Part shown: piece by piece, positions 1-64,000 of the stretch
Layout: each line of letters opens with the position of its first letter
Numbering within the stretch: position 1 is the stretch's first letter
Assembly: GCF_011300215.1 (NCBI RefSeq)
Contig: NZ_CP049866.1
Span: 2,480,001 to 2,544,000 of the forward strand
DNA length: 64,000 nt
Direction: 5' to 3'
Source: Nocardioides piscis
GTDB taxonomy: Bacteria; Actinomycetota; Actinomycetes; Propionibacteriales; Nocardioidaceae
The notes under the pieces: model-generated
What the model was told of the DNA's origin: nothing
Database searches by the model: none
The model's input: the letters and a program-made list of their open reading frames with translations, nothing else
Translations under genes and position numbers: made by a program

Positions 1-216
1 CCCGAACCCGCGGTAGTCGAAGGTGACCGCGGCGAGACCGGCCGCCGCGAACGCCTCGGCGAAGGCCGCGAGACCCGAGTCCTGGGTGCCGGCCAGGCCG
101 TGGGCCAGCACCACCACGGGGCGTCCGGCCGCGCCGGCCAGGGCCTGGGACGTGGCGGGGAAGTGGGTGGCGGCGCACATGGTGCCGCCGGAGGTGAAGG
201 TGAAGGTGCTGGTCAC
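1..216 (-). CDS. alpha/beta hydrolase, N-terminal part (continues beyond left edge)
   Basis: Only the first 72 codons are in the window. They encode the start of an alpha/beta-hydrolase fold protein: a His-Gly oxyanion-type motif (HGLAGTQDSG, residues 39-48) follows a hydrophobic strand, and a later strand ends in TFDYRGFG, typical of the segment before the nucleophile elbow. The GTG start at 216 overlaps the TGA of the TetR gene by four bases (GTGA), so it is co-translated as third gene of the monooxygenase-TetR-hydrolase operon. A Baeyer-Villiger-type monooxygenase next to a hydrolase suggests ester formation followed by ester hydrolysis, but the substrate cannot be read from this fragment. 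The catalytic Ser, Asp and His lie outside the window. Confidence 0.7.
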   Translation of the reverse strand, partial: MTSTFTFTSGGTMCAATHFPATSQALAGAAGRPVVVLAHGLAGTQDSGLAAFAEAFAAAGLAAVTFDYRGFG

Positions 217-851
217 GAGGTGCTCCCTGGACGTTGATAGATGCTGCTCAGCCAGATGTGGGTGAGGACGTCGATGCGCTGCTCCCGCTCCGGCCCCACA
301 TCCAGCGCGTGGCGCTCGAGTGCGTGGTCGTTGAGGTCGAGAAGAACCGATGCGAGCGGCCCTGCCTCGGGGCCCGCCGGCGCGTTGCCGACGGCTCTTT
401 CGCGAGTGATCATCTCGGCCACCATCGACGCGAACTCCGCGCGACCGGCCTCCCAGATGTCTCGCACCTGGGCGCTGGTGGCGCGGGCCTGCAGCAGCGC
501 ACGGTAGGTGTGGTGGGTCCGGTCGACGGCGTCGAACAGGGTGGTGATGACGTGCCGCAGGCGCTGCTCCGGCTCGCCCTCGGCCTTGACCAGCAGGTCG
601 GTGGCCTCGGAGGTGTCGTCGTACAGGTCGCTCATCAGGGCCGTGACGGCGACGGCCTTGTTCTCGAAGTAGAAGTAGAAGGCCGAGCGCGTCACCCCGG
701 CGCGGCTCGAGATGTCGGCGACCTTGACCTCGTCGAGCGACTGCTCCGCCAGGAGCTCCTCGAACGCGGTCAGCAGCGCCTGGCGACGCTGGTCCCCGCG
801 GTTGGCTGTACGGCGATCGACCAGCCGCGCCCAGCTTCGCTCCTCGCTCAC
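213..851 (-). CDS. TetR family transcriptional regulator
   Basis: A 212-residue protein with an N-terminal TetR-type DNA-binding domain at about residues 20-66, where the recognition region reads ISSRAGVTRSAFYFYFENK. This closely matches the TetR signature in which the helix-turn-helix is followed by Y-x-Y/H-F-x-x-K. The C-terminal all-helical part is the ligand-binding and dimer domain and gives no clue to the effector. The GTG start at 851 overlaps the monooxygenase stop (GTGA), and its own stop overlaps the start of the downstream hydrolase, so all three are tightly coupled. It probably represses its own operon through the paired GACGCG(T/C)GTCA elements at 2264-2296 upstream of the monooxygenase; this is inferred from position and symmetry. 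Confidence 0.88.
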   Translation of the reverse strand: MSEERSWARLVDRRTANRGDQRRQALLTAFEELLAEQSLDEVKVADISSRAGVTRSAFYFYFENKAVAVTALMSDLYDDTSEATDLLVKAEGEPEQRLRHVITTLFDAVDRTHHTYRALLQARATSAQVRDIWEAGRAEFASMVAEMITRERAVGNAPAGPEAGPLASVLLDLNDHALERHALDVGPEREQRIDVLTHIWLSSIYQRPGSTS

Positions 852-2212
852 GTGGCCGACCCGACGCTGTGCAGGCTGTGCGGGCCGGGCGTGCTCTTCT
901 CGCTCGCCCGGCGGACTCCTGCCGGGAGCTCCTTGACGCGCAGGTCGTGCTCGTAGAGGAAGTAGTCGAGCTGCTGGGTGTGGCGCGGCCGCTGCACCAT
1001 GTGGGCGGTGTACTTCTGCTCGTCCGCGGAGATCACCTGCTCCATCTCGGCGGCGGTCGGCGGCTCGTAGCGACCGGCCAGCCAGGCGGCGACCAGGCGC
1101 GTCTGGCACTCCACGAACGGGAACAGGGTGGGCGTGGACTGGGCGAAGCCGACGAAGGCGAGGTCGTCGACGCCCGGCTTGAAGATCCGCTTGTAGAGAC
1201 GGATGTGGTTCTCCGGCGCCGAGACGAAGTCGGGGTCGAAGAACGGGAAGGTGATGTTGTAGCCGGTGGCGTGCAGGACGACGTCGAACTCCTCGGCCGT
1301 CCTGTCCTCGAAGTGGACGGTGCGCCCGTCGAAGCGCTCGATGTCACCCTTGGCCCGCAGGTCGCCGGAGCCGAGGCGCAGCGGCAGCTCGACCGACTGG
1401 GTGGGGTGCGCCTCGAAGAACTTGTGGTTGGGGGTCGGCAGGCCGTAGTCCTCGGGCCGACCCGCCGTGAGGGGCTGGAAGACCTGCGCGAGCTTGCGCT
1501 GCCACGCGAACGGGATGTGCGGCGAGGTGCGGTAGTACTTGTCGGCCGGCTTCCCGGCGAGATACTTCGGCACGATCCAGGCGCCGGAACGGGTGGAGAT
1601 GACCACCTCGTTCTCCAGGGTCTTGCTGGAGAGCTCCACGGCGATGTCGGCGGCGCTGTTGCCCAGCCCGATGATCAGGATGCGTCTCCCCGTCAGGTCG
1701 TGCGGCTCCCGCGGGTCGATGTAGGCGTGGGAGTGCATGGTGAGACCGGTGAACTCACCCGGCTTCTCGGCGAACCGTGGGTCCCAGTGGTGGCCGTTGG
1801 CGACGACCAGGACGTCGGCGCGCCGGGTCCCGGTGCGCTGGGTCGTGAGCTCCCACCCTCCGTCCGCGAGGCGGTCGGCGTGGACGATGCCGTTCTCGAA
1901 CTCGATCGAGTCCTTGAGGTCGTACGCCGCGGCGTACTGCTCGAGGTAGTCCTTGATCTGGGTGTGGTGGGGGAAGTCGGGGAAGTCGGCCGGCATCGGG
2001 AAGTCCTTGAAGGACAGCTGGTGCTTGGAGGTGTCGATGTGCAGCGAGCGATAGGCGCTGCTGTGTCCGTTGGGGTTGCCGAAGGCCCAGTTGCCGCCGA
2101 TCCGGTTCGACGCCTCGTAGACGACGTGGTCGATGCCGTAGTCGCCGAGCATCTTGGCCATCGTCAGGCCGCTGATCCCGGCGCCGATCACGGCGACCTG
2201 TGGACGGGACAT
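848..2212 (-). CDS. flavin-containing monooxygenase (FMO / Baeyer-Villiger class)
   Basis: A 454-residue NADPH-dependent flavoprotein monooxygenase. It shows an FAD-binding Rossmann motif GAGISG at residues 10-15, the FMO-type fingerprint FTGLTMHSHAY at about residue 152, a second nucleotide-binding motif GLGNSAADIA at about 178 for NADPH, and the conserved HATGYN near residue 320. Members insert one oxygen atom at N, S or ketone carbonyl positions. The ATG at 2212 is preceded by AGGAGGATCCAC, a strong ribosome-binding site. It leads an operon with a TetR regulator and an alpha/beta hydrolase, which favours a ketone-to-ester activity followed by hydrolysis; that is inference. The downstream gene starts inside its stop codon. 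Confidence 0.88.
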   Translation of the reverse strand: MSRPQVAVIGAGISGLTMAKMLGDYGIDHVVYEASNRIGGNWAFGNPNGHSSAYRSLHIDTSKHQLSFKDFPMPADFPDFPHHTQIKDYLEQYAAAYDLKDSIEFENGIVHADRLADGGWELTTQRTGTRRADVLVVANGHHWDPRFAEKPGEFTGLTMHSHAYIDPREPHDLTGRRILIIGLGNSAADIAVELSSKTLENEVVISTRSGAWIVPKYLAGKPADKYYRTSPHIPFAWQRKLAQVFQPLTAGRPEDYGLPTPNHKFFEAHPTQSVELPLRLGSGDLRAKGDIERFDGRTVHFEDRTAEEFDVVLHATGYNITFPFFDPDFVSAPENHIRLYKRIFKPGVDDLAFVGFAQSTPTLFPFVECQTRLVAAWLAGRYEPPTAAEMEQVISADEQKYTAHMVQRPRHTQQLDYFLYEHDLRVKELPAGVRRASEKSTPGPHSLHSVGSAT

Positions 2213-2263
2213 GTGGATCCTCCTTGACAGGGTGGTGTGTCGGACGCCACATTGGCGCTCCAG

Positions 2264-2296
2264 TTGACGCGTGTCAAGAGTGACCGACGCGCGTCA
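2264..2296. promoter_or_regulatory. candidate TetR operator: two GACGCGYGTCA elements
   Basis: Upstream of the monooxygenase start lie TTGACGCGTGTCAA (2264-2277, inverted halves TTGAC/GTCAA) and TGACCGACGCGCGTCA (2281-2296). The cores GACGCGTGTCA (2266-2276) and GACGCGCGTCA (2286-2296) are spaced exactly 20 bp, two helical turns, as expected for side-by-side dimers. The position, 52 bp upstream of the operon's first codon, fits autorepression by the TetR protein encoded in the same operon. Binding is inferred only. Confidence 0.5.
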
Positions 2297-2376
2297 GGGG
2301 CAGCCAGTGGAGGCGCCCGGCACAGCCCTTCGAGAAGGTCCTTGCGTATCGCCTGGCGACGGCGGCGTGGTCGCGG

Positions 2377-3812
2377 CTACGCCTTCGGCAGGATGTTGTT
2401 GTTCAGGCGGAAGAAGTTGTCCGGGTCGTAGTGGGCCTTGATCTCCTCGAGGCGCTGGAGGTTCGCCTTGTCGAAGGCACTCTCGACACCGGTGGTGACT
2501 GCTTCGTCGGAGACGCCGGAGAAGTTGAGGTAGAGCGAGCCGGTTCCGTGCTCGTGCACCCTGCCCCAGGCATCGCGCACCCAGGTGACGACCTTGTCGT
2601 CGTCCTTCTCGTCCTCCCAGTTGCCGTCCATCGACACCATCCACTTCGCCGAGCGCTCGCTGTAGGCGGTGTCCTCTGCCGCGATGCGGTTGATCGCTCC
2701 GCCCATGAGGAACGTGACGACGAACGTGCGCGCACTCGGCCGGTTGCGGGCCTTGTCCACGATGATCTCGATGGCTGAGTCGCTCAGCTCCTCGAGGTAG
2801 GTCGCCTTCCAGTAGCTGCGGAGCGTTCCGCGTCGGAAGAACTCGTCGAAGGCGCTCTGCACCCCCACGAAGGGCAGGGGGCCGGAGATGTCGACCAGCG
2901 GGCTGCCGATGTCGCGGAGCGGTTGGAGGATCCGCATGCCCCCTCCGGTTCGCCGGAGTACACCGCGGCCGTGAGGACGAACGGGGTGTCGTGGATCTCG
3001 GGTGGGGTGTGCTCGCTCGACGGCAACGTGGTGCAGCCGATCAGTGCCGAGATCTCGTCGGGCACTGTCTGGGCCCAGTCGCGGAACTGCCGATAGACGT
3101 TCTCCGCGTCCTCCACGGGGTGGAACACGCCGGCGAAGGCCACCGTCGGACCGACCGGGTGACACTGGAACGTGAACGAGGTGACCACTCCGAAGTTGCC
3201 ACCACCGCCGCGGAGGGCCCAGAACAGGTCGGGATTCGAGTCGGCCGAGGCCGTCCGCACCTGACCATCGGCGCCCACCACCTGCGCGGACAACAGGTTG
3301 TCGACCGCCATGCCGTACTTGCGACGCAACCACCCCTCCCCACCGCCCAGCGTGAGCCCGGCGACACCGGTGTCTGAGACGATGCCGCTCGGTGCAACCA
3401 GCGCGAATGCCTGCGTCTCGTGGTCGAGGTCGCCGATGAGCGCACCCCCCTGGACCCGCACGGTCCTGGCCTCCGGGTCGACGTCGACGCCGTTCATCCG
3501 GGCGAGGTCGAGGAGCAGGCCGCCGTCGATGCTCGAGAGGCCGGCGATCGAGTGACCACCCCCGCGGACCGCCATCAGGAGCCTGTTGGTGCGGGCGAAG
3601 CTGACCGCGCCGACCACGTCCGCGGTGCCCGAGGGTCGGACGACCAGCGCCGGGTCGCCCGGATGCATCAGGTTGTAGGCCGGGCGGATTGAGGAGTATT
3701 CGGAGTCCTCCGGGGTGAACACGTCACCGCGGATCGTCATACGGAGTTCCTCGAGGCTCTCGTCGTCGATCTGCGCCTCGGGGCCGTCCAGCGTTGCCAT
3801 CGTCACGGTCAT
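2377..3812 (-). pseudogene. FAD-dependent oxidoreductase, berberine-bridge family, one-base frameshift
   Basis: Two frames together encode a 478-residue BBE/6-hydroxynicotine-oxidase-type flavoprotein. The N-terminal frame (from ATG 3812) carries the FAD-binding loop VRGGGHSIAG with the histidine that is covalently attached to FAD in this family, and GVAGLTLGGGEGWLRRKYG. The C-terminal frame carries GGMRILQPLRDIG and the terminal hallmark YDPDNFFRLNNNI. The frames meet at the five-C run 2939-2943; one extra base gives an uninterrupted EPEGGMRILQPLR reading that matches the family, and the total becomes divisible by three. Nothing else is damaged, so a sequencing miscall is more likely than a dead gene. 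The start follows GAAGGGGCAGCGCG. Substrate unknown. Confidence 0.8.
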
Positions 3813-3834
3813 CGCGCTGCCCCTTCTGCTCGTG

Positions 3835-3849
3835 GGGTGAAATTCACCC
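3835..3849. promoter_or_regulatory. perfect palindrome GGGTGAAATTCACCC upstream of BBE oxidase
   Basis: A 7-1-7 perfect inverted repeat lies 23 bp upstream of the oxidase start codon. A second TCACCCAA element occurs at 3891-3898 next to an ACCCA/TGGGT inverted pair. The arrangement looks like an operator for a dimeric repressor acting on the oxidase gene. The cognate protein is unknown; no regulator gene is adjacent on this side. Confidence 0.4.
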
Positions 3850-3952
3850 AACCCATGAGCGTAGACCGGGTGGCGGGGGCCCGGAATCACCCAATCTGGG
3901 TATCCACGAGCACCTGTCGGCGGGCCGACTGGCCGGTCCCACTATCTGACGT

Positions 3953-5299
3953 TCAGGCGCGCCCGACGCTCAGCATCTCCTCCCGGCTGGCGACCTTGAT
4001 CCGCAGCCGTCCCTGAGCCTCGCCCAGTGCGATCTCGTGCTGGTCGACCCGCAGCCAGTGGTCGAGGTCGGCGACCGCGACGCCCCTGTCGAGGAGGAAG
4101 GCGTCCACGTCGGTGGTGCTGCGGGCCGTCGCCGTGGGGGTGGTCTCGGCGACGAGGTGCGCGACGGTCTCGGCGGCGTCGCTCTTGGTGTGGCCGATGA
4201 GACCCACCGGACCGCGCTTGATCCAGCCGGTGACATAGGTGGCGGGGAGCCGCCCGCCGTCCAGGTCGAGCACCCGCCCCCCGTCGTTGGGGATCACGGC
4301 GGCGCGGTCGTCGAAGGGCAGGTCGGCGATCGCCGAGCTGCGATAGCCGACGGCGCGATAGACGGCCTGGACGTCCCAGTTCGTCACCAGGCCGGTGCCC
4401 ACGACGTTGCCGTCGCCGACCAGCCGGGTCCGCTCGGTGCGCAAGGTCTCGACCTTGCCGGGGCCGGCGATCTCCACCGGCTGCTCGAGGAAGTGGAGAT
4501 GGATCCGGTGGGGCTTGCCCGTCGGCTCGCGACCGACCCAGTTGGCGAGGGTGTCGAGCACCATCTTGGCCTGCTTGTTGCGTCCGATGTGCTCCATGCT
4601 GGCGTCGTCGACCTCGAAGCCCTCGGGGTGCACGATGACGTCGACGTTGGGGGAGTGGGCCAGCTCGCGCAGCTCGAGCGGGGAGAACTTCGCATAGGCC
4701 GGACCTCGACGGGCGAAGACATGCACGTCGGTCGCGCGCTTGTCGCGCAGCGCCTCGTGGACGTGGGCGGGGATGTCGGTGGTGAGCATCTCGTCCCCGG
4801 TCTTGGCCAGCACCCGGGCGACGTCGAGGGCGACGTTGCCCGCGCCCAGGACGGCGACGTGCTGGGCGTCGAGCGGCCAGCTGGCGGGCGCGTCGGGGTG
4901 CGAGTCGTACCAGGAGACGAAGTCGGCGGCGCCGTACGACCCGGGGAGGTCCTCGCCGGGGATGCCGAGGTCGCGATCGGTGCGCGCACCCGTGGCCACC
5001 ACGACGGCGTCATAGAACTCGCGCAGCTCCTCGAGCTTGAGGTCGGCGCCGAGGTCGACGTTGCCGAGCAGCCGGACGTCGGGGTGCGCCAGCACCCGCT
5101 GGAGCGCCTTGACGATCTCCTTGATGCGCGGGTGGTCGGGCGCGACGCCGTAGCGGACCAGGCCGAAGGGCGCCGGGAGGCGTTCGAGGATGTCGACGGA
5201 GACGTCGACCTCGGACTTGGTGAGCAGATCGGCGGCATAGATGCCGGCCGGTCCGCCGCCGACGATGGCAACACGCAGCGCCGAAGCAGTTGGGGTCAT
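3953..5299 (-). CDS. fprA: ferredoxin/adrenodoxin-type NADP+ reductase (FprA-like)
   Basis: A 448-residue flavoprotein of the adrenodoxin reductase family, close to the usual 450-460 residues. It begins with the FAD motif VGGGPAGIYAAD (residues 13-24), followed by FGLVRYGVAPDHP, a family hallmark. A second Rossmann element GAGNVALDVARVL near residue 155 binds NADP, and the FARRGPAYAKF segment near residue 195 matches the NADP-phosphate contact region. GWIKRGPVGLIGHTK near the C-terminus is also diagnostic. It passes electrons from NADPH to ferredoxins serving cytochromes P450 or Rieske oxygenases; no P450 lies next to it, but the window's Rieske-reductase and monooxygenase genes show such chemistry in the organism. 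It is divergent from a LysR gene with shared palindromes at 5347-5372. Confidence 0.9.
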   Translation of the reverse strand: MTPTASALRVAIVGGGPAGIYAADLLTKSEVDVSVDILERLPAPFGLVRYGVAPDHPRIKEIVKALQRVLAHPDVRLLGNVDLGADLKLEELREFYDAVVVATGARTDRDLGIPGEDLPGSYGAADFVSWYDSHPDAPASWPLDAQHVAVLGAGNVALDVARVLAKTGDEMLTTDIPAHVHEALRDKRATDVHVFARRGPAYAKFSPLELRELAHSPNVDVIVHPEGFEVDDASMEHIGRNKQAKMVLDTLANWVGREPTGKPHRIHLHFLEQPVEIAGPGKVETLRTERTRLVGDGNVVGTGLVTNWDVQAVYRAVGYRSSAIADLPFDDRAAVIPNDGGRVLDLDGGRLPATYVTGWIKRGPVGLIGHTKSDAAETVAHLVAETTPTATARSTTDVDAFLLDRGVAVADLDHWLRVDQHEIALGEAQGRLRIKVASREEMLSVGRA

Positions 5300-5346
5300 G
5301 TCGAGAAGTGTGTCGACCGGTGGCCTGCCACAGAACGAAGTTGTGG

Positions 5347-5372
5347 TTGTGATGTCACAAGATAACCTTGTG
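5347..5372. promoter_or_regulatory. overlapping TTGTGA/TCACAA and CACAAG/CTTGTG palindromes
   Basis: Within the divergent region of the FprA-like and LysR genes are three half-sites of one motif: TTGTGA (5347-5352), TCACAAG (5355-5361) and CTTGTG (5367-5372). They form TTGTGA-N2-TCACAA and CACAAG-N5-CTTGTG. The array covers the first annotated LysR codons, so either binding is within the coding start or the real start is one of the later GTG codons. LysR proteins commonly bind such interrupted dyads and control a divergent gene. Confidence 0.5.
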
Positions 5373-6302
5373 CCTGTGTTGGGACCTCATGTGCCGGAGC
5401 TGCGCGCCCTCGAGCTGCTCGTGGAGGTCGACCGGCTCGGAAGCCTCAGCGCCGGCGCCGAGTCGCTGGGGATCACCCAGCAGGCGGCGTCCTCGCGGGT
5501 CCGGACGATGGAGGCGCTCGTGGGGGTCCCGCTGCTGGTGCGATCGCGCCGCGGCTCGGCCCTGACCCCGACCGGGCAGCTGGTGGTGCAGTGGGCGGGA
5601 CGAGTGCTCGAGGAGGCGGCACAGCTCGACGCAGGGATCGCTGCCCTGCGCTCCGATCGTCGCGGGCACCTGCGGATCGCAGCGAGCCTCACCATCGCCG
5701 AGCACCTGCTGCCGGGCTGGCTCGTCGCGGTGCGCGCGGACCAGGTCCGGGCCGGGCAGGCGCCGACGGAGTTCACGATGACGGCGACCAACAGCGAGCG
5801 GGTGGTCGAGCTCGTCGTCGGGGGTGAGGTCGAGCTGGGGTTCGTGGAGGGGCCGGACGCGCCGACGGGGTTGAGCCACCGGCTGGTGGGCACCGACGAG
5901 CTCGTCGTCGTCGTCGCGCCCGAGCACGCCTGGGCGCACCGCCCGCGCCGACGCGTCTCGGCCTCGAGCCTCGCGGCGACGCCGCTGGTGGTGCGCGAAG
6001 CAGGCTCCGGCACTCGAACCGTCCTCGAGCGAGCCCTGGACGGGCTCCCGGCAGCACCGCCGGCCCTGGAGCTGTCGAGCACCACGGCCGTGCGGGCGGC
6101 CGTGGTGGCGGGAGCCGGACCCGCCGTCCTGGGCGCCCACGCGGTGCGTGACGACCTGGCCACCGGTCGACTGGTGGCGGTCACGGTCACGGGTCTCGAC
6201 CTCACGCGACGGCTCAATGTCGTCTGGCGCGACGGCCCACAGCCGCCAGCGGGACCCGCGCGCGCCCTGGTCGCACGTGCTGTCATAGCGCAAGTCTCCT
6301 GA
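5352..6302 (+). CDS. LysR family transcriptional regulator
   Basis: About 316 residues with the N-terminal winged helix: LRALELLVEVDRLGSLSAGAES leads into ITQQAASSRVRTMEALVG, the LysR recognition helix region, then LLVRSRRGSALTPTG, the classical wing. The effector domain from about residue 95 to the end gives no ligand clue. The start is uncertain: ATG 5352 is listed, but in-frame GTG codons at 5370 and 5391 would place the palindrome array upstream of the gene. A clear ribosome-binding site is absent, so a leaderless message is possible. It is divergent from the FprA-like reductase, the most likely target. Confidence 0.85.
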   Translation: MSQDNLVPVLGPHVPELRALELLVEVDRLGSLSAGAESLGITQQAASSRVRTMEALVGVPLLVRSRRGSALTPTGQLVVQWAGRVLEEAAQLDAGIAALRSDRRGHLRIAASLTIAEHLLPGWLVAVRADQVRAGQAPTEFTMTATNSERVVELVVGGEVELGFVEGPDAPTGLSHRLVGTDELVVVVAPEHAWAHRPRRRVSASSLAATPLVVREAGSGTRTVLERALDGLPAAPPALELSSTTAVRAAVVAGAGPAVLGAHAVRDDLATGRLVAVTVTGLDLTRRLNVVWRDGPQPPAGPARALVARAVIAQVS

Positions 6303-6310
6303 TGGTGGCA

Positions 6311-6326
6311 CGTGATGTAGATCACT
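6311..6326. promoter_or_regulatory. CRP/GlxR-like site CGTGATGTAGATCACT
   Basis: GTGA-N6-TCAC with a central TA matches the actinobacterial CRP/GlxR pattern TGTGANNTANNTCACA except at the outermost base on each side. It lies about 110 bp upstream of the lipase gene and just after the LysR stop codon. This could place the secreted lipase under catabolite control; the inference rests on motif and position alone. Confidence 0.4.
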
Positions 6327-6436
6327 TGCTGTGGTCCTTCTCACCGCAAGTTACGCTCTCGTAGGTTGCTCTGCACTGCCGTGACGAGGGAAGAGGGAGT
6401 CCCTCGTCGCGGTGGCCTACCTGGGAGGAACCACAT

Positions 6437-8608
6437 ATGCGAATCACCCTGCGCGCCACCGCGCTCGGCACCCTGACGCTGACCTTCATGGGCTCGGCGA
6501 TGGCGGTGCTCCAGTCCCCGGCCTCGGCCGCCACCCTCAGTGGAGAGGTCTGGGCCTCGGACCTGCCCTTCGTGTCGCAGACCAACGGCTGGGGTCCGGC
6601 CGAGCGGGACGAGTCGAACGGCGAGAAGGCGGCGGGCGACGGCCGCACCCTGTGGCTGGACGGCAAGAGCCACGACAAGGGCCTCGGAGTCCACGCCGAC
6701 TCCGCCATCCGCTTCGACGTCGGCGGTGACTGCGAGTTCTTCCAGTCCGAGGTCGGCATCGACGACGAGGTCGGCAACAGCGGAAGCGTGGTCTTCTCGG
6801 TCGTCGCCGACGGCGTCCAGGTCGTGCAGACCCGGACGCTCACGGGATCGATGGACCCCGTGACGATCTATGCCGGCATCGACGGGGCGCAGACGGTCGA
6901 CCTGCTCGTCTCGCAGGCCGAGGGGGGCGACATCGACGACCACGCCGACTGGGCAAGCGCGAAGTTCCGCTGCTCGGGCGACGGGACGGCGCCCGCCAGC
7001 ACGCGCCCCGAGGCGCCCGCGACGTCGGTCTTCGCCAGCGACTGGCCCTTCCTGGGCACTCCGGCCAACGGGTGGGGTCCGGTGGAGCGCGACACGGCCA
7101 ACGGCGAGCAGGCAGCCGGCGACGGTCCGCGCCTGAAGCTCAACGGCGTCAGCTACGACAAGGGCCTGGGTGTCCACGCAGGTTCGTTCGTCAGCTATCA
7201 CCTGGGCGGTCAGTGCTCGAGCTTCACGGCCAGGGTCGGCGTGGACGACTCGAAGGGCGCGTTGGGGTCCGTACGGTTCCGGGTCTTCGCCGACGGCGTC
7301 GAGGTGGCCGACACCGGCAAGATGTTCAACAGCACTGCCACCAAGACGATCTCGGCGACGACGGCCGGGGCCCAGCGTCTCGACCTGCTCGTCGACAACG
7401 GCGGTGACGGCAGCAACAACGACCACGGTGACTGGGCCGACGCTCGCCTGGTGTGCGGCGACGGCGGGGTCGGTGACGCCTTCTACACCCCGCCTGCCTC
7501 CCTGCCTGCGGGGATGGGCAAGATCGTTCGTGCCGAGCCCTCGCAGTTCTGGGTCACCCCGCTCAAGGTGGTGCCGGTGGACGCGACGGTCACCCGACTG
7601 ATGTACACCTCGAGTGACCGCAACGACGACCAGATCGCCGTCACCGGGCAGGTGGTCGTGCCCAACAAGTTGTGGTCGGGCGCCGGCCCGCGCCCCGTCG
7701 TCGCCTACGCCGTGGGCACCCAGGGCCTGGGCGACACGTGCGCACCCTCGCGGCTCTCCGACGGCGGCGGCCTGGAGTATGAGAACTTCTTCATCGCCGG
7801 GCTGCTGGCCAAGGGCTACTCCGTCGTGGCGACCGACTACCAGGGTCTGGGGACCCCCGGTCTGCACACGTTCATGAGCCGGGAGGTCCAGGCGCGCGCG
7901 GTGCTCGACTCGGTGCGCGCGGCCGCCAACGTCCAGGGCTCGGGGATCAGCGCCTCGACCCCGGTGGCGATGATGGGCTACTCGCAGGGCGGTGGGGCAG
8001 CGGCCGCTGCAGCCGAGCTCGCGCCGACCTACGCCCCGGAGCTCAACGTCGTCGGCGTCGCCGCCGGTGGTGTGCCCGGTGACCTGCTGGCCACCGCGGA
8101 CCACCTCGACGGATCGATGGTGGTCGGCTTCATGGCCTACGCCGTCCTGGGTGTGGGTGAGGGCACCTATGGGATGGACCTCGACCCCTACCTCAATGCC
8201 AAGGGCCAGGAGCTCTTCGCCAAGGTCCGGGAGGAGTGCGTCATCGAGACCGTCCTCGGCCACGCGTTCACGCAGACGTCGACGCTCACGGTGGACGGTG
8301 TGTCGGTGCCGCAGATGCTGCGCCGGCCCGAGTTCGCCACCTTGTTGGAGGAGCAGCTGATCGGCAACGGCCGCAAGCCCTCGGTGCCGGCACTGGTCTA
8401 CCACTCCACCACCGACGACGCGATCCCGTTCGGCGCAGGCCTCGGGACGGCGCAGCGTTGGTGCGAGCAGGGTGCCGCGGTCAGCTTCGTCAAGGGCTAC
8501 GTGCCCGGACACGTCGGTGGGGCCTTCGGCTTCTATCCCGAGGCCCTGAAGTTCATCGAGGCGCGATTGGGTGGTGCGCCTGTCGCGACGAGCTGCTCGA
8601 CGATCTGA
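6437..8608 (+). CDS. secreted lipase with two N-terminal NPCBM carbohydrate-binding modules
   Basis: A 723-residue secreted protein. Residues 1-32 form a Sec signal peptide ending in a SPASAA cleavage region. Two homologous NPCBM-type modules follow (about 35-180 and 195-345), each with a W-G-P-x-E-R-D motif, GDG, and KGLGVHA, the hallmark of this galactose-binding-like family. The rest is a secretory-lipase-type (LIP) alpha/beta hydrolase: nucleophile elbow GYSQGG with Ser at about residue 516, a following Asp in STTDDAIPFG and His in VPGHVGG. It likely hydrolyses acyl esters at a glycan-bearing surface. GGGAGGAACCACAT precedes the ATG. A strong terminator follows at 8627. The combination of paired NPCBM modules with a lipase is unusual. 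Confidence 0.88.
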   Translation: MRITLRATALGTLTLTFMGSAMAVLQSPASAATLSGEVWASDLPFVSQTNGWGPAERDESNGEKAAGDGRTLWLDGKSHDKGLGVHADSAIRFDVGGDCEFFQSEVGIDDEVGNSGSVVFSVVADGVQVVQTRTLTGSMDPVTIYAGIDGAQTVDLLVSQAEGGDIDDHADWASAKFRCSGDGTAPASTRPEAPATSVFASDWPFLGTPANGWGPVERDTANGEQAAGDGPRLKLNGVSYDKGLGVHAGSFVSYHLGGQCSSFTARVGVDDSKGALGSVRFRVFADGVEVADTGKMFNSTATKTISATTAGAQRLDLLVDNGGDGSNNDHGDWADARLVCGDGGVGDAFYTPPASLPAGMGKIVRAEPSQFWVTPLKVVPVDATVTRLMYTSSDRNDDQIAVTGQVVVPNKLWSGAGPRPVVAYAVGTQGLGDTCAPSRLSDGGGLEYENFFIAGLLAKGYSVVATDYQGLGTPGLHTFMSREVQARAVLDSVRAAANVQGSGISASTPVAMMGYSQGGGAAAAAAELAPTYAPELNVVGVAAGGVPGDLLATADHLDGSMVVGFMAYAVLGVGEGTYGMDLDPYLNAKGQELFAKVREECVIETVLGHAFTQTSTLTVDGVSVPQMLRRPEFATLLEEQLIGNGRKPSVPALVYHSTTDDAIPFGAGLGTAQRWCEQGAAVSFVKGYVPGHVGGAFGFYPEALKFIEARLGGAPVATSCSTI

Positions 8609-8626
8609 CGAGCCGCAGCGCCTGAG

Positions 8627-8663
8627 CGCCGGGCCGGCCACCGTGACGGTGGCCGGCCCGGCG
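8627..8663 (+). terminator. strong GC hairpin after the lipase gene
   Basis: The arms 8627-8644 and 8646-8663 are perfect reverse complements (18 bp written out, effectively about 16 bp plus a small loop), starting 18 bases after the lipase stop. A short T-containing tract (TCTCGCTTT) follows. The next gene starts just downstream, so the hairpin separates the two units. Confidence 0.75.
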
Positions 8664-8675
8664 TCTCGCTTTGGC

Positions 8676-9317
8676 ATGCTGTGCGCCGTGCCCTACTCGC
8701 TGCGCCAGCTGCTGATGCTCTTCCTCGGTTGCCTGGTGCTCGGCACGGGGGTCGCGATGCTCCTGACCGCCGACCTGGGGTCGGACGGATATTCCACGCT
8801 CGTCAACGGCCTCGCGCTGGGCACGGGGATGGCGTTCTGGATCGCCAACCTGCTCGTCAGCGTCGCCTTCCTCCTGGTGGCCGCCGCCCGGCGCGTCTAT
8901 CCCGGTGTCGGCACCGTGGTGCAGGTCGTCGTCGTCGGCGTGACCGTGTCGTTGCTCTTCGCGGTCCTCGAGACCCCCGACAGCTGGCCGGCACGGATTG
9001 CACTCCTCGTGGCGGCGTTCCCGGTCCTGGCCATCGGGATCGCGGTCTATCTCGGCAGCCACACCGGCGCCGGGCCCGCCGAGGCGGCCGCGCTGGCCTG
9101 GGACCCGCCCCTGCCCTTCCGCTGGAGCTACAGCGCGGTGCAGGGCGGGGGCGCACTCGTCGGCTGGTTGCTGGGGGCCACCGTCGGCGCCGGCACCCTG
9201 GCCGTGATCCTGCTCCTCGGCCCGTGCGTCGACCTGTTCGCCCGCCTGCTCCGCCTCGATGTCCACCAGCGACCCGACAGCGTCAGCGACCCGAGAGGGA
9301 CGCCGGATCGCCGGTGA
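8676..9317 (+). CDS. YczE/YitT-like integral membrane protein
   Basis: About 213 residues with five predicted membrane helices beginning at residues 8-28 (LRQLLMLFLGCLVLGTGVAM), then LLTADLGSDGYSTLVNGLA, a pattern seen in the YczE/DUF6198 membrane family, where a D-L-G-x-D/S segment follows the first helix. Its function is unknown; family members are sometimes linked with transport or regulation. ATG 8676 is listed; GTG 8688 (VPYSLRQ) is equally possible, as neither has a good ribosome-binding site. The 3' end overlaps the convergent exonuclease gene by 35 bases. The C-terminal tail is hydrophilic. Confidence 0.65.
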   Translation: MLCAVPYSLRQLLMLFLGCLVLGTGVAMLLTADLGSDGYSTLVNGLALGTGMAFWIANLLVSVAFLLVAAARRVYPGVGTVVQVVVVGVTVSLLFAVLETPDSWPARIALLVAAFPVLAIGIAVYLGSHTGAGPAEAAALAWDPPLPFRWSYSAVQGGGALVGWLLGATVGAGTLAVILLLGPCVDLFARLLRLDVHQRPDSVSDPRGTPDRR

Positions 9318-10305
9318 GGATGCGTATGGCGGCGTCGGTGGTCGCCTGCACGTCGAGGAACCCCACGACGCGGTTCACCCGGTCGATGTCGAGCGGGAGC
9401 AGCCCGGGGGTGCCGGGGACGTCGGGGGTCAGCCCGAGCTCCAGGTCGTCGCGCCCCGACATCATCTCGACGTTGAAGTCCCAGCGCTCGCGGGCCTCCG
9501 GCGTCGAGAGCCGGCGCACCACGGCTGCGCCCAGCCTGCGGGCGCCGGTCTCCTGGGCCCATGAGTCGAGCGCCCCGGCCAGCGAGCGTCCCTGGTTGTG
9601 CTCGATGTCGGCCCACGCGGCCTCCATGGTGCCGGCCACCTCGAGCAGCACGGCGGCCGACTTCTCGCCGATCCCGGTGACGCCGGGCAGGTTGTCGCTG
9701 GAGTCACCACGAAGCGCGGCGTAGGCCAGGTAGTTGTGCGCCGCGACGCCATACAACGCGCGTAGGCGCTTGGGGTTGAGCAGCGGAGACCCGTTGATGC
9801 CGCCGTCGATCAGCCGCAGCACCTGCGTGTGGTCGCTGATGTGGGCGAAGGCATCGCGGTCGGAGGTGATGATGACGCAGTTCCAGCCGTGGCGGACCGC
9901 CCACGCGGCACCCGATGCGTTGACGTCGTCGGCCTCGAGACCGGGCGGAGTGAGGGTGGCCAGGCCGAGTGCATCGAGGAGCGCACCCGCACGCTCGAGC
10001 TGGTCGACCAGCTGGGGGTGCTTCTCGGCCCGCCCGGCCTTGTAGTCGGGGTAGCGCTCGCGACGCATCGACGAGGTCCGGTCGTCGAGCCCGAAGATCA
10101 CCGCGTCCGGGGCGAAGCCGTCGATCGACTCCAGGATCTGGCGCAGCATCCCGTGGAGCGCCCACGCCGGACGACCGGCGCGATCGCGCAGCTGGGTGTG
10201 CGCCCGCGCATGGTGGTTGCGGTGCAGCAGCGAGGGAGCGTCGACGACCAGCAGCAGTCTGCGCGGGGACTCGGTGAGGGGCTGGACCATGGGGATCGCG
10301 GTCAT
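9283..10305 (-). CDS. stand-alone 5'-3' exonuclease (polymerase I N-domain type)
   Basis: A 340-residue protein homologous to the 5'-nuclease domain of DNA polymerase I, without polymerase domains. Acidic metal-binding clusters are visible: LLVVDAPSLLHRNHHA (residues 18-33), VIFGLDDRTSSMRRERYPDYKAGR, PPGLEADDVNASGA, and IITSDRDAFAH. The helix-hairpin-helix DNA-binding element follows as LRGDSSDNLPGVTGIGEKSA. Such proteins cut flaps and RNA primers in repair and replication, and actinobacteria often carry one besides PolA. ATG 10305 starts MTAIPMV; another ATG five codons later is possible. It is divergent from the histidine kinase gene and converges on the YczE-like gene. Confidence 0.88.
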   Translation of the reverse strand: MTAIPMVQPLTESPRRLLLVVDAPSLLHRNHHARAHTQLRDRAGRPAWALHGMLRQILESIDGFAPDAVIFGLDDRTSSMRRERYPDYKAGRAEKHPQLVDQLERAGALLDALGLATLTPPGLEADDVNASGAAWAVRHGWNCVIITSDRDAFAHISDHTQVLRLIDGGINGSPLLNPKRLRALYGVAAHNYLAYAALRGDSSDNLPGVTGIGEKSAAVLLEVAGTMEAAWADIEHNQGRSLAGALDSWAQETGARRLGAAVVRRLSTPEARERWDFNVEMMSGRDDLELGLTPDVPGTPGLLPLDIDRVNRVVGFLDVQATTDAAIRILTGDPASLSGR

Positions 10306-10404
10306 CGTATGACGTTGATGGCGCGTTCCTCGCTGGACCGCTGCGCGACGGGCTCCGGTGGCCTACCCTCGTGCGACATGTCCTGTTGACCGGGAAGTTG
10401 AGCC

Positions 10405-13374
10405 ATGGACCGGCTGGAGAGTAGGCGTTGGTCGTTCCTGTGCCTCGCCGTGGGCGCGGCGGCGGTCCTGGTCTTCCTGACATCCCCCCAGGACAGCCCC
10501 GCGCAGCTGGGTGCCTGGTTCCTCCCCTGCACCCTGGCCGTCGTCGTGACTGCCGTCCGCTGGCGCCGGTCCTCGGGGCAGGCACGGATCCCGCTTCTCC
10601 TCCTCCTGGTGGCACAGACGAGCTATCTGGTCCTGCTGGCAGCGTGGTACCTGGGACCGGTCGTCCTCGGCTGGGAGCTGGACTTCCCCTCGCTGATCGA
10701 CCTGGGGTTCTTCCTCGACTACGGCGTGTTCGTGGTCTTCCTGGTGAGCGTCCTCCATGCCGGTACGGTCGGCAGGGACGTCGAGGCGCGGGTGGCGGTG
10801 ATCGATGCGCTCATCGTGACCACGGCGCTGTCGGCCGTCCTGTGGGTGTTCGTCGTGGTGCCGAGCCTGGAGGCGCGGGCACCCGGTCCCGCGACCGCCG
10901 TCGCCCTGCTCTATCCGGCCATCAACCTGGTGATGTGCGGCCTCGCAGCCCGGGTCGTCATCGACCGGATGGCGCGCTCGGGCCTCGCCGGGTTGCTCCT
11001 GCTCGGCTGGCTGGCACCACAGATCGCGGGCGACGTCGCCTATGGCGTCCAGAGCGCCGCGGGCACGTTCGACTACGGCACGCCCCTCTTCGTGACGTGG
11101 ATGGTTGCCAACACCAGCCTGGCGGCGATGGTCGCCCACCCGTCGCTGCCGCGGCTGCTGGACGGGCGCGGTGCGGACGGAGGTCCACGTCTGCCGGCGG
11201 CGCCGGGGGACCAGGGCCTGGCCCGGCGAGGGCGACTCTTCGTCCTCTACCTGTCGGCTGTGGTGCCCCTGGTCATGGAGGGCTTCAGCGACCACAGCTC
11301 GGCGATCTTGTTGTTCATGGCAGCAGGCGGTTTCGCGCTCGTCATCCTGCGGCTGGCGCTCCTCGCGGGCGACCTTCGCGAGCAGAGGCGGCTCGCCGCG
11401 CAGCTCGAGCACACCGGGGCGCAGCTGCGTCAGGCCAACCTGGACCTCCGACGTGTCGGTGAAGCGCGCTCGGAGTTCCTGGCCACGATGAGCCACGAGA
11501 TCCGGACCCCGATGAACGCGATCATCGGGATGTCAGGCATCGTCCTCGACTCCGACCTGACACCCCAGCAGACCGAGCAGCTGGAGATCGTTCGTGGCGC
11601 GGGTGAGAACCTGCTCGCGCTCGTGAACGACATCCTCGACTTCTCCAAGGTCGACGCCGGCAAGATCGAGCTCGAGACGAGCCCGTTCGAGCTCCTCGAG
11701 TGCATCGAGTCAGCTGTCGACCTGGTCGCTCCGCAGGCTTCTGCGAAGGGCCTGGAGCTCCTCTACGTCAACGACCACGACTGCCCGGCCGTCGTCCTGG
11801 GTGACCTCACCCGACTCCGGCAGGTCCTGGTCAACCTGCTCACGAACGCGGTGAAGTTCACCAGTCGCGGAGAGGTCTTGTTGTCGGTGTCGTGCGACGA
11901 CGAGCCCGGAAGCCTCCGCTTCGAGGTGTGTGACACAGGGATCGGCATCTCGGCGGACAACGTGGACACGATCTTCGAGTCCTTCACCCAGGCAGACGCC
12001 TCGACGACCAGGGCCGTCGGCGGAACAGGCCTGGGCCTGACCATCAGCCGTCGCCTGGTGGAGGCGATGGGCGGCCGGATGTGGGTGGAGAGCCGGACCG
12101 GCGAGGGGTCGACCTTCTACTTCACCATCCAGCTCGAGGCGGCCGAGGGCCCCACGGGACTGGACGGTCTCCACAGGAGGGCCGAGCTGCTGTCCGGGAT
12201 GCGGATCCTGGTGGTCGACGACAGCGACACCAACCGCCGGATCCTCCGACACCAGCTGGACCCGTGGGGGGTGGAGCTCGAGGACACGGGCGACCCGTTG
12301 ACGGCGTTGCAGTGGGTCGGTGAGGGCCGGCACTACGCGGTGGCTGTCGTGGACCTGCACATGCCGGGGATGGGCGGTGCCGACCTGGCGCGGTCGTTGC
12401 GGGAGACCCCCCACGGTCGGGACCTGCCGCTCATCCTGCTGGCCTCGGTGAGCAGCAGTGCCCGGCGCACGGGCGACCTCGGACGCGCGGTCCACATCAC
12501 CAAGCCGGTCAAGCCCTCGGTGTTGGCGAACGCGCTCGTGGAGGCGATCGACGGCACGCCGCCGCCTGCGGTGGCGGAGGTCGACGGGCTGGCGGTCCGC
12601 AACGGCTCGGGCAAGCTGAAGATCCTCGTGGCGGAGGACAACGTGATCAACCAGAAGGTCGCTCTGGGCATGCTGCAGCGCCTCGGCTATCGGCCGGACG
12701 TCGCCGCCAACGGCCTGGAGGTCCTCGACGCGATCCACCGCCAGCACTACGACGTCGTGCTGATGGACGTCCAGATGCCGGAGATGGACGGCCTGGAGGC
12801 CACCCGACAGATCCGTGGCCAGCTGCCGTCCGGCAGCCAGCCCCACATCGTGGCCCTGACGGCAAACGCGCTCGCCGAGGATCGCGACGTCTGCCTCGCG
12901 GCCGGCATGGACGACTACCTCAGCAAGCCGCTGCGTGCCACCCAGCTCGTCGCCGCACTCGCCAGCTGCCGGCCGGCCGCCCGCGACGCGGTCCGAGAGG
13001 CCGTGCCAGAGGTGCAGCCCGGCTCGGCGCTCGACGGGGCAGTGGTGGACGCTCTGCGTGCCGACCTCGACGACGACTACTTCTTCAACGAGGTCATCGA
13101 CAGATACGTCGCCAACGCCGCGACCCGCACCGAGGAGATGCGGCGTGTCCATGCGACGGGCGACTGCAAGCAGCTCAAGGCGCTGGCCCACGGCATGAAG
13201 GGAACGGCGGCGAACTTCGGCGCCCACCGGCTCAGCGGCCTGGCCGCGGACCTCGAGGGTGCCGCCGAGGACTCGGACCCCGACCACATCGCCACGATCC
13301 TCGACGCACTGAGCGAGGAGAGGGTCCGGGTCGCGCAGGCCCTGGGCGACTACCAGGACAGGATCCGCTCCTGA
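10405..13374 (+). CDS. membrane hybrid histidine kinase (HisKA-HATPase-REC-REC-Hpt)
   Basis: A 989-residue phosphorelay sensor. The first roughly 320 residues contain about nine hydrophobic helices with no recognisable extracellular sensor. A short coiled coil ([15 protein letters not shown]) leads to a HisKA domain with phospho-acceptor His364 in [14 protein letters not shown], then an HATPase_c domain with N, G1 (DTGIGIS) and G2 (GTGLGLT) boxes. Two receiver domains follow, with phospho-acceptor Asp near residue 650 (VVDLHMPG) and Asp788 (LMDVQMPE), and an Hpt domain with His929 in [14 protein letters not shown]. It resembles BarA/ArcB-type kinases. No partner response regulator is adjacent, so its output is unknown. 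ATG 10405 follows a weak GGGAAGTTGAGCC. Confidence 0.92.
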
Positions 13375-13434
13375 GCGTGCCCTCGCGGCAGTCACGCGCG
13401 GGAACATCCGCGCCCTGCCCGCGTTGCAGCCTTC

Positions 13435-14456
13435 GTGAAGAAGATCGGATTCCTCAACTTCGGCCACTGGACCGACTCGCCGCACTCCCAGGTCCGGACG
13501 GCGTCGGACGCGCTGCTGCAGTCGATCGAGCTGGCGGTCGCCGCGGAGGAGCTGGGAGCGGACGGGGCGTACTTCCGGGTGCACCACTTCGCCCGTCAGC
13601 TGGCCTCGCCCTTCCCGCTGCTCGCCGCGATCGGCGCGCGCACCACACGGATCGAGATCGGCACCGGCGTCATCGACATGCGTTACGAGAACCCGCTCTA
13701 CATGGCCGAGGACGCGGGCGCCGCCGACCTGATCGCCGGCGGTCGACTGCAGCTCGGGATCAGCCGGGGGTCACCGGAGCAGGTGATCGACGGGTTCCGC
13801 TACTTCGGCTATGCCCCTGCGGAAGGCGAGGAGCCCGCCGACATGGCCCGCAGGCACACCGCCGTCTTCCTCGAGGTGCTCAGGGGCCAGGGGTTCGCCG
13901 AGCCCAACCCGCGCCCGATGTTCCCCAACCCGCCCGGGCTGCTGCGCCTGGAGCCGCACTCGGAGGGTCTGAGGGAGCGGATCTGGTGGGGGCGGCCTCG
14001 GACTCCACCGCCCGCTGGGCGGGGGAGCAGGGCATGCACCTCATGAGCTCGACCCTCAAGGCCGACGAGAGCGGCGAACCGTTCCACATCCAGCAGCGCA
14101 AGCAGATCGAGACGTTCCGCGACGCCTGGCGTGAGGCCGGGCACGTCCACGAGCCGCGCGTGTCGGTGAGCCGTTCGATCATGCCGATCACCACCGACCT
14201 CGACCGTGCCTACTTCGGTCACGAGGGCCGCAGCCAGGACCAGTTCGGGCAGATCGAGCCCACGATGCGCGCAGTGTTCGGTCGCAGCTTTGCCGCCGAG
14301 CCCGACCGTCTCGTCGAGGAGCTGCTCGCGGACGAGGCGGTCGCTGCCGCTGACACCGTGCTGCTGACCGTGCCCAACCAGCTGGGCGTGGACTACAACG
14401 CCCACCTGCTCAGGTCTGTCCTCGAGGACGTCGCCCCGGGTCTGGGCTGGCGCTGA
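13435..14456 (+). pseudogene. LLM class flavin-dependent oxidoreductase, one-base frameshift
   Basis: Two frames encode one luciferase-like monooxygenase of 340 residues. The first frame, from GTG 13435, gives KKIGFLNFGHW, the conserved ARTTRIEIGTGVIDMRYENP and GRLQLGISRGSPEQ; it ends in a nonsense tail after ERIWWG. The second frame resumes as AASDSTARWAGEQGMHLMSS and runs to the normal C-terminus at 14456. They meet at the five-G run 13988-13992; one more G gives WWGAASDSTARW, the expected family sequence. As no other lesion is present, an assembly miscall is likely. Family members use FMN or F420 to oxidise or reduce small substrates. It follows the kinase gene by 60 bases. Confidence 0.78.
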
Positions 14457-14500
14457 GTCCGGGCCCGTAACCAATCGGGGCATGATGAGTTTCACCTCAC

Positions 14501-17098
14501 ATGCATCAGGGTCCAGCACTCCTCGCCGCCTCAGTCCTCGTCGCAGCCGCGGGGCTCACGGCCACCGCAACGGCCGGTCCGGGGGCCGACTACGTCGGTC
14601 CCTACTTCGGGGACAAGAACCTGCCGCCCGGCTGCATCAAGGACATGAGCAGGGACAACCCCGACAACGACTGCTTCCACGGCAAGGTCGGTCTGAACAC
14701 GCTGGACTCCCCGAAGATCGACGTCGCGGTCCTCGTCCCCGCCTCGCCCACCGCCGAGCGCGACCTGCGGATCATGCGACAGGCCGCCGAGGCGTGGGAG
14801 GGCGGCATCGACTACCTCTCCGGCGAGATGGGGCTCGACTGGCTGCGGGACGGGGTGGACTTCCACATCTCGCCCGACGTCGTCAGCCTCAGCGAGGGCG
14901 AGGAGCCGAGCACCTACCCGCTCTACGACCCGGAGATCGTCATCCTGGCCACCAACCCGGTCGGTGGCATCGGCATCGGGGTCGACCCGACCTACCTGAC
15001 CGACGAGCTCGGCGTCTTCGACGAGAACGGGGCTCCCTGCCACAACATCCCCAACCCGTTCTCCCTCGACACCTGGGAGGGGATGCCCGGCTATGACGGG
15101 CACCACGGCGAGGGCGGCGGCTACTACGTCGAGGACTGCGGCGGCGCCGGCGGCAACGTCTGCTTCTCGGTCAACGGTGCGATCGACCCGGTGCCGGGCA
15201 AGACCGACACGTTCTCGCTGTTCGACCTCGTCCTGCACGAGACCGGTCACTGCCTGACGCTCGGACACGTCGGGGACGGGGCCGAGGGGGAGTGGGGGCC
15301 CGTTCCCACCAACGACATCATGGCCTACAGCGCCGACCCGCCCGGACAGAGCAAGTGCGTCTCGACCCTCAACGTGGAGGCGTTCGCCACGCGGATGAGC
15401 CGCTACCTCGACGTCGACGGTGACGGCGCAGTCAGCGAGAGCGACCACCAGGAGGCCAACGACGTGGCCGGCGACGGCTCCAACTCCTTCCAGGTGCAGC
15501 ACCCCGACGACCACCTCTATGCCTCCTCGACCGGATCCGTGTTCGACTGTCCCCAGCCCGACGTCGGGCTCGTCCCGGGCGCACGCACGGACTGGACGCC
15601 GGATCCGGTCGCGACGACCGATCCCGTCCTGACGGTCGCCACCCCTGCTCATGGTGCCGAGACCGCCGACGGACACGTGCACGTCGCGGGCACGGTCGAG
15701 CGCCGGCCGTTGGACGCGCCGCCCACGTCATCGACCGTCTCCCACGACGACCCCGACAGCGACTCCCTCACCCCCGTGACCGACCTGCTGAACCTGCAGG
15801 TCGAGGTGAGCGACCTCGACGTCGTCGCCACCGTCAAGGTGAGCCAGCTCTGGCCCGAGGACGCCGTCAGTCCGGCGAAGTATGGCGTGAGCATCGGTGG
15901 TCGGGAGATCGAGTCGACGATCCCCGACCCGCGAGACCCCGCCGGAGTGGTCACCTACGACCACTCGATGGAGACCAACCTGCCGAGCGAGTGGTCGCAG
16001 TGGGACCCCTCGGCCAACACCGTGACCTTCCGCATCCCGCGCAGCTACCTGTCACAGGCCAGGATCGACGCGCCGTACGACGTCTTCGCCCTCACCAGCT
16101 ATCGCTCGCCGTCGAACATGTGGACCGTCGTCGCCGACGACCGGGCGCCGGACCAGGGCGCGGTGGGGGTGGCCGCACCGCAGGGTGAGCCCGACGGCAC
16201 GACCACCGGTCTCTCGTCCTCGAGCGACGGACCGGCCGCCTCGGGCGTGCTCGACTCGACCGTCCTCGAGCAGCCGGACGGCAACACGTTCACCGTGGCC
16301 GACAGCACCCTCGGCGTCACCGGCGGGGCAGGGCACACCTTCAGCCTCGACGTCCCCGAGAAGAGCACGGTCGAGCTCCTGCTCAGCTGGCCGGACGCGA
16401 GCGACCTCGACATGTATGTCACCGGGGCCGTCCAGGGCCAGGCGGCGTCGGCCGGGCAGCCCGAGCGGGTCGTGCTCGAGGACGTCGAGGGCACGCTCGA
16501 CATCCGGGTCGACCCCTACCTGGTCCTCGGGGTCCCGTCGACGAGCTACACCCTCCTCGCGACCGTCGTGGCGACCGACAGCGGAGGTGGCGGCGAGCGT
16601 CCCGACACCGACAGTGACGGCGTCCCGGACGACTCGGACGCCTGCCCGGACGTCTCCGGTCCGGGGAGCGCGGGCTGCCCGCTGCCGTCCGACGAGAAGG
16701 TGACGGTCTATGTCGACGGCGCAGCCGCAGGCAGCCAGGACGTGGAGTCCAGCAACGGCCCGGACGACTTCGCCCTGGACGTGACGGTGCCCCACGGATC
16801 GCACGAGGTCACGACCGTCTGGACCCAGGACGACGAGGTGCTCGCCACCGACGTCCGCACTGTCGTGCACACGGCACCCGGTGTCGACCGCGACTCCGAC
16901 GGGGTCGCCGACAGCTCGGACAACTGCGTCCGTCAACCGAACGCTGACCAGTCGGACCGGGACGAGGACGGGGCAGGGGACGCCTGCGACTCCGACATCG
17001 ACGGCGACGGGCACTCCAACGCGAAGGAGAAGGCGCAGGGCACCGACCCCTACGACGCGACCTCCTATCCGGGGAGGAAGAAGTCCGGCCTGCTCTGA
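14501..17098 (+). CDS. secreted zinc metalloprotease-like protein with calcium-binding repeats
   Basis: An 865-residue secreted protein. A signal peptide spans about residues 1-26 (ALLAASVLVAAAGLTATATA). A zinc-binding HETGHCLTLGH motif, of the HExxHxxGxxH metzincin type, sits at about 246-256, with a possible Met-turn DIMAYS near 272. A DVDGDGAVSESD calcium loop (about 304) follows. The C-terminal third has Ig-like strands and two thrombospondin-type-3-like segments rich in D-x-D-x-D-G (DTDSDGVPDDSDACPD near 704, and DRDSDGVADSSDNC onward near 797), ending in a basic tail. It probably acts outside the cell or on its surface and needs calcium for stability. No sorting motif is seen. The start is ATG 14501; no ribosome-binding site is evident. 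Confidence 0.82.
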   Translation: MHQGPALLAASVLVAAAGLTATATAGPGADYVGPYFGDKNLPPGCIKDMSRDNPDNDCFHGKVGLNTLDSPKIDVAVLVPASPTAERDLRIMRQAAEAWEGGIDYLSGEMGLDWLRDGVDFHISPDVVSLSEGEEPSTYPLYDPEIVILATNPVGGIGIGVDPTYLTDELGVFDENGAPCHNIPNPFSLDTWEGMPGYDGHHGEGGGYYVEDCGGAGGNVCFSVNGAIDPVPGKTDTFSLFDLVLHETGHCLTLGHVGDGAEGEWGPVPTNDIMAYSADPPGQSKCVSTLNVEAFATRMSRYLDVDGDGAVSESDHQEANDVAGDGSNSFQVQHPDDHLYASSTGSVFDCPQPDVGLVPGARTDWTPDPVATTDPVLTVATPAHGAETADGHVHVAGTVERRPLDAPPTSSTVSHDDPDSDSLTPVTDLLNLQVEVSDLDVVATVKVSQLWPEDAVSPAKYGVSIGGREIESTIPDPRDPAGVVTYDHSMETNLPSEWSQWDPSANTVTFRIPRSYLSQARIDAPYDVFALTSYRSPSNMWTVVADDRAPDQGAVGVAAPQGEPDGTTTGLSSSSDGPAASGVLDSTVLEQPDGNTFTVADSTLGVTGGAGHTFSLDVPEKSTVELLLSWPDASDLDMYVTGAVQGQAASAGQPERVVLEDVEGTLDIRVDPYLVLGVPSTSYTLLATVVATDSGGGGERPDTDSDGVPDDSDACPDVSGPGSAGCPLPSDEKVTVYVDGAAAGSQDVESSNGPDDFALDVTVPHGSHEVTTVWTQDDEVLATDVRTVVHTAPGVDRDSDGVADSSDNCVRQPNADQSDRDEDGAGDACDSDIDGDGHSNAKEKAQGTDPYDATSYPGRKKSGLL

Positions 17099-17106
17099 CG
17101 GCCGGG

Positions 17107-17125
17107 CCGGTCCTCGCCAGACCGG
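17107..17125. terminator. short hairpin between convergent genes
   Basis: CCGGTC (17107-17112) and GACCGG (17120-17125) are complementary with a 7-base loop, in the 31-base gap between the convergent protease and beta-helix genes. A G-run follows, with no T-tract. It may act as a bidirectional terminator, but a six-pair stem is weak evidence. Confidence 0.3.
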
Positions 17126-17129
17126 GGGG

Positions 17130-18296
17130 TCATTGCCGCTCGAAGGCCCCGAGGTCGATCCGACCGATCTGGGGGCGAGGCACCTGCCGGGTCGGGTGGA
17201 CGTATTCCCAGCGGGCGCGCCAGCGCCTCGGCAGCCTCGCACCTCGGTCGACCGCGGGTGAGCCGGGCCGCAGCCTGAAGTCGTCGTCGGCGGGATCGAC
17301 GAAGCCGCGCAGCCCCACCCGGTGGTTGGCGCGGGACGAGACCCCGGTGAGGTCGGTGAGGGCTCCCGGCCCGACGAGGAGGTTGGTGCGAAGGTCGGCC
17401 CTGCTGCCCGCGGCGAGGCCGACGTAGGTGCCGGTCGAACGACGGTTGACCAGGGTGTTGTTCACGACCCACAACCGGCTCGAGGCGTTGGTGAGTCCCT
17501 CAGCGCCATACGAGATCAGGGTTGAGTTTTCCGAGCTGGGCCCCTGGATGATGGTGTTGCCCGCGACCAGCGAGCGGCCGCCGTTGGGCAGGTCGATCGA
17601 ATAGCTCGCGGTCGCGTCGGCGTCGGTGATCCGGTTGCCGACGATGGTGTTGGTGGCCGCGCGCGACTTCAGCTCGTGGCCGACGTCGGCACCCCACAGG
17701 AAGCTGCCCGTCACCGTCAACGAGCGCACGGCGCCGATGTAGAGGTTGTGGGTGTAGCCGTCACCGGCGCCGCTGCGGAAGAACCGGGAGCGACGGATCA
17801 CGATGTCGCTCTCGGGGTTGGCGCCGGACAGGATGCCGTTCTGGTTGTCGTGGAACCAGCTGCGGGTGACGGTGAGCCCGGCGCCCTCCTGGCGGATGCC
17901 CGCGCCGTTCTGGTCGGGCACGGTCGCCCCACTGAACTCGATGCGGTCCACCGTGGTTCGGTCGCCGGCGATCACCCAGATCGCCTTGTCCTGGGCGCTC
18001 TGCCCGTCAGCGCGCAGGTGGGCACGGCCGCCTTCACCGCGAAGGGTCAGGTCGTCCTGGGTCCAGGTCGCCACGTCACCGACGTAGCTGCCGGCGTCGA
18101 TCAGGACCGTGTCACCGTCGCCGGCGACCGCAGCGGCGGCGCTGGGGGTCGCGAGCGACCTGTCCGGGCCGACCCGCCAGGTGCGGGGCTCGCGCTCGAC
18201 GGCAGCCGTGGCGGACAGCGGAGTGAGGCCGAGCACTGTGCAGAGGAGTGCTGCACGTGCTGCTCGTGCTGCCATAGGTTTGCTGGTGGACTGCAT
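17130..18296 (-). CDS. secreted right-handed beta-helix protein
   Basis: About 388 residues. The signal peptide is ARAARAALLCTVLGLTPLSATA, then a beta-helix region with repeated short strands ending in small residues and Asn ladders (VTRSWFHDNQNGILSG, ITDADATASYSIDLPNGG, LVAGNTIIQG, LWVVNNTLVNRR). This is the pectate-lyase/parallel-beta-helix fold, common in polysaccharide lyases and surface proteins. The last part, FRLRPGSPAVDRGA..IGRIDLGAFE, matches the conserved end of choice-of-anchor/beta-helix proteins. Catalytic residues for a lyase are not identifiable, so the substrate is unknown. ATG 18296 is listed; ATG 18275 is an alternative that leaves a shorter signal. It is divergent from the GyrI-like gene 43 bases away. 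Confidence 0.78.
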   Translation of the reverse strand: MQSTSKPMAARAARAALLCTVLGLTPLSATAAVEREPRTWRVGPDRSLATPSAAAAVAGDGDTVLIDAGSYVGDVATWTQDDLTLRGEGGRAHLRADGQSAQDKAIWVIAGDRTTVDRIEFSGATVPDQNGAGIRQEGAGLTVTRSWFHDNQNGILSGANPESDIVIRRSRFFRSGAGDGYTHNLYIGAVRSLTVTGSFLWGADVGHELKSRAATNTIVGNRITDADATASYSIDLPNGGRSLVAGNTIIQGPSSENSTLISYGAEGLTNASSRLWVVNNTLVNRRSTGTYVGLAAGSRADLRTNLLVGPGALTDLTGVSSRANHRVGLRGFVDPADDDFRLRPGSPAVDRGARLPRRWRARWEYVHPTRQVPRPQIGRIDLGAFERQ

Positions 18297-18339
18297 CGGG
18301 CCATTGTGGCGGTCGGGGCAGGGCGCGAGGACGGGGACG

Positions 18340-18966
18340 ATGGACAAGACGGACTTCAAGAAGACGCTCGAGAGCTATCAGGCACGGCACGGGGAGTTCC
18401 TGGTCCTCGACGTCGCGCCGATGCGCTACCTCATGGTCGACGGCCGAGGCGACCCGAACAGTGGCGGGGAGTATGCCGACGCGCTGGAGGCGCTCTATCC
18501 GTTGGCCTACAAGCTCAAGTTCGCGAGCAAGCAGGAGCTGGACCGCGACTACGTCGTGCCGCCGCTGGAGGCGTTGTGGTGGGCACCCGACATGAAGGTC
18601 TTCACCTCGGCCCGGGACAAGTCGAAGTGGAGCTGGACGGCGATGCTCATGGTCCCGGACTGGGTCACTGACGAGATGTACGGCGACGCCGTCGCCATGC
18701 TCGCGAAGAAGGATCCTCCCGCCAGCCTCGGCGGGGTCAGGCTCGAGACCCTCGAGGAGAACACCTGCGTGCAGACGCTCCACATCGGCTCCTACGACGA
18801 CGAGGCGGACGTGCTCGCCGAGCTGCACGACGAGTTCATCCCGGGCGCCGGCCTGCGGATGACCGGCAAGCACCACGAGATCTATCTCAGTGACGCCCGC
18901 AGGGTCGAGCCGTCGAAGCTGCGGACCATCCTGCGCCAACCCGTGGAGCGCAGCCCCTTGTCCTGA
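18340..18966 (+). CDS. GyrI-like small-molecule-binding domain protein
   Basis: A 208-residue cytoplasmic protein of the GyrI-like (SOUL/AraC-effector-binding) superfamily, of the type annotated as a stand-alone GyrI-like domain. It has FLVLDVAPMRYLMVDGRGDPN near the N-terminus, ALYPLAYKLKF, then VPPLEALWW and a C-terminal part KHHEIYLSDARRVEPSKLRTILRQPV, which is highly characteristic. Such proteins bind or hydrolyse cyclopropanoid and other small ligands, but the role here is unknown. No DNA-binding domain is fused. The ATG at 18340 gives MDKTDFKKTLESYQ; GACGGGGACG precedes it. Confidence 0.8.
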   Translation: MDKTDFKKTLESYQARHGEFLVLDVAPMRYLMVDGRGDPNSGGEYADALEALYPLAYKLKFASKQELDRDYVVPPLEALWWAPDMKVFTSARDKSKWSWTAMLMVPDWVTDEMYGDAVAMLAKKDPPASLGGVRLETLEENTCVQTLHIGSYDDEADVLAELHDEFIPGAGLRMTGKHHEIYLSDARRVEPSKLRTILRQPVERSPLS

Positions 18967-19042
18967 CGGGCGCCGGAGGAGTAGAGAACAGGCTAGGGAT
19001 CGCGGCCCGCCGGGGCGCGCCCGCGCAGGAGGAGGACGCGCC

Positions 19043-21241
<2,199 letters not shown>

Positions 21242-21245
<4 letters not shown>

Positions 21246-21427
21246 GCGGGGTGCTGCAGGCTGCCCGCACGCTGCGCTGGTATGTCCGGCAGCTCACCGG
21301 CGAGGCCAAGTGGGACGAATACGCCGAGGAGTGCGCGCGGCGCGGGGAGGAGCCGATGTCGCGCCGGGAGTTCGAGCGTCACCGCGACCACGAGCGTGAG
21401 CACGCCCCCGGCGCACGCTGCTGCTGA
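21242..21427 (+). CDS. YbdD/YjiX family small protein
   Basis: A 61-residue protein that starts inside the CstA stop codon (ATGA). It contains LRWYVRQLTGEAKWDEYAEECARRGEEPMSRREFERHR in sequence order as smaller motifs, with WDEYxEHxxRxHPxxPxxxxEF-type spacing, the mark of the YbdD/YjiX (DUF466) family. These proteins are found next to CstA or BtsT and are thought to be needed for pyruvate transport by the neighbouring carrier. It ends in a Cys-Cys pair, which is not general in the family. Translation is coupled to the transporter. Confidence 0.85.
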
Positions 21428-21539
21428 GGGAGAGGACTCCGCCCTGACGTCTATTGGGGAAATGTCCGTCGGATCGACACCGGAGCCCCGAGCAGGTGTA
21501 TCAGGGAGCGACGGGGACCCCACGACCCAAGGAGAAGCA

Positions 21540-21923
21540 ATGCTCACCGACAGCCTGGTCACTGCCAACGTCCCAGCCGCCGACCTGGAGCGGGCCCGCG
21601 GCTTCTACGCCGACGTGCTCGGCCTCACCCCCGCCGAGGAGAACCCGGGTGGCCTCGTCTACACCACCAGTGGCGGCACCACCTTCTTCCTCTACCAGAC
21701 CGAGTACGCCGGTCAGGCGGGGCACACGATCGCACAGTGGCACGTCAAGGACGTCGATGCCGAGGTGGAGGACCTGAAGGCCAAGGGCGTCTCCTTCGAG
21801 CACTACGACATGCCGGGCGTGACGTGGGACGGCGACGTCGCGACGATGGAGGGGATGGGGCGCGCCGCGTGGTTCAAGGACAGCGAGGGCAACATCATGT
21901 GTCTTGACGACGCGAACGCCTGA
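21540..21923 (+). CDS. VOC family (glyoxalase/bleomycin-resistance-like) protein
   Basis: A 127-residue single-unit VOC protein with two beta-alpha-beta-beta-beta modules: LVTANVPAADLERARGFYADVLGL at the start and WHVKDVDAEVEDLKAKGV in the second half, ending FKDSEGNIMCLDD. The metal ligands usual in glyoxalase I are not all evident, so it may be a metal-free binding protein. The ATG at 21540 follows AAGGAGAAGCA, a good ribosome-binding site. It stands alone between YbdD and the UvrA paralogue. Function unknown. Confidence 0.8.
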   Translation: MLTDSLVTANVPAADLERARGFYADVLGLTPAEENPGGLVYTTSGGTTFFLYQTEYAGQAGHTIAQWHVKDVDAEVEDLKAKGVSFEHYDMPGVTWDGDVATMEGMGRAAWFKDSEGNIMCLDDANA

Positions 21924-21937
21924 GCGCCAGCGCAGCG

Positions 21938-24403
21938 TCACGACCCGCCCAGGCGGCGCGCCAGGTATCGCGCCAGGTATTTCGCGGTGACGCCCACGCC
22001 CGCCTGCGCGACGTCGCTCGGGGTGCCGGAGGCGATCACCCGGCCGCCGGCGTCGCCGCCCCCCGGACCGAGATCGACGACCCAGTCGGCCGTGGCGATG
22101 GTGTCGAGGTCGTGCTCGACGAGGACCACGGTGTTGCCGGCGTCCACCAGCCGGTGCAGCTGACGCAGCAGGAGGTCTGTGTCGGACGGGTGCAGGCCCG
22201 AGGTCGGCTCGTCGAGGAGATACAGGCTGTGGCCCCGGTTGGCGCGCTGCAGCTCGGTGGCGAGCTTGATCCGCTGCGCCTCACCGCCGCTGAGCTCGGT
22301 CGCAGGCTGTCCCAGCCGGAGGTAGCCCAGCCCGACCTCCTGCAGCGTCGTCAGGCCACGTGCCGCCGCGGGTGTGTCGCCCAGGAACTCGGCCGCGTCG
22401 TCGACCGACATCGCGAGCACGTCGGCGACCGTGCGGTCGCGGTGGGTCACCTCCAGCGTCTCGGCGTTGTAGCGGGCGCCGTGACAGCTCGGGCACGGCG
22501 CATAGGTGCTGGGGAGGAACACCAGCTCGACCGACACGAAGCCCTCTCCCTGGCAGGTCTCGCACCGTCCCTGGGCCACGTTGAAGGAGAACCGGCCGGC
22601 GCCGTACCCGCGCTCCCTGGCGAGCGGGGTGGCGGCATAGAGCCGTCGAACTGCATCGAACAGGCCGGTGTAGGTCGCCAGGTTGGACCTCGGTGTCCGG
22701 CCGATGGGGCGTTGGTCGACCACGACGAGGCGGTCGAAGGAGTCGATGCCCGAGACGTCGAGCACCTCAACGTCCCCGGTCACGGGGTCGTGCTCGTGCT
22801 CCTCGTCGGCCTCGACCGGGGGCTGGCCCAGGTGGCGGCGGACGACCTCGGCGAGCACCTGCACCACGAGGGTCGACTTGCCGGAGCCGGAGACGCCGGT
22901 CACGGCGGTCAGTGCGCCGAGCGGCACGTCGAGGGTGACCTTCTGGAGGTTGTGGCGCGAGACGCCGCCGAGGTGCAGCCAGTGGGAAGGGGTGCGGGGT
23001 GCGTGCTCGAACTTCGCGACCCGTCCGAAGAGATGGGCGCTGGTGGCCGATTCCGAGACCTCCTCCAGGCCGGCGATCGGGCCGGAATAGAGCACCCGTC
23101 CGCCGCCCTCGCCTGCGGCGGGTCCGATGTCGACGACCCAGTCGGCCCGGCGTACGACGTCCATGTCGTGCTCGACGACGAAGAGCGAGTTGCCGGCCGC
23201 CTTGAGACGGTCGAGGACGTCGAGGAGCGGCTCGGCGTCGGCCGGGTGCAGCCCCGCGGACGGCTCGTCGAGGACGTAGACGACGCCGAAGAGACCCGAG
23301 CGCAGCTGGGTGGCGATCCGCAGGCGTTGCGCCTCGCCCGGCGAGAGGGTCGTGGAGCTGCGGCCCAGTGCCAGGTAGCCGAGACCGAGGCCGAGCAGCA
23401 CCTCGATCCGGGACACGAGGTCGCCGGTGATGCGCCCGGCGACGTCGTCGCTGTCATCAGTGACGGACGGCCGCAGGAGGTCGGCCAGCTCGGTGAACGG
23501 CAGTGCGTTGGCGTCGGCGATCGAGACCCCGGCGAAGGTGACCGCGAGGGCCTGGGCCCTGATGCCGCTGCCCGCGCAGGCCTGGCAGGAGGTGCTACGC
23601 ACGAACTGGAGCATCTTGTCGCGCATCTTCTCGCTCGGTGAGCCGGCGAGCACCTTGCGGACGTGGCGGCGGGCGCTGGTGAAGGTGCCGTGGTAGTCCC
23701 GGCCACCGCCTCCGTCCTTGTCCTGCGGCCGGATCAGCACCGAGGGCTGCTCGTCGGTGAAGAGCAGCCACTGCTGGTCCGAGCGATCGAGCTCGCGCCA
23801 CGGGCGGTCGACGTCGATGCCGAGGTTCTTCACGATGCGTCGCAGGTTGTGCGCCTGCCAGGCGCCGGGCCAGGCGGCGATCGCGCCGTCACGGATGCTG
23901 AGCGAGACGTCGGGGACGAGCAGGTCCTCGGCCACGTCGTGCACGACGCCGAGGCCGTGACATTCCGGGCAGGCGCCCGCGGCGGTGTTGGGCGAGAACG
24001 CCTCGGCGGCGAGGTGGTCGGCACCGGCGGGATATGTGCCGGCCCGCGAATAGAGGATCCTCAGCAGGTTGGACAGCGTGGTGATGGTCCCGACCGTGGA
24101 CCGCGAGCTCGCCGCCCCCCGGCGCTGCTGGAGGGCCACCGCCGGCGGCAGGCCCGAGATCTCCTGCACGTGCGGGGCGCCGACCTGGTGCAGCAGGCGA
24201 CGGGCGTATGGCGCCACGGACTCGAAGTAGCGACGCTGCGCCTCGGCATACAGGGTGCCGAAGGCCAGCGACGACTTCCCCGAGCCGGAGACCCCGGTGA
24301 AGGCGACGATGGCGTCGCGGGGGAGGTCGACGTCGACGTCACGCAGGTTGTGCTCCCGCGCGCCGCGGACCTGGACGAACCCGTCGCGCTGTTCAATCGT
24401 CAT
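21938..24403 (-). CDS. short UvrA paralogue (ABC excinuclease family)
   Basis: An 821-residue UvrA-like ATPase with two ABC modules. The first Walker A is GVSGSGKSS near residue 37, the second GVSGSGKST near 503; signatures are LSPGEAQR and LSGGEAQR, with Walker B motifs [11 protein letters not shown] and [11 protein letters not shown]. Zinc-binding cysteine pairs remain in CPECHG and CQACAGSG and in CETCQGEG / CPSCHG. It is about 130 residues shorter than housekeeping UvrA because the UvrB-binding insertion is missing. Such short forms (UvrA2/DrrC-like) are linked with tolerance to DNA-binding drugs rather than with UvrBC repair. It converges on the VOC gene with a 14-base gap. The start is ATG 24403. 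Confidence 0.88.
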
Positions 24404-24528
24404 CTGGACTGTCTAGTCGATCGGGACAAAGTTGAGAAATGTCACCGATCGACCCATCCGTCCCGCCCTCCGGCCACGAACCCCTGCAAGACGAGCAGCG
24501 ACTCGTGACATCCACGAAGGGATCGACG

Positions 24529-25191
24529 ATGAAGCTCAACAGGACCAAGACGGCTGTCGGCGGAGCGCTCCTGCTCGCCACTGCGGCTGTGGCCGGCACG
24601 ATGGCCACCGGCTCGGCGGTGAGTGCTGGCAGCTCTGTCAGCGCCGCTGACGCTGTCGAGACCAAGGGTCGCATGACCGCTCTCAACAACTCGAACATCG
24701 CAGGCTCCAGCGAAGCGGTCGTGAACGGCCGTCGGGTGACCCTCGACATCGACGCTCGCAAGGTGCTCAAGGGCATGCCGCACGCGCAGCACATCCACTT
24801 CGGGGCCACGGCCCGCAACGAGTGCCCCTCGGCGTCGGACGACAAGAACAACGACTTCCGCCTCACCACCACCGACGGGGCGCCTGCCTACGGGCCCATC
24901 CGCATCTCGCTGACCACGAAGGGAGACACCAGCGCCAAGAGCGGCCTGGCCGTCACCCGGTTCCCGACTGCGGACAACGGCAAGATCACCTACAACCGTC
25001 AGGTCAAGACGTCGAAGGCAGTGGCCCGGGCGATCGCCCGCGGTGAGGGCGTCTACGTCGTGCACGGTGTCGACTACAACGGCAACGGGAAGTACGACTT
25101 CGAGGGTGCTGGCAAGAGCGAGCTCGACCCGAGCCTGCCGGCCGAGGCCACCGACCCCGCCGCCTGCGCGGTGCTGAAGGTGCAGAACTAG
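24529..25191 (+). CDS. secreted CHRD-like domain protein
   Basis: A 220-residue secreted protein with a signal peptide (AVGGALLLATAAVAGTMATGSAVSA). The mature part resembles the CHRD fold: KGMPHAQHIHFGATARNECPS, with a conserved H-x-x-H-I-H pattern and later GEGVYVVHGVDYNGNGKYDF. Two Cys residues (CPS near 102 and CAV at the end) may form a disulfide. CHRD proteins are beta-rich and extracellular; some occur with copper or cell-envelope functions, but none is assigned here. The ATG at 24529 follows GAAGGGATCGACG. A hairpin terminator is present at 25257. Confidence 0.72.
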   Translation: MKLNRTKTAVGGALLLATAAVAGTMATGSAVSAGSSVSAADAVETKGRMTALNNSNIAGSSEAVVNGRRVTLDIDARKVLKGMPHAQHIHFGATARNECPSASDDKNNDFRLTTTDGAPAYGPIRISLTTKGDTSAKSGLAVTRFPTADNGKITYNRQVKTSKAVARAIARGEGVYVVHGVDYNGNGKYDFEGAGKSELDPSLPAEATDPAACAVLKVQN

Positions 25192-25256
25192 GTCCCACGA
25201 CCCGGTGTAGCGGCGGCACCTCGCTGCTTCCCAAACCTGGGCCGAGCATGGGCCGG

Positions 25257-25283
25257 TCCGGACTGCGACTGACGCAGTCCGGA
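25257..25283 (+). terminator. hairpin terminator after the CHRD-like gene
   Basis: TCCGGACTGCG (25257-25267), loop ACTGA, and CGCAGTCCGGA (25273-25283) form an 11-bp perfect stem, 63 bases after the CHRD stop. A short CTCTT tract follows. As the GNAT gene converges from the other side, ending at 25297, it may serve both strands. Confidence 0.65.
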
Positions 25284-25296
25284 TCGGCTCTTGGCG

Positions 25297-25857
25297 TCAC
25301 GTGGGGAGGTCGACCCCGTGTGGGTGCCGAGCGTCGACCGCCGGCAGCCTGACCACCACCTGCGTGGTCCCTGACTCGGCGGCGCCGACCTTCACCTCAC
25401 CGAGGCGACGCAGCATCGCGAGCGAGGCGTGGTTGTCGGCCCTGACTACCGTGACGATCCGCTCCACGCCCGGAGGGCGGTGCTCGACGAGGACGGAGAG
25501 CAGGGCCGTGGCCACGCCTCGCCCCTGCCAGGCGTCCACGACGGTCACCGCCACGTCCGCGGCGGTCGGATCGTCGGGATAGCGGATGATCCGGGCGAGG
25601 CCCAACGGCAGCTCGGTGCCGTCCTCGGTGGTCGCCAGCATCACCAGCGCCACGTGGTCGAGTCCGTCGACGTCGTCGACGAGGTGGTCGAGCATCGTCT
25701 CGGTGAGTGCCGGGACTCCGGCCAGGAACCGGTCGAACCGGGTCCGGGCCGACAGGTGCTCGTACTCGTTCTGGAGGGCCTCGCGGTTGGCCGGCAGCAG
25801 GGGGACGACCACGGCCTCGGTGCCGTCGCGCAGCGCAACCGGCACCAGGTCGTCCAT
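25297..25857 (-). CDS. GNAT family N-acetyltransferase
   Basis: A 186-residue acetyltransferase. Key parts are LPLGLARIIRYP (strand beta 4), then AVTVVDAWQGRGVATALLSVLV, the acetyl-CoA-binding V-x-x-x-x-Q/R-x-x-G-x-G/A motif, and ADNHASLAMLRRLGEV, the N-x-x-S/A-x-x-L-x-x-x-G segment near the end. It transfers an acetyl group to an amine of unknown identity. It is co-directional with catC, whose stop lies 8 bases upstream of this ATG, so it may be transcribed with the catechol operon, though the family gives no reason to think it acts on catechol products. Confidence 0.85.
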   Translation of the reverse strand: MDDLVPVALRDGTEAVVVPLLPANREALQNEYEHLSARTRFDRFLAGVPALTETMLDHLVDDVDGLDHVALVMLATTEDGTELPLGLARIIRYPDDPTAADVAVTVVDAWQGRGVATALLSVLVEHRPPGVERIVTVVRADNHASLAMLRRLGEVKVGAAESGTTQVVVRLPAVDARHPHGVDLPT

Positions 25858-25864
25858 GAGCTGC

Positions 25865-26146
25865 TCAGCCCTCGATGGCGCTGGGGTGCTTGGCCAGCGG
25901 AGTGACCGAGATTTCCATGTAGGGGAACAGTGGCAGCCCGGACAGGAGCTCGTGAAGCGCGTCGTTCGACTCCACGTCGAAGATCGACACGTTGGCATAC
26001 TCACCCACGACCCGCCACAGGTGCGGCCAGCGACCGGATCGCTGCACCTCCTGGGCAAAGGCCTTCTCGCGGGCGACCAGGTCGGCCTTGACCCCCGCGT
26101 CCATGTCCTGGGGGATCCGGACGTCCATCCGCACGTGGTAGAGCAC
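25865..26146 (-). CDS. catC: muconolactone Delta-isomerase
   Basis: A 93-residue protein matching muconolactone isomerase in length and sequence: it opens MLYHVRMDVRIP, contains REKAFAQEVQRSGRWPHLWRVVGEYANVSIFDVES as a family block, and ends in FPYMEISVTPLAKHPSA. It converts muconolactone to 3-oxoadipate enol-lactone, the third step of catechol ortho-cleavage. It sits 4 bases downstream of catA in the order catR-catB-catA-catC, all on the minus strand. Residues needed in the family, such as the H-L-W-R segment near 43, are kept. Confidence 0.95.
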   Translation of the reverse strand: MLYHVRMDVRIPQDMDAGVKADLVAREKAFAQEVQRSGRWPHLWRVVGEYANVSIFDVESNDALHELLSGLPLFPYMEISVTPLAKHPSAIEG

Positions 26147-26150
26147 CGGG

Positions 26151-27014
26151 TCAGCCTTTCATGGGGTCGAGCACGAAGTCATAGGCGACGCTCGCTGTGC
26201 CGTGGGCCTGCGTCTGCGGGTCGAGGATCAGCTCGGGCTTGACGGCCGAGGCGATGTCGTCGTCGTTGTGCTCGTCGCCGGGGAAGTAGAGCTGGGCGGT
26301 GAGCAGCTCGTGGCCGGGCGCGGAGACCTTGACGTGCAGGTGGGCCGGGCGCCAGGCGTGCCAGCCCGCTGCGGCGATCAGCTTGCCGCAGGAGCCGTTG
26401 GTGGGGATCTGGTAGGGCGCGGGCTGCACGGTGTGGATCTCGAACGCGCCGTCGTCGCCGGTGGTGAAGGTGCCGCGCAGGTTCCACTCAGGGATGCCGG
26501 GCGCGAACTGGGAGTAGAAGCCGTCGGAGTCGGCGTGCCACAGCTCGACCTTCGCGCCGCCCAGGGCGGAGCCGTCGGTCGAGGTGACCCGACCGGTCCA
26601 GGTCAACGGGGTGCCGCCCTCGCCCTCGCGCATCGGGATGGTCCCGGTGGCGCCCTGCTCGGGTGCGTCGGGGACGTAGTAGGGGCCTTCGATCGAGCCC
26701 TTGTTGCCCTCGCGGTGCTCGGTGTTGACCTCCTCGACGACGTGCTCGAGCCAGACGTCGAGGAACAGCGGCCACTCGCCGTCCTCGCCGACGTCGATCA
26801 TCCAGGCCTTGAGCGCGTTGAACTCGTCATAGGTGACCTTGTGCTTGCGGACGACTGCGTGGACGGCGTCCAGGACCTCGCGGGCGAGGGTGTCGACCCG
26901 CTCGGCGGGGACGTCCCTGACCGCGTCGTAGGGCGACTTGTCGGTGTGGAAGCGCTCGGTGGCGCTGGCTCCTGAGGCTGCGGCGGTGGCTGCCTCGTGG
27001 GCGGTGGTGCTCAT
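26151..27014 (-). CDS. catA: catechol 1,2-dioxygenase
   Basis: A 287-residue intradiol dioxygenase. The non-haem Fe(III) ligands are visible: Tyr in GPYYVPDAP (about residue 112), Tyr in PYQIPTNG (about 200), and two His in GWHAWRPAHLHVKV (about 218-226). The N-terminal helical linker typical of catechol dioxygenases precedes them, and its absence in protocatechuate 3,4-dioxygenase argues against that alternative. It cleaves catechol to cis,cis-muconate. The start ATG 27014 gives MSTTAHEAATA; GCTAGGAGCACCGCC precedes it. It lies 47 bases after catB and 4 bases before catC. Confidence 0.95.
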   Translation of the reverse strand: MSTTAHEAATAAASGASATERFHTDKSPYDAVRDVPAERVDTLAREVLDAVHAVVRKHKVTYDEFNALKAWMIDVGEDGEWPLFLDVWLEHVVEEVNTEHREGNKGSIEGPYYVPDAPEQGATGTIPMREGEGGTPLTWTGRVTSTDGSALGGAKVELWHADSDGFYSQFAPGIPEWNLRGTFTTGDDGAFEIHTVQPAPYQIPTNGSCGKLIAAAGWHAWRPAHLHVKVSAPGHELLTAQLYFPGDEHNDDDIASAVKPELILDPQTQAHGTASVAYDFVLDPMKG

Positions 27015-27061
27015 GGCGGTGCTCCTAGCGGTGAGGTGGTGTGAGGTTCTGGTGGGGTGAC

Positions 27062-28162
27062 TCAGTCCTGGCGGAAGCGGGCGAGCTTGTCGGGGTCGAT
27101 GACGGCGCCCAGACCGGGGCCGGACCTCACCACGAGCTCGCCGCCACGGATCTCCAGCGGCTCGGCGAGCAGGTCGTCGGTCATGTCGAGGAAGTTGGAG
27201 AGCTCTCCGGCACGTCGCGAGGTCAGCTCGAAGGCGGAGCCGAAGGCGACCGAGCACAAGGAGCCGAGCTGGCCGTCGATCTGGTTGCCCATCACGACCT
27301 CGACGCCCAGCCCCTCGGCGAGGTGGTGCACCCGGCGGCTCGTGGTGAAACCGGTGCGGGCGGTCTTGATGCTGATCGCGTTGGCCGATCCGCCGAGCAC
27401 CTCCCGGGTCACCTCGGCCGGCGTGACTGCCGACTCGTCGGCGACGAACGGGACGTCGACCTGTTGCACGAGCCACCGGCGGCCGATCAGGTCGTCGGCC
27501 GGGCACAGCTCCTCGGCGAGCGTGAGGTCGAGGTCGGCCATCTCGCGCATGGCCCGCGCGGACTCCGAGGGGGACCAGCCACGGTTGCCGTCGACATAGA
27601 GCTCGACCTCGTCACCGAAACGCTCCCGCAGCGCACGCACGACGGCCGTGTCGAGGGTGAAGGGGCGCCGACCGACCTTCACCTTGAACGTGGTGATGCC
27701 GTGGAGGTCGCGCATCCGCTCGGCCTCGGCGACCATCGCTGCGGGCTCGTCGAAGCCGAGCATGTGGGAGACGCGCATCCGGTCGGTGTAGCCGCCGAGC
27801 AGCTCGGTGACGCCATAGCCCAGGGACTGGCCGAGCGCGTCCCAGATCGCCATGTCGAGGGCGGACTTGGCGGTCGGGTTGCCCACGGTCCGGCCGAGTC
27901 GCCCGTGGATCTGCTCCCGCTCCATCAGGTCCAGCCCGATCAGCTGGGGGGCGAAGATGCCGTCGATGACGGCCACGATGCCGACCTGTGTCTCGCCATA
28001 GGTGAAGGGACGCGGGGGCGCCTCGGCGACCCCGACGACGCCGTCGTCGGTGGTGACGCGCACCAGCACGTGCTCGGCCACGTGCACCTCGCCGCTCGCG
28101 AACTTCAGCGGCTTGGCATAGGGGATGGCGAAGGGGATCGCCTCGACCTGGGTGATCTTCAT
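27062..28162 (-). CDS. catB: muconate cycloisomerase
   Basis: A 366-residue enolase-superfamily enzyme converting cis,cis-muconate to muconolactone. The N-terminal capping domain starts MKITQVEAIPFAIPY. The barrel carries the catalytic K-x-K in FKVKVGRR (about residue 159), the metal ligands Asp in VDGNRGW, Glu in LAEELCP and Asp in VADESA, and the opposite Lys in SIKTARTG (about 260). Its ATG overlaps the stop of the upstream LysR gene (ATGA), so regulator and enzyme are on one transcript. The gene context with catA and catC makes muconate, not chloromuconate or mandelate, the likely substrate. Confidence 0.93.
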   Translation of the reverse strand: MKITQVEAIPFAIPYAKPLKFASGEVHVAEHVLVRVTTDDGVVGVAEAPPRPFTYGETQVGIVAVIDGIFAPQLIGLDLMEREQIHGRLGRTVGNPTAKSALDMAIWDALGQSLGYGVTELLGGYTDRMRVSHMLGFDEPAAMVAEAERMRDLHGITTFKVKVGRRPFTLDTAVVRALRERFGDEVELYVDGNRGWSPSESARAMREMADLDLTLAEELCPADDLIGRRWLVQQVDVPFVADESAVTPAEVTREVLGGSANAISIKTARTGFTTSRRVHHLAEGLGVEVVMGNQIDGQLGSLCSVAFGSAFELTSRRAGELSNFLDMTDDLLAEPLEIRGGELVVRSGPGLGAVIDPDKLARFRQD

Positions 28163-29052
28163 CGGCTGATCCCTTCGACGGGGGTGGGCACCAGGGCGTC
28201 GACGACGGCGAGGACGGCCGGGTTGGTCTCCCCGGTGCGCCAGGCGATGGCGAGCTCGACGGTCGCGGCGTCGGCGACGTCGCGGAAGACGACGCCCACG
28301 AGCGGGGCGGCCCGCACCGAGGCCGGGACGAGCGCGACCCCGAGGTCGGCGGCGACGAGGGGCAGCAGCACGGAGACACCGGCCGCCTCGTGCTCGCGGT
28401 GGGGCACGAAGCCGGCGGCACGGCAGCTGCGCTGGACCGCGTCGTTGACGGCTGAGTGGGTGCCCGCGAACAGCACGAACGGCTCCGAGCGCAGGTCGGC
28501 CATCGTGATGACCGGCTGGGTGGCGAGCTCGTGGTCGGCCGCGACCGCCAGCACCAGGGGCTCGGACTCGATGACGCGCAGCTCCAGGCCCTCGCCGGTC
28601 ATCGGGGGCCGCAGCACGCCCACGTCGAGACGCCCGTCGTGCAAGCCGTCGACCTGGGCGGGCGTGAGCAGGTCGGCATGGATCTCGAGGGCCATCCCGG
28701 GCAGCTCCCGCTTGACGATGCGAGCCATCCGGGGGAGCTGGGTGTGGGCGGCGCTGCCGGTGAAGGCGATCCGGACCAGCCCCTGGCGACCCTCGGCAAT
28801 GCGGCGCACGCCGCGCACGCTGTCCTCCACGGCGGCAAGGATGCGCGCGACCTCGACCTGCAGGAACTCCCCGGCCGTGGTCAGCCGCACGTGGCGGGTC
28901 GTGCGCACGAACAGCGGGGTGCCGAGCTCGGCCTCGAGCTGGCGGATCGACTGCGAGAGGGCGGGCTGGGCCATGTGCAGGCGCTCTGCAGCACGGCCGA
29001 AGTGGCGGGTGTCCGCCACTTCGGCGAAGTAGCGCAGGTGCCTGAGCTCCAC
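28159..29052 (-). CDS. catR: LysR family regulator of the cat operon (CatR/CatM-like)
   Basis: A 297-residue LysR protein beginning MELRHLRYFAEVADTRHFG, with HTH AAERLHMAQPALSQSIRQLE and wing LFVRTTRHVRLTTAG, as in CatM/BenM. It is the first gene of a minus-strand unit catR-catB-catA-catC, and its stop overlaps the catB start. In most proteobacteria the regulator is divergent from catB, so this leading position is notable. It probably activates the operon in response to muconate, but the muconate-contacting residues cannot be assigned here. The promoter must lie in 29053-29193, which also holds the palindrome at 29149. Confidence 0.85.
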   Translation of the reverse strand: MELRHLRYFAEVADTRHFGRAAERLHMAQPALSQSIRQLEAELGTPLFVRTTRHVRLTTAGEFLQVEVARILAAVEDSVRGVRRIAEGRQGLVRIAFTGSAAHTQLPRMARIVKRELPGMALEIHADLLTPAQVDGLHDGRLDVGVLRPPMTGEGLELRVIESEPLVLAVAADHELATQPVITMADLRSEPFVLFAGTHSAVNDAVQRSCRAAGFVPHREHEAAGVSVLLPLVAADLGVALVPASVRAAPLVGVVFRDVADAATVELAIAWRTGETNPAVLAVVDALVPTPVEGISR

Positions 29053-29148
29053 GGATCTTCCTCTTCTTCCAGATGGTGACGCCGCTCACGTCCGCGGCGA
29101 TCGGTTCACGGTACGTCCGGGTATTGGGTCGGCACAAAGACCTGTTCG

Positions 29149-29183
29149 ACGGCCATTGATCGATCGCATCGATCAATGGCCGT
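29149..29183. terminator. 16-bp perfect inverted repeat, terminator or operator
   Basis: ACGGCCATTGATCGAT (29149-29164), loop CGC, and its exact complement (29168-29183) form a long stem. It begins 11 bases past the stop of the minus-strand transporter, as expected for its terminator, but it also lies about 100-130 bp upstream of catR, where a LysR-type operator would be expected. There is no clear T-tract. The AT-rich core is unusual for this sequence. Confidence 0.5.
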
Positions 29184-29193
29184 CCAGGTGGGC

Positions 29194-30540
29194 TCACTCC
29201 CGGTGGGAGTCCGTGAGCCCGGTCCGGTAGGTCTCCGGCGCGAAGAACGCGGACACGAAGGTGATGCTCGCCAGCACCACGACATAGATGCCGACCGGCC
29301 AGGACGCGCCGCCGCTGGCAGCGGCAAGGCTGACCGCGATGAGCGGAGCGAAGCCGCCGAAGAGGATCGCGGCGAACTCGCGGCTGACGGCCGCACCGCT
29401 GTAGCGGCTTGCGGTGCTGAAGAGCTCGGAGAGGACCACTCCCTGGACCCCGAACATGATGCCGACGCTGCCGCCCTGGGCGAGCGCGAGGGCGAGCATC
29501 GCCAGCAACGGCTGCCCGGAGTCGACGAGCCAGAAGAACGGGAAGGCGAACGCTGCGGCATACACCGCACCGACCAGGAGCACCGGGCGCCGACCGAAGC
29601 GGTCGGAGGCGATGCCGGCGAGCGGGGCGGTGATCATCACGACGACGCCGGCGATCAGCAGGCCGGTCGTGCCGGTGACGCGGTCGTAGCCCGCATCGGC
29701 CATGTAGGAGAGGGCGAAGACCTGGTAGAGGTGGCTGAACGAGAGCGGCGCCGCGACCAGGCCCATCACCAGCAGCATGCTGCGCCACTGGGTGCGGACC
29801 AGGGTCAGGAGCGGGGCCTTCGCCGGGGCGGCCTCTTCGGTGACCTGCTCGAAGGCGGGGGTCTCCTCGAGGCGCAGCCGGATCCAGAGGCCCAGGAAGA
29901 TCAGCAGCATGCTGGCCAGGAACGGCAGCCGCCAGCCCCACGAGGCGAACTGCGCGTCGGTCGTCACCGAGGTGGTGAGCAACAGGGCACCCGATGACAG
30001 CACGAGACCCAGGTAGACCCCGGCGGCCGAGAACGAGCCGAACAGCCCGCGTCGTCCTGGCGGTGCGTATTCCACGGCATAGACCGAGGCGCCGCTGTAT
30101 TCCGCGCCCGAGCCCATGCCCTGGAGCAGTCGCAGCACGACCAGCAGGATCGGGGCCGCGATGCCGATCGTCGCGTATGACGGGATCAGTGCCATCGCGG
30201 TGGTCGAGAGGCCCATCAGCATCAGCGTGGCGATGAGGGCTGGCCGACGGCCGTGCTTGTCACCGATGTGGCCGAAGACCATGGCACCGATCGGCCGGGC
30301 GACGAAGCCGACGCCGAAGGTGGCAAGCGACAGCAGCAGCGAGGTCGACTCGGAGGCGTGGGGGAAGAACACCTGACCGAAGACCAGGGCGGCCGCGGCG
30401 CCGTACAAGAAGTAGTCGTACCACTCCAGGGCGGAGCCGAGGAGGACGGCACTGCAGACGCGCCTGAGGGTGCCGCGGTCCGCGACGGGTGCCTGGTCGT
30501 TGCCCGGCGGGGGTGCCGAGGTCTGGATGGTCTGGGTCAT
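29194..30540 (-). CDS. MFS transporter, metabolite:H+ symporter (MHS) type
   Basis: A 448-residue major facilitator with twelve predicted helices. It has the MHS-family start SALEWYDYFLYGAAAALVFG and FARPIGAMVFGHIGDKHGRR-type loop 2-3 motif (here FVARPIGAMVFGHIG), with a second copy ASDRFGRRPVLL in loop 8-9. LLQGMGSGAEYSGASV in helix 5 is also typical. MHS members import benzoate-like, shikimate, proline or dicarboxylate substrates; lying between the cat and pca gene sets, an aromatic acid or a dicarboxylic intermediate is the most likely cargo, though this is inference. It follows the NTF2-like gene by 94 bases on the same strand. The ATG at 30540 follows CGGAGGCTCCCC. Confidence 0.85.
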   Translation of the reverse strand: MTQTIQTSAPPPGNDQAPVADRGTLRRVCSAVLLGSALEWYDYFLYGAAAALVFGQVFFPHASESTSLLLSLATFGVGFVARPIGAMVFGHIGDKHGRRPALIATLMLMGLSTTAMALIPSYATIGIAAPILLVVLRLLQGMGSGAEYSGASVYAVEYAPPGRRGLFGSFSAAGVYLGLVLSSGALLLTTSVTTDAQFASWGWRLPFLASMLLIFLGLWIRLRLEETPAFEQVTEEAAPAKAPLLTLVRTQWRSMLLVMGLVAAPLSFSHLYQVFALSYMADAGYDRVTGTTGLLIAGVVVMITAPLAGIASDRFGRRPVLLVGAVYAAAFAFPFFWLVDSGQPLLAMLALALAQGGSVGIMFGVQGVVLSELFSTASRYSGAAVSREFAAILFGGFAPLIAVSLAAASGGASWPVGIYVVVLASITFVSAFFAPETYRTGLTDSHRE

Positions 30541-30634
30541 GGGGAGCCTCCGGAGGTGGGTGTGGCGAACGGGTGGTGCGGGCAGGGAGCAGCACGACGG
30601 CACGCACGCGTGCCGTCGGTCGGAACGGGCGGGA

Positions 30635-31186
30635 TCAGCCGCCCTGGGGGGTGGTGCGCTCGAGCGTGCGTTGGTCGGCCGCGGCGCGGGCAGGGGCCCA
30701 CCCGAAGCGCCCGGGTGCCCAGTCCTCGTCCGAGGGCACCCAGTAGAAGAACGTCACGCGACGCTCCGCGAAGCGCCACCGGCCGTCGTCACACCGGACC
30801 ATCTGGTCGGAGTAGCGGCCGGCGGCGACGTGGGCACGACCGTCGACGACGCACGGCTGGTCGAGCCACGTCTGTCCGGTCGCAGCGTGGGCTGGTTGGC
30901 CCACGAGGTCGATGGTCTCGTTGGAGGAGAAGTGCCACCACGCCGACAGCGGTCCGGTCTGGAGGTCGGCGAAGAAGGTGCGCAGCTCGTCGTGGCCGCG
31001 CGCCGTCGAGAGGCCGACGAAGGCGCCGTCGGGGGTGAAGAGGTCGACGAGGTCGTCCCAGCGGCCGTCGTCGAGTGCCTGGCAGTAGTGGGCGCGCAGC
31101 TGCCCGATCGCGTGCAGGTCCTCGAGCCGCACGACACGGGCAGCGAGGTCGACGTCCGAGCCTGGACCGGACAGGGGAGCGGTCAT
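30635..31186 (-). CDS. SnoaL/NTF2-like protein linked to pca genes
   Basis: A 183-residue protein of the SnoaL-like (NTF2) fold: RLEDLHAIGQLRAHYCQALDDGRWDDLVDLFTPDGAF is the classic alpha-plus-beta opening, and GRYSDQMVRCDDGRWRFAERRVTFFY the closing strands. The fold is used by ring hydroxylating dioxygenase small subunits, ketosteroid isomerases and polyketide cyclases. No catalytic residue set can be fixed. It is three bases downstream of pcaJ and so part of the pcaF-pcaD-pcaI-pcaJ operon, but no ring hydroxylase large subunit is nearby. An isomerase or lyase acting on an aromatic-pathway intermediate is possible. Confidence 0.72.
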   Translation of the reverse strand: MTAPLSGPGSDVDLAARVVRLEDLHAIGQLRAHYCQALDDGRWDDLVDLFTPDGAFVGLSTARGHDELRTFFADLQTGPLSAWWHFSSNETIDLVGQPAHAATGQTWLDQPCVVDGRAHVAAGRYSDQMVRCDDGRWRFAERRVTFFYWVPSDEDWAPGRFGWAPARAAADQRTLERTTPQGG

Positions 31187-31189
31187 GGC

Positions 31190-31831
31190 TCAGACCCCGA
31201 CCGGGAGCCGCAGCGGGGCGCTGATCCTGGCGGCGACCTCGTCGGCCGTGACGCTCGGCGCGAGCTCGACGAGCTCGAAGGAGTCGCCGGCGACGTCCAG
31301 GACCCCCAGGTCGGTGATGACGCGGGAGACGACGCCGCGGCCGGTCAGGGGCAGGTCGCACGACTCGAGCAGCTTGGGAGCACCGGTCTTGGTGACGTGC
31401 TCCATCAGCACGATGACGCGCCGTGCGCCGCTGACCAGGTCCATGGCGCCGCCCATCCCCTTCACCATCGAGCCGGGCACCATCCAGTTGGCCAGGTCGC
31501 CGTTCATCGCGACCTGCATCCCGCCGAGGACGGCGGTGTCGATGTGGCCACCGCGGATCATCGCGAAGCTCAGCGCGGAGTCGAAGTAGGTCGCGCCCGG
31601 CAGCACGGTGACGGTCTGCTTGCCGGCGTTGATCAGGTCGGGGTCGACCTCGTCGTCGTAGGGGAACGGACCGACGCCGAGGATGCCGTTCTCGGCGTGC
31701 AGGGTGACCGTGGACGAGGCCGGCAGGTGGGTCGGGATCAGCGTGGGCAGGCCGATGCCGAGGTTGACGTATTCGCCGTCGTGGAGCTCGAGCGCCGCTC
31801 GGGCGGCCATCTCGTCGCGTGTCCAGCTCAT
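31190..31831 (-). CDS. pcaJ: 3-oxoadipate:succinyl-CoA transferase, beta subunit
   Basis: A 213-residue class I CoA-transferase B subunit. It begins with [24 protein letters not shown], and the catalytic Glu that forms the CoA thioester lies in [11 protein letters not shown] (about residue 47). [14 protein letters not shown] and [15 protein letters not shown] are conserved blocks. It pairs with the A subunit just upstream, whose stop overlaps its start by four bases. Together they move CoA from succinyl-CoA to 3-oxoadipate. Acetoacetate transferases (ScoAB) are close relatives; the pca context decides for 3-oxoadipate. Confidence 0.92.
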
Positions 31832-32607
31832 GCGGTGATCTCCTCACGGGGGCGGGTCGTGCGCTTCTCGATGTCCTTGGTCGCGGCCTGCTCGGGGGTG
31901 AGCTCGACGACGCGCTGCACGAAGACGCCGGGGAGGTGGACCTCGTCGGGCCCGAGCTCGCCGACCTCGACGACCTTCTCGGCCTCGACGATCGTCAGCC
32001 GGCCGGACATGGCCGCGGGCACGTTGAAGTTGCGGGCAGAGGCGTTGAAGACGCAGTTGCCGGCGCGGTCCGCGACCGCGGCTCGCACCAGCGCGACGTC
32101 GGCGACGATCGACTCCTCGAGCACCATCTCCTTGCCGTGGAAGGTGCGGACCTCCTTGGGCTCGGAGGCGAGCGCGACGGCGCCGTCGGCGTCGTAGCGC
32201 CAGGGCAGGCCGCCCTCGGCGACCATCGTGCCGACCCCCGTGGGGGTGAAGAAGGCACCGATCCCGGCACCGCCGGCGCGCATCCGCTCGGCGAGGGTGC
32301 CCTGCGGCGTGAGCTCGACCGTCAGCTCGCCGGAGAGGTACTGCCGGGCGAACTCCTTGTTCTCGCCGACGTAGGACGCGATGACCCGGCTGATCCGGCG
32401 CTGCTCGAGCAGCAGGCCGAGGCCCGCACCGTCGACGCCGCAGTTGTTGGACACCACGGTGAGGTCGTCGGCGCCCTGCTCGAGCAGCGCTGCGATCAGG
32501 AACCACGGGATGCCGACGAGGCCGAAGCCACCGACGGCAAGGCTGGATCCGCTCCTGATGTCGGCGACGGCGTCAGCAGCGGAGGCGGCGACCTTGTCCA
32601 GGCTCAT
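31828..32607 (-). CDS. pcaI: 3-oxoadipate:succinyl-CoA transferase, alpha subunit
   Basis: A 259-residue class I CoA-transferase A subunit. The GGFGLVGIP motif (residues 26-34) is the conserved oxyanion/CoA-binding loop, followed by [26 protein letters not shown] segment near 120 and [10 protein letters not shown] near 195 are also typical. Its ATG lies inside the pcaD stop codon, and its own stop overlaps pcaJ, so the three are translationally coupled. It acts as an alpha2beta2-type complex with PcaJ. Confidence 0.92.
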
Positions 32608-33380
32608 GCGGGATCTCCTGCGAGGTGGGCGATGATCGCCGGCGTGATGGTGGCGGGCTGCTCGGCGTTGGCCAGGTGGGCGGCCTCGGGCACGACGAGG
32701 AGCCGGCCGTCCTGGACCGCGTCGGCGATCTCCGCGAGGTTGGGCGGAGGGGTGGCCGGGTCGTCGGCACCCGCGATCGCCAGCGTCGGCGCCGAGATCG
32801 TCGGCAGGTCGGGGCGCAGGTCCATGGTCGCGATGACCTCGCAGCAGGAGGCGTAGCCCTCCGCAGGGGTCGCGGCAACGAGGCCCTCGCTGCTCGCCTT
32901 CATGTCGGGATTGGCGTCAAGGAAGGCGGGCGTGAACCAGCGCTGCACCACGGCCTCGGCCACCGCGCCGGTGCCCTGCCCGCGCACCGTGGCGGCGCGG
33001 TCGTGCCAGGCGCTGGCGGGCTCGAGGTGGGCCCCGGTGCACAGCACCACGAGCCGCTCGACCCGCCCGGGGTTGCGCGCGGCGAGGCGCATGCCGGTCA
33101 TGCCGCCGAGCGACAGACCGACGAAGTGCGCCCGGTCGACGGCCAGCGTGTCGAGCAGCGCGACGACGTCGTCGGCGAGGTCGTCGATGGCGTAGGGGCC
33201 GTCGGGGACGGGGGAGCCGCCATGCCCGCGGGTGTCGTAGCGCACGACCCGGAAGTGCTCGGCGAGCGCCTCGGCCTGGGCGTCCCACATGCTCATCGTG
33301 GAGCCGAGCGAGTTGGACAGGACGACGACGGGTGCGTCGTCGGGCCCGGTGACGACGTGGTGGACGGGGACGGCGGTCAT
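32604..33380 (-). CDS. pcaD: 3-oxoadipate enol-lactonase
   Basis: A 258-residue alpha/beta hydrolase. The oxyanion segment VVLSNSLGSTMSMWD (residues 18-32) is characteristic of PcaD, as are YDTRGHGGS and the nucleophile elbow GLSLGGMTG with Ser at about 91. The catalytic Asp lies in GADDPATPP and the His in EAAHLANAEQP (about 233). It hydrolyses 3-oxoadipate enol-lactone, the product of CatC, to 3-oxoadipate. The 4-base overlaps with pcaF upstream and pcaI downstream make this a compact operon. It is not fused to a 4-carboxymuconolactone decarboxylase, in line with a catechol branch. Confidence 0.92.
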   Translation of the reverse strand: MTAVPVHHVVTGPDDAPVVVLSNSLGSTMSMWDAQAEALAEHFRVVRYDTRGHGGSPVPDGPYAIDDLADDVVALLDTLAVDRAHFVGLSLGGMTGMRLAARNPGRVERLVVLCTGAHLEPASAWHDRAATVRGQGTGAVAEAVVQRWFTPAFLDANPDMKASSEGLVAATPAEGYASCCEVIATMDLRPDLPTISAPTLAIAGADDPATPPPNLAEIADAVQDGRLLVVPEAAHLANAEQPATITPAIIAHLAGDPA

Positions 33381-34594
33381 GAGGCGACCCTCTCGAAGAC
33401 GGCGGCCAGGCCCTGTCCGCCGCCGATGCACATGGTCTCGAGGCCATAGCGGGCCTCGCGGCGCCGCATCTCGTGGGCGAGCGTGGCGAGGATCCGACCC
33501 CCGGTCGCGCCGACGGGGTGGCCGAGCGAGATGCCCGACCCGTTGGGGTTGAGGCGCTCGTCGGTGGCGTCGATCTTCCACTCCTCCAGGCAGGCGAGCA
33601 CCTGGGCGGCGAAGGCCTCGTTGAGCTCGATCACGTCGATGTCGTCGAGGGTGAGTCCGGCACGCTCGAGGGCCGCCGCCGTCGCGGGCACCGGGCCGAT
33701 GCCCATCACCTCGGGGCCGACACCGGCGACCGCCCAGGACTTGAGGGAGAGGAGCGGTCGTAGTCCGCGACGCTCGGCCTCCTCGCGGGTGGTCACCACG
33801 CACATGGCGGCCCCGTCGTTCTGGCCACTGGCGTTGCCGGCGGTGACGGTCGACCCGGGATCGATGCCCTGGCGGACCGGACGCAGCGCGGCGAGCTGCT
33901 CGAGGGTGGTGTCGGGACGGGGGTGCTCGTCGCGATCCACCACGACGTCGGGCCTGCCGCGACGGCCGGGCACGCTGACGGCAACCAGCTCGTCGGCGAA
34001 CTTGCCGGCGTCGTGGGCGGCGCCGGCGCGCTGCTGGGAGCGGAGCGAGAACTCGTCCTGCTCCTCGCGGGAGATCGAGTAGTCGCGGCGGAGGTTCTCA
34101 GCCGTCTCGAGCATTCCGCCCGGGACGGGGTGGCCCTTGCCGCCGGCCGTCTCGCGAGCACGGACCAGACGGTCCATCAGCTCGACGCCGCCGCTGCGGA
34201 CTCCGGTCCGGAGCCCGAGGGCGTAGTGCTCGACGTTCGACATCGACTCGACACCGCCGGCCACGATGACGCTGCCGGCGCCGCTGGCGATCTGCGCGGC
34301 GGCATAGAGCACTGCCTGGAGCCCGGACCCGCACCGGCGGTCGAGCTGGAGGCCCGGGACACCGGTCCCGAGGCCGGCGTCGAGCGCCGCGATCCGACCG
34401 ATGGCCGGGTTCTCGCCGCTGGGGTAGCAGTTGCCCAGCACCACGTCGTCGACGTCACCCTCGGTCAGGCCGGTACGTCGTACCAGCTCAGCCAGGGTCT
34501 GCGAAGCGAGGTCGACAGCGGTGAGCGAGGCCAGTGCTCCGCCATACCGCCCCACGGGGGTGCGGATGGGTTCACAGATCACGATGTCGGGCAT
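33377..34594 (-). CDS. pcaF: 3-oxoadipyl-CoA thiolase
   Basis: A 405-residue thiolase II. The acyl-accepting Cys is in LDRRCGSGLQAV (about residue 88). The other active-site parts are NEAFAAQ (about 320), GHPVGATGG (His about 356) and the second Cys in CIGGGQG (about 388). It cleaves 3-oxoadipyl-CoA to succinyl-CoA and acetyl-CoA, closing the pathway. The ATG at 34594 gives MPDIVICEPIRTPVGRYGG. It is the first gene of the pcaF-pcaD-pcaI-pcaJ-SnoaL operon and is divergent from a LysR gene. General acetyl-CoA acetyltransferases look similar; the neighbours decide. Confidence 0.9.
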   Translation of the reverse strand: MPDIVICEPIRTPVGRYGGALASLTAVDLASQTLAELVRRTGLTEGDVDDVVLGNCYPSGENPAIGRIAALDAGLGTGVPGLQLDRRCGSGLQAVLYAAAQIASGAGSVIVAGGVESMSNVEHYALGLRTGVRSGGVELMDRLVRARETAGGKGHPVPGGMLETAENLRRDYSISREEQDEFSLRSQQRAGAAHDAGKFADELVAVSVPGRRGRPDVVVDRDEHPRPDTTLEQLAALRPVRQGIDPGSTVTAGNASGQNDGAAMCVVTTREEAERRGLRPLLSLKSWAVAGVGPEVMGIGPVPATAAALERAGLTLDDIDVIELNEAFAAQVLACLEEWKIDATDERLNPNGSGISLGHPVGATGGRILATLAHEMRRREARYGLETMCIGGGQGLAAVFERVAS

Positions 34595-34621
34595 GGATCG
34601 ACCGTAAGCAAGATCACCAAT

Positions 34622-34669
34622 ATTGAGAAGTATCCATTTCGCAGTGATCAAGACTGTGGAAGTCTCAAT
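34622..34669. promoter_or_regulatory. ATTGAGA/TCTCAAT inverted pair between pcaF and its LysR
   Basis: In the 77-base divergent region, ATTGAGA (34622-34628) and its complement TCTCAAT (34663-34669) are 34 bases apart, the second just before the LysR start codon. CAATATTG (34617-34624) is a small palindrome beside the first. The arrangement could support dimer-of-dimers binding by the LysR protein. The region is clearly AT-richer than its surroundings and must hold both promoters. Confidence 0.4.
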
Positions 34670-34671
34670 CC

Positions 34672-35580
34672 ATGGAGCTCCGTCATTTGCGCTACTTCCA
34701 GGCGGTCGCCGAGGAGAAGCACTTCGGCCGCGCGGCCGTCCGGCTGCACATGGCCCAGCCGCCGCTGTCCCAGCAGATCAAGCAGCTCGAGGACGAGCTG
34801 GGGGTGAGGCTGTTGACCCGGACGTCGCGCCGTGTCGACCTGACCCCTGCCGGCGAGACCTATCTGGCGCGGGTCCGGGCCATCCTCCAGTCCGTCGACG
34901 CGGCCGGGAACGAGGCCCAGCGCATCGGCAGCGGTCTGGAGGGACGGCTGGTGCTCGGCTGCGTCGGCTCGGCGACGTACTCCCTGCTCCCGTCGCTCGC
35001 ACGCGCGCTTCGCGAGCAGCTGCCCGGGGTGGACTTCGCGTTCCAGGGGGAGATGCTCAGTCCCAGCCAGGTCGCTGCCCTGAGGGACGGGTCGATCGAC
35101 CTCGCGCTGCTGAGGCCCTTGGGCGATGCGAGCGATGCGGGCGACCAGTCGGACCTCGCCATGCTCACGCTGCGGGAGGAGAAGTATGTCGTCGCCCTGC
35201 CCGAGGGGCACCGGCTCGCGAGTCGCAAGCGGGTGCGCATGGCTGACCTGCAAGACGAAGACCTGATCGTGCACTCCGGGCACGGACGTTCGGCCATGTA
35301 TGACGCCGTGACGGCACTGTGCCGCGGTGCGGGCTTCGAGCCGGTGGTCCGGCACGAGGTGGCGGAGACGTCGACCCTGGTGACGTTCGTCGCGGCCGCT
35401 CTCGGGGTCGCGATCGTCCCCGAGCCCGTCAGCGCCCTGGTGGTAGGGGGGATGATCTACCGGCCGCTCGCGAACCCGGCGCGGGTCGAGCTCGTGGCGG
35501 CTACTCGTGCCGATGACGACTCGGCGCTGCTCGCTCGCACCCTGCGGGTCCTGCGGCGCCAGGTCGACCTCTCGGGCTGA
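34672..35580 (+). CDS. LysR family regulator divergent from the pca operon
   Basis: A 302-residue LysR protein. MELRHLRYFQAVAEEKHFGRA opens it, with HTH AVRLHMAQPPLSQQIKQLED and wing LLTRTSRRVDLTPAG. It is closely similar to the CatR-like protein at 28159, and both belong to the CatM/BenM/PcaQ-like branch. The effector domain has the usual ALPEGHRLASR and FVAAALGVAIVPEPV segments. The divergent position 77 bases from pcaF strongly suggests control of the 3-oxoadipate genes, with muconate, 3-oxoadipate or a CoA ester as possible effector. Confidence 0.85.
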   Translation: MELRHLRYFQAVAEEKHFGRAAVRLHMAQPPLSQQIKQLEDELGVRLLTRTSRRVDLTPAGETYLARVRAILQSVDAAGNEAQRIGSGLEGRLVLGCVGSATYSLLPSLARALREQLPGVDFAFQGEMLSPSQVAALRDGSIDLALLRPLGDASDAGDQSDLAMLTLREEKYVVALPEGHRLASRKRVRMADLQDEDLIVHSGHGRSAMYDAVTALCRGAGFEPVVRHEVAETSTLVTFVAAALGVAIVPEPVSALVVGGMIYRPLANPARVELVAATRADDDSALLARTLRVLRRQVDLSG

Positions 35581-35599
35581 GTGGTCGGCGAGGCAGGAG

Positions 35600-36145
35600 T
35601 CAGTGCCCGAGCCTGTGCGTCGGCAGTGCGGTGACGGTGCGGTCGACGGCCACGCCGCCCAGCTCCTTGAGCCCCGCGGTCAGCAGCTCGGCCACGGTGG
35701 CGGACGGGACGTCGATCAGGTCGGCGGCCTGGCGATGGGTGAGTCCGCCGAACAGGCACAGCGCCAGGCATGCGCGCTGGAGCGGGGCCACGCGCTCGAG
35801 CCACGCCATGGCGGGGGGAAGGTCGAGGGTCCTCGGCGTCAGGTCCACGATCGCCTGGCTGTGCTCGTAGACGCCCCGGACCAGAGTCGCTCGCACGTCG
35901 GTGGTCGACCAGCCATCAGCAGACCGGGCGAGGTCGGCCATGGCCAGCGTCACGGCCTGCGTGGCGGCCGCTTCGTCGCCGAGGAGAGCGCAGGCCAGCG
36001 TGTAGAGGGACGTCCCGTGGTGGTCCCACACCTCTTCGACCGTCGACGGGCCGCGCGATGACCCGTCAGTCACGCAGCGCAGGTGACGGCCGCCGGAGGC
36101 TCGGTCGCGACCACCGTTCTCGTGCTGTGCTGCCGATTCGATCAC
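35600..36145 (-). CDS. ECF-like sigma factor, possible LitS counterpart
   Basis: A 181-residue protein. Residues of the middle part (GTSLYTLACALLGDEAAATQAVTLA) align with ECF region 2 but lack the acidic D-x-x-Q signature that contacts the -10 element. The C-terminal part, MAWLERVAPLQRACLALCLFGGLTHRQAADLI and PSATVAELLTAGLKEL, is a good sigma region 4 with its helix-turn-helix. GTG 36145 is preferred because AAGGGGTACGTC precedes it. The gene is divergent from a CarH/LitR-type MerR gene; in streptomycetes litR and the sigma gene litS are arranged like this. The degenerate region 2 may mean altered promoter choice or lost sigma activity. It converges on the LysR gene with a 19-base gap. Confidence 0.68.
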   Translation of the reverse strand: MIESAAQHENGGRDRASGGRHLRCVTDGSSRGPSTVEEVWDHHGTSLYTLACALLGDEAAATQAVTLAMADLARSADGWSTTDVRATLVRGVYEHSQAIVDLTPRTLDLPPAMAWLERVAPLQRACLALCLFGGLTHRQAADLIDVPSATVAELLTAGLKELGGVAVDRTVTALPTHRLGH

Positions 36146-36229
36146 GACGTACCCCTTGAGTCTGGTGCCTACGGCCTGTGTGTGTCCGGGAAGCCGAACG
36201 TACGCCGGATCCCGGCATTTGTCTAGCCT

Positions 36230-36237
36230 TTGTACAA
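36230..36237. promoter_or_regulatory. TTGTACAA palindrome, candidate LitR site 1
   Basis: TTGTACAA within CCTTTGTACAAGG lies in the sigma/MerR intergenic region, 85 bases from the sigma start and 64 from the MerR start. Its TGTACA core recurs at 36291 and 36302, exactly 60 and 71 bases further. The shared core suggests all three are bound by the MerR-type regulator, this one serving the sigma gene. Confidence 0.45.
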
Positions 36238-36285
36238 GGTTGAGATCGTCTCTGCGTGGGAGAGCCTGCACACGGCCGCAAGCGC

Positions 36286-36307
36286 TACTCTGTACAGACC
36301 ATGTACA
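36286..36307. promoter_or_regulatory. leaderless -10 element with two TGTACA operators
   Basis: TACTCT (36286-36291), nine bases before the ATG, looks like the -10 hexamer of a leaderless actinobacterial message. The palindrome TCTGTACAGA (36289-36298) overlaps it, and a second TGTACA (36302-36307) overlaps the start codon itself. The two cores are 11 bp apart, one helical turn, so two dimers or a tetramer could bind on one face and block the promoter. This fits autorepression by the encoded CarH/LitR-like protein in the dark. Confidence 0.5.
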
Positions 36308-37200
36308 CGATCAAGCAGGCCTCACGGCTCACCGGCGTCTCCGAGTCGCTCCTGCGTGCCTGGGAGCGGCGCTACGAGGTCGTCGTCCCGGCGCGCAACG
36401 AGTCGGGCTATCGCGTCTACGACGACGCGACCCTGGCGGCGATCTCCACCATGCGTCGGCTCGTCGACGACGGCTGGTCGCCGGCGGAAGCCGCCCGGGC
36501 GGTCCGGAGTGGCACGGCGCCCGCGATGTCGGTCCCCGACCGCCGCGAGGTCTCCGACCAGGCGGACCAGGCCAACGCCGCCACGCACATGCAGCTGTTC
36601 TTGTCCTCGGCCGCGCGGATGGACACGGCCGGCATCGAGGAGAGCCTCGACAAGGGTTTCTCCCTCGGGTCCTTCGAGCACGTCGTCGACTCGTGGCTCT
36701 TCCCGGCGCTCGAGGCGCTGGGTGAAGGGTGGGCGCTCGGCGAGATCGACGTGGCGGGGGAGCATGCCGCGAGCCACGCAGTCCAACGCCGACTTGCCGC
36801 TGCCTTCGAGGCCGCCGGCCGCAGCTCACGGGGTGCGACGGTCGTCGTCGGCCTGCCCCCGGGCAGCCAGCACGACCTCGGCGCGCTCGCCTTCGCCACC
36901 GCGATCCGCAGACGGGGCCTGAACGTGCTCTACCTCGGAGCAGACGTCCCCGAGTCCAGCTGGGAGGCGGCGGTGCGGGGCAGCTCGGCCCGGGCTGCGG
37001 TGTTGTCGGTGGTGACGCCCGAGGACCGCGCGACAGCGACAGCAGTCGTCGAGCGCCTGCTCGCAGCCGACCCGCGTCCGGTCGTGTGCGCCGGCGGGAC
37101 TTCTGGTGCCGACCTAGCCACGGGTTGCCATACGCTCGCACCAGACATTGGTGTGGCGGCGCGCGAGCTCGACGATCTCACGCGCGACGCTGCTCGCTAG
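36301..37200 (+). CDS. litR: MerR family B12-binding (CarH/LitR-type) photoreceptor-regulator
   Basis: A 299-residue regulator. Residues 1-70 form a MerR winged helix (YTIKQASRLTGVSESLLRAWERRY). A four-helix cap follows with W-x9-EH exactly conserved (Trp144, Glu154, His155), the hallmark of adenosylcobalamin-binding photoreceptors of the CarH type. A B12-binding Rossmann domain closes it, with the lower-ligand His191 in GSQHDLGALA, where the usual acidic residue two before the His is Ser, and LNVLYLGADVP. In known cases the dark AdoCbl tetramer binds DNA and light releases it. No carotenoid genes are in the window, so the targets besides itself and the sigma gene are open. The ATG at 36301 has no ribosome-binding site; a leaderless message is likely. 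Confidence 0.85.
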   Translation: MYTIKQASRLTGVSESLLRAWERRYEVVVPARNESGYRVYDDATLAAISTMRRLVDDGWSPAEAARAVRSGTAPAMSVPDRREVSDQADQANAATHMQLFLSSAARMDTAGIEESLDKGFSLGSFEHVVDSWLFPALEALGEGWALGEIDVAGEHAASHAVQRRLAAAFEAAGRSSRGATVVVGLPPGSQHDLGALAFATAIRRRGLNVLYLGADVPESSWEAAVRGSSARAAVLSVVTPEDRATATAVVERLLAADPRPVVCAGGTSGADLATGCHTLAPDIGVAARELDDLTRDAAR

Positions 37201-37222
37201 TCGTTCCAGTCAGGACGGACGA

Positions 37223-37414
37223 GTGGAGAATGCTGCGGAGGCGCTGCGCCGGTGGGAGGCCGCCGGTGGGCACTGGCGAGTGTTGTCCCAGTCTGGGACA
37301 GACGTCGTCGTTGGTCTGTTCAGCTGTGACGGCGGCGAGGAGATGGAGCGCCTCAGCGTGCCAGGCCAAGCGTTGGACGGACTGTCGGAAGGCCCGCGCG
37401 GCAGGGACGACTGA
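37223..37414 (+). CDS. small conserved hypothetical protein
   Basis: A 63-residue protein from a GTG start preceded by AGGACGGACGA. It reads EALRRWEAAGGHWRVLSQSG and VVVGLFSCDGGEEMERL, a pattern I recognise as a small actinobacterial protein of unknown function that begins with an ALRRWE helix followed by a beta hairpin with a single Cys. It lies 22 bases after the B12-binding regulator and might be co-transcribed. It ends six bases before a convergent gene. Confidence 0.6.
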   Translation: MENAAEALRRWEAAGGHWRVLSQSGTDVVVGLFSCDGGEEMERLSVPGQALDGLSEGPRGRDD

Positions 37415-37420
37415 CAGTGC

Positions 37421-37660
37421 TCAGGCGCCGACGTCGTCCGAGGGCCCGGGTCCGGCCAACGCGAGGATCCGGTCGCGGATCTGCCGTTCGGCCTGACGCC
37501 AGATGGTGGCCGAGTGGGCGTGCAGATGGTGTGGGCCGGTTCCCGGCCGGGCTTCGTCGCGGCGCAGCTCCTGCAGCCGGGCCCGTTCGGCGAACCAGTC
37601 CGCCGCCTCGATCAGCTCGCTCAACGCAACGGTCCGTGACTCGATCGACACCGCTGTCAT
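37421..37660 (-). CDS. small hypothetical protein
   Basis: A 79-residue, mostly helical, charged protein (LSELIEAADWFAERARLQELRRDEA, then HHLHAHSATIWRQAERQIRDRILAL) with a His-rich stretch in the middle. I do not recognise a family. Codon choice is like the neighbours, which supports a real gene. The ATG is at 37660 and it converges on the small gene ending at 37414. No ribosome-binding site is obvious. Confidence 0.5.
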   Translation of the reverse strand: MTAVSIESRTVALSELIEAADWFAERARLQELRRDEARPGTGPHHLHAHSATIWRQAERQIRDRILALAGPGPSDDVGA

Positions 37661-37796
37661 GCATGCACGTTGCGCCCAAGCACCACTCCTTCGGCGTCGG
37701 TGCGGGGAATCTGCTCAGTATTGGGGCCGTCGCGTGGCGTGGTGAGCCATTGGTCATGCTGGACGCGCGCGCGGACGGCAGGAGAAGGTTGCGCAC

Positions 37797-38522
37797 GTGA
37801 GCGTTCGCGTCGGGCTGTGCGGCTGGACCATCTCGCAGGCGAGCTACGTACGGCGCTTTCCGCTGGTCGAGGTGCAGCACACGTTCTACGAACCGCCGCC
37901 CGACGCGATGCTGGCGCGGTGGCGGACGCAGGTGCCCGTCGGCTTCGAGTTCACGATCAAGGCGTGGCAGGTCGTCACCCATGAGTCCAACAGCCCCACC
38001 TACCGGCGCCTGAAGCGACCGCTGCCGGACAGCGCCCGGGGACAGGTCGGCGCGTTCCGTACGACGCCTCCGGTCCTTGCGGGCTGGCAGCGGACCCTCG
38101 AGTGCGCCCGCATCCTGCAGGCCACGGCTGTGCTGCTTCAGTGCCCGAAGAGCTTCCGGCCCACGGCCGACAACGTCGACCGACTGCGCACGTTCGTGTC
38201 ACAGGTCGAGCGGCCCGCCGGTCGCCTGCTGTGGGAGCCCCGCGGTGAGTGGCCCACGCAGCTGCTCACCGAGCTCTGCTCAGAGCTGGACCTGGTCCAT
38301 GTCGTCGACCCGATGCAGACCGAGACAGTGACGCCGGAGCAGACCTACTACCGGCTGCACGGCACCACCGGGTCGCGGCACGTGCACACCGATGACGAGC
38401 TGCGTCGCTTGCGCGACCTGGTCGTGGGGCGGCCCTCGCCCTACGTCATGTTCAACAACCTGCCCCGCACCGGCGACGCCGAGCGGTTCCGCGCCCTGCT
38501 CTCGAACATGATGGCGCCATGA
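37797..38522 (+). CDS. DUF72 (YecE-like) protein
   Basis: A 241-residue TIM-barrel-like DUF72 protein. Diagnostic pieces are VRVGLCGWTIS at the start, VEVQHTFYEPPPDAMLARWRTQVP, FEFTIKAWQVVTHESNSPTYRR and the final YVMFNNLPRTGDAERFRALL. The molecular function of the family is unknown; it is often found near DNA-repair or Fe-S genes. GTG 37797 follows AGGAGAAGGTTGCGCAC. The next gene, an LLM oxidoreductase, starts inside its stop codon, so the two are translated together. Confidence 0.85.
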   Translation: MSVRVGLCGWTISQASYVRRFPLVEVQHTFYEPPPDAMLARWRTQVPVGFEFTIKAWQVVTHESNSPTYRRLKRPLPDSARGQVGAFRTTPPVLAGWQRTLECARILQATAVLLQCPKSFRPTADNVDRLRTFVSQVERPAGRLLWEPRGEWPTQLLTELCSELDLVHVVDPMQTETVTPEQTYYRLHGTTGSRHVHTDDELRRLRDLVVGRPSPYVMFNNLPRTGDAERFRALLSNMMAP

Positions 38523-39304
38523 CCACTCGCCGCGGCCTGTTCGTCGCCCCCTTCGGCCCGCTGGCCGACCCTCGGGTGATCGGCGACCTGGCAGCGGCAG
38601 CCGAGGCAGCCGGCTGGGACGGGTTCTTCCTCTGGGACCACCTGCAGTATGGCGAGCGGGTGGCCGCGATCGCCGACGTGTGGACGTGTTGTGCCGCCGT
38701 CGCGATGCGGACCGAGCGCTTGCTGTTCGGGCCGATGGTGACCCCGCTGCCGCGGCGCCGACCCCAGGTCCTGGCACGGCAGGCAGCCAGTCTGGCGGTG
38801 CTGTCGGGGGACCGGTTCGTGCTGGGACTGGGGCTGGGCGACGACGGGGTGGGGGAGTTCAGCGACTTCGGCGACGAGCCGGACCCCAAGGTCCGTGGCC
38901 GGATGCTCGACGAAGGGCTGGACGTGCTCACCGCCCTGCTGTCCGGCGAACAGGTTGACCACGGTGGACCCCACTACGCCGCCCGAGACGTCCGATACCT
39001 TCCGGCGCCACACATGCCGATCTGGCTGGCCGGGCGGTTCGGCAACAAGGCGCCGCTCCGCCGGGCTGCACGGCACGACGGCTTCTTCGTCATCGGCCTG
39101 GACGGACCCGATGACCTCGAGGACGTGATCACACGTCTCGCCGAGCACGACCCGGCGCCCGGCTTCGAGGTGGTGGTCGACCTCCAGCCCGACCAGGACC
39201 TGAGTGACTGGCTCGACCGAGGTGCCTCGTGGGTGCTGACCCGGATCGGCCCGTTCGACATCGACCTCGACGAGGTCCGACGGGTCGTCGACGCCGGTCC
39301 CTGA
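38519..39304 (+). CDS. LLM class flavin/F420-dependent oxidoreductase
   Basis: A 261-residue luciferase-like TIM-barrel protein. It has LFVAPFGPLADPRVIGDLAAAAEAAGWDGFFLWDHL at the N-terminus in pieces typical of the family, MRTERLLFGPMVTPLPRRRPQVLARQAASL and RFVLGLGLGDD. It is shorter than the common 280-340 residues but appears complete. The cofactor may be FMN or F420. It overlaps the DUF72 gene by four bases (ATGA); what the two do together is not known. Confidence 0.85.
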   Translation: MTTRRGLFVAPFGPLADPRVIGDLAAAAEAAGWDGFFLWDHLQYGERVAAIADVWTCCAAVAMRTERLLFGPMVTPLPRRRPQVLARQAASLAVLSGDRFVLGLGLGDDGVGEFSDFGDEPDPKVRGRMLDEGLDVLTALLSGEQVDHGGPHYAARDVRYLPAPHMPIWLAGRFGNKAPLRRAARHDGFFVIGLDGPDDLEDVITRLAEHDPAPGFEVVVDLQPDQDLSDWLDRGASWVLTRIGPFDIDLDEVRRVVDAGP

Positions 39305-39332
39305 GGGCGCCGCCGCCGGCCGCGTCCACCGT

Positions 39333-39346
39333 CGCCGTCGACGGCG
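39333..39346. terminator. CGCCGTCGACGGCG hairpin between convergent genes
   Basis: CGCCGT-CG-ACGGCG lies in the 57-base gap between the convergent LLM and YihY-like genes. The stem is short with a tight loop and without a T-tract, so it is only a weak candidate for a bidirectional terminator. Confidence 0.25.
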
Positions 39347-39361
39347 TCTGGCTCGGCGAGG

Positions 39362-40345
39362 TCAGGGGCGATCGAGGCGCGACGGCGTGCTGTCCGCGAC
39401 GACGGCGCCCCGCTGGCCCATCGGGCGATCGGGACCTGTCGTGGAGTCGTGCAGGGTCTGCCGTTCCGACTCGCCGTTGACCGCTGCTCCGAACACGACG
39501 AGCAGGACGGTGAGCCAGAGCCACAGCATGCTGATCGCCACACCGGCGAGCGAGCCGTAGGTGGTGCCGTAGGTGCCGAGGTTCTGCACATAGGTGAACA
39601 GCGCAGCGGAGGTGGCAGCCCAGAGCACCGTGGCGCCTGCGGCTCCCCAGGTCGTCCATCGCCACTGCGGGTTCTTCCGGTCCGGGGCGAACCGATAGAG
39701 GACGGCGAGCATGATGCTCATCAGGACTGCCAGTGCCGGCCACACAGCCATCGCCACCCAGGCACCCACGAAGCCCGGCGAGTCGGCGATGGCCCGGGAG
39801 AGAATGCCGGCCAGGGCGATTGCCGCGCCCAGCAGCAGCGCACCGCCCAGGACGAACAGGAGGCCCAGCAGGGTCCGCCGGAAGAAACCCCTGGTCTCCG
39901 TCTCGTGGTAGGCCACGTTCATCGCGTCGATCAGAGCCACCATGGCGGTCGTGGCGGTCCACAACGCGAGCGCGAGCCCGATGAGGCCGCGCGTCGTCAG
40001 CACCTCCGTCGAGGCGGTGGTGATGCTCGTCAGCTGGTCGGTGACCATCACCTCGACCTGCGGCGGCAGCACCTCCGCGATCCGGGCGAGCTGGCCGCGC
40101 GCCTGCGCAGGGGTGTTGAGGGCGCCGTACACCGAGAGCGCGGTCACCAGCACCGGCGCGATGGACAGGACTGCGAAGAACGCGACCCCGGCGCTGAGGA
40201 AGAGCAGCCGCGCGTCCACCACATGTCTCGCGGCGCGCCGCACCAGGTCGCGCCAGCTCTGGGCCGACAGCTGTCCCGGGCCGAGAGCATCGTCCGCCAA
40301 GGCGCTCGGGTGTTCGTCTGGGCTCTGCGTCACCGGGCTCATCAT
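39362..40345 (-). CDS. YihY/BrkB family inner-membrane protein
   Basis: A 327-residue membrane protein with six predicted helices. It shows DARLLFLSAGVAFFAVLSIAPVL near the N-terminus, WTATTAMVALIDAMNVAYHETETRGFFRRT in the middle and GTYGTTYGSLAGVAISMLWLWLT near the end, all typical of the YihY/UPF0761 family (once misnamed ribonuclease BN). The function is unknown; some relatives transport compounds or affect serum resistance. The ATG pair at 40345/40342 is ambiguous by one codon. Its C-terminal tail is hydrophilic. It is divergent from the acyltransferase gene; in the 190 bases between them I see no clear site. Confidence 0.88.
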   Translation of the reverse strand: MMSPVTQSPDEHPSALADDALGPGQLSAQSWRDLVRRAARHVVDARLLFLSAGVAFFAVLSIAPVLVTALSVYGALNTPAQARGQLARIAEVLPPQVEVMVTDQLTSITTASTEVLTTRGLIGLALALWTATTAMVALIDAMNVAYHETETRGFFRRTLLGLLFVLGGALLLGAAIALAGILSRAIADSPGFVGAWVAMAVWPALAVLMSIMLAVLYRFAPDRKNPQWRWTTWGAAGATVLWAATSAALFTYVQNLGTYGTTYGSLAGVAISMLWLWLTVLLVVFGAAVNGESERQTLHDSTTGPDRPMGQRGAVVADSTPSRLDRP

Positions 40346-40535
40346 TCGCTCCGCCGCGGCGCGTGTCGATTGCGGCCGCGACGTCCGCGGCGGACAGGAG
40401 CACGAGGGTGCGGTCGTGCGGTTGCTCCTTCCCGGCTGATGCAGGTCTGGAGCGTCCTTCAAATCGGCGATGGACAACTCACGCGGAGGCGCGGACTCTT
40501 GAAGCAACTCGTCTAGCCACTGGGTGGAGGACCAG

Positions 40536-42638
40536 ATGGCCCATGCACCCATCACGGCGTCGGGCCACGTGCCGGCCCTGGACGGGATCCGGGGCGTGGC
40601 GGTCGCGGCGGTGCTCGCGTTTCACGGCGGGCTGTCCTGGGCGACCGGCGGCTTCCTCGGTGTGGATGCGTTCTTCGTGCTCTCCGGCTACTTGATCACG
40701 GCGCTCTTGCTGGCCGAGTGGAGCCGAAGCGGAGGACGGATCGACCTGGCTGCGTTCTGGGGCCGTCGCGTACGGCGGCTGCTCCCGGCGCTGCTCCTGG
40801 TGGTCACGGCCGTCGCGATCGGTGCGCGGGCGCTGCTGCCTCCCGAGGAAGTCCGGCTGTTGCGCGGTGACGGCATGGCAGCCCTGTTCTACGTCGCCAA
40901 CTGGCGGATGACCTTCCGGGGCAGTGACTACTTCGCGCAGACGGCCGCGCCGTCGCCGCTGGAGCACACCTGGTCGCTCGGCATCGAGGAGCAGTTCTAC
41001 CTGTTGTGGCCGTTGGTGCTGTGTGCGGTCCTCTTTGTCCGGCGGACGGATCACACGGCGAGGAGGGCCACCGAGAGAGGTCGGCTGCGGATCCACCTGG
41101 GGTGGCTGGTGGTGGTGTGCCTCGTGGGGGCCGTGGCCTCGACGGCGGCGCTCGCCACGACGTATTCCGCGCAGGACCCCGGGCGGGCCTACTACGGCAC
41201 CGACACGCGAGGTGCAGCCATCCTGATCGGGGCTGGACTCGCCGCCTTCCTGGCGCTGCGCAGCGAGCGGCTCACAGGTCTGCCCGGTGAGCTGGCGACA
41301 CCAGCGTCACGGCAGGTCCCTGCGGGGTGGGTCCGGGCGAGCCTGAGTGGGTCGGCAGTGGCGGCAGCCGCGATCGTGTTGTGGTCCTTCACCCACCTGT
41401 CGGGCACCGACGAGGCGCTCTACGAAGGAGGGATGGCCTGCGTGGCGCTCGCCGTGGCCGTGGTGATCGCGCACGTGGTCCTGGTCCCATCGGGGTTCTC
41501 CGCCCGGCTGCTGTCGGTGCCGCCGCTCCCGGCGCTGGGTCGGATCTCCTACGGCGTCTACCTGTGGCACTGGCCGGTGTTCATCGCCGCCAACGCCGAT
41601 CGGACCGGACTGAACGGGCTGCCCCTGTTCACGGTGCGGTGCCTGGTGACCGTAGGCATCGCCTCCCTCTCCTATGTGCTGGTCGAACGCCCGATCCAGC
41701 TCCGGGTGCGGCCGAGGCGACCAGCGCTCGCCGCGACCGGGGCAGGGCTCGCAGTTGCGGTCGGGGCCGTGGTGCTGGTGGTCACGACCGCGATGCCGCC
41801 ACTGCCACCGCGGCCGGCGGAGGCGTCGGTCGCCGCCGCGGTGGACCGTTTCCTCGACGGCGGCGAGACCGTCGCCGCTCTTGGCCGGAGCAAGGACCCG
41901 TCAGCAGGGACGGCAAGGCCGCCCACGCCCCGGCCGACGCCCCACCTGCATCACCGACGGCCCGGACAGCCGGTCGTGGTCGACGTGTTCGGCGACTCGG
42001 TTGCCTGGACGCTGGTGCACTACCTGCCGAGCCATCCTGACCTCGACGTGCGCGACCGCACCCTCATGGGCTGTGGGGTGAGCAGGACTGCCCCCTTCCG
42101 CTACGCCGGCCGTGTCCACGCCGGACTGATGCCGACGTGCCGGGACTGGCCCAAGATCTGGCGGGCCGCCATCACCAACGACGACCCGGACGTCGCCCTC
42201 ATCCTGGTCGGTCGGTGGGAGACGATGGACCGGGTCCTGGACGGGCGATGGACGCACGTCGGCGAACCGGAGTTCGACGCGCACCTGCGATCCGAGCTGG
42301 AGCTGGCGATCCGCGTGGCCGGCGCGCGCGGCGCGCACGTGCTGCTCGCGACCGAGCCCTACAACCGGCGCTGGGAACAGCTCGACGGGAGTCTCTTCTC
42401 GGAGGACGAGCCGCCACGGGTGACCGCCTGGAACCGGTTGCTGCGCGCCGTCGCACGCAGCCATCCGCACGTGCGAGTGATCGACTTCGGCGAACGAGTC
42501 TCCCCGGGGGGCCGCTTCACCTGGACGGCCGGCGGCTACCAGGTCCGGTCTGACGGGCTGCACCTGACCCCGTCCGGCGTCCAGGGCTGGATAGCTCCCT
42601 GGCTCCTGCCGCAGCTGATCGACGCCGTGCCGCAGTGA
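40536..42638 (+). CDS. OafA-type membrane acyltransferase fused to an SGNH domain
   Basis: A 700-residue protein. The N-terminal part (to about 400) is an acyltransferase-3 domain with ten or eleven helices: VPALDGIRGVAVAAVLAFHGG, GFLGVDAFFVLSGYLITALL, FWGRRVRRLLPALLL and HTWSLGIEEQFYLLWP, the mark of OafA/YrhL proteins, and the acceptor His in LAFHGG. After a proline-rich linker there is an extracellular SGNH hydrolase-like domain: VFGDSVAWTL (block I), and DGLHLTPSG (block V). These proteins O-acylate surface glycans or peptidoglycan. The ATG at 40536 follows GGTGGAGGACCAG. It converges on the ABC permease gene. Confidence 0.9.
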   Translation: MAHAPITASGHVPALDGIRGVAVAAVLAFHGGLSWATGGFLGVDAFFVLSGYLITALLLAEWSRSGGRIDLAAFWGRRVRRLLPALLLVVTAVAIGARALLPPEEVRLLRGDGMAALFYVANWRMTFRGSDYFAQTAAPSPLEHTWSLGIEEQFYLLWPLVLCAVLFVRRTDHTARRATERGRLRIHLGWLVVVCLVGAVASTAALATTYSAQDPGRAYYGTDTRGAAILIGAGLAAFLALRSERLTGLPGELATPASRQVPAGWVRASLSGSAVAAAAIVLWSFTHLSGTDEALYEGGMACVALAVAVVIAHVVLVPSGFSARLLSVPPLPALGRISYGVYLWHWPVFIAANADRTGLNGLPLFTVRCLVTVGIASLSYVLVERPIQLRVRPRRPALAATGAGLAVAVGAVVLVVTTAMPPLPPRPAEASVAAAVDRFLDGGETVAALGRSKDPSAGTARPPTPRPTPHLHHRRPGQPVVVDVFGDSVAWTLVHYLPSHPDLDVRDRTLMGCGVSRTAPFRYAGRVHAGLMPTCRDWPKIWRAAITNDDPDVALILVGRWETMDRVLDGRWTHVGEPEFDAHLRSELELAIRVAGARGAHVLLATEPYNRRWEQLDGSLFSEDEPPRVTAWNRLLRAVARSHPHVRVIDFGERVSPGGRFTWTAGGYQVRSDGLHLTPSGVQGWIAPWLLPQLIDAVPQ

Positions 42639-42660
42639 CGTCCGCGCCGGTCGCCTGCAG

Positions 42661-44258
42661 TCAGCTCGCGGCGACGTCTCGGCGGCGGTAGCCCCAGACG
42701 CCGAGCAGCACCAGCGCGGTGGCGAGGGTGAGCTCCACGAGCGTCGGAACGGCGTCGAGGGTCTCGAGCGGGACCTGCGACAGGTGCCAGAACGGGGAGA
42801 TCCCGTCGACCCAGGCTGGCAGTCGCAGGGTCTCCCCGAGCATGGCCTGGAAGAACACGAACGCGACCGCGGCCCAGGCTGCGCCACAGTGGCGCGGCCA
42901 CAACCCGACCAGCGCGAGCGCCAGGGCGGCCAGGACCAGGCTGCCGGGCAGATAGCTGAGCTGGCCACCCACGTGCTCGGCGACCTGGTCCCACTCGCCC
43001 ATGCCGAGCCCATAGCCGATGGCAAGGCCGAGGCCCATCAGGACGGTCAGCAGCAGTGCACCGAGACCGGTCACCAGGATGGTCGCGCCCGCCCACGCCG
43101 TCCTGGTGACGCGGGTGGCCAGGATGGCGTCTGCGCGGCCGGACTCCTCCTCGGCGCGGAGCCGCAGGACGGACGCCACCACGAAGCAGCTCGAGATCAC
43201 GGCCATGAACAGGAAGACGTAGCGGAGGAACGCGTCGATGAGCGTCTGCTCGGCGTCCGGCGAGGCGCCGATGGCTGCGGCGATGTCGGGGTTGGAGGCA
43301 ACCAGCTCGGGGATGGTCGGGATGACTGCTCCGTAGAGCATCCCGAGGGCGGTCAGGCCGACGGCCCAACCCACGATCAGGTTGCGCTGGAGGCGCAGGA
43401 CCAGGCCCACCGGGGTGCCGAGGAGGGCCGTGGACCGCGGTGGGCCCGGCCGCGCGTGCAGCACCCCGCTGCCGAAGTCGCGTTGGACGGTGAGCCAGGC
43501 GGCGAGCGCGAGCAGAGCTGCCGTGGTGACCACCAGCAGCAGCGCCGGCCACCACCTCTCCACCCCGAAGGCGTCCATCTCCTGCGCCCACCCGAAGGGC
43601 GAGGCCCACACCAGTGCATTGTCCTGCATGGCTCCGAGACCGCGCACGACATAGCTCAGGGCGACCACGGCGCCGGTGATGCCGAGCGCACCGCGCGCGG
43701 ACGTGGAGAGCTGCGCAGCGACCAGGCTCACCCCGACGAAGCACAGGCCCAGCAGCGCGAGCCCAGCGCCATACGTCACGCTGCCGACGCGATCCAGGCC
43801 GGCCGCCAGCATCGAGACGCTCGTGACCACGGCGATGAGCAGTGCTGCCCCCACGCCATAGAGGAGTCCGGCGAGGGTGGCGGCGTGGCGACCGACGACG
43901 ACCGAGCGGACCAGCTCGGCGCGGCCGCTCTCCTCCTCCGCCCGCGTGTGGCGGACCACGAGGAACATCACCATCAAGCAGATCCCCAGCTGGGCGACCT
44001 GCGAGATCTCGTTGGCGACGATCCCGCCGATGGTGTCGATCGCTGCCTGCCGCCCGGACATCAGATAGCTCACCGGGCTGGAGCCCACAGCACTGGCATA
44101 GCCGGCGATCTTCTCGGGCGTGTCATAGATCGGGGTACGGCGAGCGCGCTGGCCGCGATCATCCCGCCGAGGCCGGCGACCCAGACCGGCAGTCGCAGCC
44201 GGTCCCGGCGCAGCACGAGGCGGACGAGCTGACCCGTGCCCGTGAACGGCGAGCTCAC
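42661..44258 (-). pseudogene. ABC exporter permease (EncP-like), one-base frameshift
   Basis: Two frames give one permease of about 532 residues with twelve or so helices in two repeats. The first frame, from GTG 44258 ([21 protein letters not shown]), runs to IAASALAV and then into a spurious tail. The second continues as PIYDTPEKIAGYASAVGSSPVSYLMSG to the C-terminus. They meet at the four-G run 44132-44135 (plus strand); one more base gives ALAVPPIYDTPEKIAGYA, as in homologues. Two repeats of RAEEESGRA are intact. The start overlaps the stop of the ATP-binding gene. A miscall is likely. Such exporters carry antibiotics or polyketides. Confidence 0.8.
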
Positions 44259-45145
44259 GGGGCGACCTCCTCGCCGTACTGGCGCAGGAAGAGCTCCTCC
44301 AGCGTCGGCGGATGGGCCGCCAGCGAACGCACGCCCAACGTCGCGAGCATCCGGACCGCCGTGTCGAGGTGGTCGGAGTCGACGTCGAAGGTCACCCGGC
44401 CGTCGAGGAACTGAGGGTTGTGCACCCCCTCGACCCCGCCGATGTCGGTGGCCGGTCGCTCCGTCTCGGCGATGACAGTCGTGCGGGTCAGGTGCCGCAG
44501 CTCGGCCAGCGTGCCGCTCTGGACCACCCGGCCGGCCCGGATGATGCTGACCCGGTCGGCCAGAGCCTCGGCCTCGGCGAGGATGTGGGAGCTGAGCAGC
44601 ACCGTCGCCCCGTCGGACTTCATCTCCAGCACGGCCCGCTGGAACTCCGCCTCCATGAGCGGGTCGAGGCCGGACGTGGGCTCGTCGAGCAGGTAGAGGT
44701 CGGCGCGGGACGCCAGGGCGGCCACCAGCGCGACCTTCTGCCGGTTGCCCTTGGAATAGGTCCGGGTCTTCTTGCGCGGATCCAGCTCGAACCGGTCGAG
44801 CATCTCGGCGCGGCGCTGCTCGTCCAGGCCGCCGCGCATGCGGCCGATCATGTCGATGACCTCGCCGCCGGTCAGGTTGGGCCACAGGGCGACGTCGCCG
44901 GGAACATAGGCGATCCGCCGATGCAGCTCGGTGCCCTCGCGCCACGGGTCGCCCCCCAGCATCGTCGCGCTCCCGCTGTCGGCCTTGAGCAGGCCGAGCA
45001 GCACCCTGATGGCGGTGGACTTGCCGGCGCCGTTGGGTCCGAGGAAGCCGTGGACCTCCCCGGGCTCGACCGTGAGGTCCAGGCCGTCCAGCGCCCGCAC
45101 GCGGCCGAAGGTCTTGACGATGTCGCGAAGCTCGATGGCGCTCAC
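44255..45145 (-). CDS. ABC transporter ATP-binding protein
   Basis: A 296-residue ABC ATPase of the drug-exporter (DrrA-like) type. Walker A is GPNGAGKST (about 37-45), the signature region reads [17 protein letters not shown] where the usual LSGGQ is replaced by YSKGNRQ, Walker B is [13 protein letters not shown], and the switch His lies in [13 protein letters not shown]. The last 80 residues form the extra domain of this subfamily, ending with [16 protein letters not shown]. It pairs with the permease gene that overlaps its stop. The substrate is unknown. It starts 34 bases after the FGD gene on the same strand. Confidence 0.92.
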
Positions 45146-45179
45146 GTCAGCATCGTGGCACAGCGGACTGCTGGTCGCC

Positions 45180-46205
45180 TCAGGGCGCGAGGTCGATGCC
45201 TTCGGCTGTGGCTCGTGCTCGTAGGCGGGGCAGGATGTCGTGTTCGTAGCTGGTGAGGAAGCGTTCCTGGTCGGGTCCGGGGGCGTGGAAGACGAGGTGG
45301 CGGAAGCCCATGTCGACGTAGTCCCAGATGCGTTGGACGTGTTCGTCGGGGTCGTTGGAGACGATGAAGCGTGAGGCGGTGCGTTCGACGGGGAGGGCGT
45401 CGGCGAGGCGTTGCATCTCGACGGGGTCCTCGACGCCGGTCTTCTCGTCGCTGGAGAGGGCCAGCGCGCCCCAGAACCGGGTGTCGTGCATGGCGCGGTC
45501 GTGGTCGGGGTCGAAGGAGACCTTGACCTCGATCATGAGGTCGAGGTCGTCGAGGGTCTTGTCGGCCTTGGCGGCGCCGTCGGCCAGGGCGGGGAGCAGG
45601 GTGTCGGTGTAGAGCTCGGGTCCTTTGCCGCTGGTGCAGATGAAGCCGTCGCCCATGCGGCCGGCGAGGCGGGTGGCGGCGGGGCCGGAGGCGGCGACGT
45701 AGAGGGGGACCCGGGTCTGGGGGAGGTCGTAGATGGTGGCTTTGTCGAGGTTGTAGTAGTCGCCGGTGTAGGTGACGCGTTCGCCTTCCCACAGGGCGGT
45801 GATGACCTGGAGTGCTTCCTTGAGGCGGGCGAAGCGTTCTTTTCCGTCGGGCCAGTGGAGGCCGAGGGGGGCTTCGTTCATGGATTCGCCGGAGCCGACG
45901 CCGAGGATGATGCGTCCGGGGGCCAGGCAGCCGAGGGTGGCGAAGGCTTGGGCGATGACGCCGGGGTGGTAGCGGAAGGTGGGGGTCAGGACGCTGGTGC
46001 CGAGGTTGACGCGGGTGGTGCGGGCGGCGACGGCGCCGAGCCAGGGGAGTGCGGCGGGGGCGTGGCCGCCGTCGTGGCGCCAGGGTTGGAGGTGGTCGCT
46101 GACGAAGACTGAGTCGAAGCCGGAGTCCTCGGCGAGGACGGCGAGGTCGACGAGGTGTTGGGGGGCGAACTGTTCTGAGGATGCCTTGTAGCCGAACCGG
46201 AGCAT
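45180..46205 (-). CDS. fgd: F420-dependent glucose-6-phosphate dehydrogenase-like protein
   Basis: A 341-residue LLM-fold protein with a close match to [38 protein letters not shown] with the catalytic His38 and Trp42, [26 protein letters not shown] with the general acid Glu, and [16 protein letters not shown] for the phosphate site. It reduces F420 using glucose-6-phosphate. It is 5 bases downstream of an LLM oxidoreductase gene on the same strand, so the pair could make and use F420H2. Codon use is odd: many GAA, CAA and CGA codons and almost all C in third position, unlike the GAG/CAG-rich neighbours, suggesting a different origin. Confidence 0.85.
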
Positions 46206-46210
46206 GAGAC

Positions 46211-47059
46211 CTACAGCCCGCCCAGCTCAGCGAGGGCCTCGAGCTGTTCCACGTAGTGAGCGACCGACTCGGCGCGGATCGTGGTGTTGAGGACGGTCGC
46301 GCCGGCCGACTGGGCGGCCTCGAGCTTGGCGACGGTGCGTTCCGGGGCGCCGATCGGGTCGAGGTGACCCGCCGGCAGCACGACCTCGAAGCCGTCAGGC
46401 TGGTCGACCTGGTCGAGCAGCGCCCGGTAGCCGTCGAGGGGGAGGCCGAAGGGGACCCACCCGTCGGCCAGCGTGGCCGCGCGTTGCAGCGACCTCAGGG
46501 AGCTGCCACCGATCCACAGGGGAACGTGACGCTGCACTGCGGTGGGCCGGACGACCACGTCCGCGAACTGGTAGTGGCTGCCTGAGTAGGTCGGCTCCTC
46601 GACGCCGAGGCTCGCCCTCAGGGCGCGCAGCGCGTCGTCGGCACGGCCACCGCGGCCGGCGAAGGGTGCGCCCAGCAGCTCGAACTCCTCCTGGAGGCTC
46701 CCGACACCGAGGCCGAGGACGAGGCGACCGTTGCTGACGCGATCGAGGGTCCCGTAGCGCTTGACGATCTCCAGGGGGTGGTGATAGCCCAGCACGAGCA
46801 CCTGGGTGGCCAGTCGGATCCTCGTCGTCCGGGCCGCGAGATAGCCGAGGGTGGCCAGCGGGTCCCAGTACGTCGCGCCGCGCTGCACCGCGACGTCGCT
46901 CGGGACGACGACGTGCTCGCTGCAGGTGAGGTGGTGGAACCCCAGCCGGTCGGCCGTCTCGGCGATGGTGGCGAGACCGGTGATCCCGGCGTCCTGCTCC
47001 CACGCGGCGACAAGCCCGGGGACAGCGGTGACGACCGGGCTGATGAGGCCGACCTTCAT
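46211..47059 (-). CDS. LLM class F420-dependent oxidoreductase, likely in the IclR regulon
   Basis: A 282-residue LLM protein. It starts MKVGLISPVVTAVPG, with TIAETADRLGFHHLTCSEHVVVP (F420-type), TTRIRLATQVLVLGYHHPLEI with the bulge region, RLVLGLGVGSLQEEFE and VPLWIGGSS near 180. These patterns are typical of F420-dependent reductases or dehydrogenases. It precedes the FGD gene by 5 bases, and the TCCCGGTGACTGGGA palindrome stands 67 bases upstream, shared with the divergent IclR gene. This links it to the steroid genes, so it may reduce or oxidise a steroid intermediate; no direct evidence. Confidence 0.82.
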   Translation of the reverse strand: MKVGLISPVVTAVPGLVAAWEQDAGITGLATIAETADRLGFHHLTCSEHVVVPSDVAVQRGATYWDPLATLGYLAARTTRIRLATQVLVLGYHHPLEIVKRYGTLDRVSNGRLVLGLGVGSLQEEFELLGAPFAGRGGRADDALRALRASLGVEEPTYSGSHYQFADVVVRPTAVQRHVPLWIGGSSLRSLQRAATLADGWVPFGLPLDGYRALLDQVDQPDGFEVVLPAGHLDPIGAPERTVAKLEAAQSAGATVLNTTIRAESVAHYVEQLEALAELGGL

Positions 47060-47125
47060 GCGACCACTCTTCTTCGACTCATGATCAGCCAGTCAAGCGG
47101 TCTTTGCGCCGGCTCACCGGCGACC

Positions 47126-47140
47126 TCCCGGTGACTGGGA
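47126..47140. promoter_or_regulatory. IclR-regulon palindrome 1, TCCCGGTGACTGGGA
   Basis: First of three near-identical 15-bp palindromes. It differs from the perfect form at one base and lies between the divergent LLM oxidoreductase (67 bp from its start) and IclR gene (103 bp). The other copies are at 48682 and 52318. A size of 15 bp with central symmetry fits IclR-family operators. Confidence 0.65.
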
Positions 47141-47225
47141 AGAATGAATTTCAGTTTTGGGTTCACAGCCGCCTCGAGCACTGCTAACGTCTGCTTGGTC
47201 AGCACCTAGAATTCATTTCAGTTTT
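47141..47225. repeat. two 18-bp AT-rich direct repeats upstream of iclR-like gene
   Basis: AGAATGAATTTCAGTTTT (47141-47158) and AGAATTCATTTCAGTTTT (47208-47225) differ at two positions and are 67 bp apart, start to start. The second ends 17 bases before the IclR start codon. They are strikingly AT-rich for this DNA and directly adjoin palindrome 1. They may be activator sites or a second operator class for the IclR gene. Confidence 0.5.
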
Positions 47226-47242
47226 CTCTTCTGGAGGCCACC

Positions 47243-48064
47243 GTGTCCATCGCCACCGCCGAAGCCCCGACGACGCGCCAGCTGCCCCCGTCGATGGTCG
47301 AACGGATGACTCTCATCCTGGATGCCTTCCCGCACCGGACGAGTCGCCTGACCCTGGAGGACGTCGCGCGGGCGACCCACCTGCCGAGGTCGACGGCGCA
47401 CCGCATCCTCGACCAGCTGGTCAAGCTGCAGTGGCTCGAGCACACCTCCTTCGGCTACAGCCTGGGGCGCCGTTCCCTGCAGCTGGGCGGCGGCGGGGAC
47501 GAGGCCAGCGAGCTCCGCTCCGCAGCCTCGCCGCTCATCCACGCCCTGATGCTGCGCACGGGACTCACCGTGCACCTGGCGACCCTCGACGAGGGCCACG
47601 TGCACTACCTCGACAAGATCGGTGGACGCTTCGCCAGCACCGTGCCCTCGAAGGTGGGCGGGCACGCGCCGGCCTACTCGACGGCGCTGGGCAAGGCGAT
47701 GCTCGCCTGGTTGGCCCCCGAGGACGTCGAGCAGCGGGTGGAGGCCGGCATGTCGGGCACCGGTGGGCGCACCGCTCTCGACCTCAACGCCTTCCACCGG
47801 GAGCTGCACCAGGTCCGGAGCCGCCGAGGCCTGGCCTTCGAGCGAGGTGAGAGCTTCCAGCACCTCGGCTGCGTCGCCGCTGCGATCCAGGCGCCGGAAG
47901 GCCCCATCGGGGCCATCTCCCTCGTGGGGGAGGCAGGTGCCTGCCTCGAGCGGGTCGCCCCGCTCGTGCTCGACACCGCGCGCAGGGTCTCGCTGACCCT
48001 CTTCCCCGACCTCGAGTCCCGGCGCATGCGGCGCTCGCGACCCCAGGTCGTCGGGATCATCTGA
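47243..48064 (+). CDS. IclR family transcriptional regulator of steroid cluster
   Basis: A 273-residue IclR protein. The winged helix covers about residues 18-80 (MVERMTLILDAF, LTLEDVARATHLPRSTAHRILDQLVKLQWLE). The GAF-like effector domain follows with LRTGLTVHLATLDEGHVHYLDKIGG as its opening block and ends in LDTARRVSLTLFPDLE. GTG 47243 follows CTGGAGGCCACC. It converges on the hsaB-like gene with a 6-base gap. The palindrome shared by its own promoter and two steroid promoters makes it the best candidate regulator of the cluster. A steroid or a steroid-CoA thioester would be the expected effector. Confidence 0.88.
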   Translation: MSIATAEAPTTRQLPPSMVERMTLILDAFPHRTSRLTLEDVARATHLPRSTAHRILDQLVKLQWLEHTSFGYSLGRRSLQLGGGGDEASELRSAASPLIHALMLRTGLTVHLATLDEGHVHYLDKIGGRFASTVPSKVGGHAPAYSTALGKAMLAWLAPEDVEQRVEAGMSGTGGRTALDLNAFHRELHQVRSRRGLAFERGESFQHLGCVAAAIQAPEGPIGAISLVGEAGACLERVAPLVLDTARRVSLTLFPDLESRRMRRSRPQVVGII

Positions 48065-48070
48065 GGCGAC

Positions 48071-48616
48071 TCAGCCCCAGTGGTCGCCCCATCCCCACAG
48101 GGTCGGGGCGACCTCGGCGTGCAGCTCCTCCACACCGAAGCGGCCGCGGAAGAACAGCATCGGTCGGTCGTCTCCCTCAGCGGTCTCCAGCTCGAGCACG
48201 CGCCCGACGACCACGTCGTGGTCTCCCTCCACGTGGACGGTGTGGACCTCCGCGTGCACCCGCATCAGCACCCCGGGCAGTGACGGGGTGCCCCACGCGG
48301 ACATGGTCCAGTCGAGGCCGTCGTACTTCTCCCCGCGGCTGGAGCCGAAGCGGTCGCAGAGGTCGCGCTGGTCCTCGCCGAGCACGTTGACGGTGAACCG
48401 ACCGGCTTCGCGGATGCGAGGCCAGGCACGCCCGCGGTGGTCGGCGCAGAAGAGGACCAGGGGCGGTTCGAGCGACACCGACGCGAACGACTGGCAGGCG
48501 AAGCCCACCGGCTCGTCGGCATACCCCGTCACGACGGTCACGCCCGAGGCGAAGGACCCCATCGCGGCGCGCATCTCGCCTGGCGTCGGGGGTGTCAGCT
48601 GCATGGTGTCTTCCAT
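48071..48616 (-). CDS. hsaB: flavin reductase component of 3-HSA monooxygenase (HsaB-like)
   Basis: A 181-residue flavin-reductase-domain protein. MRAAMGSFASGVTVVTG, GFACQSFASVSLEPPLVLFCADH and FTVNVLGEDQRDLCDRF are typical of HpaC/HsaB proteins, which reduce FMN or FAD with NADH and hand it to an oxygenase. The likely partner is the HsaA-like oxygenase at 52395, which is on the other strand and in another transcription unit. It starts at ATG 48616, with a second ATG four codons on. It is divergent from hsaD across a promoter region holding palindrome 2. Confidence 0.85.
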   Translation of the reverse strand: MEDTMQLTPPTPGEMRAAMGSFASGVTVVTGYADEPVGFACQSFASVSLEPPLVLFCADHRGRAWPRIREAGRFTVNVLGEDQRDLCDRFGSSRGEKYDGLDWTMSAWGTPSLPGVLMRVHAEVHTVHVEGDHDVVVGRVLELETAEGDDRPMLFFRGRFGVEELHAEVAPTLWGWGDHWG

Positions 48617-48681
48617 GCCGGGACCGTACGGCGACCCGCGCCGGCCGCTGCTCGAGCGGTCCCGGTCAGCGGTCGCACGGC

Positions 48682-48696
48682 TCCCGGTGATCGGGA
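48682..48696. promoter_or_regulatory. IclR-regulon palindrome 2, TCCCGGTGATCGGGA
   Basis: Second copy of the 15-bp palindrome, one mismatch from perfect symmetry, in the 123-base region between divergent hsaB-like (66 bp from its start) and hsaD-like (44 bp from its start) genes. A central site could control both at once. Confidence 0.65.
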
Positions 48697-48739
48697 CGTG
48701 CGGGGGGTGTGGGCGGGGCCCGGTTCCTACGGTGAGCCC

Positions 48740-49603
48740 GTGACTGTGACCCATGAGGAGAGCCTGCGCGAGCTGGCGACCGACGACGGAGTGCTGCGCT
48801 ACCACGAGGCAGGGCCGGCGAACGGTCGACCACTCGTCCTGCTGCACGGCTCTGGCCCGGGCGTGACGGGCTGGCGCAACTTCCGCGGCAACCTGGACCT
48901 GTTCGCCCAGCACTTCCGCTGCCTGGTGCTCGAGCTGCCGGGCTTCGGCGTGAGCGACCCGACCGAGCAGCACCCGATGGCTGCGGCCCTCCCGGCCGTG
49001 GAGCGGTTCCTCGACGGCCTCGGTCTCGACCAGGTCGACGTGGTCGGCAACTCGATGGGCGGTGTGGTCGCCACGCGCCTCGCACTCGCGCAGCCCGACC
49101 GCATCCGTCGCCTGGTCACGATCGGCGGGATGGGGCGCAACATCTTCAGTCCGGGGCCGGGCGAGGGGATCAACCTCCTCGTCGAGTTCACCGAGGACCC
49201 GACCCGTGAGCGGCTCGTGACGTGGTTGCGCTCCATGGTCTTCGACCAGTCCCTGGTCACCGACGAGCTGGTCGAGGAACGCTGGCAGCAGGCGACCGAG
49301 CCCGACACCCTGGCGAGCGCGCGGCGGATGTATGGCCGCGGCGTGCTGCAGGCCATGGCGGCCGCCGCCGAGCGCTCGGCGGAGCCGCCCTACTGGGCGA
49401 TGCTGCACAAGATCAAGGCCCGCACCCTCATCACCTGGGGGCGGGACGACCGCGTCAGCCCGCTGGACATGGCGTTGGTGCCGATGCGGACCATCCCCGA
49501 CGCCGAGCTGCACGTGCTGCCCAGCTGCGGGCACTGGGCGATGATCGAGCAGAAGGCGGCCTGGGAGTCGGTCGTCCTGTCCTTCCTGACGAGGGTCGAC
49601 TGA
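48740..49603 (+). CDS. hsaD: meta-cleavage product hydrolase (HsaD-like)
   Basis: A 287-residue alpha/beta hydrolase of the C-C bond hydrolase group. HGSGPGVTGWRNFRGNLD near residue 35 is the hallmark of BphD/HsaD enzymes, followed by the nucleophile elbow VGNSMGGVVA with Ser at about 107, Asp in WGRDDRVSPLD (about 240) and His in CGHWAMIE (about 265). It would hydrolyse 4,9-DSHA, the ring-cleavage product of HsaC, to DOHNAA and HHD. GTG 48740 is chosen; a GTG two codons later is also possible. The stop overlaps the start of kstD (TGATG). Confidence 0.88.
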   Translation: MTVTHEESLRELATDDGVLRYHEAGPANGRPLVLLHGSGPGVTGWRNFRGNLDLFAQHFRCLVLELPGFGVSDPTEQHPMAAALPAVERFLDGLGLDQVDVVGNSMGGVVATRLALAQPDRIRRLVTIGGMGRNIFSPGPGEGINLLVEFTEDPTRERLVTWLRSMVFDQSLVTDELVEERWQQATEPDTLASARRMYGRGVLQAMAAAAERSAEPPYWAMLHKIKARTLITWGRDDRVSPLDMALVPMRTIPDAELHVLPSCGHWAMIEQKAAWESVVLSFLTRVD

Positions 49604-51282
49604 TGGCCGGGTGGGACCACGAGGTCGACTTCCTCGTCGTCGGCTCCGGCGGCGGCGGCATGGCTGCCGCGCTCACGGCCCACGACGCGGGACTGACCAC
49701 GCTCGTGGTGGAGAAGGCCACGATGTATGGCGGCAGCACGGGCATCTCCGGTGGCGGGATCTGGATCCCCAACAACCCGACGCTGCGTGCGGCCGGGCAC
49801 GACGACAGCCGCGCGTCGATCCGGCGCTACCTCGACCTCCTCACCGACGGCCAGGTCTCGCCGGCCCGGCTCGACGCCTACGTCGACCAGGGCCCGGCGG
49901 CCATGGAGCTGCTCGGGAGGAGCCGCTGGTGGCGGCTCGCCTGGACCAAGGGATATGCCGACTACCACCCGGAGTGGGAGGGCGGGCGACCGCTCGGCCG
50001 CTCAGTGGAGCCGCTGCCGTTCGACACCCGCAGGCTGGGCGAGGACGAGGCCTTCCAGCGCCCCAACAGCCTGAAGGGCCCGCTGGGACTGTGGATCACC
50101 GCCGCGGACTATCGCGACCTGGCGATGGTCAAGCGGACCTGGCGCGGCCGGTGGAAGTCGGTCGTCGCCGCGTGGCGCGTGTCGTCCAACGCGGTCCGTC
50201 GTCGCCACATGGCCACCGGCGGCCGGGCCCTGGTGGCCCGGCTGCGGATGGCGCTCAAGGACGCCGACATCCCGCTGTGGCTGCGCACCCCGATGACCGC
50301 CCTCGTCGTGGAGGAGGGACGTGTCGTCGGCATCGAGGTCACGCGTGACGGCGCCTCGATGAGGATCCGTGGTCGCCACGGGGTCCTGCTCGCCTGCGGC
50401 GGCTTCGACCACGACCCGGACCTGCGTGAGGCCCACCTGCCCGAGGGCGCACGGCCGGACCGCAGCCTCGGTGCCCGGGAGAACACCGGTGACGGGATCG
50501 TGGCCGGTCTCGGGCTGGGCGCCGCCGTGCAGTTCATGGACGACGCCTGGTGGATACCGAGCGTTGCCCACCCCGCCGGGCCGATGATCCCCCTGGTCTC
50601 CGAGCGGGCGATCCCCGGCCAGGTGATCGTGTCGACCGACGGCAAGCGGTTCACCAACGAGGCCTCGCCCTACGTCAACTTCGTCCACGACCAGCTCGAG
50701 GGCAAGCACCTCGAGGCCTGGTGCGTGATGGACTCGCGGGCCCGGTCTCGCTACCCGTTCGCGCAGGTCCTGCCGGGGGCGGCGTTCCCCCGGGCGTTCT
50801 ATGACGCCGGCACGGTCCACCGGGCCGAGAGCCTGCGCGAGCTCGCCCGCTCGACCGGCGTGCACGAGGACAACCTCGTGGCCACGGTCGAGCGATTCAA
50901 CGGGTTCGCCCGGACCGGTGTGGACGCCGACTTCGGTCGCGGGGCGTCGGCATACGACCGCTACTACGGTGACCCCAACCTGCCGAACCCCAACCTGGAC
51001 GTCATCGACAAGGCGCCCTTCTATGCGTTCCGCATCGAGATCGGTGACCTGGGGACCAAGGGTGGCCTGGTCTGCGACGAGCACAGCCGGGTGCTGCGCG
51101 ACGACGGGTCGGTCATCGACGGCCTCTATGCCACGGGCAACGCGAGCGCCTCGGTCATGGCCAACGAATACGCCGGGCCCGGCGCCACCATCGGACCCTC
51201 CATCGTCTTCGGCTACGTCGCCGCGCGCGACGCCGGCCGTCGGGCAGGGGTCACCACGGGCGTTGCCGGGCGGGTCGGCTGA
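49603..51282 (+). CDS. kstD: 3-ketosteroid Delta1-dehydrogenase
   Basis: A 559-residue FAD enzyme. The FAD motif VVGSGGGGMAAAL is at residues 12-24, and YGGSTGISGGGIWIPNN near 40 is the KstD-type sequence after it. The C-terminal NASASVMANEYAGPGATIGPS holds the Tyr and Gly of the active site that correspond to Tyr487 and Gly491 of the Rhodococcus enzyme. It adds the 1,2 double bond to 3-keto-4-ene steroids. Its length is within the 510-570 range of the family. It lies between hsaD and kshB in one operon; with 9alpha-hydroxylation this opens ring B. Confidence 0.88.
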   Translation: MAGWDHEVDFLVVGSGGGGMAAALTAHDAGLTTLVVEKATMYGGSTGISGGGIWIPNNPTLRAAGHDDSRASIRRYLDLLTDGQVSPARLDAYVDQGPAAMELLGRSRWWRLAWTKGYADYHPEWEGGRPLGRSVEPLPFDTRRLGEDEAFQRPNSLKGPLGLWITAADYRDLAMVKRTWRGRWKSVVAAWRVSSNAVRRRHMATGGRALVARLRMALKDADIPLWLRTPMTALVVEEGRVVGIEVTRDGASMRIRGRHGVLLACGGFDHDPDLREAHLPEGARPDRSLGARENTGDGIVAGLGLGAAVQFMDDAWWIPSVAHPAGPMIPLVSERAIPGQVIVSTDGKRFTNEASPYVNFVHDQLEGKHLEAWCVMDSRARSRYPFAQVLPGAAFPRAFYDAGTVHRAESLRELARSTGVHEDNLVATVERFNGFARTGVDADFGRGASAYDRYYGDPNLPNPNLDVIDKAPFYAFRIEIGDLGTKGGLVCDEHSRVLRDDGSVIDGLYATGNASASVMANEYAGPGATIGPSIVFGYVAARDAGRRAGVTTGVAGRVG

Positions 51283-51285
51283 GCC

Positions 51286-52311
51286 ATGGCCACCGTCCGC
51301 GTCGTCGAGGTCATCCGCGAGACCGCGGACGCCCACTCGCTCGTGCTCGAGCACCTCGGCGGCGAGCGGTTCGACTACCGACCCGGACAGTTCCTCACCG
51401 TCCGGGTGCCCTCGGAGCGGCCCGGGGGAGCGGCGCGGTGCTATTCGCTGTGCTCCTCGCCGGTGCGTGACGACGCGCTCAAGGTGACCGTCAAGCGCAC
51501 CCGCGACGGCTTTGCCTCCAACTGGTTGTGCGACAACGTCGTCGTCGGCTGCGAGCTCGAGGTGCTGCCCCCTGCGGGCACCTTCGTGCCCCGCGACCTC
51601 GACGGCGACTTCCTGCTCCTCGCCGGCGGCAGCGGGATCACCCCGGTCCTGTCCATCCTCAAGTCGGCGCTGCACGCCGGCCACGGCCGGGTCGCGCTGG
51701 TCTATGCCAACCGCGACGAGGCATCGGTCATCTTCCGCGACGAGCTGGTCGCGCTTGCCGCGGAGTTCGGTGGCCGACTCGTCGTGGTGCACTGGCTCGA
51801 GTCGGTGCAGGGACGACCGACCGAGGCCTCGTTGCGGGGGCTGCTGGCGCCGTACGACGACCGCGAGGCCTTCGTCTGCGGTCCCGGACCCTTCATGGAC
51901 CTCGCCACCGAGACCCTGGCCGGGCTGGGGGTGCCGCGCGAGCGGGTGCACCAGGAGGTGTTCACCTCGCTTGCGGGCGACCCCTTCGCCACGGTCGAGC
52001 TGCCGACGGACGCCGCGGGCGGGTCCGGTGGGGAGGTCGCCGAGGTCGTGGTCGAGCTCGACGGGGACGTCACGTCCCACGCCTGGCCCGCAGGCGCCAA
52101 GCTGCTCGACGTCCTGCTCGCAGCGGGCCGCCCGGCACCCTTCTCCTGCAGGGAGGGCGCCTGCAGCGCCTGCGCGTGCGTGCTGCAGGAGGGGACCGTC
52201 GAGCTCGAGCGCAACGAGGTCCTCGACGCCGCCGACCTGGCCGAGGGGCTCATCCTGTCCTGCCAGGCGCGGCCCACCTCGGCTGTGGTCAAGGTGTCCT
52301 ACGACGTCTGA
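51286..52311 (+). CDS. kshB: 3-ketosteroid-9alpha-hydroxylase reductase component
   Basis: A 341-residue ferredoxin-NADH reductase with three parts. The FAD part has RCYSLCSSP (about residue 47-55), the NAD part has LLAGGSGITPVLS (about 108) and VCGPGPFM, and the C-terminal plant-type 2Fe-2S domain has CREGACSACAC with three Cys ligands and the fourth in LSCQA. The order and length match KshB. It delivers electrons to the Rieske oxygenase KshA, whose gene is not in the window. ATG 51286 follows the kstD stop by one base. Confidence 0.9.
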   Translation: MATVRVVEVIRETADAHSLVLEHLGGERFDYRPGQFLTVRVPSERPGGAARCYSLCSSPVRDDALKVTVKRTRDGFASNWLCDNVVVGCELEVLPPAGTFVPRDLDGDFLLLAGGSGITPVLSILKSALHAGHGRVALVYANRDEASVIFRDELVALAAEFGGRLVVVHWLESVQGRPTEASLRGLLAPYDDREAFVCGPGPFMDLATETLAGLGVPRERVHQEVFTSLAGDPFATVELPTDAAGGSGGEVAEVVVELDGDVTSHAWPAGAKLLDVLLAAGRPAPFSCREGACSACACVLQEGTVELERNEVLDAADLAEGLILSCQARPTSAVVKVSYDV

Positions 52312-52317
52312 GGGGCC

Positions 52318-52332
52318 TCCCGGTGACCGGGA
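52318..52332. promoter_or_regulatory. IclR-regulon palindrome 3, perfect TCCCGGTGACCGGGA
   Basis: Third copy, perfectly symmetric around a central G, just after the kshB stop and 62 bp upstream of the hsaA-like start. It marks a separate promoter for the hsaA-hsaC-FAD-SDR unit. See 47126 and 48682 for the others. Confidence 0.7.
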
Positions 52333-52394
52333 ACGGGACAGCGCCGACCAGCGCAGCGGTGACAGCGTGGCGGTCGAGACTTCCAGGAGGCGTC

Positions 52395-53579
52395 ATGACC
52401 AATCCCGCACTCGCAGCCGTCGAAGAACGAGCCGAGGAGATCGCCGCGCTCGCCGAGTCGAACGAGCAGCTCGGCCGGCTCGACGACGCGGCCGCCAAGC
52501 TGCTCCGCGACACCGGTGTGATCCGGATGCTCCAGCCCAAGGCGTACGGCGGCGCTGAGGCCCACCCGCGCGACTTCGCCGAGACCGTCATGCGGATCGC
52601 CTCGATCGACGGCTCGACCGGCTGGGTGGCCGGCATCGTCGGCGTCCATCCGTGGGAGATGGCGATGTGCGACAAGGACGTGCAGGAGGAGATTTGGGGT
52701 CAGGACAACGACACCTGGATCGCGTCCCCCTATGCGCCGATGGGCATCCTCAAGCCCGTCGACGGGGGCTATGTCTTCAACGGCCGCTGGCAGTTCTCCT
52801 CGGGCACCGACCACTGCGACTGGATCTTCCTCGGGGCCTTCCTCGGTGACGCGGAGGGCGAGCGGGTCATGCCGCCGCAGAACTACCACGTGATCCTGCC
52901 GCGTGCGGACTACGAGATCGTCGAGGACTCGTGGGACGTCGTCGGGCTGCGCGGCACCGGCTCCAAGGACATCATCGTCAAGGACGCCTTCATCCCCGAG
53001 AACCGGGTTGTCGCGTTCTCGAAGTTCCTCGACGGCTCGCAGCCGCGCGAGGCCGGGCTGACCAGCCCGACCTACCACATCCCCTTCACCACGGCCTTCC
53101 CGTTGGGCATCACGAGCGCCGTGATCGGCATCGCGGAGGGCGCCCTCGCCGCGCACCTGGCCTACCAGCGGACGCGGGTCCAGATCACCGGCACCCGCGT
53201 CACCGACGACCCCTACGTGCTCTATGCGATCGGTGCCGCCGCTGAGGAGATCAAGGCCTCGCGCACGGCCATGCTCGACAACGTCTGCCGGTTCTACGAC
53301 GCCGCGGAGGCGGGGCGCGAGATCACCTTCGCCGAGCGGGCGGCGTCGCGCCGTACGCAGGTGGCAGCGGCCTGGCGGTCCGTGCGCGCCATGGACGAGG
53401 TGGTCGCCCGCTCGGGTGGCAACGGCCTGCGGATGGACAACCCGATCCAGCGGTTCTGGCGCGACGGCCACATGGGCCTGGCGCATGCGATCCACGTCCC
53501 GGGCTCGGTCTTCCACGCGTCGGCGCTGACCGACATCGGGGTCACCCCGCCGCCCGGCCCCATGCTCTCGATGATCTGA
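52395..53579 (+). CDS. hsaA: 3-HSA flavin-dependent monooxygenase, oxygenase component
   Basis: A 394-residue protein of the acyl-CoA-dehydrogenase-like group D monooxygenases. It opens VEERAEEIAALAESNEQLGRLDDAAAKLLRDTGV in short family blocks, then PKAYGGAEAHPRDFAETVMRIA, GRWQFSSGTDHCDWIFLG and DSWDVVGLRGTGSKDIIV, as in HsaA and related hydroxylases. It hydroxylates 3-HSA to the catechol 3,4-DHSA with reduced flavin from HsaB. CCAGGAGGCGTC precedes ATG 52395. It is 13 bases upstream of the hsaC-like gene. Confidence 0.88.
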   Translation: MTNPALAAVEERAEEIAALAESNEQLGRLDDAAAKLLRDTGVIRMLQPKAYGGAEAHPRDFAETVMRIASIDGSTGWVAGIVGVHPWEMAMCDKDVQEEIWGQDNDTWIASPYAPMGILKPVDGGYVFNGRWQFSSGTDHCDWIFLGAFLGDAEGERVMPPQNYHVILPRADYEIVEDSWDVVGLRGTGSKDIIVKDAFIPENRVVAFSKFLDGSQPREAGLTSPTYHIPFTTAFPLGITSAVIGIAEGALAAHLAYQRTRVQITGTRVTDDPYVLYAIGAAAEEIKASRTAMLDNVCRFYDAAEAGREITFAERAASRRTQVAAAWRSVRAMDEVVARSGGNGLRMDNPIQRFWRDGHMGLAHAIHVPGSVFHASALTDIGVTPPPGPMLSMI

Positions 53580-53592
53580 AGGAGAACACTCA

Positions 53593-54510
53593 ATGACCGA
53601 CATCCGCGGGCTCGGCTACCTCCGGGTCCAGACCACCGACGTCCCCCGCTGGCGCGAGCTGACGGTCGAGGCGCTCGGGCTGGCCGAGACCACCGGCCCG
53701 GTCGAGGACGGCCTCTACCTGCGCATGGACGAGCGCGAGTCGCGACTCGCCGTCCTGCCCGGCGACACCGACCGCGTGCTCGCCGTCGGCTGGGAGGTCC
53801 GCGACCAGTTCGCCCTGTCCCGGGTCGGGCGTGACGTCGAGGCCGCCGGCTTCGGGGTCAAGCAGCTCAGCGCGAGCGAGTGCCACGAGCGCCGGGTGGA
53901 GGCCGCCATCTACTTCGACGACCCGGCCGGCACGCCGGTGGAGGTGTTCTTCGGCCCGGTCCTCGACCACGACCCGGTTCGCACGCGCTGGACCCAGCGG
54001 TTCGTCACCGGCGACCAGGGCCTGGGCCACGTCGTGCTGCCGACGACCGCCATGGACGAGACCGTGGCGTTCTACACCGAGGTGCTCGGCTTCCTGCCCC
54101 GCGGCGCGATCCGTCTCGGCGGTCCGGCCACGGACGGCCCCGTGCGACGGGTCCGGTTCATGGGGGTCAACCAGCGCCACCACAGCCTCGCCGTCTGCCC
54201 CGCCCCGCACGGCGAGGCGCCCGGTCTGGTGCACCTGATGATGGAGGTCGACTCGCTCGACGCCGTCGGTCGGGCGCTCGACGAGGTCAACCGTCGTGGG
54301 TTCTCGTTGTCGTCCACGCTGGGCCGTCACACCAACGACAAGATGGTGTCGTTCTACGTGCGGGCGCCCGGCGGCTGGGACCTCGAGCTCGGCACCGAGG
54401 GGATGCTCGTCGACGAGAGCTACTACACGGCCGAGGAGATCACTGCAGACTCCTACTGGGGTCACGACTGGTCAGGCTCGGAGCCCCTCGCGGCGTTCGC
54501 CACGCCATGA
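53593..54510 (+). CDS. hsaC: extradiol dioxygenase for steroid catechol (HsaC-like)
   Basis: A 305-residue two-domain extradiol dioxygenase (type I, BphC class). The Fe(II) ligands in the C-terminal domain are His in GLGHVVLP (about 146), His in LVHLMMEV (about 214) and Glu in WDLELGTEG (about 264). The His and Tyr used in catalysis fall in RHHSLAV and VSFYVRAPGGWD. It cleaves 3,4-DHSA at the meta position. AAGGAGAACACTCA precedes the ATG. It is in one unit with hsaA, and its stop overlaps the next gene. Confidence 0.9.
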   Translation: MTDIRGLGYLRVQTTDVPRWRELTVEALGLAETTGPVEDGLYLRMDERESRLAVLPGDTDRVLAVGWEVRDQFALSRVGRDVEAAGFGVKQLSASECHERRVEAAIYFDDPAGTPVEVFFGPVLDHDPVRTRWTQRFVTGDQGLGHVVLPTTAMDETVAFYTEVLGFLPRGAIRLGGPATDGPVRRVRFMGVNQRHHSLAVCPAPHGEAPGLVHLMMEVDSLDAVGRALDEVNRRGFSLSSTLGRHTNDKMVSFYVRAPGGWDLELGTEGMLVDESYYTAEEITADSYWGHDWSGSEPLAAFATP

Positions 54511-55973
54511 GCCCTGCGGCGTCGGGGGACCAGGTCCAGGACGCGCTGGTCGACGTCGACGTCGACGTCGTCGTCGTCGGTTTCGGCATCGCGGGTGCGT
54601 GTGCGGCGATCAGTGCCGCCGAGGCCGGGGCCTCCGTGCTCGTGGTGGAGCGCGCGGGGGCACCGGGCGGGTCGTCGGCCCTGTCCGGGGGCGAGATCTA
54701 TCTGGGTGGTGGCACGCCTGTGCAGCAGGCCTGCGGGTTCGACGACACCGCCGACGACATGTTCGCGTTCCTCAACGCGGCCCTCGGTCCGCACGCCGAC
54801 GAGGAGAAGCTGCGCGTCTATTGCAACGACAGCGCGGAGCACTTCCGCTGGCTGGTCGACCACGGGGTGGAGTTCCGGCCGAGCCTCTATGACGCGCCTA
54901 CCTGGATGCCCCCGACCACCGACGGCCTGATGTGGCTGGGTGAGAACAGCTGGCCCTTCGACACCGTGGCGCGACCTGCTCCTCGTGGCCACCGTCCGCC
55001 GGCGCCCCACTTCGCCGGCAAGCTGCTGATGGATGCGCTGGTCGCTGCGGCGGAGGACGTCGGCATACGCACGATCGTGGACACCCGGGTGAGCTCGCTC
55101 CTGGTCGAGTCGGGTCGGGTGGTCGGTGTCCGGGTCCGGCACTACGGCGAGGAGCGCGAACTGCGGGCCCGCAAGGGCGTCGTGCTCGCGACCGGAGGCT
55201 TCGTCGACAACGAGGAGATGCTGGCCGCCCATGCACCGGCACTGCTCGGGCACGGCAAGGTCAGCGACGGTCTCGACGACGGCTCCGGGATCCGGATGGC
55301 CCAGGTGGTCGGGGCCGCGACCCGGCGGATGCATGCGCACGAGGTCGCGCTCACCGTGCTGCCGGCCCTCGCGGCCCGCGGCATCCTGGTGAACGCGCAC
55401 GGCCAGCGCTTCATCAACGAGGACACCTATCCCGGCACGATCAGCCACGCGGCCGTCGTGCACCAGCCCGGCCCCTGGTGGGTGGTGGTCGACGAGGCCG
55501 GCTTCGACGACGTCCCGGCCGCGGACCTGTGGGGCGTCCGACCCACCCACGCCGCCGAGACCCTGGCTGAGCTCGAGGCTGACCTGGGCATGCCGCCGGG
55601 GTCGCTGGAGGCGACGGTGTCGGCCTACAACCGCTGTGCCGAACAGGGGGAGGACCCGCTGTTCCACAAGGCCGCGCGCTGGCTCCGGCCGCTGCGCCCG
55701 CCCTATGCCGCCGTCGACGTGGCGGCCGGCTTCCACCCCGGGGACCGGGACAGTGCGGCTCCCGCGACCGGGGTCGCCGGCTTCACGCTCGGCGGGCTCC
55801 ACACCAGCGTCGACGGGGAGGTGCTGTCCCTGACCGGGGCGCCGGTGCCGGGCCTGTTCGCCGCCGGGCGGGCCACCGCCGGAATGCACGGTGACGGCTA
55901 CATCAGCGGTACGTCGCTGGGCGACGGCTCCTACTTCGGGCGCCGCGCGGGGCGTGCATTGGCGGACTCGTGA
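54507..55973 (+). CDS. FAD-dependent steroid dehydrogenase-like protein (KstD/Delta4-dehydrogenase group)
   Basis: A 488-residue flavoprotein of the fumarate reductase/KstD superfamily. FAD motif VVVGFGIAGACAA at residues 22-34, GGSSALSGGEIYLGGG near 50, and the C-terminal LFAAGRATAGMHGDGYISGTSLGDGSYFG. The last part differs from the KstD at 49603 and resembles Delta4-(5alpha)-dehydrogenase-like members, so it may add the 4,5 double bond to 5alpha- or 5beta-steroids. That would fit the nearby 3alpha-hydroxysteroid dehydrogenase. This assignment is inference; it could be another Delta1-dehydrogenase. Its start overlaps hsaC (ATGA), and the next gene overlaps its stop. Confidence 0.72.
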   Translation: MSPAASGDQVQDALVDVDVDVVVVGFGIAGACAAISAAEAGASVLVVERAGAPGGSSALSGGEIYLGGGTPVQQACGFDDTADDMFAFLNAALGPHADEEKLRVYCNDSAEHFRWLVDHGVEFRPSLYDAPTWMPPTTDGLMWLGENSWPFDTVARPAPRGHRPPAPHFAGKLLMDALVAAAEDVGIRTIVDTRVSSLLVESGRVVGVRVRHYGEERELRARKGVVLATGGFVDNEEMLAAHAPALLGHGKVSDGLDDGSGIRMAQVVGAATRRMHAHEVALTVLPALAARGILVNAHGQRFINEDTYPGTISHAAVVHQPGPWWVVVDEAGFDDVPAADLWGVRPTHAAETLAELEADLGMPPGSLEATVSAYNRCAEQGEDPLFHKAARWLRPLRPPYAAVDVAAGFHPGDRDSAAPATGVAGFTLGGLHTSVDGEVLSLTGAPVPGLFAAGRATAGMHGDGYISGTSLGDGSYFGRRAGRALADS

Positions 55974-56566
55974 TCGGGGTGCCGCGGCTCGAAGGTCGGC
56001 GGGTGCTGCTCACGGGGGCGGCTTCGGGGATCGGGCGCACGATGACCCGCCGGCTCGTCGCCGAAGGCGCCTCGGTGTTCGCAGTCGATGTGGACGCCGA
56101 AGGGCTGGCGAGCACGACCCGGGCCTGCGAAGGGCCGGGCCGGGTCAGGGTGGGCGTGTGCGACGTGACGTCCGAGTCCGCCGTCGCGCGGACCGTGGGC
56201 GACGCGATCGCCGCGCTCGACGGGATCGACACCCTCGTCAACGCAGCCGTCATCCACCGCGCCACCTCGATCGAGAAGCTCACGGTCGACGACCTCCACC
56301 TGCTGCTCGAGGTCAACGTCGTCGCCTTGGCGATGCTCTGCCGCGAAGCAGTCGCGCACCTCTCACGCGGTGGGGTGATCGTGAATGTCGTGCCGAGACC
56401 CGCCGCCCCCCTCACTTCGGCGGACTCCGCCTCCCGGGGCGCGGTCCTGGGCTTCTCGGCCAGCCTGGCCGCCGAGCTGGACGACTGGGGCATCCGCGTC
56501 AGCTCCGTCCCACCCGAACCCGACCTGATCGCCGCCGCGCTGGTGCGCGACCCGTCGTCCGCCTGA
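55970..56566 (+). CDS. degenerate short-chain dehydrogenase-like protein
   Basis: A 198-residue SDR-like protein. The NAD(P) motif TGAASGIGRTM (residues 15-25) and the structural NAA (91-93) are intact, as is the Asn in LLEVNVVA. The catalytic positions are not: the Y-x-x-x-K is D152-S-A-S-R156, and the usual Ser region reads VNVVPRPAAP. The C-terminus is about 50 residues shorter than in normal SDRs. It therefore probably lacks oxidoreductase activity and may be a binding or structural partner. GTG 55970 overlaps the preceding stop (GTGA), so it is co-translated in the steroid unit. Confidence 0.75.
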   Translation: MIGVPRLEGRRVLLTGAASGIGRTMTRRLVAEGASVFAVDVDAEGLASTTRACEGPGRVRVGVCDVTSESAVARTVGDAIAALDGIDTLVNAAVIHRATSIEKLTVDDLHLLLEVNVVALAMLCREAVAHLSRGGVIVNVVPRPAAPLTSADSASRGAVLGFSASLAAELDDWGIRVSSVPPEPDLIAAALVRDPSSA

Positions 56567-56589
56567 TCGCAAATCACCCTGGAGGAACC

Positions 56590-57354
56590 ATGTCCCGTCT
56601 CGTCGTCGTCACCGGAGCCGCCTCAGGCATCGGCGCGGCCGTTGCCTCCCTGCTGCGCTCCCGGGGGGACCGTGTGGTCGGTGTGGACCTGAAGGACGCG
56701 GAGGTCTGCGCCGACCTCTCCACTCCCGAGGGCCGAGCCGATGCCGTCGCTGCGGTGCTGGAGCTGTCCGGGGGAGTGGTGGACGGCCTCGTCACCTGCG
56801 CCGGGCTCTCGGTGCCCTCGCCTGCGTTGGTGCGGGTGAACTACTTCGGGACGACGGCGTTGGCGCTCGGGCTGCAGCCGGCCCTCGCCGCGTCCGAGGC
56901 GCCACGCGTGGTGGTGATCGGGTCCATCTCCGGCACCCACCCGGTCGACCAGGCGCTGGTCGACGCCCTGCTGGACGACGACGAGTCGCTCGCCGTGTGG
57001 ATCGCCGAGCAGGCGATCTCCGAGGGGCGTCCGGCCCAGCTCTATCCCTCGTCGAAGTCCGCACTCGCCCAGTGGGCGCGACGGACGTGCGTGGCCCCGG
57101 GCTGGGCGGACGCAGGCATCCCGCTCAACGTCGTCGCGCCCGGCGTCGTGCTCACCCCGATGTCGGCCGCGCTGGTGGCGAACCCCGCGATGAAGAAGGT
57201 GATGGACGACGCCGTACCGATGCCCCTCCACGGCTATGCCGCGCCCGAGGACCTGGCCCGCGTCATCGGCTTCCTCGTCTCGCCGGAGCTCACGCACGTG
57301 ACCGGCCAGGTGCTCTATGTCGACGGGGGAGCCGAGGTCACGCTCCGGGGCTGA
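56590..57354 (+). CDS. 3alpha-hydroxysteroid dehydrogenase-type SDR
   Basis: A 254-residue SDR with TGAASGIGAAVA (residues 8-19), Ser in VIGSISGTH and Tyr/Lys in YPSSKSA. VVGVDLKDAEVCADLSTPEGRADAV, DGLVTCAGL and RVNYFGTTAL closely follow the pattern of 3alpha-hydroxysteroid dehydrogenase/carbonyl reductase (HsdA of Comamonas). It would oxidise 3alpha-hydroxysteroids, such as androsterone or bile acids, to 3-ketosteroids, the substrates of the dehydrogenases upstream. CTGGAGGAACC gives a strong ribosome-binding site at ATG 56590. It ends the steroid cluster. Confidence 0.85.
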   Translation: MSRLVVVTGAASGIGAAVASLLRSRGDRVVGVDLKDAEVCADLSTPEGRADAVAAVLELSGGVVDGLVTCAGLSVPSPALVRVNYFGTTALALGLQPALAASEAPRVVVIGSISGTHPVDQALVDALLDDDESLAVWIAEQAISEGRPAQLYPSSKSALAQWARRTCVAPGWADAGIPLNVVAPGVVLTPMSAALVANPAMKKVMDDAVPMPLHGYAAPEDLARVIGFLVSPELTHVTGQVLYVDGGAEVTLRG

Positions 57355-57439
57355 GGTCCACTGGGGCTGCCGTCCTGGCGGAGCTCGGTCGCGGTCCTTC
57401 GGCGGCTCGTGCTGGCCACGGTTGGCCTATTCTCGCGAG

Positions 57440-58117
57440 ATGCCTCTGGCACCTGCGCACCCCGCAGTCGTGCTGCCGATGCAGCGGCTCGGCCTACCGC
57501 TGAGCGCCCTGGTGGTCGGCTCGGTGGCGCCGGACGCACCGGTGTACCTGCCGGTGCTGGTGGACTACGAGACCACGCACAGCGCGTGGGGCGTCCCCAT
57601 CGACACCGTGATCGGCCTGGTCCTGCTGTGGTTGTGGTTCTTCCTGCTGCGTGCCGCCGTGGTCGACCTGACGCCGGGCCTACGCTGCCGGGCGCCCGCG
57701 GAGGTCCGGCTCGGGAGGAGGGCCTGGCTGCTGGCTCCGCTTGCCGTCGCGGTGGGTGCGGGGACGCACGTGGTGTGGGACTCCGCCACCCACGACTGGG
57801 GGTTCCTGGTGCGGGAGCTCGCGTTCCTGCGCGAGGACTACGGCCCGCTCCCGCTGCACCGCTGGTTCCAGCACTCCTCGACCGTCGTCGGCTCTTCGGT
57901 CGTGCTGGCATACGGCGTGTGGCGACTGAGGAGCCAGCCTGTGGTTGCCCGGCCGGCGGCGGTGGGTCGTAGTCGGCTCTGGCCGGTCCCGATCCCGGTG
58001 GCTGCGGCGTCTGCTGCCATCCTCACCCGGGACGCCGAGACCGCCGTCGGTGCCGCGTTGGTCGCGTTGGTCGTCGTTGCTGGTGCGTGGCGCACGGTCC
58101 GCCGTCGGGAGCCGTGA
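57440..58117 (+). CDS. DUF4184 family membrane protein
   Basis: A 225-residue membrane protein that begins MPLAPAHPAVVLPM and contains SALVVGSVAPDAPVYLP, GAGTHVVWDSATHDWGFLV and PLPLHRWFQHSSTVVGS. The spaced His and Asp residues at these sites are typical of DUF4184 and resemble metal-dependent membrane hydrolases of the YdjM type. About five helices are predicted. The function is unknown. The start is ATG 57440, with no evident ribosome-binding site. It converges on the epimerase gene, 26 bases apart. Confidence 0.75.
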   Translation: MPLAPAHPAVVLPMQRLGLPLSALVVGSVAPDAPVYLPVLVDYETTHSAWGVPIDTVIGLVLLWLWFFLLRAAVVDLTPGLRCRAPAEVRLGRRAWLLAPLAVAVGAGTHVVWDSATHDWGFLVRELAFLREDYGPLPLHRWFQHSSTVVGSSVVLAYGVWRLRSQPVVARPAAVGRSRLWPVPIPVAAASAAILTRDAETAVGAALVALVVVAGAWRTVRRREP

Positions 58118-58143
58118 AGCATCGGGTCGAGGGCAGGCCGCTT

Positions 58144-59205
58144 TCACGGCGTACGGCGGCTGCTCACCGGCCCGCGGGAGACGAACTCGCGCAGCGCGCC
58201 CCTGACCGAGCGGGGACGCAGCACGGGGGACCGGTCCGATTCGCTCTCACGCATGCCCTGCACGGTCTCCTGCAGCACCGAGACGGCGTCGTGCGAGGGC
58301 CTCCAGCCGAGCTCCGAGGTCGCCCGGGTCGTGTCGAGCAGGGGCAGCGCGTAGGCCATGTCGACCCAACCGGCATCGATGGGCTGGAGCCGGGCGTGCC
58401 AGCTGGCCGCCACTGCTGCGCGGACCGCTGGAGCGGGGACGTGGACCAGTCGGGCGCCGAGCACGGCTGCGACGAGCTCGGCTGTCACCGCCGGTTCCGC
58501 CGCGAGGTTGAACGCGCCCGGGACCCTGGCTTCGAGCACCCGCACGATGGCGTCGGCGACGTCGTCGGCGTGGACCATCGGGATCACGAGGCCACGGTCC
58601 AGCGGCAGGACGGGCACGTGCCGCAGCACCGAAGCGGGGACCACCGCCGGCAGTCCGTAGCGCAGCAACGCGCTCCCTGCCTTCCGCTGCCCGACGATGC
58701 CGGGCCGCAGTCGCGTGACCACCAGGTCGGGCGCCTCGCCCTCCAGACGGTCGAGCAGGCGTTCGGCCGCGGCCTTGTGCCGGCTGTACATCGAGCTCGG
58801 GACGCCGTTGGTCGGCCACGTCTCGTCGACGGGGGCGTTGTCGCTCTTGGGGGAGTAGGCGCCGACCGACGACATGTGCACCAGGTGCGGCACCCCTGCG
58901 GTCATGGTCGCGTCGATCACCCGCCGGGTCCCGCCGACCCCGAGGCTCTCGAGATAGTCCTCACGGTGAGTGGGCTGGAAGCCCCACGCCAGGTGCACCA
59001 CTGCGTCCGCGCCGGCGAGGACGCCTGCCAGGTCACCGTCCTCGCGCGAGAGGTCGACGTGTGCCCACTCCACGTCGTCGAAGGGCTCGACGGGGTCGGG
59101 GGATCGTCGTACGACGCCCACGATCGTGTGCTCGCGCTGGTGGGTGAGCCTGCGCAGCAGGGCCGAGCCGAGGTTTCCGCTTGCTCCCGTGATCACGATC
59201 CGCAT
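58144..59205 (-). CDS. NAD-dependent epimerase/dehydratase family protein
   Basis: A 353-residue extended SDR. The NAD motif is ITGASGNLGSAL (residues 5-16), the catalytic pair Tyr/Lys is in MYSRHKAAAE (about 140), and HMSSVGAY provides the Ser region. VVHLAWGFQPTH and PMVHADDVADAIVRVLEA are conserved family blocks. The substrate may be a nucleotide sugar, a flavonoid-like ketone or a steroid (3beta-HSD relatives share this fold), so its closeness to the steroid cluster is worth noting, but it is on the opposite strand. ATG 59205 gives MRIVITG. It is divergent from the aldolase gene. Confidence 0.85.
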   Translation of the reverse strand: MRIVITGASGNLGSALLRRLTHQREHTIVGVVRRSPDPVEPFDDVEWAHVDLSREDGDLAGVLAGADAVVHLAWGFQPTHREDYLESLGVGGTRRVIDATMTAGVPHLVHMSSVGAYSPKSDNAPVDETWPTNGVPSSMYSRHKAAAERLLDRLEGEAPDLVVTRLRPGIVGQRKAGSALLRYGLPAVVPASVLRHVPVLPLDRGLVIPMVHADDVADAIVRVLEARVPGAFNLAAEPAVTAELVAAVLGARLVHVPAPAVRAAVAASWHARLQPIDAGWVDMAYALPLLDTTRATSELGWRPSHDAVSVLQETVQGMRESESDRSPVLRPRSVRGALREFVSRGPVSSRRTP

Positions 59206-59335
59206 GTCAGCTCCTCCATGGTTGCCCGTCCGGGACGTCCGTTCGCTCTCCAGACCCGTACCCCGCGTGAGGCTGTTCATCCTCGCCAGGCGGGGGTGCC
59301 GCCGACCGTGCCGCCGGTCGGGCGAGGATGGGGGC

Positions 59336-60079
59336 ATGGCTGTCAATGAGGTCGACCTGCGTCGGTGGTGGTCCGAGGGGCGGGTGTGCCACGGGTTGTG
59401 GAGCCTGCTGCCAGGGGTGGTGACCGCGGAGGTGCTTGCGCGGACCGGTCCCGACTACGTCGTCGTGGACCTCCAGCACGGGGCCGTGTCGGAGGCGGAG
59501 CTCCCCGGGGTGGCCGCGGCGATCAGGTCCGCAGGCTCGGTGCCGTTGGTCCGGACCCGCAGTCCGTTGTTCGCCGACGTCGGCCGCCCGCTTGACCTCG
59601 GCGCCTGCGGTGTCATCGTCCCCAACGTGCGCGACGCCGACCACGCCCGGGAGGTCGTCGCCGCCAGCCGCTATGCCCCGGCCGGCGGACGATCGATCGG
59701 CCGCCTCTCCGGTGGAGCCGACGAGCCGCTGGTCATCGCCATGGTGGAGACCTCCACTGCGCTCGACGACCTCGACGCGCTGTTGGGCGTCCCGGGTCTG
59801 GACGGGATCTATGTGGGCCCGGGGGACCTGTCGTTGTCCCTCGGTCTCGATGGTGCGGATCGGGTGGCGGAGCTGGGTGGAGTCCTGTCCTCGACAATCG
59901 CGCGCGCCGTCGCTGCCGGGGTGCCCGTCGGCGTCCACGCCAGCACGGGTGAGGACGCTGCCCGCCATGCTGCCGAAGGCGCGACCATCGTGACGGTGGC
60001 CGTCGACGTCTTCTCGGTGGGTGAGGCGATGGCGCACCACCTCGAAGTCGCTCGGAGCCGGTCTCAGGACAACGACTGA
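59336..60079 (+). CDS. HpcH/HpaI family aldolase
   Basis: A 247-residue class II pyruvate aldolase-type TIM barrel. VVVDLQHGAVSEAEL, PLVRTRSP, GACGVIVPNVRDADHAREVVAASRY and IAMVETSTALDDLDAL (metal-binding Glu) with IYVGPGDLSLSLG (metal-binding Asp) are the family landmarks. Members cleave 4-hydroxy-2-oxo acids into pyruvate and an aldehyde, as in meta-cleavage pathways. In the steroid route the HHD branch needs such an aldolase, though HsaF is usually of another family. ATG 59336 gives MAVNEVDLRRWW. A link to the steroid cluster is only a possibility. Confidence 0.82.
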   Translation: MAVNEVDLRRWWSEGRVCHGLWSLLPGVVTAEVLARTGPDYVVVDLQHGAVSEAELPGVAAAIRSAGSVPLVRTRSPLFADVGRPLDLGACGVIVPNVRDADHAREVVAASRYAPAGGRSIGRLSGGADEPLVIAMVETSTALDDLDALLGVPGLDGIYVGPGDLSLSLGLDGADRVAELGGVLSSTIARAVAAGVPVGVHASTGEDAARHAAEGATIVTVAVDVFSVGEAMAHHLEVARSRSQDND

Positions 60080-60098
60080 TCGGCGACGGCGACCGGGG

Positions 60099-61292
60099 TC
60101 ACCAGGCGCGCACCCACACGCAGTGCTCCGAGCGCCGCAGATCCTCGATGGCCTCGGCGGACAGAGGCTCTGACGCGTCGGTGATCACGTAGCCGAGATG
60201 ATCCCTGGTCGACAGGTGCTGACCGATCACGTTGTCGCCGGCCTCGGCGAACACCACGTTGAGGTTGGCGAGCACACCCGGGACGTTGTGGTGGAGGAAG
60301 CCGAGCCGGTGCCCGGGAGTCAGCGAGGGCGGGAGGACCTGCGGAAGGTTGACCGACAACGCCGTACTCCCTTGAAGGGCGAACCCGGCGAGCTTCTCGG
60401 CCACGAACCAGCCGATCTCCTCCTGCGCCTCCTGGGTCGATCCGCCGACGTGGGGGGTCAGGATGACGTTGTCGAGGCCGCGCAGCACGGACTCGAACTC
60501 TTCGCCCTGAGCCTTTGGCTCGACCGGGAACACATCGACCGCCGCGCCGGCGATGTGGCCGGACACGACATGGCTGCGCAACGAGTCGTAGTCCACCACC
60601 ATGCCGCGGGAGGCGTTGATGAACAGAGCTCGTGGCTTCATGGCCGCAAACTCGTCGGGACCGAACAGGCCTGCATTCCCGGGCCGGCCGTCGACATGCA
60701 GGCTGACCACGTCGGCGATCTCGAGCAGCTCTGCGAGCGACGCCATGCGACGGGCGTTCCCGTGGGCGGGACGATCGGCCTTGTCGTAGAAGACGACCCG
60801 CATCCCGATCGCCTCAGCGACGTTCGACAGCTGGGTGCCGATGTTGCCGTAGCCCACGATCCCCAGCGTCCGGCCGCGTACCTCGTGGCTGCCTCGTGCT
60901 GACTTGTCCCACACGCCGTCGTGCATCCGTTGAGTCTTCTCCGGCAGCCGCCGGGCCAGCGCGATGATCTCGCCGATCACCAGCTCGACCACACTCCGCG
61001 TGTTCGAGTGCGGGGCGTTGAACACACCGACGCCCCGCTCCGCGGCCGCGACCAGGTCGACCTGGTTGGTGCCGATGCAGAAGCAGCCAATCGCCTCCAG
61101 GTCCGGAGCTGCCTCCAGGACCCGCTTGCTCACCGTCGTGTTGGACCGGATCCCCAGCAGCTGCACACCATGGAGCGACTCGATGAGCTCGGACTCGGGC
61201 AGGGCTCCCGAGTGCACGTCCACCTCGTAGCCACGGGACCTCAGGACCTCCACTGCCGTCGGGTGGATGTTCTCCAGGACCAAAGCCTTCAT
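60099..61292 (-). CDS. serA: D-3-phosphoglycerate dehydrogenase
   Basis: A 397-residue D-2-hydroxyacid dehydrogenase of the E. coli SerA length class, with a C-terminal ACT domain (HHNVPGVLANLNVVFAE, about 325 onward). The NAD motif is LGIVGYGNIGTQLSNVA (about 145). Catalytic Arg is in NASRGMVVD, Glu in VEPKAQGEEFE, and His in LTPHVGGSTQEAQEEIG. It makes 3-phosphohydroxypyruvate, the first step of serine synthesis, with feedback by serine through the ACT domain. ATG 61292 (MKALVLENIHP) is chosen; GTC-GAC before it is not a start. It converges on the aldolase gene. The 210 bases upstream show no other gene or site. Confidence 0.9.
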   Translation of the reverse strand: MKALVLENIHPTAVEVLRSRGYEVDVHSGALPESELIESLHGVQLLGIRSNTTVSKRVLEAAPDLEAIGCFCIGTNQVDLVAAAERGVGVFNAPHSNTRSVVELVIGEIIALARRLPEKTQRMHDGVWDKSARGSHEVRGRTLGIVGYGNIGTQLSNVAEAIGMRVVFYDKADRPAHGNARRMASLAELLEIADVVSLHVDGRPGNAGLFGPDEFAAMKPRALFINASRGMVVDYDSLRSHVVSGHIAGAAVDVFPVEPKAQGEEFESVLRGLDNVILTPHVGGSTQEAQEEIGWFVAEKLAGFALQGSTALSVNLPQVLPPSLTPGHRLGFLHHNVPGVLANLNVVFAEAGDNVIGQHLSTRDHLGYVITDASEPLSAEAIEDLRRSEHCVWVRAW

Positions 61293-61502
61293 GTCGACAC
61301 CGTATGGCAGTGCCGGCGAGGCATCAGCGGTGCGGTCCGAGACGTCGTTCGCGCGGCGACGTCGGTCGGCCATCTGGCCGTGTCCGTGCGAGAAGCAACG
61401 CGGCGTACCGGAAATGCAGGATTTGTGGCGCAATCAGGAATGCGCGCTCAGGTGGCGGGACACCGTGGACGTTCGCTCAGGAACGGAAGGTGCGTGGCGC
61501 TC

Positions 61503-61775
61503 ATGCGAGACCAGTTCGACGTCGACCTCGAGGACACCGACCTGCTCGGCGAGGTGGAGCTGACGACGGCGCTCATGATCGCGGCCACGGAGTCTGTGGA
61601 ACGTCTGTCGTGCGCCGAGATCGATGACCTGCTGGGAGTCACGGCCAAAGGAGACGACGATGGCGGACTGGCGGATGGTCGAGCGGGCGGTGTTCGCACG
61701 GCACAGCAATCCCTGGAGCGCGTTGACGAGGTGGGCGAGCGCACCGCTGATTCTCGTGCCGGTGTGGCGACGTAG
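61503..61775 (+). CDS. small hypothetical protein, possibly with decayed 3' end
   Basis: The first 50 codons (RDQFDVDLEDTDLLGEVELTTA, then AATESVERLSCAEIDDLLGV) look like a genuine small acidic actinobacterial protein that I have seen next to DUF6653 genes. After about residue 51 the frame runs on into the start of the neighbouring remnant and the sequence becomes low-quality (GGLADGRAGGVRTAQQS), so a stop codon may have been lost. The real product may be near 50 residues. ATG 61503 has no strong ribosome-binding site. Function unknown. Confidence 0.45.
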   Translation: MRDQFDVDLEDTDLLGEVELTTALMIAATESVERLSCAEIDDLLGVTAKGDDDGGLADGRAGGVRTAQQSLERVDEVGERTADSRAGVAT

Positions 61776-61930
61776 CTGCCGCGACCGCCGCGGGGCTTGT
61801 CGCGGTGTTCGCCGCCTACAAGCGCCGCGCAGTGCCGGCCGCTCCTGCCACGGCATTGGAGATGGGGCTGCTGATGGCGTACTGGGAGCTGATGGCGCGC
61901 TACTACGCCCGCAACAGTGATGTGCGTTGA
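61660..61930 (+). pseudogene. DUF6653-like protein, internally deleted remnant
   Basis: The first 39 codons, from ATG 61660 behind AAAGGAGACGACG, read ADWRMVERAVFARHSNPWSA and LTRWASAPLILVPVW, the start of a DUF6653-type membrane protein. The last 50 codons, in another frame, read AATAAGLVAVFAAYKRRAV and ALEMGLLMAYWELMARYY to the stop at 61930, its normal C-terminus. The middle, with roughly 70-80 residues including a membrane part, is missing at about 61775, and the two ends are out of frame. This is real loss of sequence and not a homopolymer slip. Confidence 0.7.
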
Positions 61931-61963
61931 AGTCCCGTCCCCTCAGAGCGGCCAGGACAGAGG

Positions 61964-64000
61964 TCACGGGACCCGCTCGTAGTGGGCGAACGTACGCGTG
62001 AAGGACGCCGATCCGTGCGTGAGGGAGCGCAGCTCGGTGGAGTAGCGGCTCAGCTCGATCTGTGGCACGTGAGCCCTGACCACCACCATGCCTGGCTCAT
62101 CGGCCGTCTCGCTGCCCAGGACCTTCCCACGTCGCGCCGAAAGGTCTCCCATGACCGTCCCGACCAGGTTGTCACAGATGAGCACCGAGACCTCGTCGAC
62201 CGGCTCGAGCAGGCATACGCCTCCGCGGGTCGCGGCGTCGCACAGTGCCAGCCCACCCGCCGTCTGGAACGCCATGTCGGAGGAGTCGACGCTGTGGGCC
62301 TTGCCGTCGGTCAGGGTCACCCTGATGTCGACCATCGGGTAGCCGGTCTCGACCCCGCGGCTCATCTGTGACCGGACTCCCTTCTCGACCGAGGGGATGA
62401 ACTGGCGTGGCACCGCTCCGCCGACCACGCGGTCGACGAACTCGAACCCGCTGCCCTCCGGGAGCGGCTCGACCTCGATGGTGCACACGGCGTACTGCCC
62501 GTGCCCTCCGCTCTGCTTCACGTGCCGGCCGTGTCCGGTGGCGGGCCGGGCGAACGTCTCCCGCAGAGGGACCCGGAGCTCGACCTCCTCGACAGGCACG
62601 CCGTACCGGTTGGCGAGCCGGTCGAGCACGACGTCCGCGTGGGCCTCTCCCATCGTCCACAGCACGATCTGGTGGGTCTCCGGGTTGTGCTCGACCCGCA
62701 GCGTCGGGTCCTCGGCGGCCAGCCGCTGGAGTCCCGGGGCCAGCTTGTCCTCGTCGATCTTCGACCGCACCCGGATGGCCAGCGGCAGCTGGGGCTCCGG
62801 CATTCGCCACGGCTGCAGCACCAGCGGCGCGTCGACGGAGGCAAGCGTGTCGCTGGTCTCGGCATGCCTGAGCCGCCCGATGGCGCAGATGTCGCCGGCA
62901 GTCACTGCTGGGGCCGGACGCTGGGTCTTGCCCAAGGGCACCGAGAGGGTCCCGATCCGCTCCACCTCGTCGTGGTCCTCGTGGCTCGAGGCCGGGTCGA
63001 CGCCGGTGGCCCAGGCCGAACGGTGCCCGGACACGTGCACGGTTGCGTCGGGCCGTACGGTCCCCGAGAACACCCGCACCAGACTGACGCGCCCCACGTA
63101 GGGATCGGTTGTCGTCTTGACCACCTCGGCCACCAGCGGACCGGACGGCTCGCACTCGATCTTCGGGCCCGGGCCGCCTGCAGGGGTGTACACGGTGGGT
63201 ATCGGGTGCTCGAGCGGTGAGGGAAATGCGGACACCATGAGGTCGAGCAGCTCCGTGGCCCCCACACCACTGGTCGAGTCGACCGGGACGACAGGGTGCA
63301 ACGATCCCCGCGCAACGGCGAGCTCCAGGTCTCGGACGAGAAGAGCCGTGTCGATCTCCTTGCCGGCGAGATAACGCTCCATCAAGGTCTCGTCCTCGGA
63401 CTCCTCGATGATGCCCTCGATGAGCGCCGCTCGTTGCTCGGCGTGCCCGTGATCACCGGTGATCAGACCGACGAGACGTCTGCCGTCGTGCAGGTAGACC
63501 GGGAGCACCCGGTCGCCGAAGGCGTCTTGGGCCTGCGCCACCACGTCATCGAAGTCGGCGCGGGGGCGGTCGAGCTTGGTGACGGCAACAGCGCGGGGCA
63601 TGGCTACGTCGGCGCACTCGCGCCACAGCGCCACGGTCTGCTCGTCGACCCCCTCGTTGGCGGCGATGACGAACAGGGCGCAGTCCGCTGCGCGCAAGCC
63701 TGCGCGCACCTCGCCGATGAAGTCGACGCACCCCGGGGCGTCCAGCAGGTTCACCTTCACCCCGTCGTGGACCAACGGGGCGAGCGCGAGGGCGACGGAG
63801 CGCTGCTGACGATGCTCGATCTCGTCGAAGTCGCACACCGTGGTGCCGTCCTCGGTGCTCCCGGCACGGTTGAGCACCCCCGCACGGACCAACAGCCGCT
63901 CGACGAGGGTGGTCTTTCCCGCACCCGCCGCCCCCACGACCAGGACGTTGCGTATCGACTCCGGTCGGGACGCGACCGGGGGGCCAGCCGGGCCGACGGT
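61964..64000 (-). CDS. elongation factor G-like protein EF-G2 (N-terminus beyond right edge)
   Basis: At least 679 residues, open at the right edge. The G1 motif VGAAGAGKTT, G3 LLDAPGCVDFIGE, and G4 VTKLDRPRAD (TKLD in place of NKxD) define the GTPase domain; G2, usually around a Thr, is weak. Domains II-V follow, with RETFARPATGHGRHVKQSGGHGQYAV as the domain IV opening and GFEFVDRVVGGAVPRQFIPSVEKG. This is the EF-G2 group of actinobacteria, which hydrolyses GTP but does not substitute for EF-G in translocation; its role is unclear. The C-terminal stop is at 61964. About the first 20 residues or more are outside. Confidence 0.88.
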   Translation of the reverse strand, partial: TVGPAGPPVASRPESIRNVLVVGAAGAGKTTLVERLLVRAGVLNRAGSTEDGTTVCDFDEIEHRQQRSVALALAPLVHDGVKVNLLDAPGCVDFIGEVRAGLRAADCALFVIAANEGVDEQTVALWRECADVAMPRAVAVTKLDRPRADFDDVVAQAQDAFGDRVLPVYLHDGRRLVGLITGDHGHAEQRAALIEGIIEESEDETLMERYLAGKEIDTALLVRDLELAVARGSLHPVVPVDSTSGVGATELLDLMVSAFPSPLEHPIPTVYTPAGGPGPKIECEPSGPLVAEVVKTTTDPYVGRVSLVRVFSGTVRPDATVHVSGHRSAWATGVDPASSHEDHDEVERIGTLSVPLGKTQRPAPAVTAGDICAIGRLRHAETSDTLASVDAPLVLQPWRMPEPQLPLAIRVRSKIDEDKLAPGLQRLAAEDPTLRVEHNPETHQIVLWTMGEAHADVVLDRLANRYGVPVEEVELRVPLRETFARPATGHGRHVKQSGGHGQYAVCTIEVEPLPEGSGFEFVDRVVGGAVPRQFIPSVEKGVRSQMSRGVETGYPMVDIRVTLTDGKAHSVDSSDMAFQTAGGLALCDAATRGGVCLLEPVDEVSVLICDNLVGTVMGDLSARRGKVLGSETADEPGMVVVRAHVPQIELSRYSTELRSLTHGSASFTRTFAHYERVP

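What the first reader, a model, noticed from the sequence alone, without database searches (positions are those of the whole stretch)
47126..52332. Three copies of a 15-bp palindrome define a probable IclR steroid regulon
TCCCGGTGACTGGGA (47126-47140), TCCCGGTGATCGGGA (48682-48696) and TCCCGGTGACCGGGA (52318-52332) occupy the three intergenic promoter regions of the cluster: LLM/iclR, hsaB/hsaD, and upstream of hsaA. Each is at most one base from perfect symmetry, and I see no other intergenic copy in the window. Size and symmetry fit an IclR-family operator, and the only local regulator is the IclR protein at 47243. Most described steroid regulators in actinobacteria (KstR, KstR2) are TetR proteins, so an IclR operator of this form could be new. 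The sequence facts are direct; the protein-DNA match is inference.
Basis: partly seen in the sequence, partly recalled or inferred. Interest (0 to 1): 0.82.

Follow-up and report, generated by a model that had tools for sequence, protein, structure and literature searches.

The report
Conserved switch for steroid-degradation genes
Three near-identical 15-letter DNA palindromes beside steroid-degradation genes are real, conserved protein-docking sites, already predicted in a related bacterium, that most likely let an IclR-type protein turn these genes on.

Summary
In detail: the three palindromes are where stated, are the genome's only exact matches to TCCCGGTGAYYGGGA, and lie in the three promoter regions named. 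Footprinting shows a real site: 54 of 54 divergent hsaB/hsaD regions from IclR-carrying loci of named genomes have TCCCGNTSANCGGGA with at most two mismatches, against 0 of 126 windows inside neighbouring genes. It is not new: the palindrome was published in 2020 as "Lcin1" in Nocardioides simplex (PMC7593942), and the regulator proposed there sits where this IclR's ortholog lies. Added here: (1) the site lies 29-31 bp before a -10-like hexamer at hsaD, hsaA and some other promoters, without a conserved -35, which looks like activation; (2) a weaker tandem copy (48660-48674) has that geometry towards hsaB; (3) iclR carries a different element, AGAATKMATTTCAGTT, largely confined to iclR promoters; (4) a fourth site outside the window, about 45 kb from site 3, precedes an ABC-transporter/amidase operon near a CasG-type gene. 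IclR is the best candidate binder; a co-occurring TetR protein is a serious rival. Binding is untested.

The parts
47126..47140 (.). Site 1, TCCCGGTGACTGGGA, LLM/iclR intergenic; geometry fits the LLM promoter better than the iclR promoter
   Evidence: 44 of 48 LLM-divergent iclR promoters in the loci have <=2 mismatches to the family consensus
48682..48696 (.). Site 2, TCCCGGTGATCGGGA, hsaB/hsaD intergenic; serves hsaD
   Evidence: 54 of 54 hsaB/hsaD regions conserved; TACGGT at offset 46
48660..48674 (-). Degenerate tandem copy GACCGCTGACCGGGA, centre 22 bp from site 2; probably serves hsaB
   Evidence: 2 mismatches to TCCCGNTSANCGGGA read on the - strand, TACGGT at offset 46 towards hsaB; similar arrangement in 5 close relatives
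52318..52332 (.). Site 3, perfect palindrome TCCCGGTGACCGGGA, upstream of hsaA
   Evidence: exact consensus in 21 of 30 genus hsaA loci, 0 of 299 control windows exact
48728..48733 (+). Predicted -10 of hsaD, TACGGT
   Evidence: TANNNT at offset 45+-1 in 35 of 48 non-redundant loci
48623..48628 (-). Predicted -10 of hsaB, TACGGT
   Evidence: offset 46 from the tandem copy
52363..52368 (+). Predicted weak -10 of hsaA, CAGCGT
   Evidence: NANNNT at offset 44-45 in 14 of 18 non-redundant loci
47091..47096 (-). Possible -10 of LLM, TTGACT
   Evidence: offset 44; weak, NANNNT only 5 of 44 at the top offset in this group
47141..47156 (+). Second element, distal copy AGAATGAATTTCAGTT
47208..47223 (+). 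Second element, proximal copy AGAATTCATTTCAGTT, near the predicted iclR transcription start
   Evidence: one search counts 2 matches (<=2 mismatches) in this genome, these two
47185..47190 (+). Possible -10 of iclR, TAACGT
   Evidence: TANNNT 13-28 bases before the GAAT of the second element in 53 of 62 non-redundant loci
47243..48064 (+). iclR, IclR-family regulator, 273 aa
   Evidence: Pfam HTH_IclR and IclR_C above cutoff; below the cutoffs of the 8 NCBIfam models matched
46211..47059 (-). LLM-class F420-dependent oxidoreductase (TIGR03619)
   Evidence: above cutoff
48071..48616 (-). hsaB-like flavin reductase
   Evidence: best NCBIfam hit HsaB, 182 bits, cutoff 230
48740..49603 (+). hsaD-like hydrolase
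   Evidence: best hit HsaD, 291 bits, cutoff 400
49603..51282 (+). KstD-like FAD dehydrogenase
   Evidence: NF009473 (FAD-binding protein) above cutoff; 3-oxosteroid 1-dehydrogenase models next, below cutoff
51286..52311 (+). ferredoxin-NAD(P)H reductase, KshB-like by context
   Evidence: Fer2, NAD_binding_1 and FAD_binding_6
52395..53579 (+). hsaA-like monooxygenase
   Evidence: best hit HsaA, 384 bits, cutoff 450
53593..54510 (+). hsaC-like extradiol dioxygenase
   Evidence: TIGR03213 352 bits (cutoff 366) and HsaC 332 bits (cutoff 450)

Best explanation
The palindrome is the operator (Lcin1 type) of a steroid/bile-acid regulon. The IclR protein at 47243 most likely binds it as a dimer and activates transcription. 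The operator lies at about -57 to -43 from the inferred start site, 29-31 bp before a -10-like hexamer, where a conserved -35 box is missing, so the regulator would replace the -35 contact. One palindrome can serve both divergent genes; where spacing differs (hsaB here) a second tandem copy is used. The iclR gene itself is controlled through a different element at its predicted start site, probably as repression by IclR itself or by the partner TetR protein. Shown: positions, conservation, spacing, co-occurrence. Inferred: that IclR binds, that it activates, and the steroid or bile-acid effector.
For: Conservation: hsaB/hsaD 54 of 54 with <=2 mismatches (25 exact, 27 with one, 2 with two); inside kstD/hsaC/fdR 0 of 126, upstream of these genes 4 of 140. 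Spacing: TANNNT at offset 45+-1 in 35 of 48 non-redundant hsaD promoters (22 at the top offset, corrected P 4e-38) although the distance to the start codon ranges 49-269; NANNNT at 44-45 in 14 of 18 hsaA; tetR direction NANNNT at 44-46 in up to 33 of 42; own ABC operon TAGCGT at 45. Between operator and -10, hsaD has no base shared by 60% or more before offset 44 except G at offset 16 (30 of 48). IclR link: genus genomes with an IclR hit have 3.98 exact sites on average (47 genomes), those without 1.48 (149), P 2e-12; control pattern 0.38 vs 0.46. Exact sites within 300 bp upstream of IclR paralogs L018, L028, L029, L220, L221 (37-57% identity; L028 and L029 are close to each other). Discordant genomes G102 and G034. 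Form: PobR-like core, tandem sites at 18-22 nt as in PMC8222616.
Against: No binding or expression data. The TetR_C_20 protein co-occurs almost as well and has degenerate copies in its own promoter. The 54 hsaB/hsaD regions were picked through loci that carry IclR. iclR carries its own, different element, so IclR autoregulation through Lcin1 is not supported. 18 of 23 IclR paralogs examined lack an exact upstream copy. G195 has IclR paralogs and no exact site. Lcin1 departs from the published IclR group-1 consensus at one symmetric position. In the named-genome loci only 13 of 54 hsaA promoters carry the site. In the hsaB direction 42 of 64 loci show the spacing neither directly nor through a secondary copy; it is weak towards kshA and LLM and absent towards iclR. 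Fixed spacing can also occur with repressors. Genomes with neither IclR nor hsaA hits still have 1.49 exact copies on average.
Confidence: 0.55

Rival explanations
1. IclR binds Lcin1 but represses, and a steroid or bile-acid ligand releases it.
For: The known steroid regulators KstR and KstR2 are described as repressors; IclR includes repressors, activators and dual regulators (PMC8222616).
Against: Operator upstream of the -35 zone, no conserved -35, near-invariant spacing to the -10 in unrelated promoters.
Confidence: 0.2
2. The TetR_C_20 protein (L032:8224-8811, 41 kb from hsaA; KR76_18040 position in N. simplex) binds Lcin1, and IclR binds only its own element AGAATKMATTTCAGTT.
For: TetR and IclR hits occur in 46 and 47 of 196 genomes, 44 shared, and TetR hits are present in 22 of 22 further genomes that carry the IclR cluster. 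A degenerate copy lies upstream of tetR in 16 of 20 loci and in 26 of 42, at <=2 mismatches. The second element is specific to iclR (87 heptamers in 32.7 kb of iclR upstream sequence, 16 in 1737 kb elsewhere).
Against: G102 has 6 exact sites, one upstream of hsaA, and no TetR hit at 1e-15; G034 has TetR and no exact site, only a 2-mismatch copy overlapping the upstream gene. Second TetR copies or distant relatives L325-L330 lack the site (0 of 6 at <=2 mismatches). The tetR promoter shows the activator-like spacing, unusual for TetR autoregulation.
Confidence: 0.2
3. Another, unlinked regulator binds Lcin1.
For: Exact copies occur in genomes with neither IclR nor hsaA hits (mean 1.49 in 146).
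Against: In a sample of 30 genus loci (one per genome, not restricted to genomes without IclR), 21 exact copies lie inside predicted genes, so many copies look incidental.
Confidence: 0.07
4. Chance palindromes in GC-rich DNA.
For: 254 15-bp near-palindromes in the window; family pattern equals control in this genome, 3 and 3.
Against: Footprinting and spacing.
Confidence: 0.01

Closest known systems
Lcin1 motif of Nocardioides simplex VKM Ac-2033D (PMC7593942; passages seen)
   Same: Consensus TCCCGGT[C/G]ACCGGGA; site 3 is identical, sites 1 and 2 differ at one position. Found before lithocholate-induced genes; candidate regulator KR76_18060, whose place in the gene order is held by an IclR ortholog (61%) in Pimelobacter simplex ATCC 6946.
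   Different: There: cluster E (bile-acid genes) and hsaEGF. Here: the ring A/B genes hsaB, hsaD, kstD, hsaA, hsaC. The text has no occurrence of 'IclR', and the passages seen give no spacing to a -10.
SRTF2 of P. simplex (PMC7062782, passages)
   Same: Steroid-induced IclR gene beside a ketosteroid-dehydrogenase gene with a MarR gene upstream; L221 of P. simplex ATCC 6946 fits this and has an exact TCCCGGTGACCGGGA upstream of its IclR gene.
   Different: Only about 42% identical; a paralog. Its own DNA target is not given in the passages seen; the TetR protein SRTF1 binds upstream of it.
PobR/PcaU-type IclR operators (PMC8222616; passages, abstract and Results section)
   Same: PobR motif TTGTCCGATSATCGGACAR shares the core CCGATSATCGG with Lcin1 variants; tandem sites at 18-22 nt are common in the family.
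   Different: Outer bases differ; this protein scores 95 bits against the PcaR/PcaU/PobR cutoff of 285.
KstR3 of the Rhodococcus cholate cluster
   Same: PMC7593942 treats KR76_18060 as a KstR3 ortholog; PMC8708139 lists kstR3 with hsaB3 and hsaD3 in Saccharopolyspora hirsuta cholate clusters (passages); Rhodococcus jostii L205 has IclR-LLM-HsaB-HsaD-KstD-HsaA-HsaC with a 2-mismatch site.
   Different: The original paper is not held, so its protein family and function were not checked. The KstR3 of Mycolicibacterium neoaurum is a TetR protein (passages).
KstR and KstR2
   Same: Control of steroid catabolism in actinobacteria.
   Different: TetR repressors; their motifs are reported as distinct from Lcin1.

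Membership tests
Lcin1 operator | Consensus palindrome TCCCGGT[C/G]ACCGGGA | tested here: met
   Site 3 exact, sites 1 and 2 one mismatch each
Lcin1 operator | Lies upstream of steroid or bile-acid catabolic operons | tested here: met
   hsaB/hsaD, hsaA, LLM; also the operon near a CasG gene
Lcin1 operator | Genes induced by lithocholate | not testable with these tools
   Needs expression data
IclR-family regulator (47243-48064) | IclR helix-turn-helix and IclR C-terminal domains | tested here: met
   PF09339 46.9 bits (cutoff 22), PF01614 103.9 (cutoff 24)
IclR-family operator | Matches GKTYCRYW3-4RYGRAMC or TGRAACAN1-2TGTTYCA | tested here: inconclusive
   Compared by eye with PMC8222616: core fits group 1 except one symmetric position (C/G instead of T/A)
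IclR-family operator | Tandem sites with centres 18-22 nt apart (common, not obligatory) | tested here: met
   48660 and 48682, 22 nt; 21-22 nt in 5 close relatives
IclR-family operator | Bound by the IclR protein | not testable with these tools
   Only co-occurrence and geometry were available
PcaR/PcaU/PobR subfamily (TIGR02431) | Curated score cutoff 284.75 | tested here: not met
   95.3 bits
KstR/KstR2 regulon | TetR regulator encoded beside the operators of the window | tested here: not met
   The regulator gene among the three sites encodes an IclR protein; KstR motifs and genes were not searched for in this genome

The most novel reading that the evidence does not exclude
A two-tier, two-operator circuit conserved across actinobacterial families: an IclR activator with a strict operator-to--10 spacing drives bile-acid/steroid ring degradation, transport and the gene of its TetR partner, while iclR is held down through a separate element at its start site by that TetR protein or by IclR itself. 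Bile acids would trigger the cascade by relieving iclR repression.
Probability: 0.4. Interest if true: 0.62.

Novelty: new member of a known kind. Interest (0 to 1): 0.45.

Why it matters
Steroid catabolism and its control in Nocardioides and relatives are described as much less known than in mycobacteria and rhodococci (PMC7807495), and such strains are used in steroid production. The work ties a published motif, until now with only a candidate regulator, to an IclR family, extends it to ring-degradation genes and several actinobacterial families, and yields a simple promoter rule (operator, 29-31 bp, TANNNT) that makes activation versus repression directly testable.

Tried and rejected
Chance: rejected by footprinting. 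"IclR is the only possible regulator": rejected, since a TetR_C_20 gene co-occurs. "No other copies": qualified, see the tandem copy at 48660 and the site outside the window. "TetR can be excluded because it is absent elsewhere": tried and failed, 22 of 22 further genomes searched carry a TetR hit (21 from other genera, one Nocardioides). Recognition-helix comparison: Lcin1-linked IclRs mostly keep LPRS[TS]-x-[HF]-R-I-[LM], but other IclRs come close, so it was not used. The ABC-transporter set (30 loci, one start off the contig) has the exact site in 5 of 29 and <=2 mismatches in 13 of 29 upstream, control windows 15 of 229 at <=2, so that target is not uniformly conserved. The sample of exact sites from 30 genus genomes put 21 of 30 inside predicted genes; no IclR was found among the flanks of the other 9. 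A simple home-made gene caller was used for context; its starts are approximate. Non-redundant sets drop sequences at least 80% alike in the compared flank. Counts were typed from the tables. The loci sets overlap in part: a few genus genomes (L034-L048) are also among the named records (L133-L212), so the 96 loci are not all distinct. The second element's sequence was not searched for in the literature, and no literature search was aimed at the -10 spacing. Change after re-checking: confidence in the best explanation lowered from 0.57 to 0.55 because 42 of 64 hsaB-direction loci lack the spacing.
Full report
Observation. They are the only 0- or 1-mismatch places for TCCCGGTGAYYGGGA in the window and the only exact ones in the 3,784,668-base genome. 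Neighbouring proteins: an IclR regulator (PF09339, PF01614), a TIGR03619 LLM oxidoreductase, HsaB-, HsaD-, KstD-, HsaA- and HsaC-like enzymes and a ferredoxin reductase. The Hsa proteins score below their equivalog cutoffs, so the gene names are by best match.

Conservation. Nearest named relatives are Nocardioides. In the genus, 21 of 30 fetched hsaA loci have an exact TCCCGNTSANCGGGA within 300 bp upstream and 23 of 30 one with <=2 mismatches; of 299 control windows none is exact and 23 have <=2 mismatches. Of 47 iclR loci, orthologs and paralogs together, 33 have <=2 mismatches; their control windows (33 of 423) include other true sites. In 80 loci from named genomes (Nocardioides, Microbispora, Geodermatophilus, Saccharopolyspora, Amycolatopsis, Streptomyces, Rhodococcus and others), 54 of 54 divergent hsaB/hsaD regions, 44 of 48 iclR promoters with divergent LLM, 11 of 32 iclR promoters without it, and 13 of 54 hsaA promoters have <=2 mismatches; upstream controls 4 of 140, inside-gene controls 0 of 126. 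These loci were found through IclR, so they cannot show what happens without it. Why most hsaA promoters there lack the site was not tested; in many of them hsaA lies about 8 kb after iclR rather than 5 kb.

Prior art. [quoted passage not shown] simplex, named it Lcin1, placed it in the lithocholate-induced cluster E and before hsaEGF, and proposed KR76_18060 as a presumed regulator needing further research. In P. simplex ATCC 6946 (L189) the gene order SnoaL, LLM, IclR, SDR, KshA, TetR, SDRs, CoA ligase matches the KR76_18025-18075 annotations quoted there, so KR76_18060 is almost certainly the IclR ortholog (61%); this identification is mine. PMC7062782 (passages) reports a steroid-induced IclR, SRTF2, beside a ketosteroid-dehydrogenase gene with a MarR gene upstream; L221 fits that description and has an exact site upstream of its IclR gene. 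In the listings of my paper searches (one search shows 20 of 113 papers) and the passages read I saw no experimental assignment of this motif to a protein; supplements and unheld papers were not seen.

Promoter grammar. Aligning sequences on the operator shows TANNNT starting 45+-1 bases after the operator start in 35 of 48 non-redundant hsaD promoters, although the distance to the start codon varies from 49 to 269. hsaA has NANNNT at 44-45 in 14 of 18. In the hsaB direction TANNNT stands at 46 or 44 in 12 of 56 non-redundant sequences, with a small cluster at 68 (4). That cluster fits a degenerate tandem copy 21-22 bp on: in this window and 5 close relatives the hsaB hexamer lies 46 bases (44 in one) from the start of that copy. 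Over all 64 hsaB sequences 15 have the spacing directly, 7 only through a secondary copy, and 42 neither; weak secondary copies (<=4 mismatches) also occur in 20 of 61 hsaD-direction sequences, so single cases can be chance. The LLM direction is weak (NANNNT at 47, 5 of 44; P 0.02), the kshA direction too (5 and 4 of 42; P 0.009), and the iclR direction shows no such spacing. No -35 hexamer is conserved at hsaD. With the usual 7-8 bases from -10 to start, the operator spans about -57 to -43, which I read as activation; this is inference.

Which protein. For IclR: exact-site counts follow IclR presence (3.98 vs 1.48 per genome, control flat); IclR paralogs carry exact sites upstream in 5 of 23 cases; the operator core is PobR-like. 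For TetR: a TetR_C_20 protein is found in 46 of 196 genomes, 44 of them among the 47 with IclR, in 22 of 22 further genomes, with degenerate sites upstream. Discordant genomes: G102 has IclR paralogs, no TetR at 1e-15 and 6 exact sites, one upstream of hsaA. G034 has TetR, best IclR hit only 36%, no exact site. G072 has IclR paralogs, a 34% TetR and 6 exact sites, though none at the hsaA locus fetched (L132). G120 has TetR (43%) and an IclR of 40-46% with the second element and an exact site. G195 has IclR paralogs, no TetR and no exact site. G029, G064 and G106 have hsaA but neither regulator, with 2, 0 and 0 exact sites. On balance this favours IclR but does not settle it.

Second element. 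AGAATKMATTTCAGTT (<=2 mismatches) occurs twice in this genome, both times upstream of iclR. Its core heptamer occurs 87 times in 32.7 kb of iclR upstream sequence and 16 times in 1737 kb elsewhere in the same 96 loci; 67 of 96 iclR promoters have it, and most of the rest have a one-mismatch form. The heptamer is absent upstream of the paralogs L042-L048 (37-56%) and of tetR in the 20 loci examined; a variant is present upstream of L220 and of the divergent IclR of G120. A TANNNT lies 13-28 bases before it in 53 of 62 promoters, so the element covers or follows the predicted start, a repressor-like place. It resembles A/T-rich IclR operators (group 2 of PMC8222616) and, from recall only, also KstR half-sites; its binder is open.

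Wider regulon. A further exact family-consensus site lies outside the window at L032:12136-12150 (genome 2577136), about 45 kb from site 3. It stands 189 bp before an SBP_bac_5 ABC-transporter/amidase operon near a CasG (steroid-24-oyl-CoA synthetase, above cutoff) gene, with TAGCGT at offset 45. Relatives of this binding protein (E <= 1e-60) occur in 38 of 196 genus genomes, all 38 among the 47 with IclR (P 3e-32). The exact site recurs upstream of 5 of 29 of them, <=2 mismatches in 13 of 29. This points to bile acids; the substrate is inference.

Verdict. The finding is real and well conserved, rediscovers Lcin1, and gains a promoter rule, a tandem copy, a second element and a clearer rival. 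Binding, sign of regulation and ligand remain untested.

Noticed in passing
L032:12136-12150 (genome 2577136-2577150): Exact family-consensus site before an ABC-transporter/amidase operon near a CasG-type CoA ligase gene; relatives of its binding protein (E <= 1e-60) are found only in IclR-carrying genomes of the genus sample (38 of 38).
   Followed up: partly
window 47141-47156 and 47208-47223: Second conserved element AGAATKMATTTCAGTT, largely confined to iclR promoters.
   Followed up: partly
L221:1325-1339: Exact TCCCGGTGACCGGGA upstream of the likely SRTF2 gene of Pimelobacter simplex.
   Followed up: partly
window 10381-10395: One-mismatch copy (family consensus), intergenic, before a 989-aa hybrid histidine kinase gene; one-mismatch copies are common in related genomes, so probably chance.
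   Followed up: partly
L005:1501-1515 and 1792-1806 (genome 876906, 877197): Two one-mismatch copies in opposite orientation, starts 291 bp apart, beside the 3' end of a predicted 291-aa gene.
   Followed up: no
window 45180-46205: F420-dependent glucose-6-phosphate dehydrogenase (TIGR03554, above cutoff) directly beside the LLM oxidoreductase, a possible source of reduced F420 for it.
   Followed up: no
window 54507-55973: FAD-binding protein related to KstD (NF005510 above cutoff) overlapping the end of hsaC; substrate unknown.
   Followed up: no
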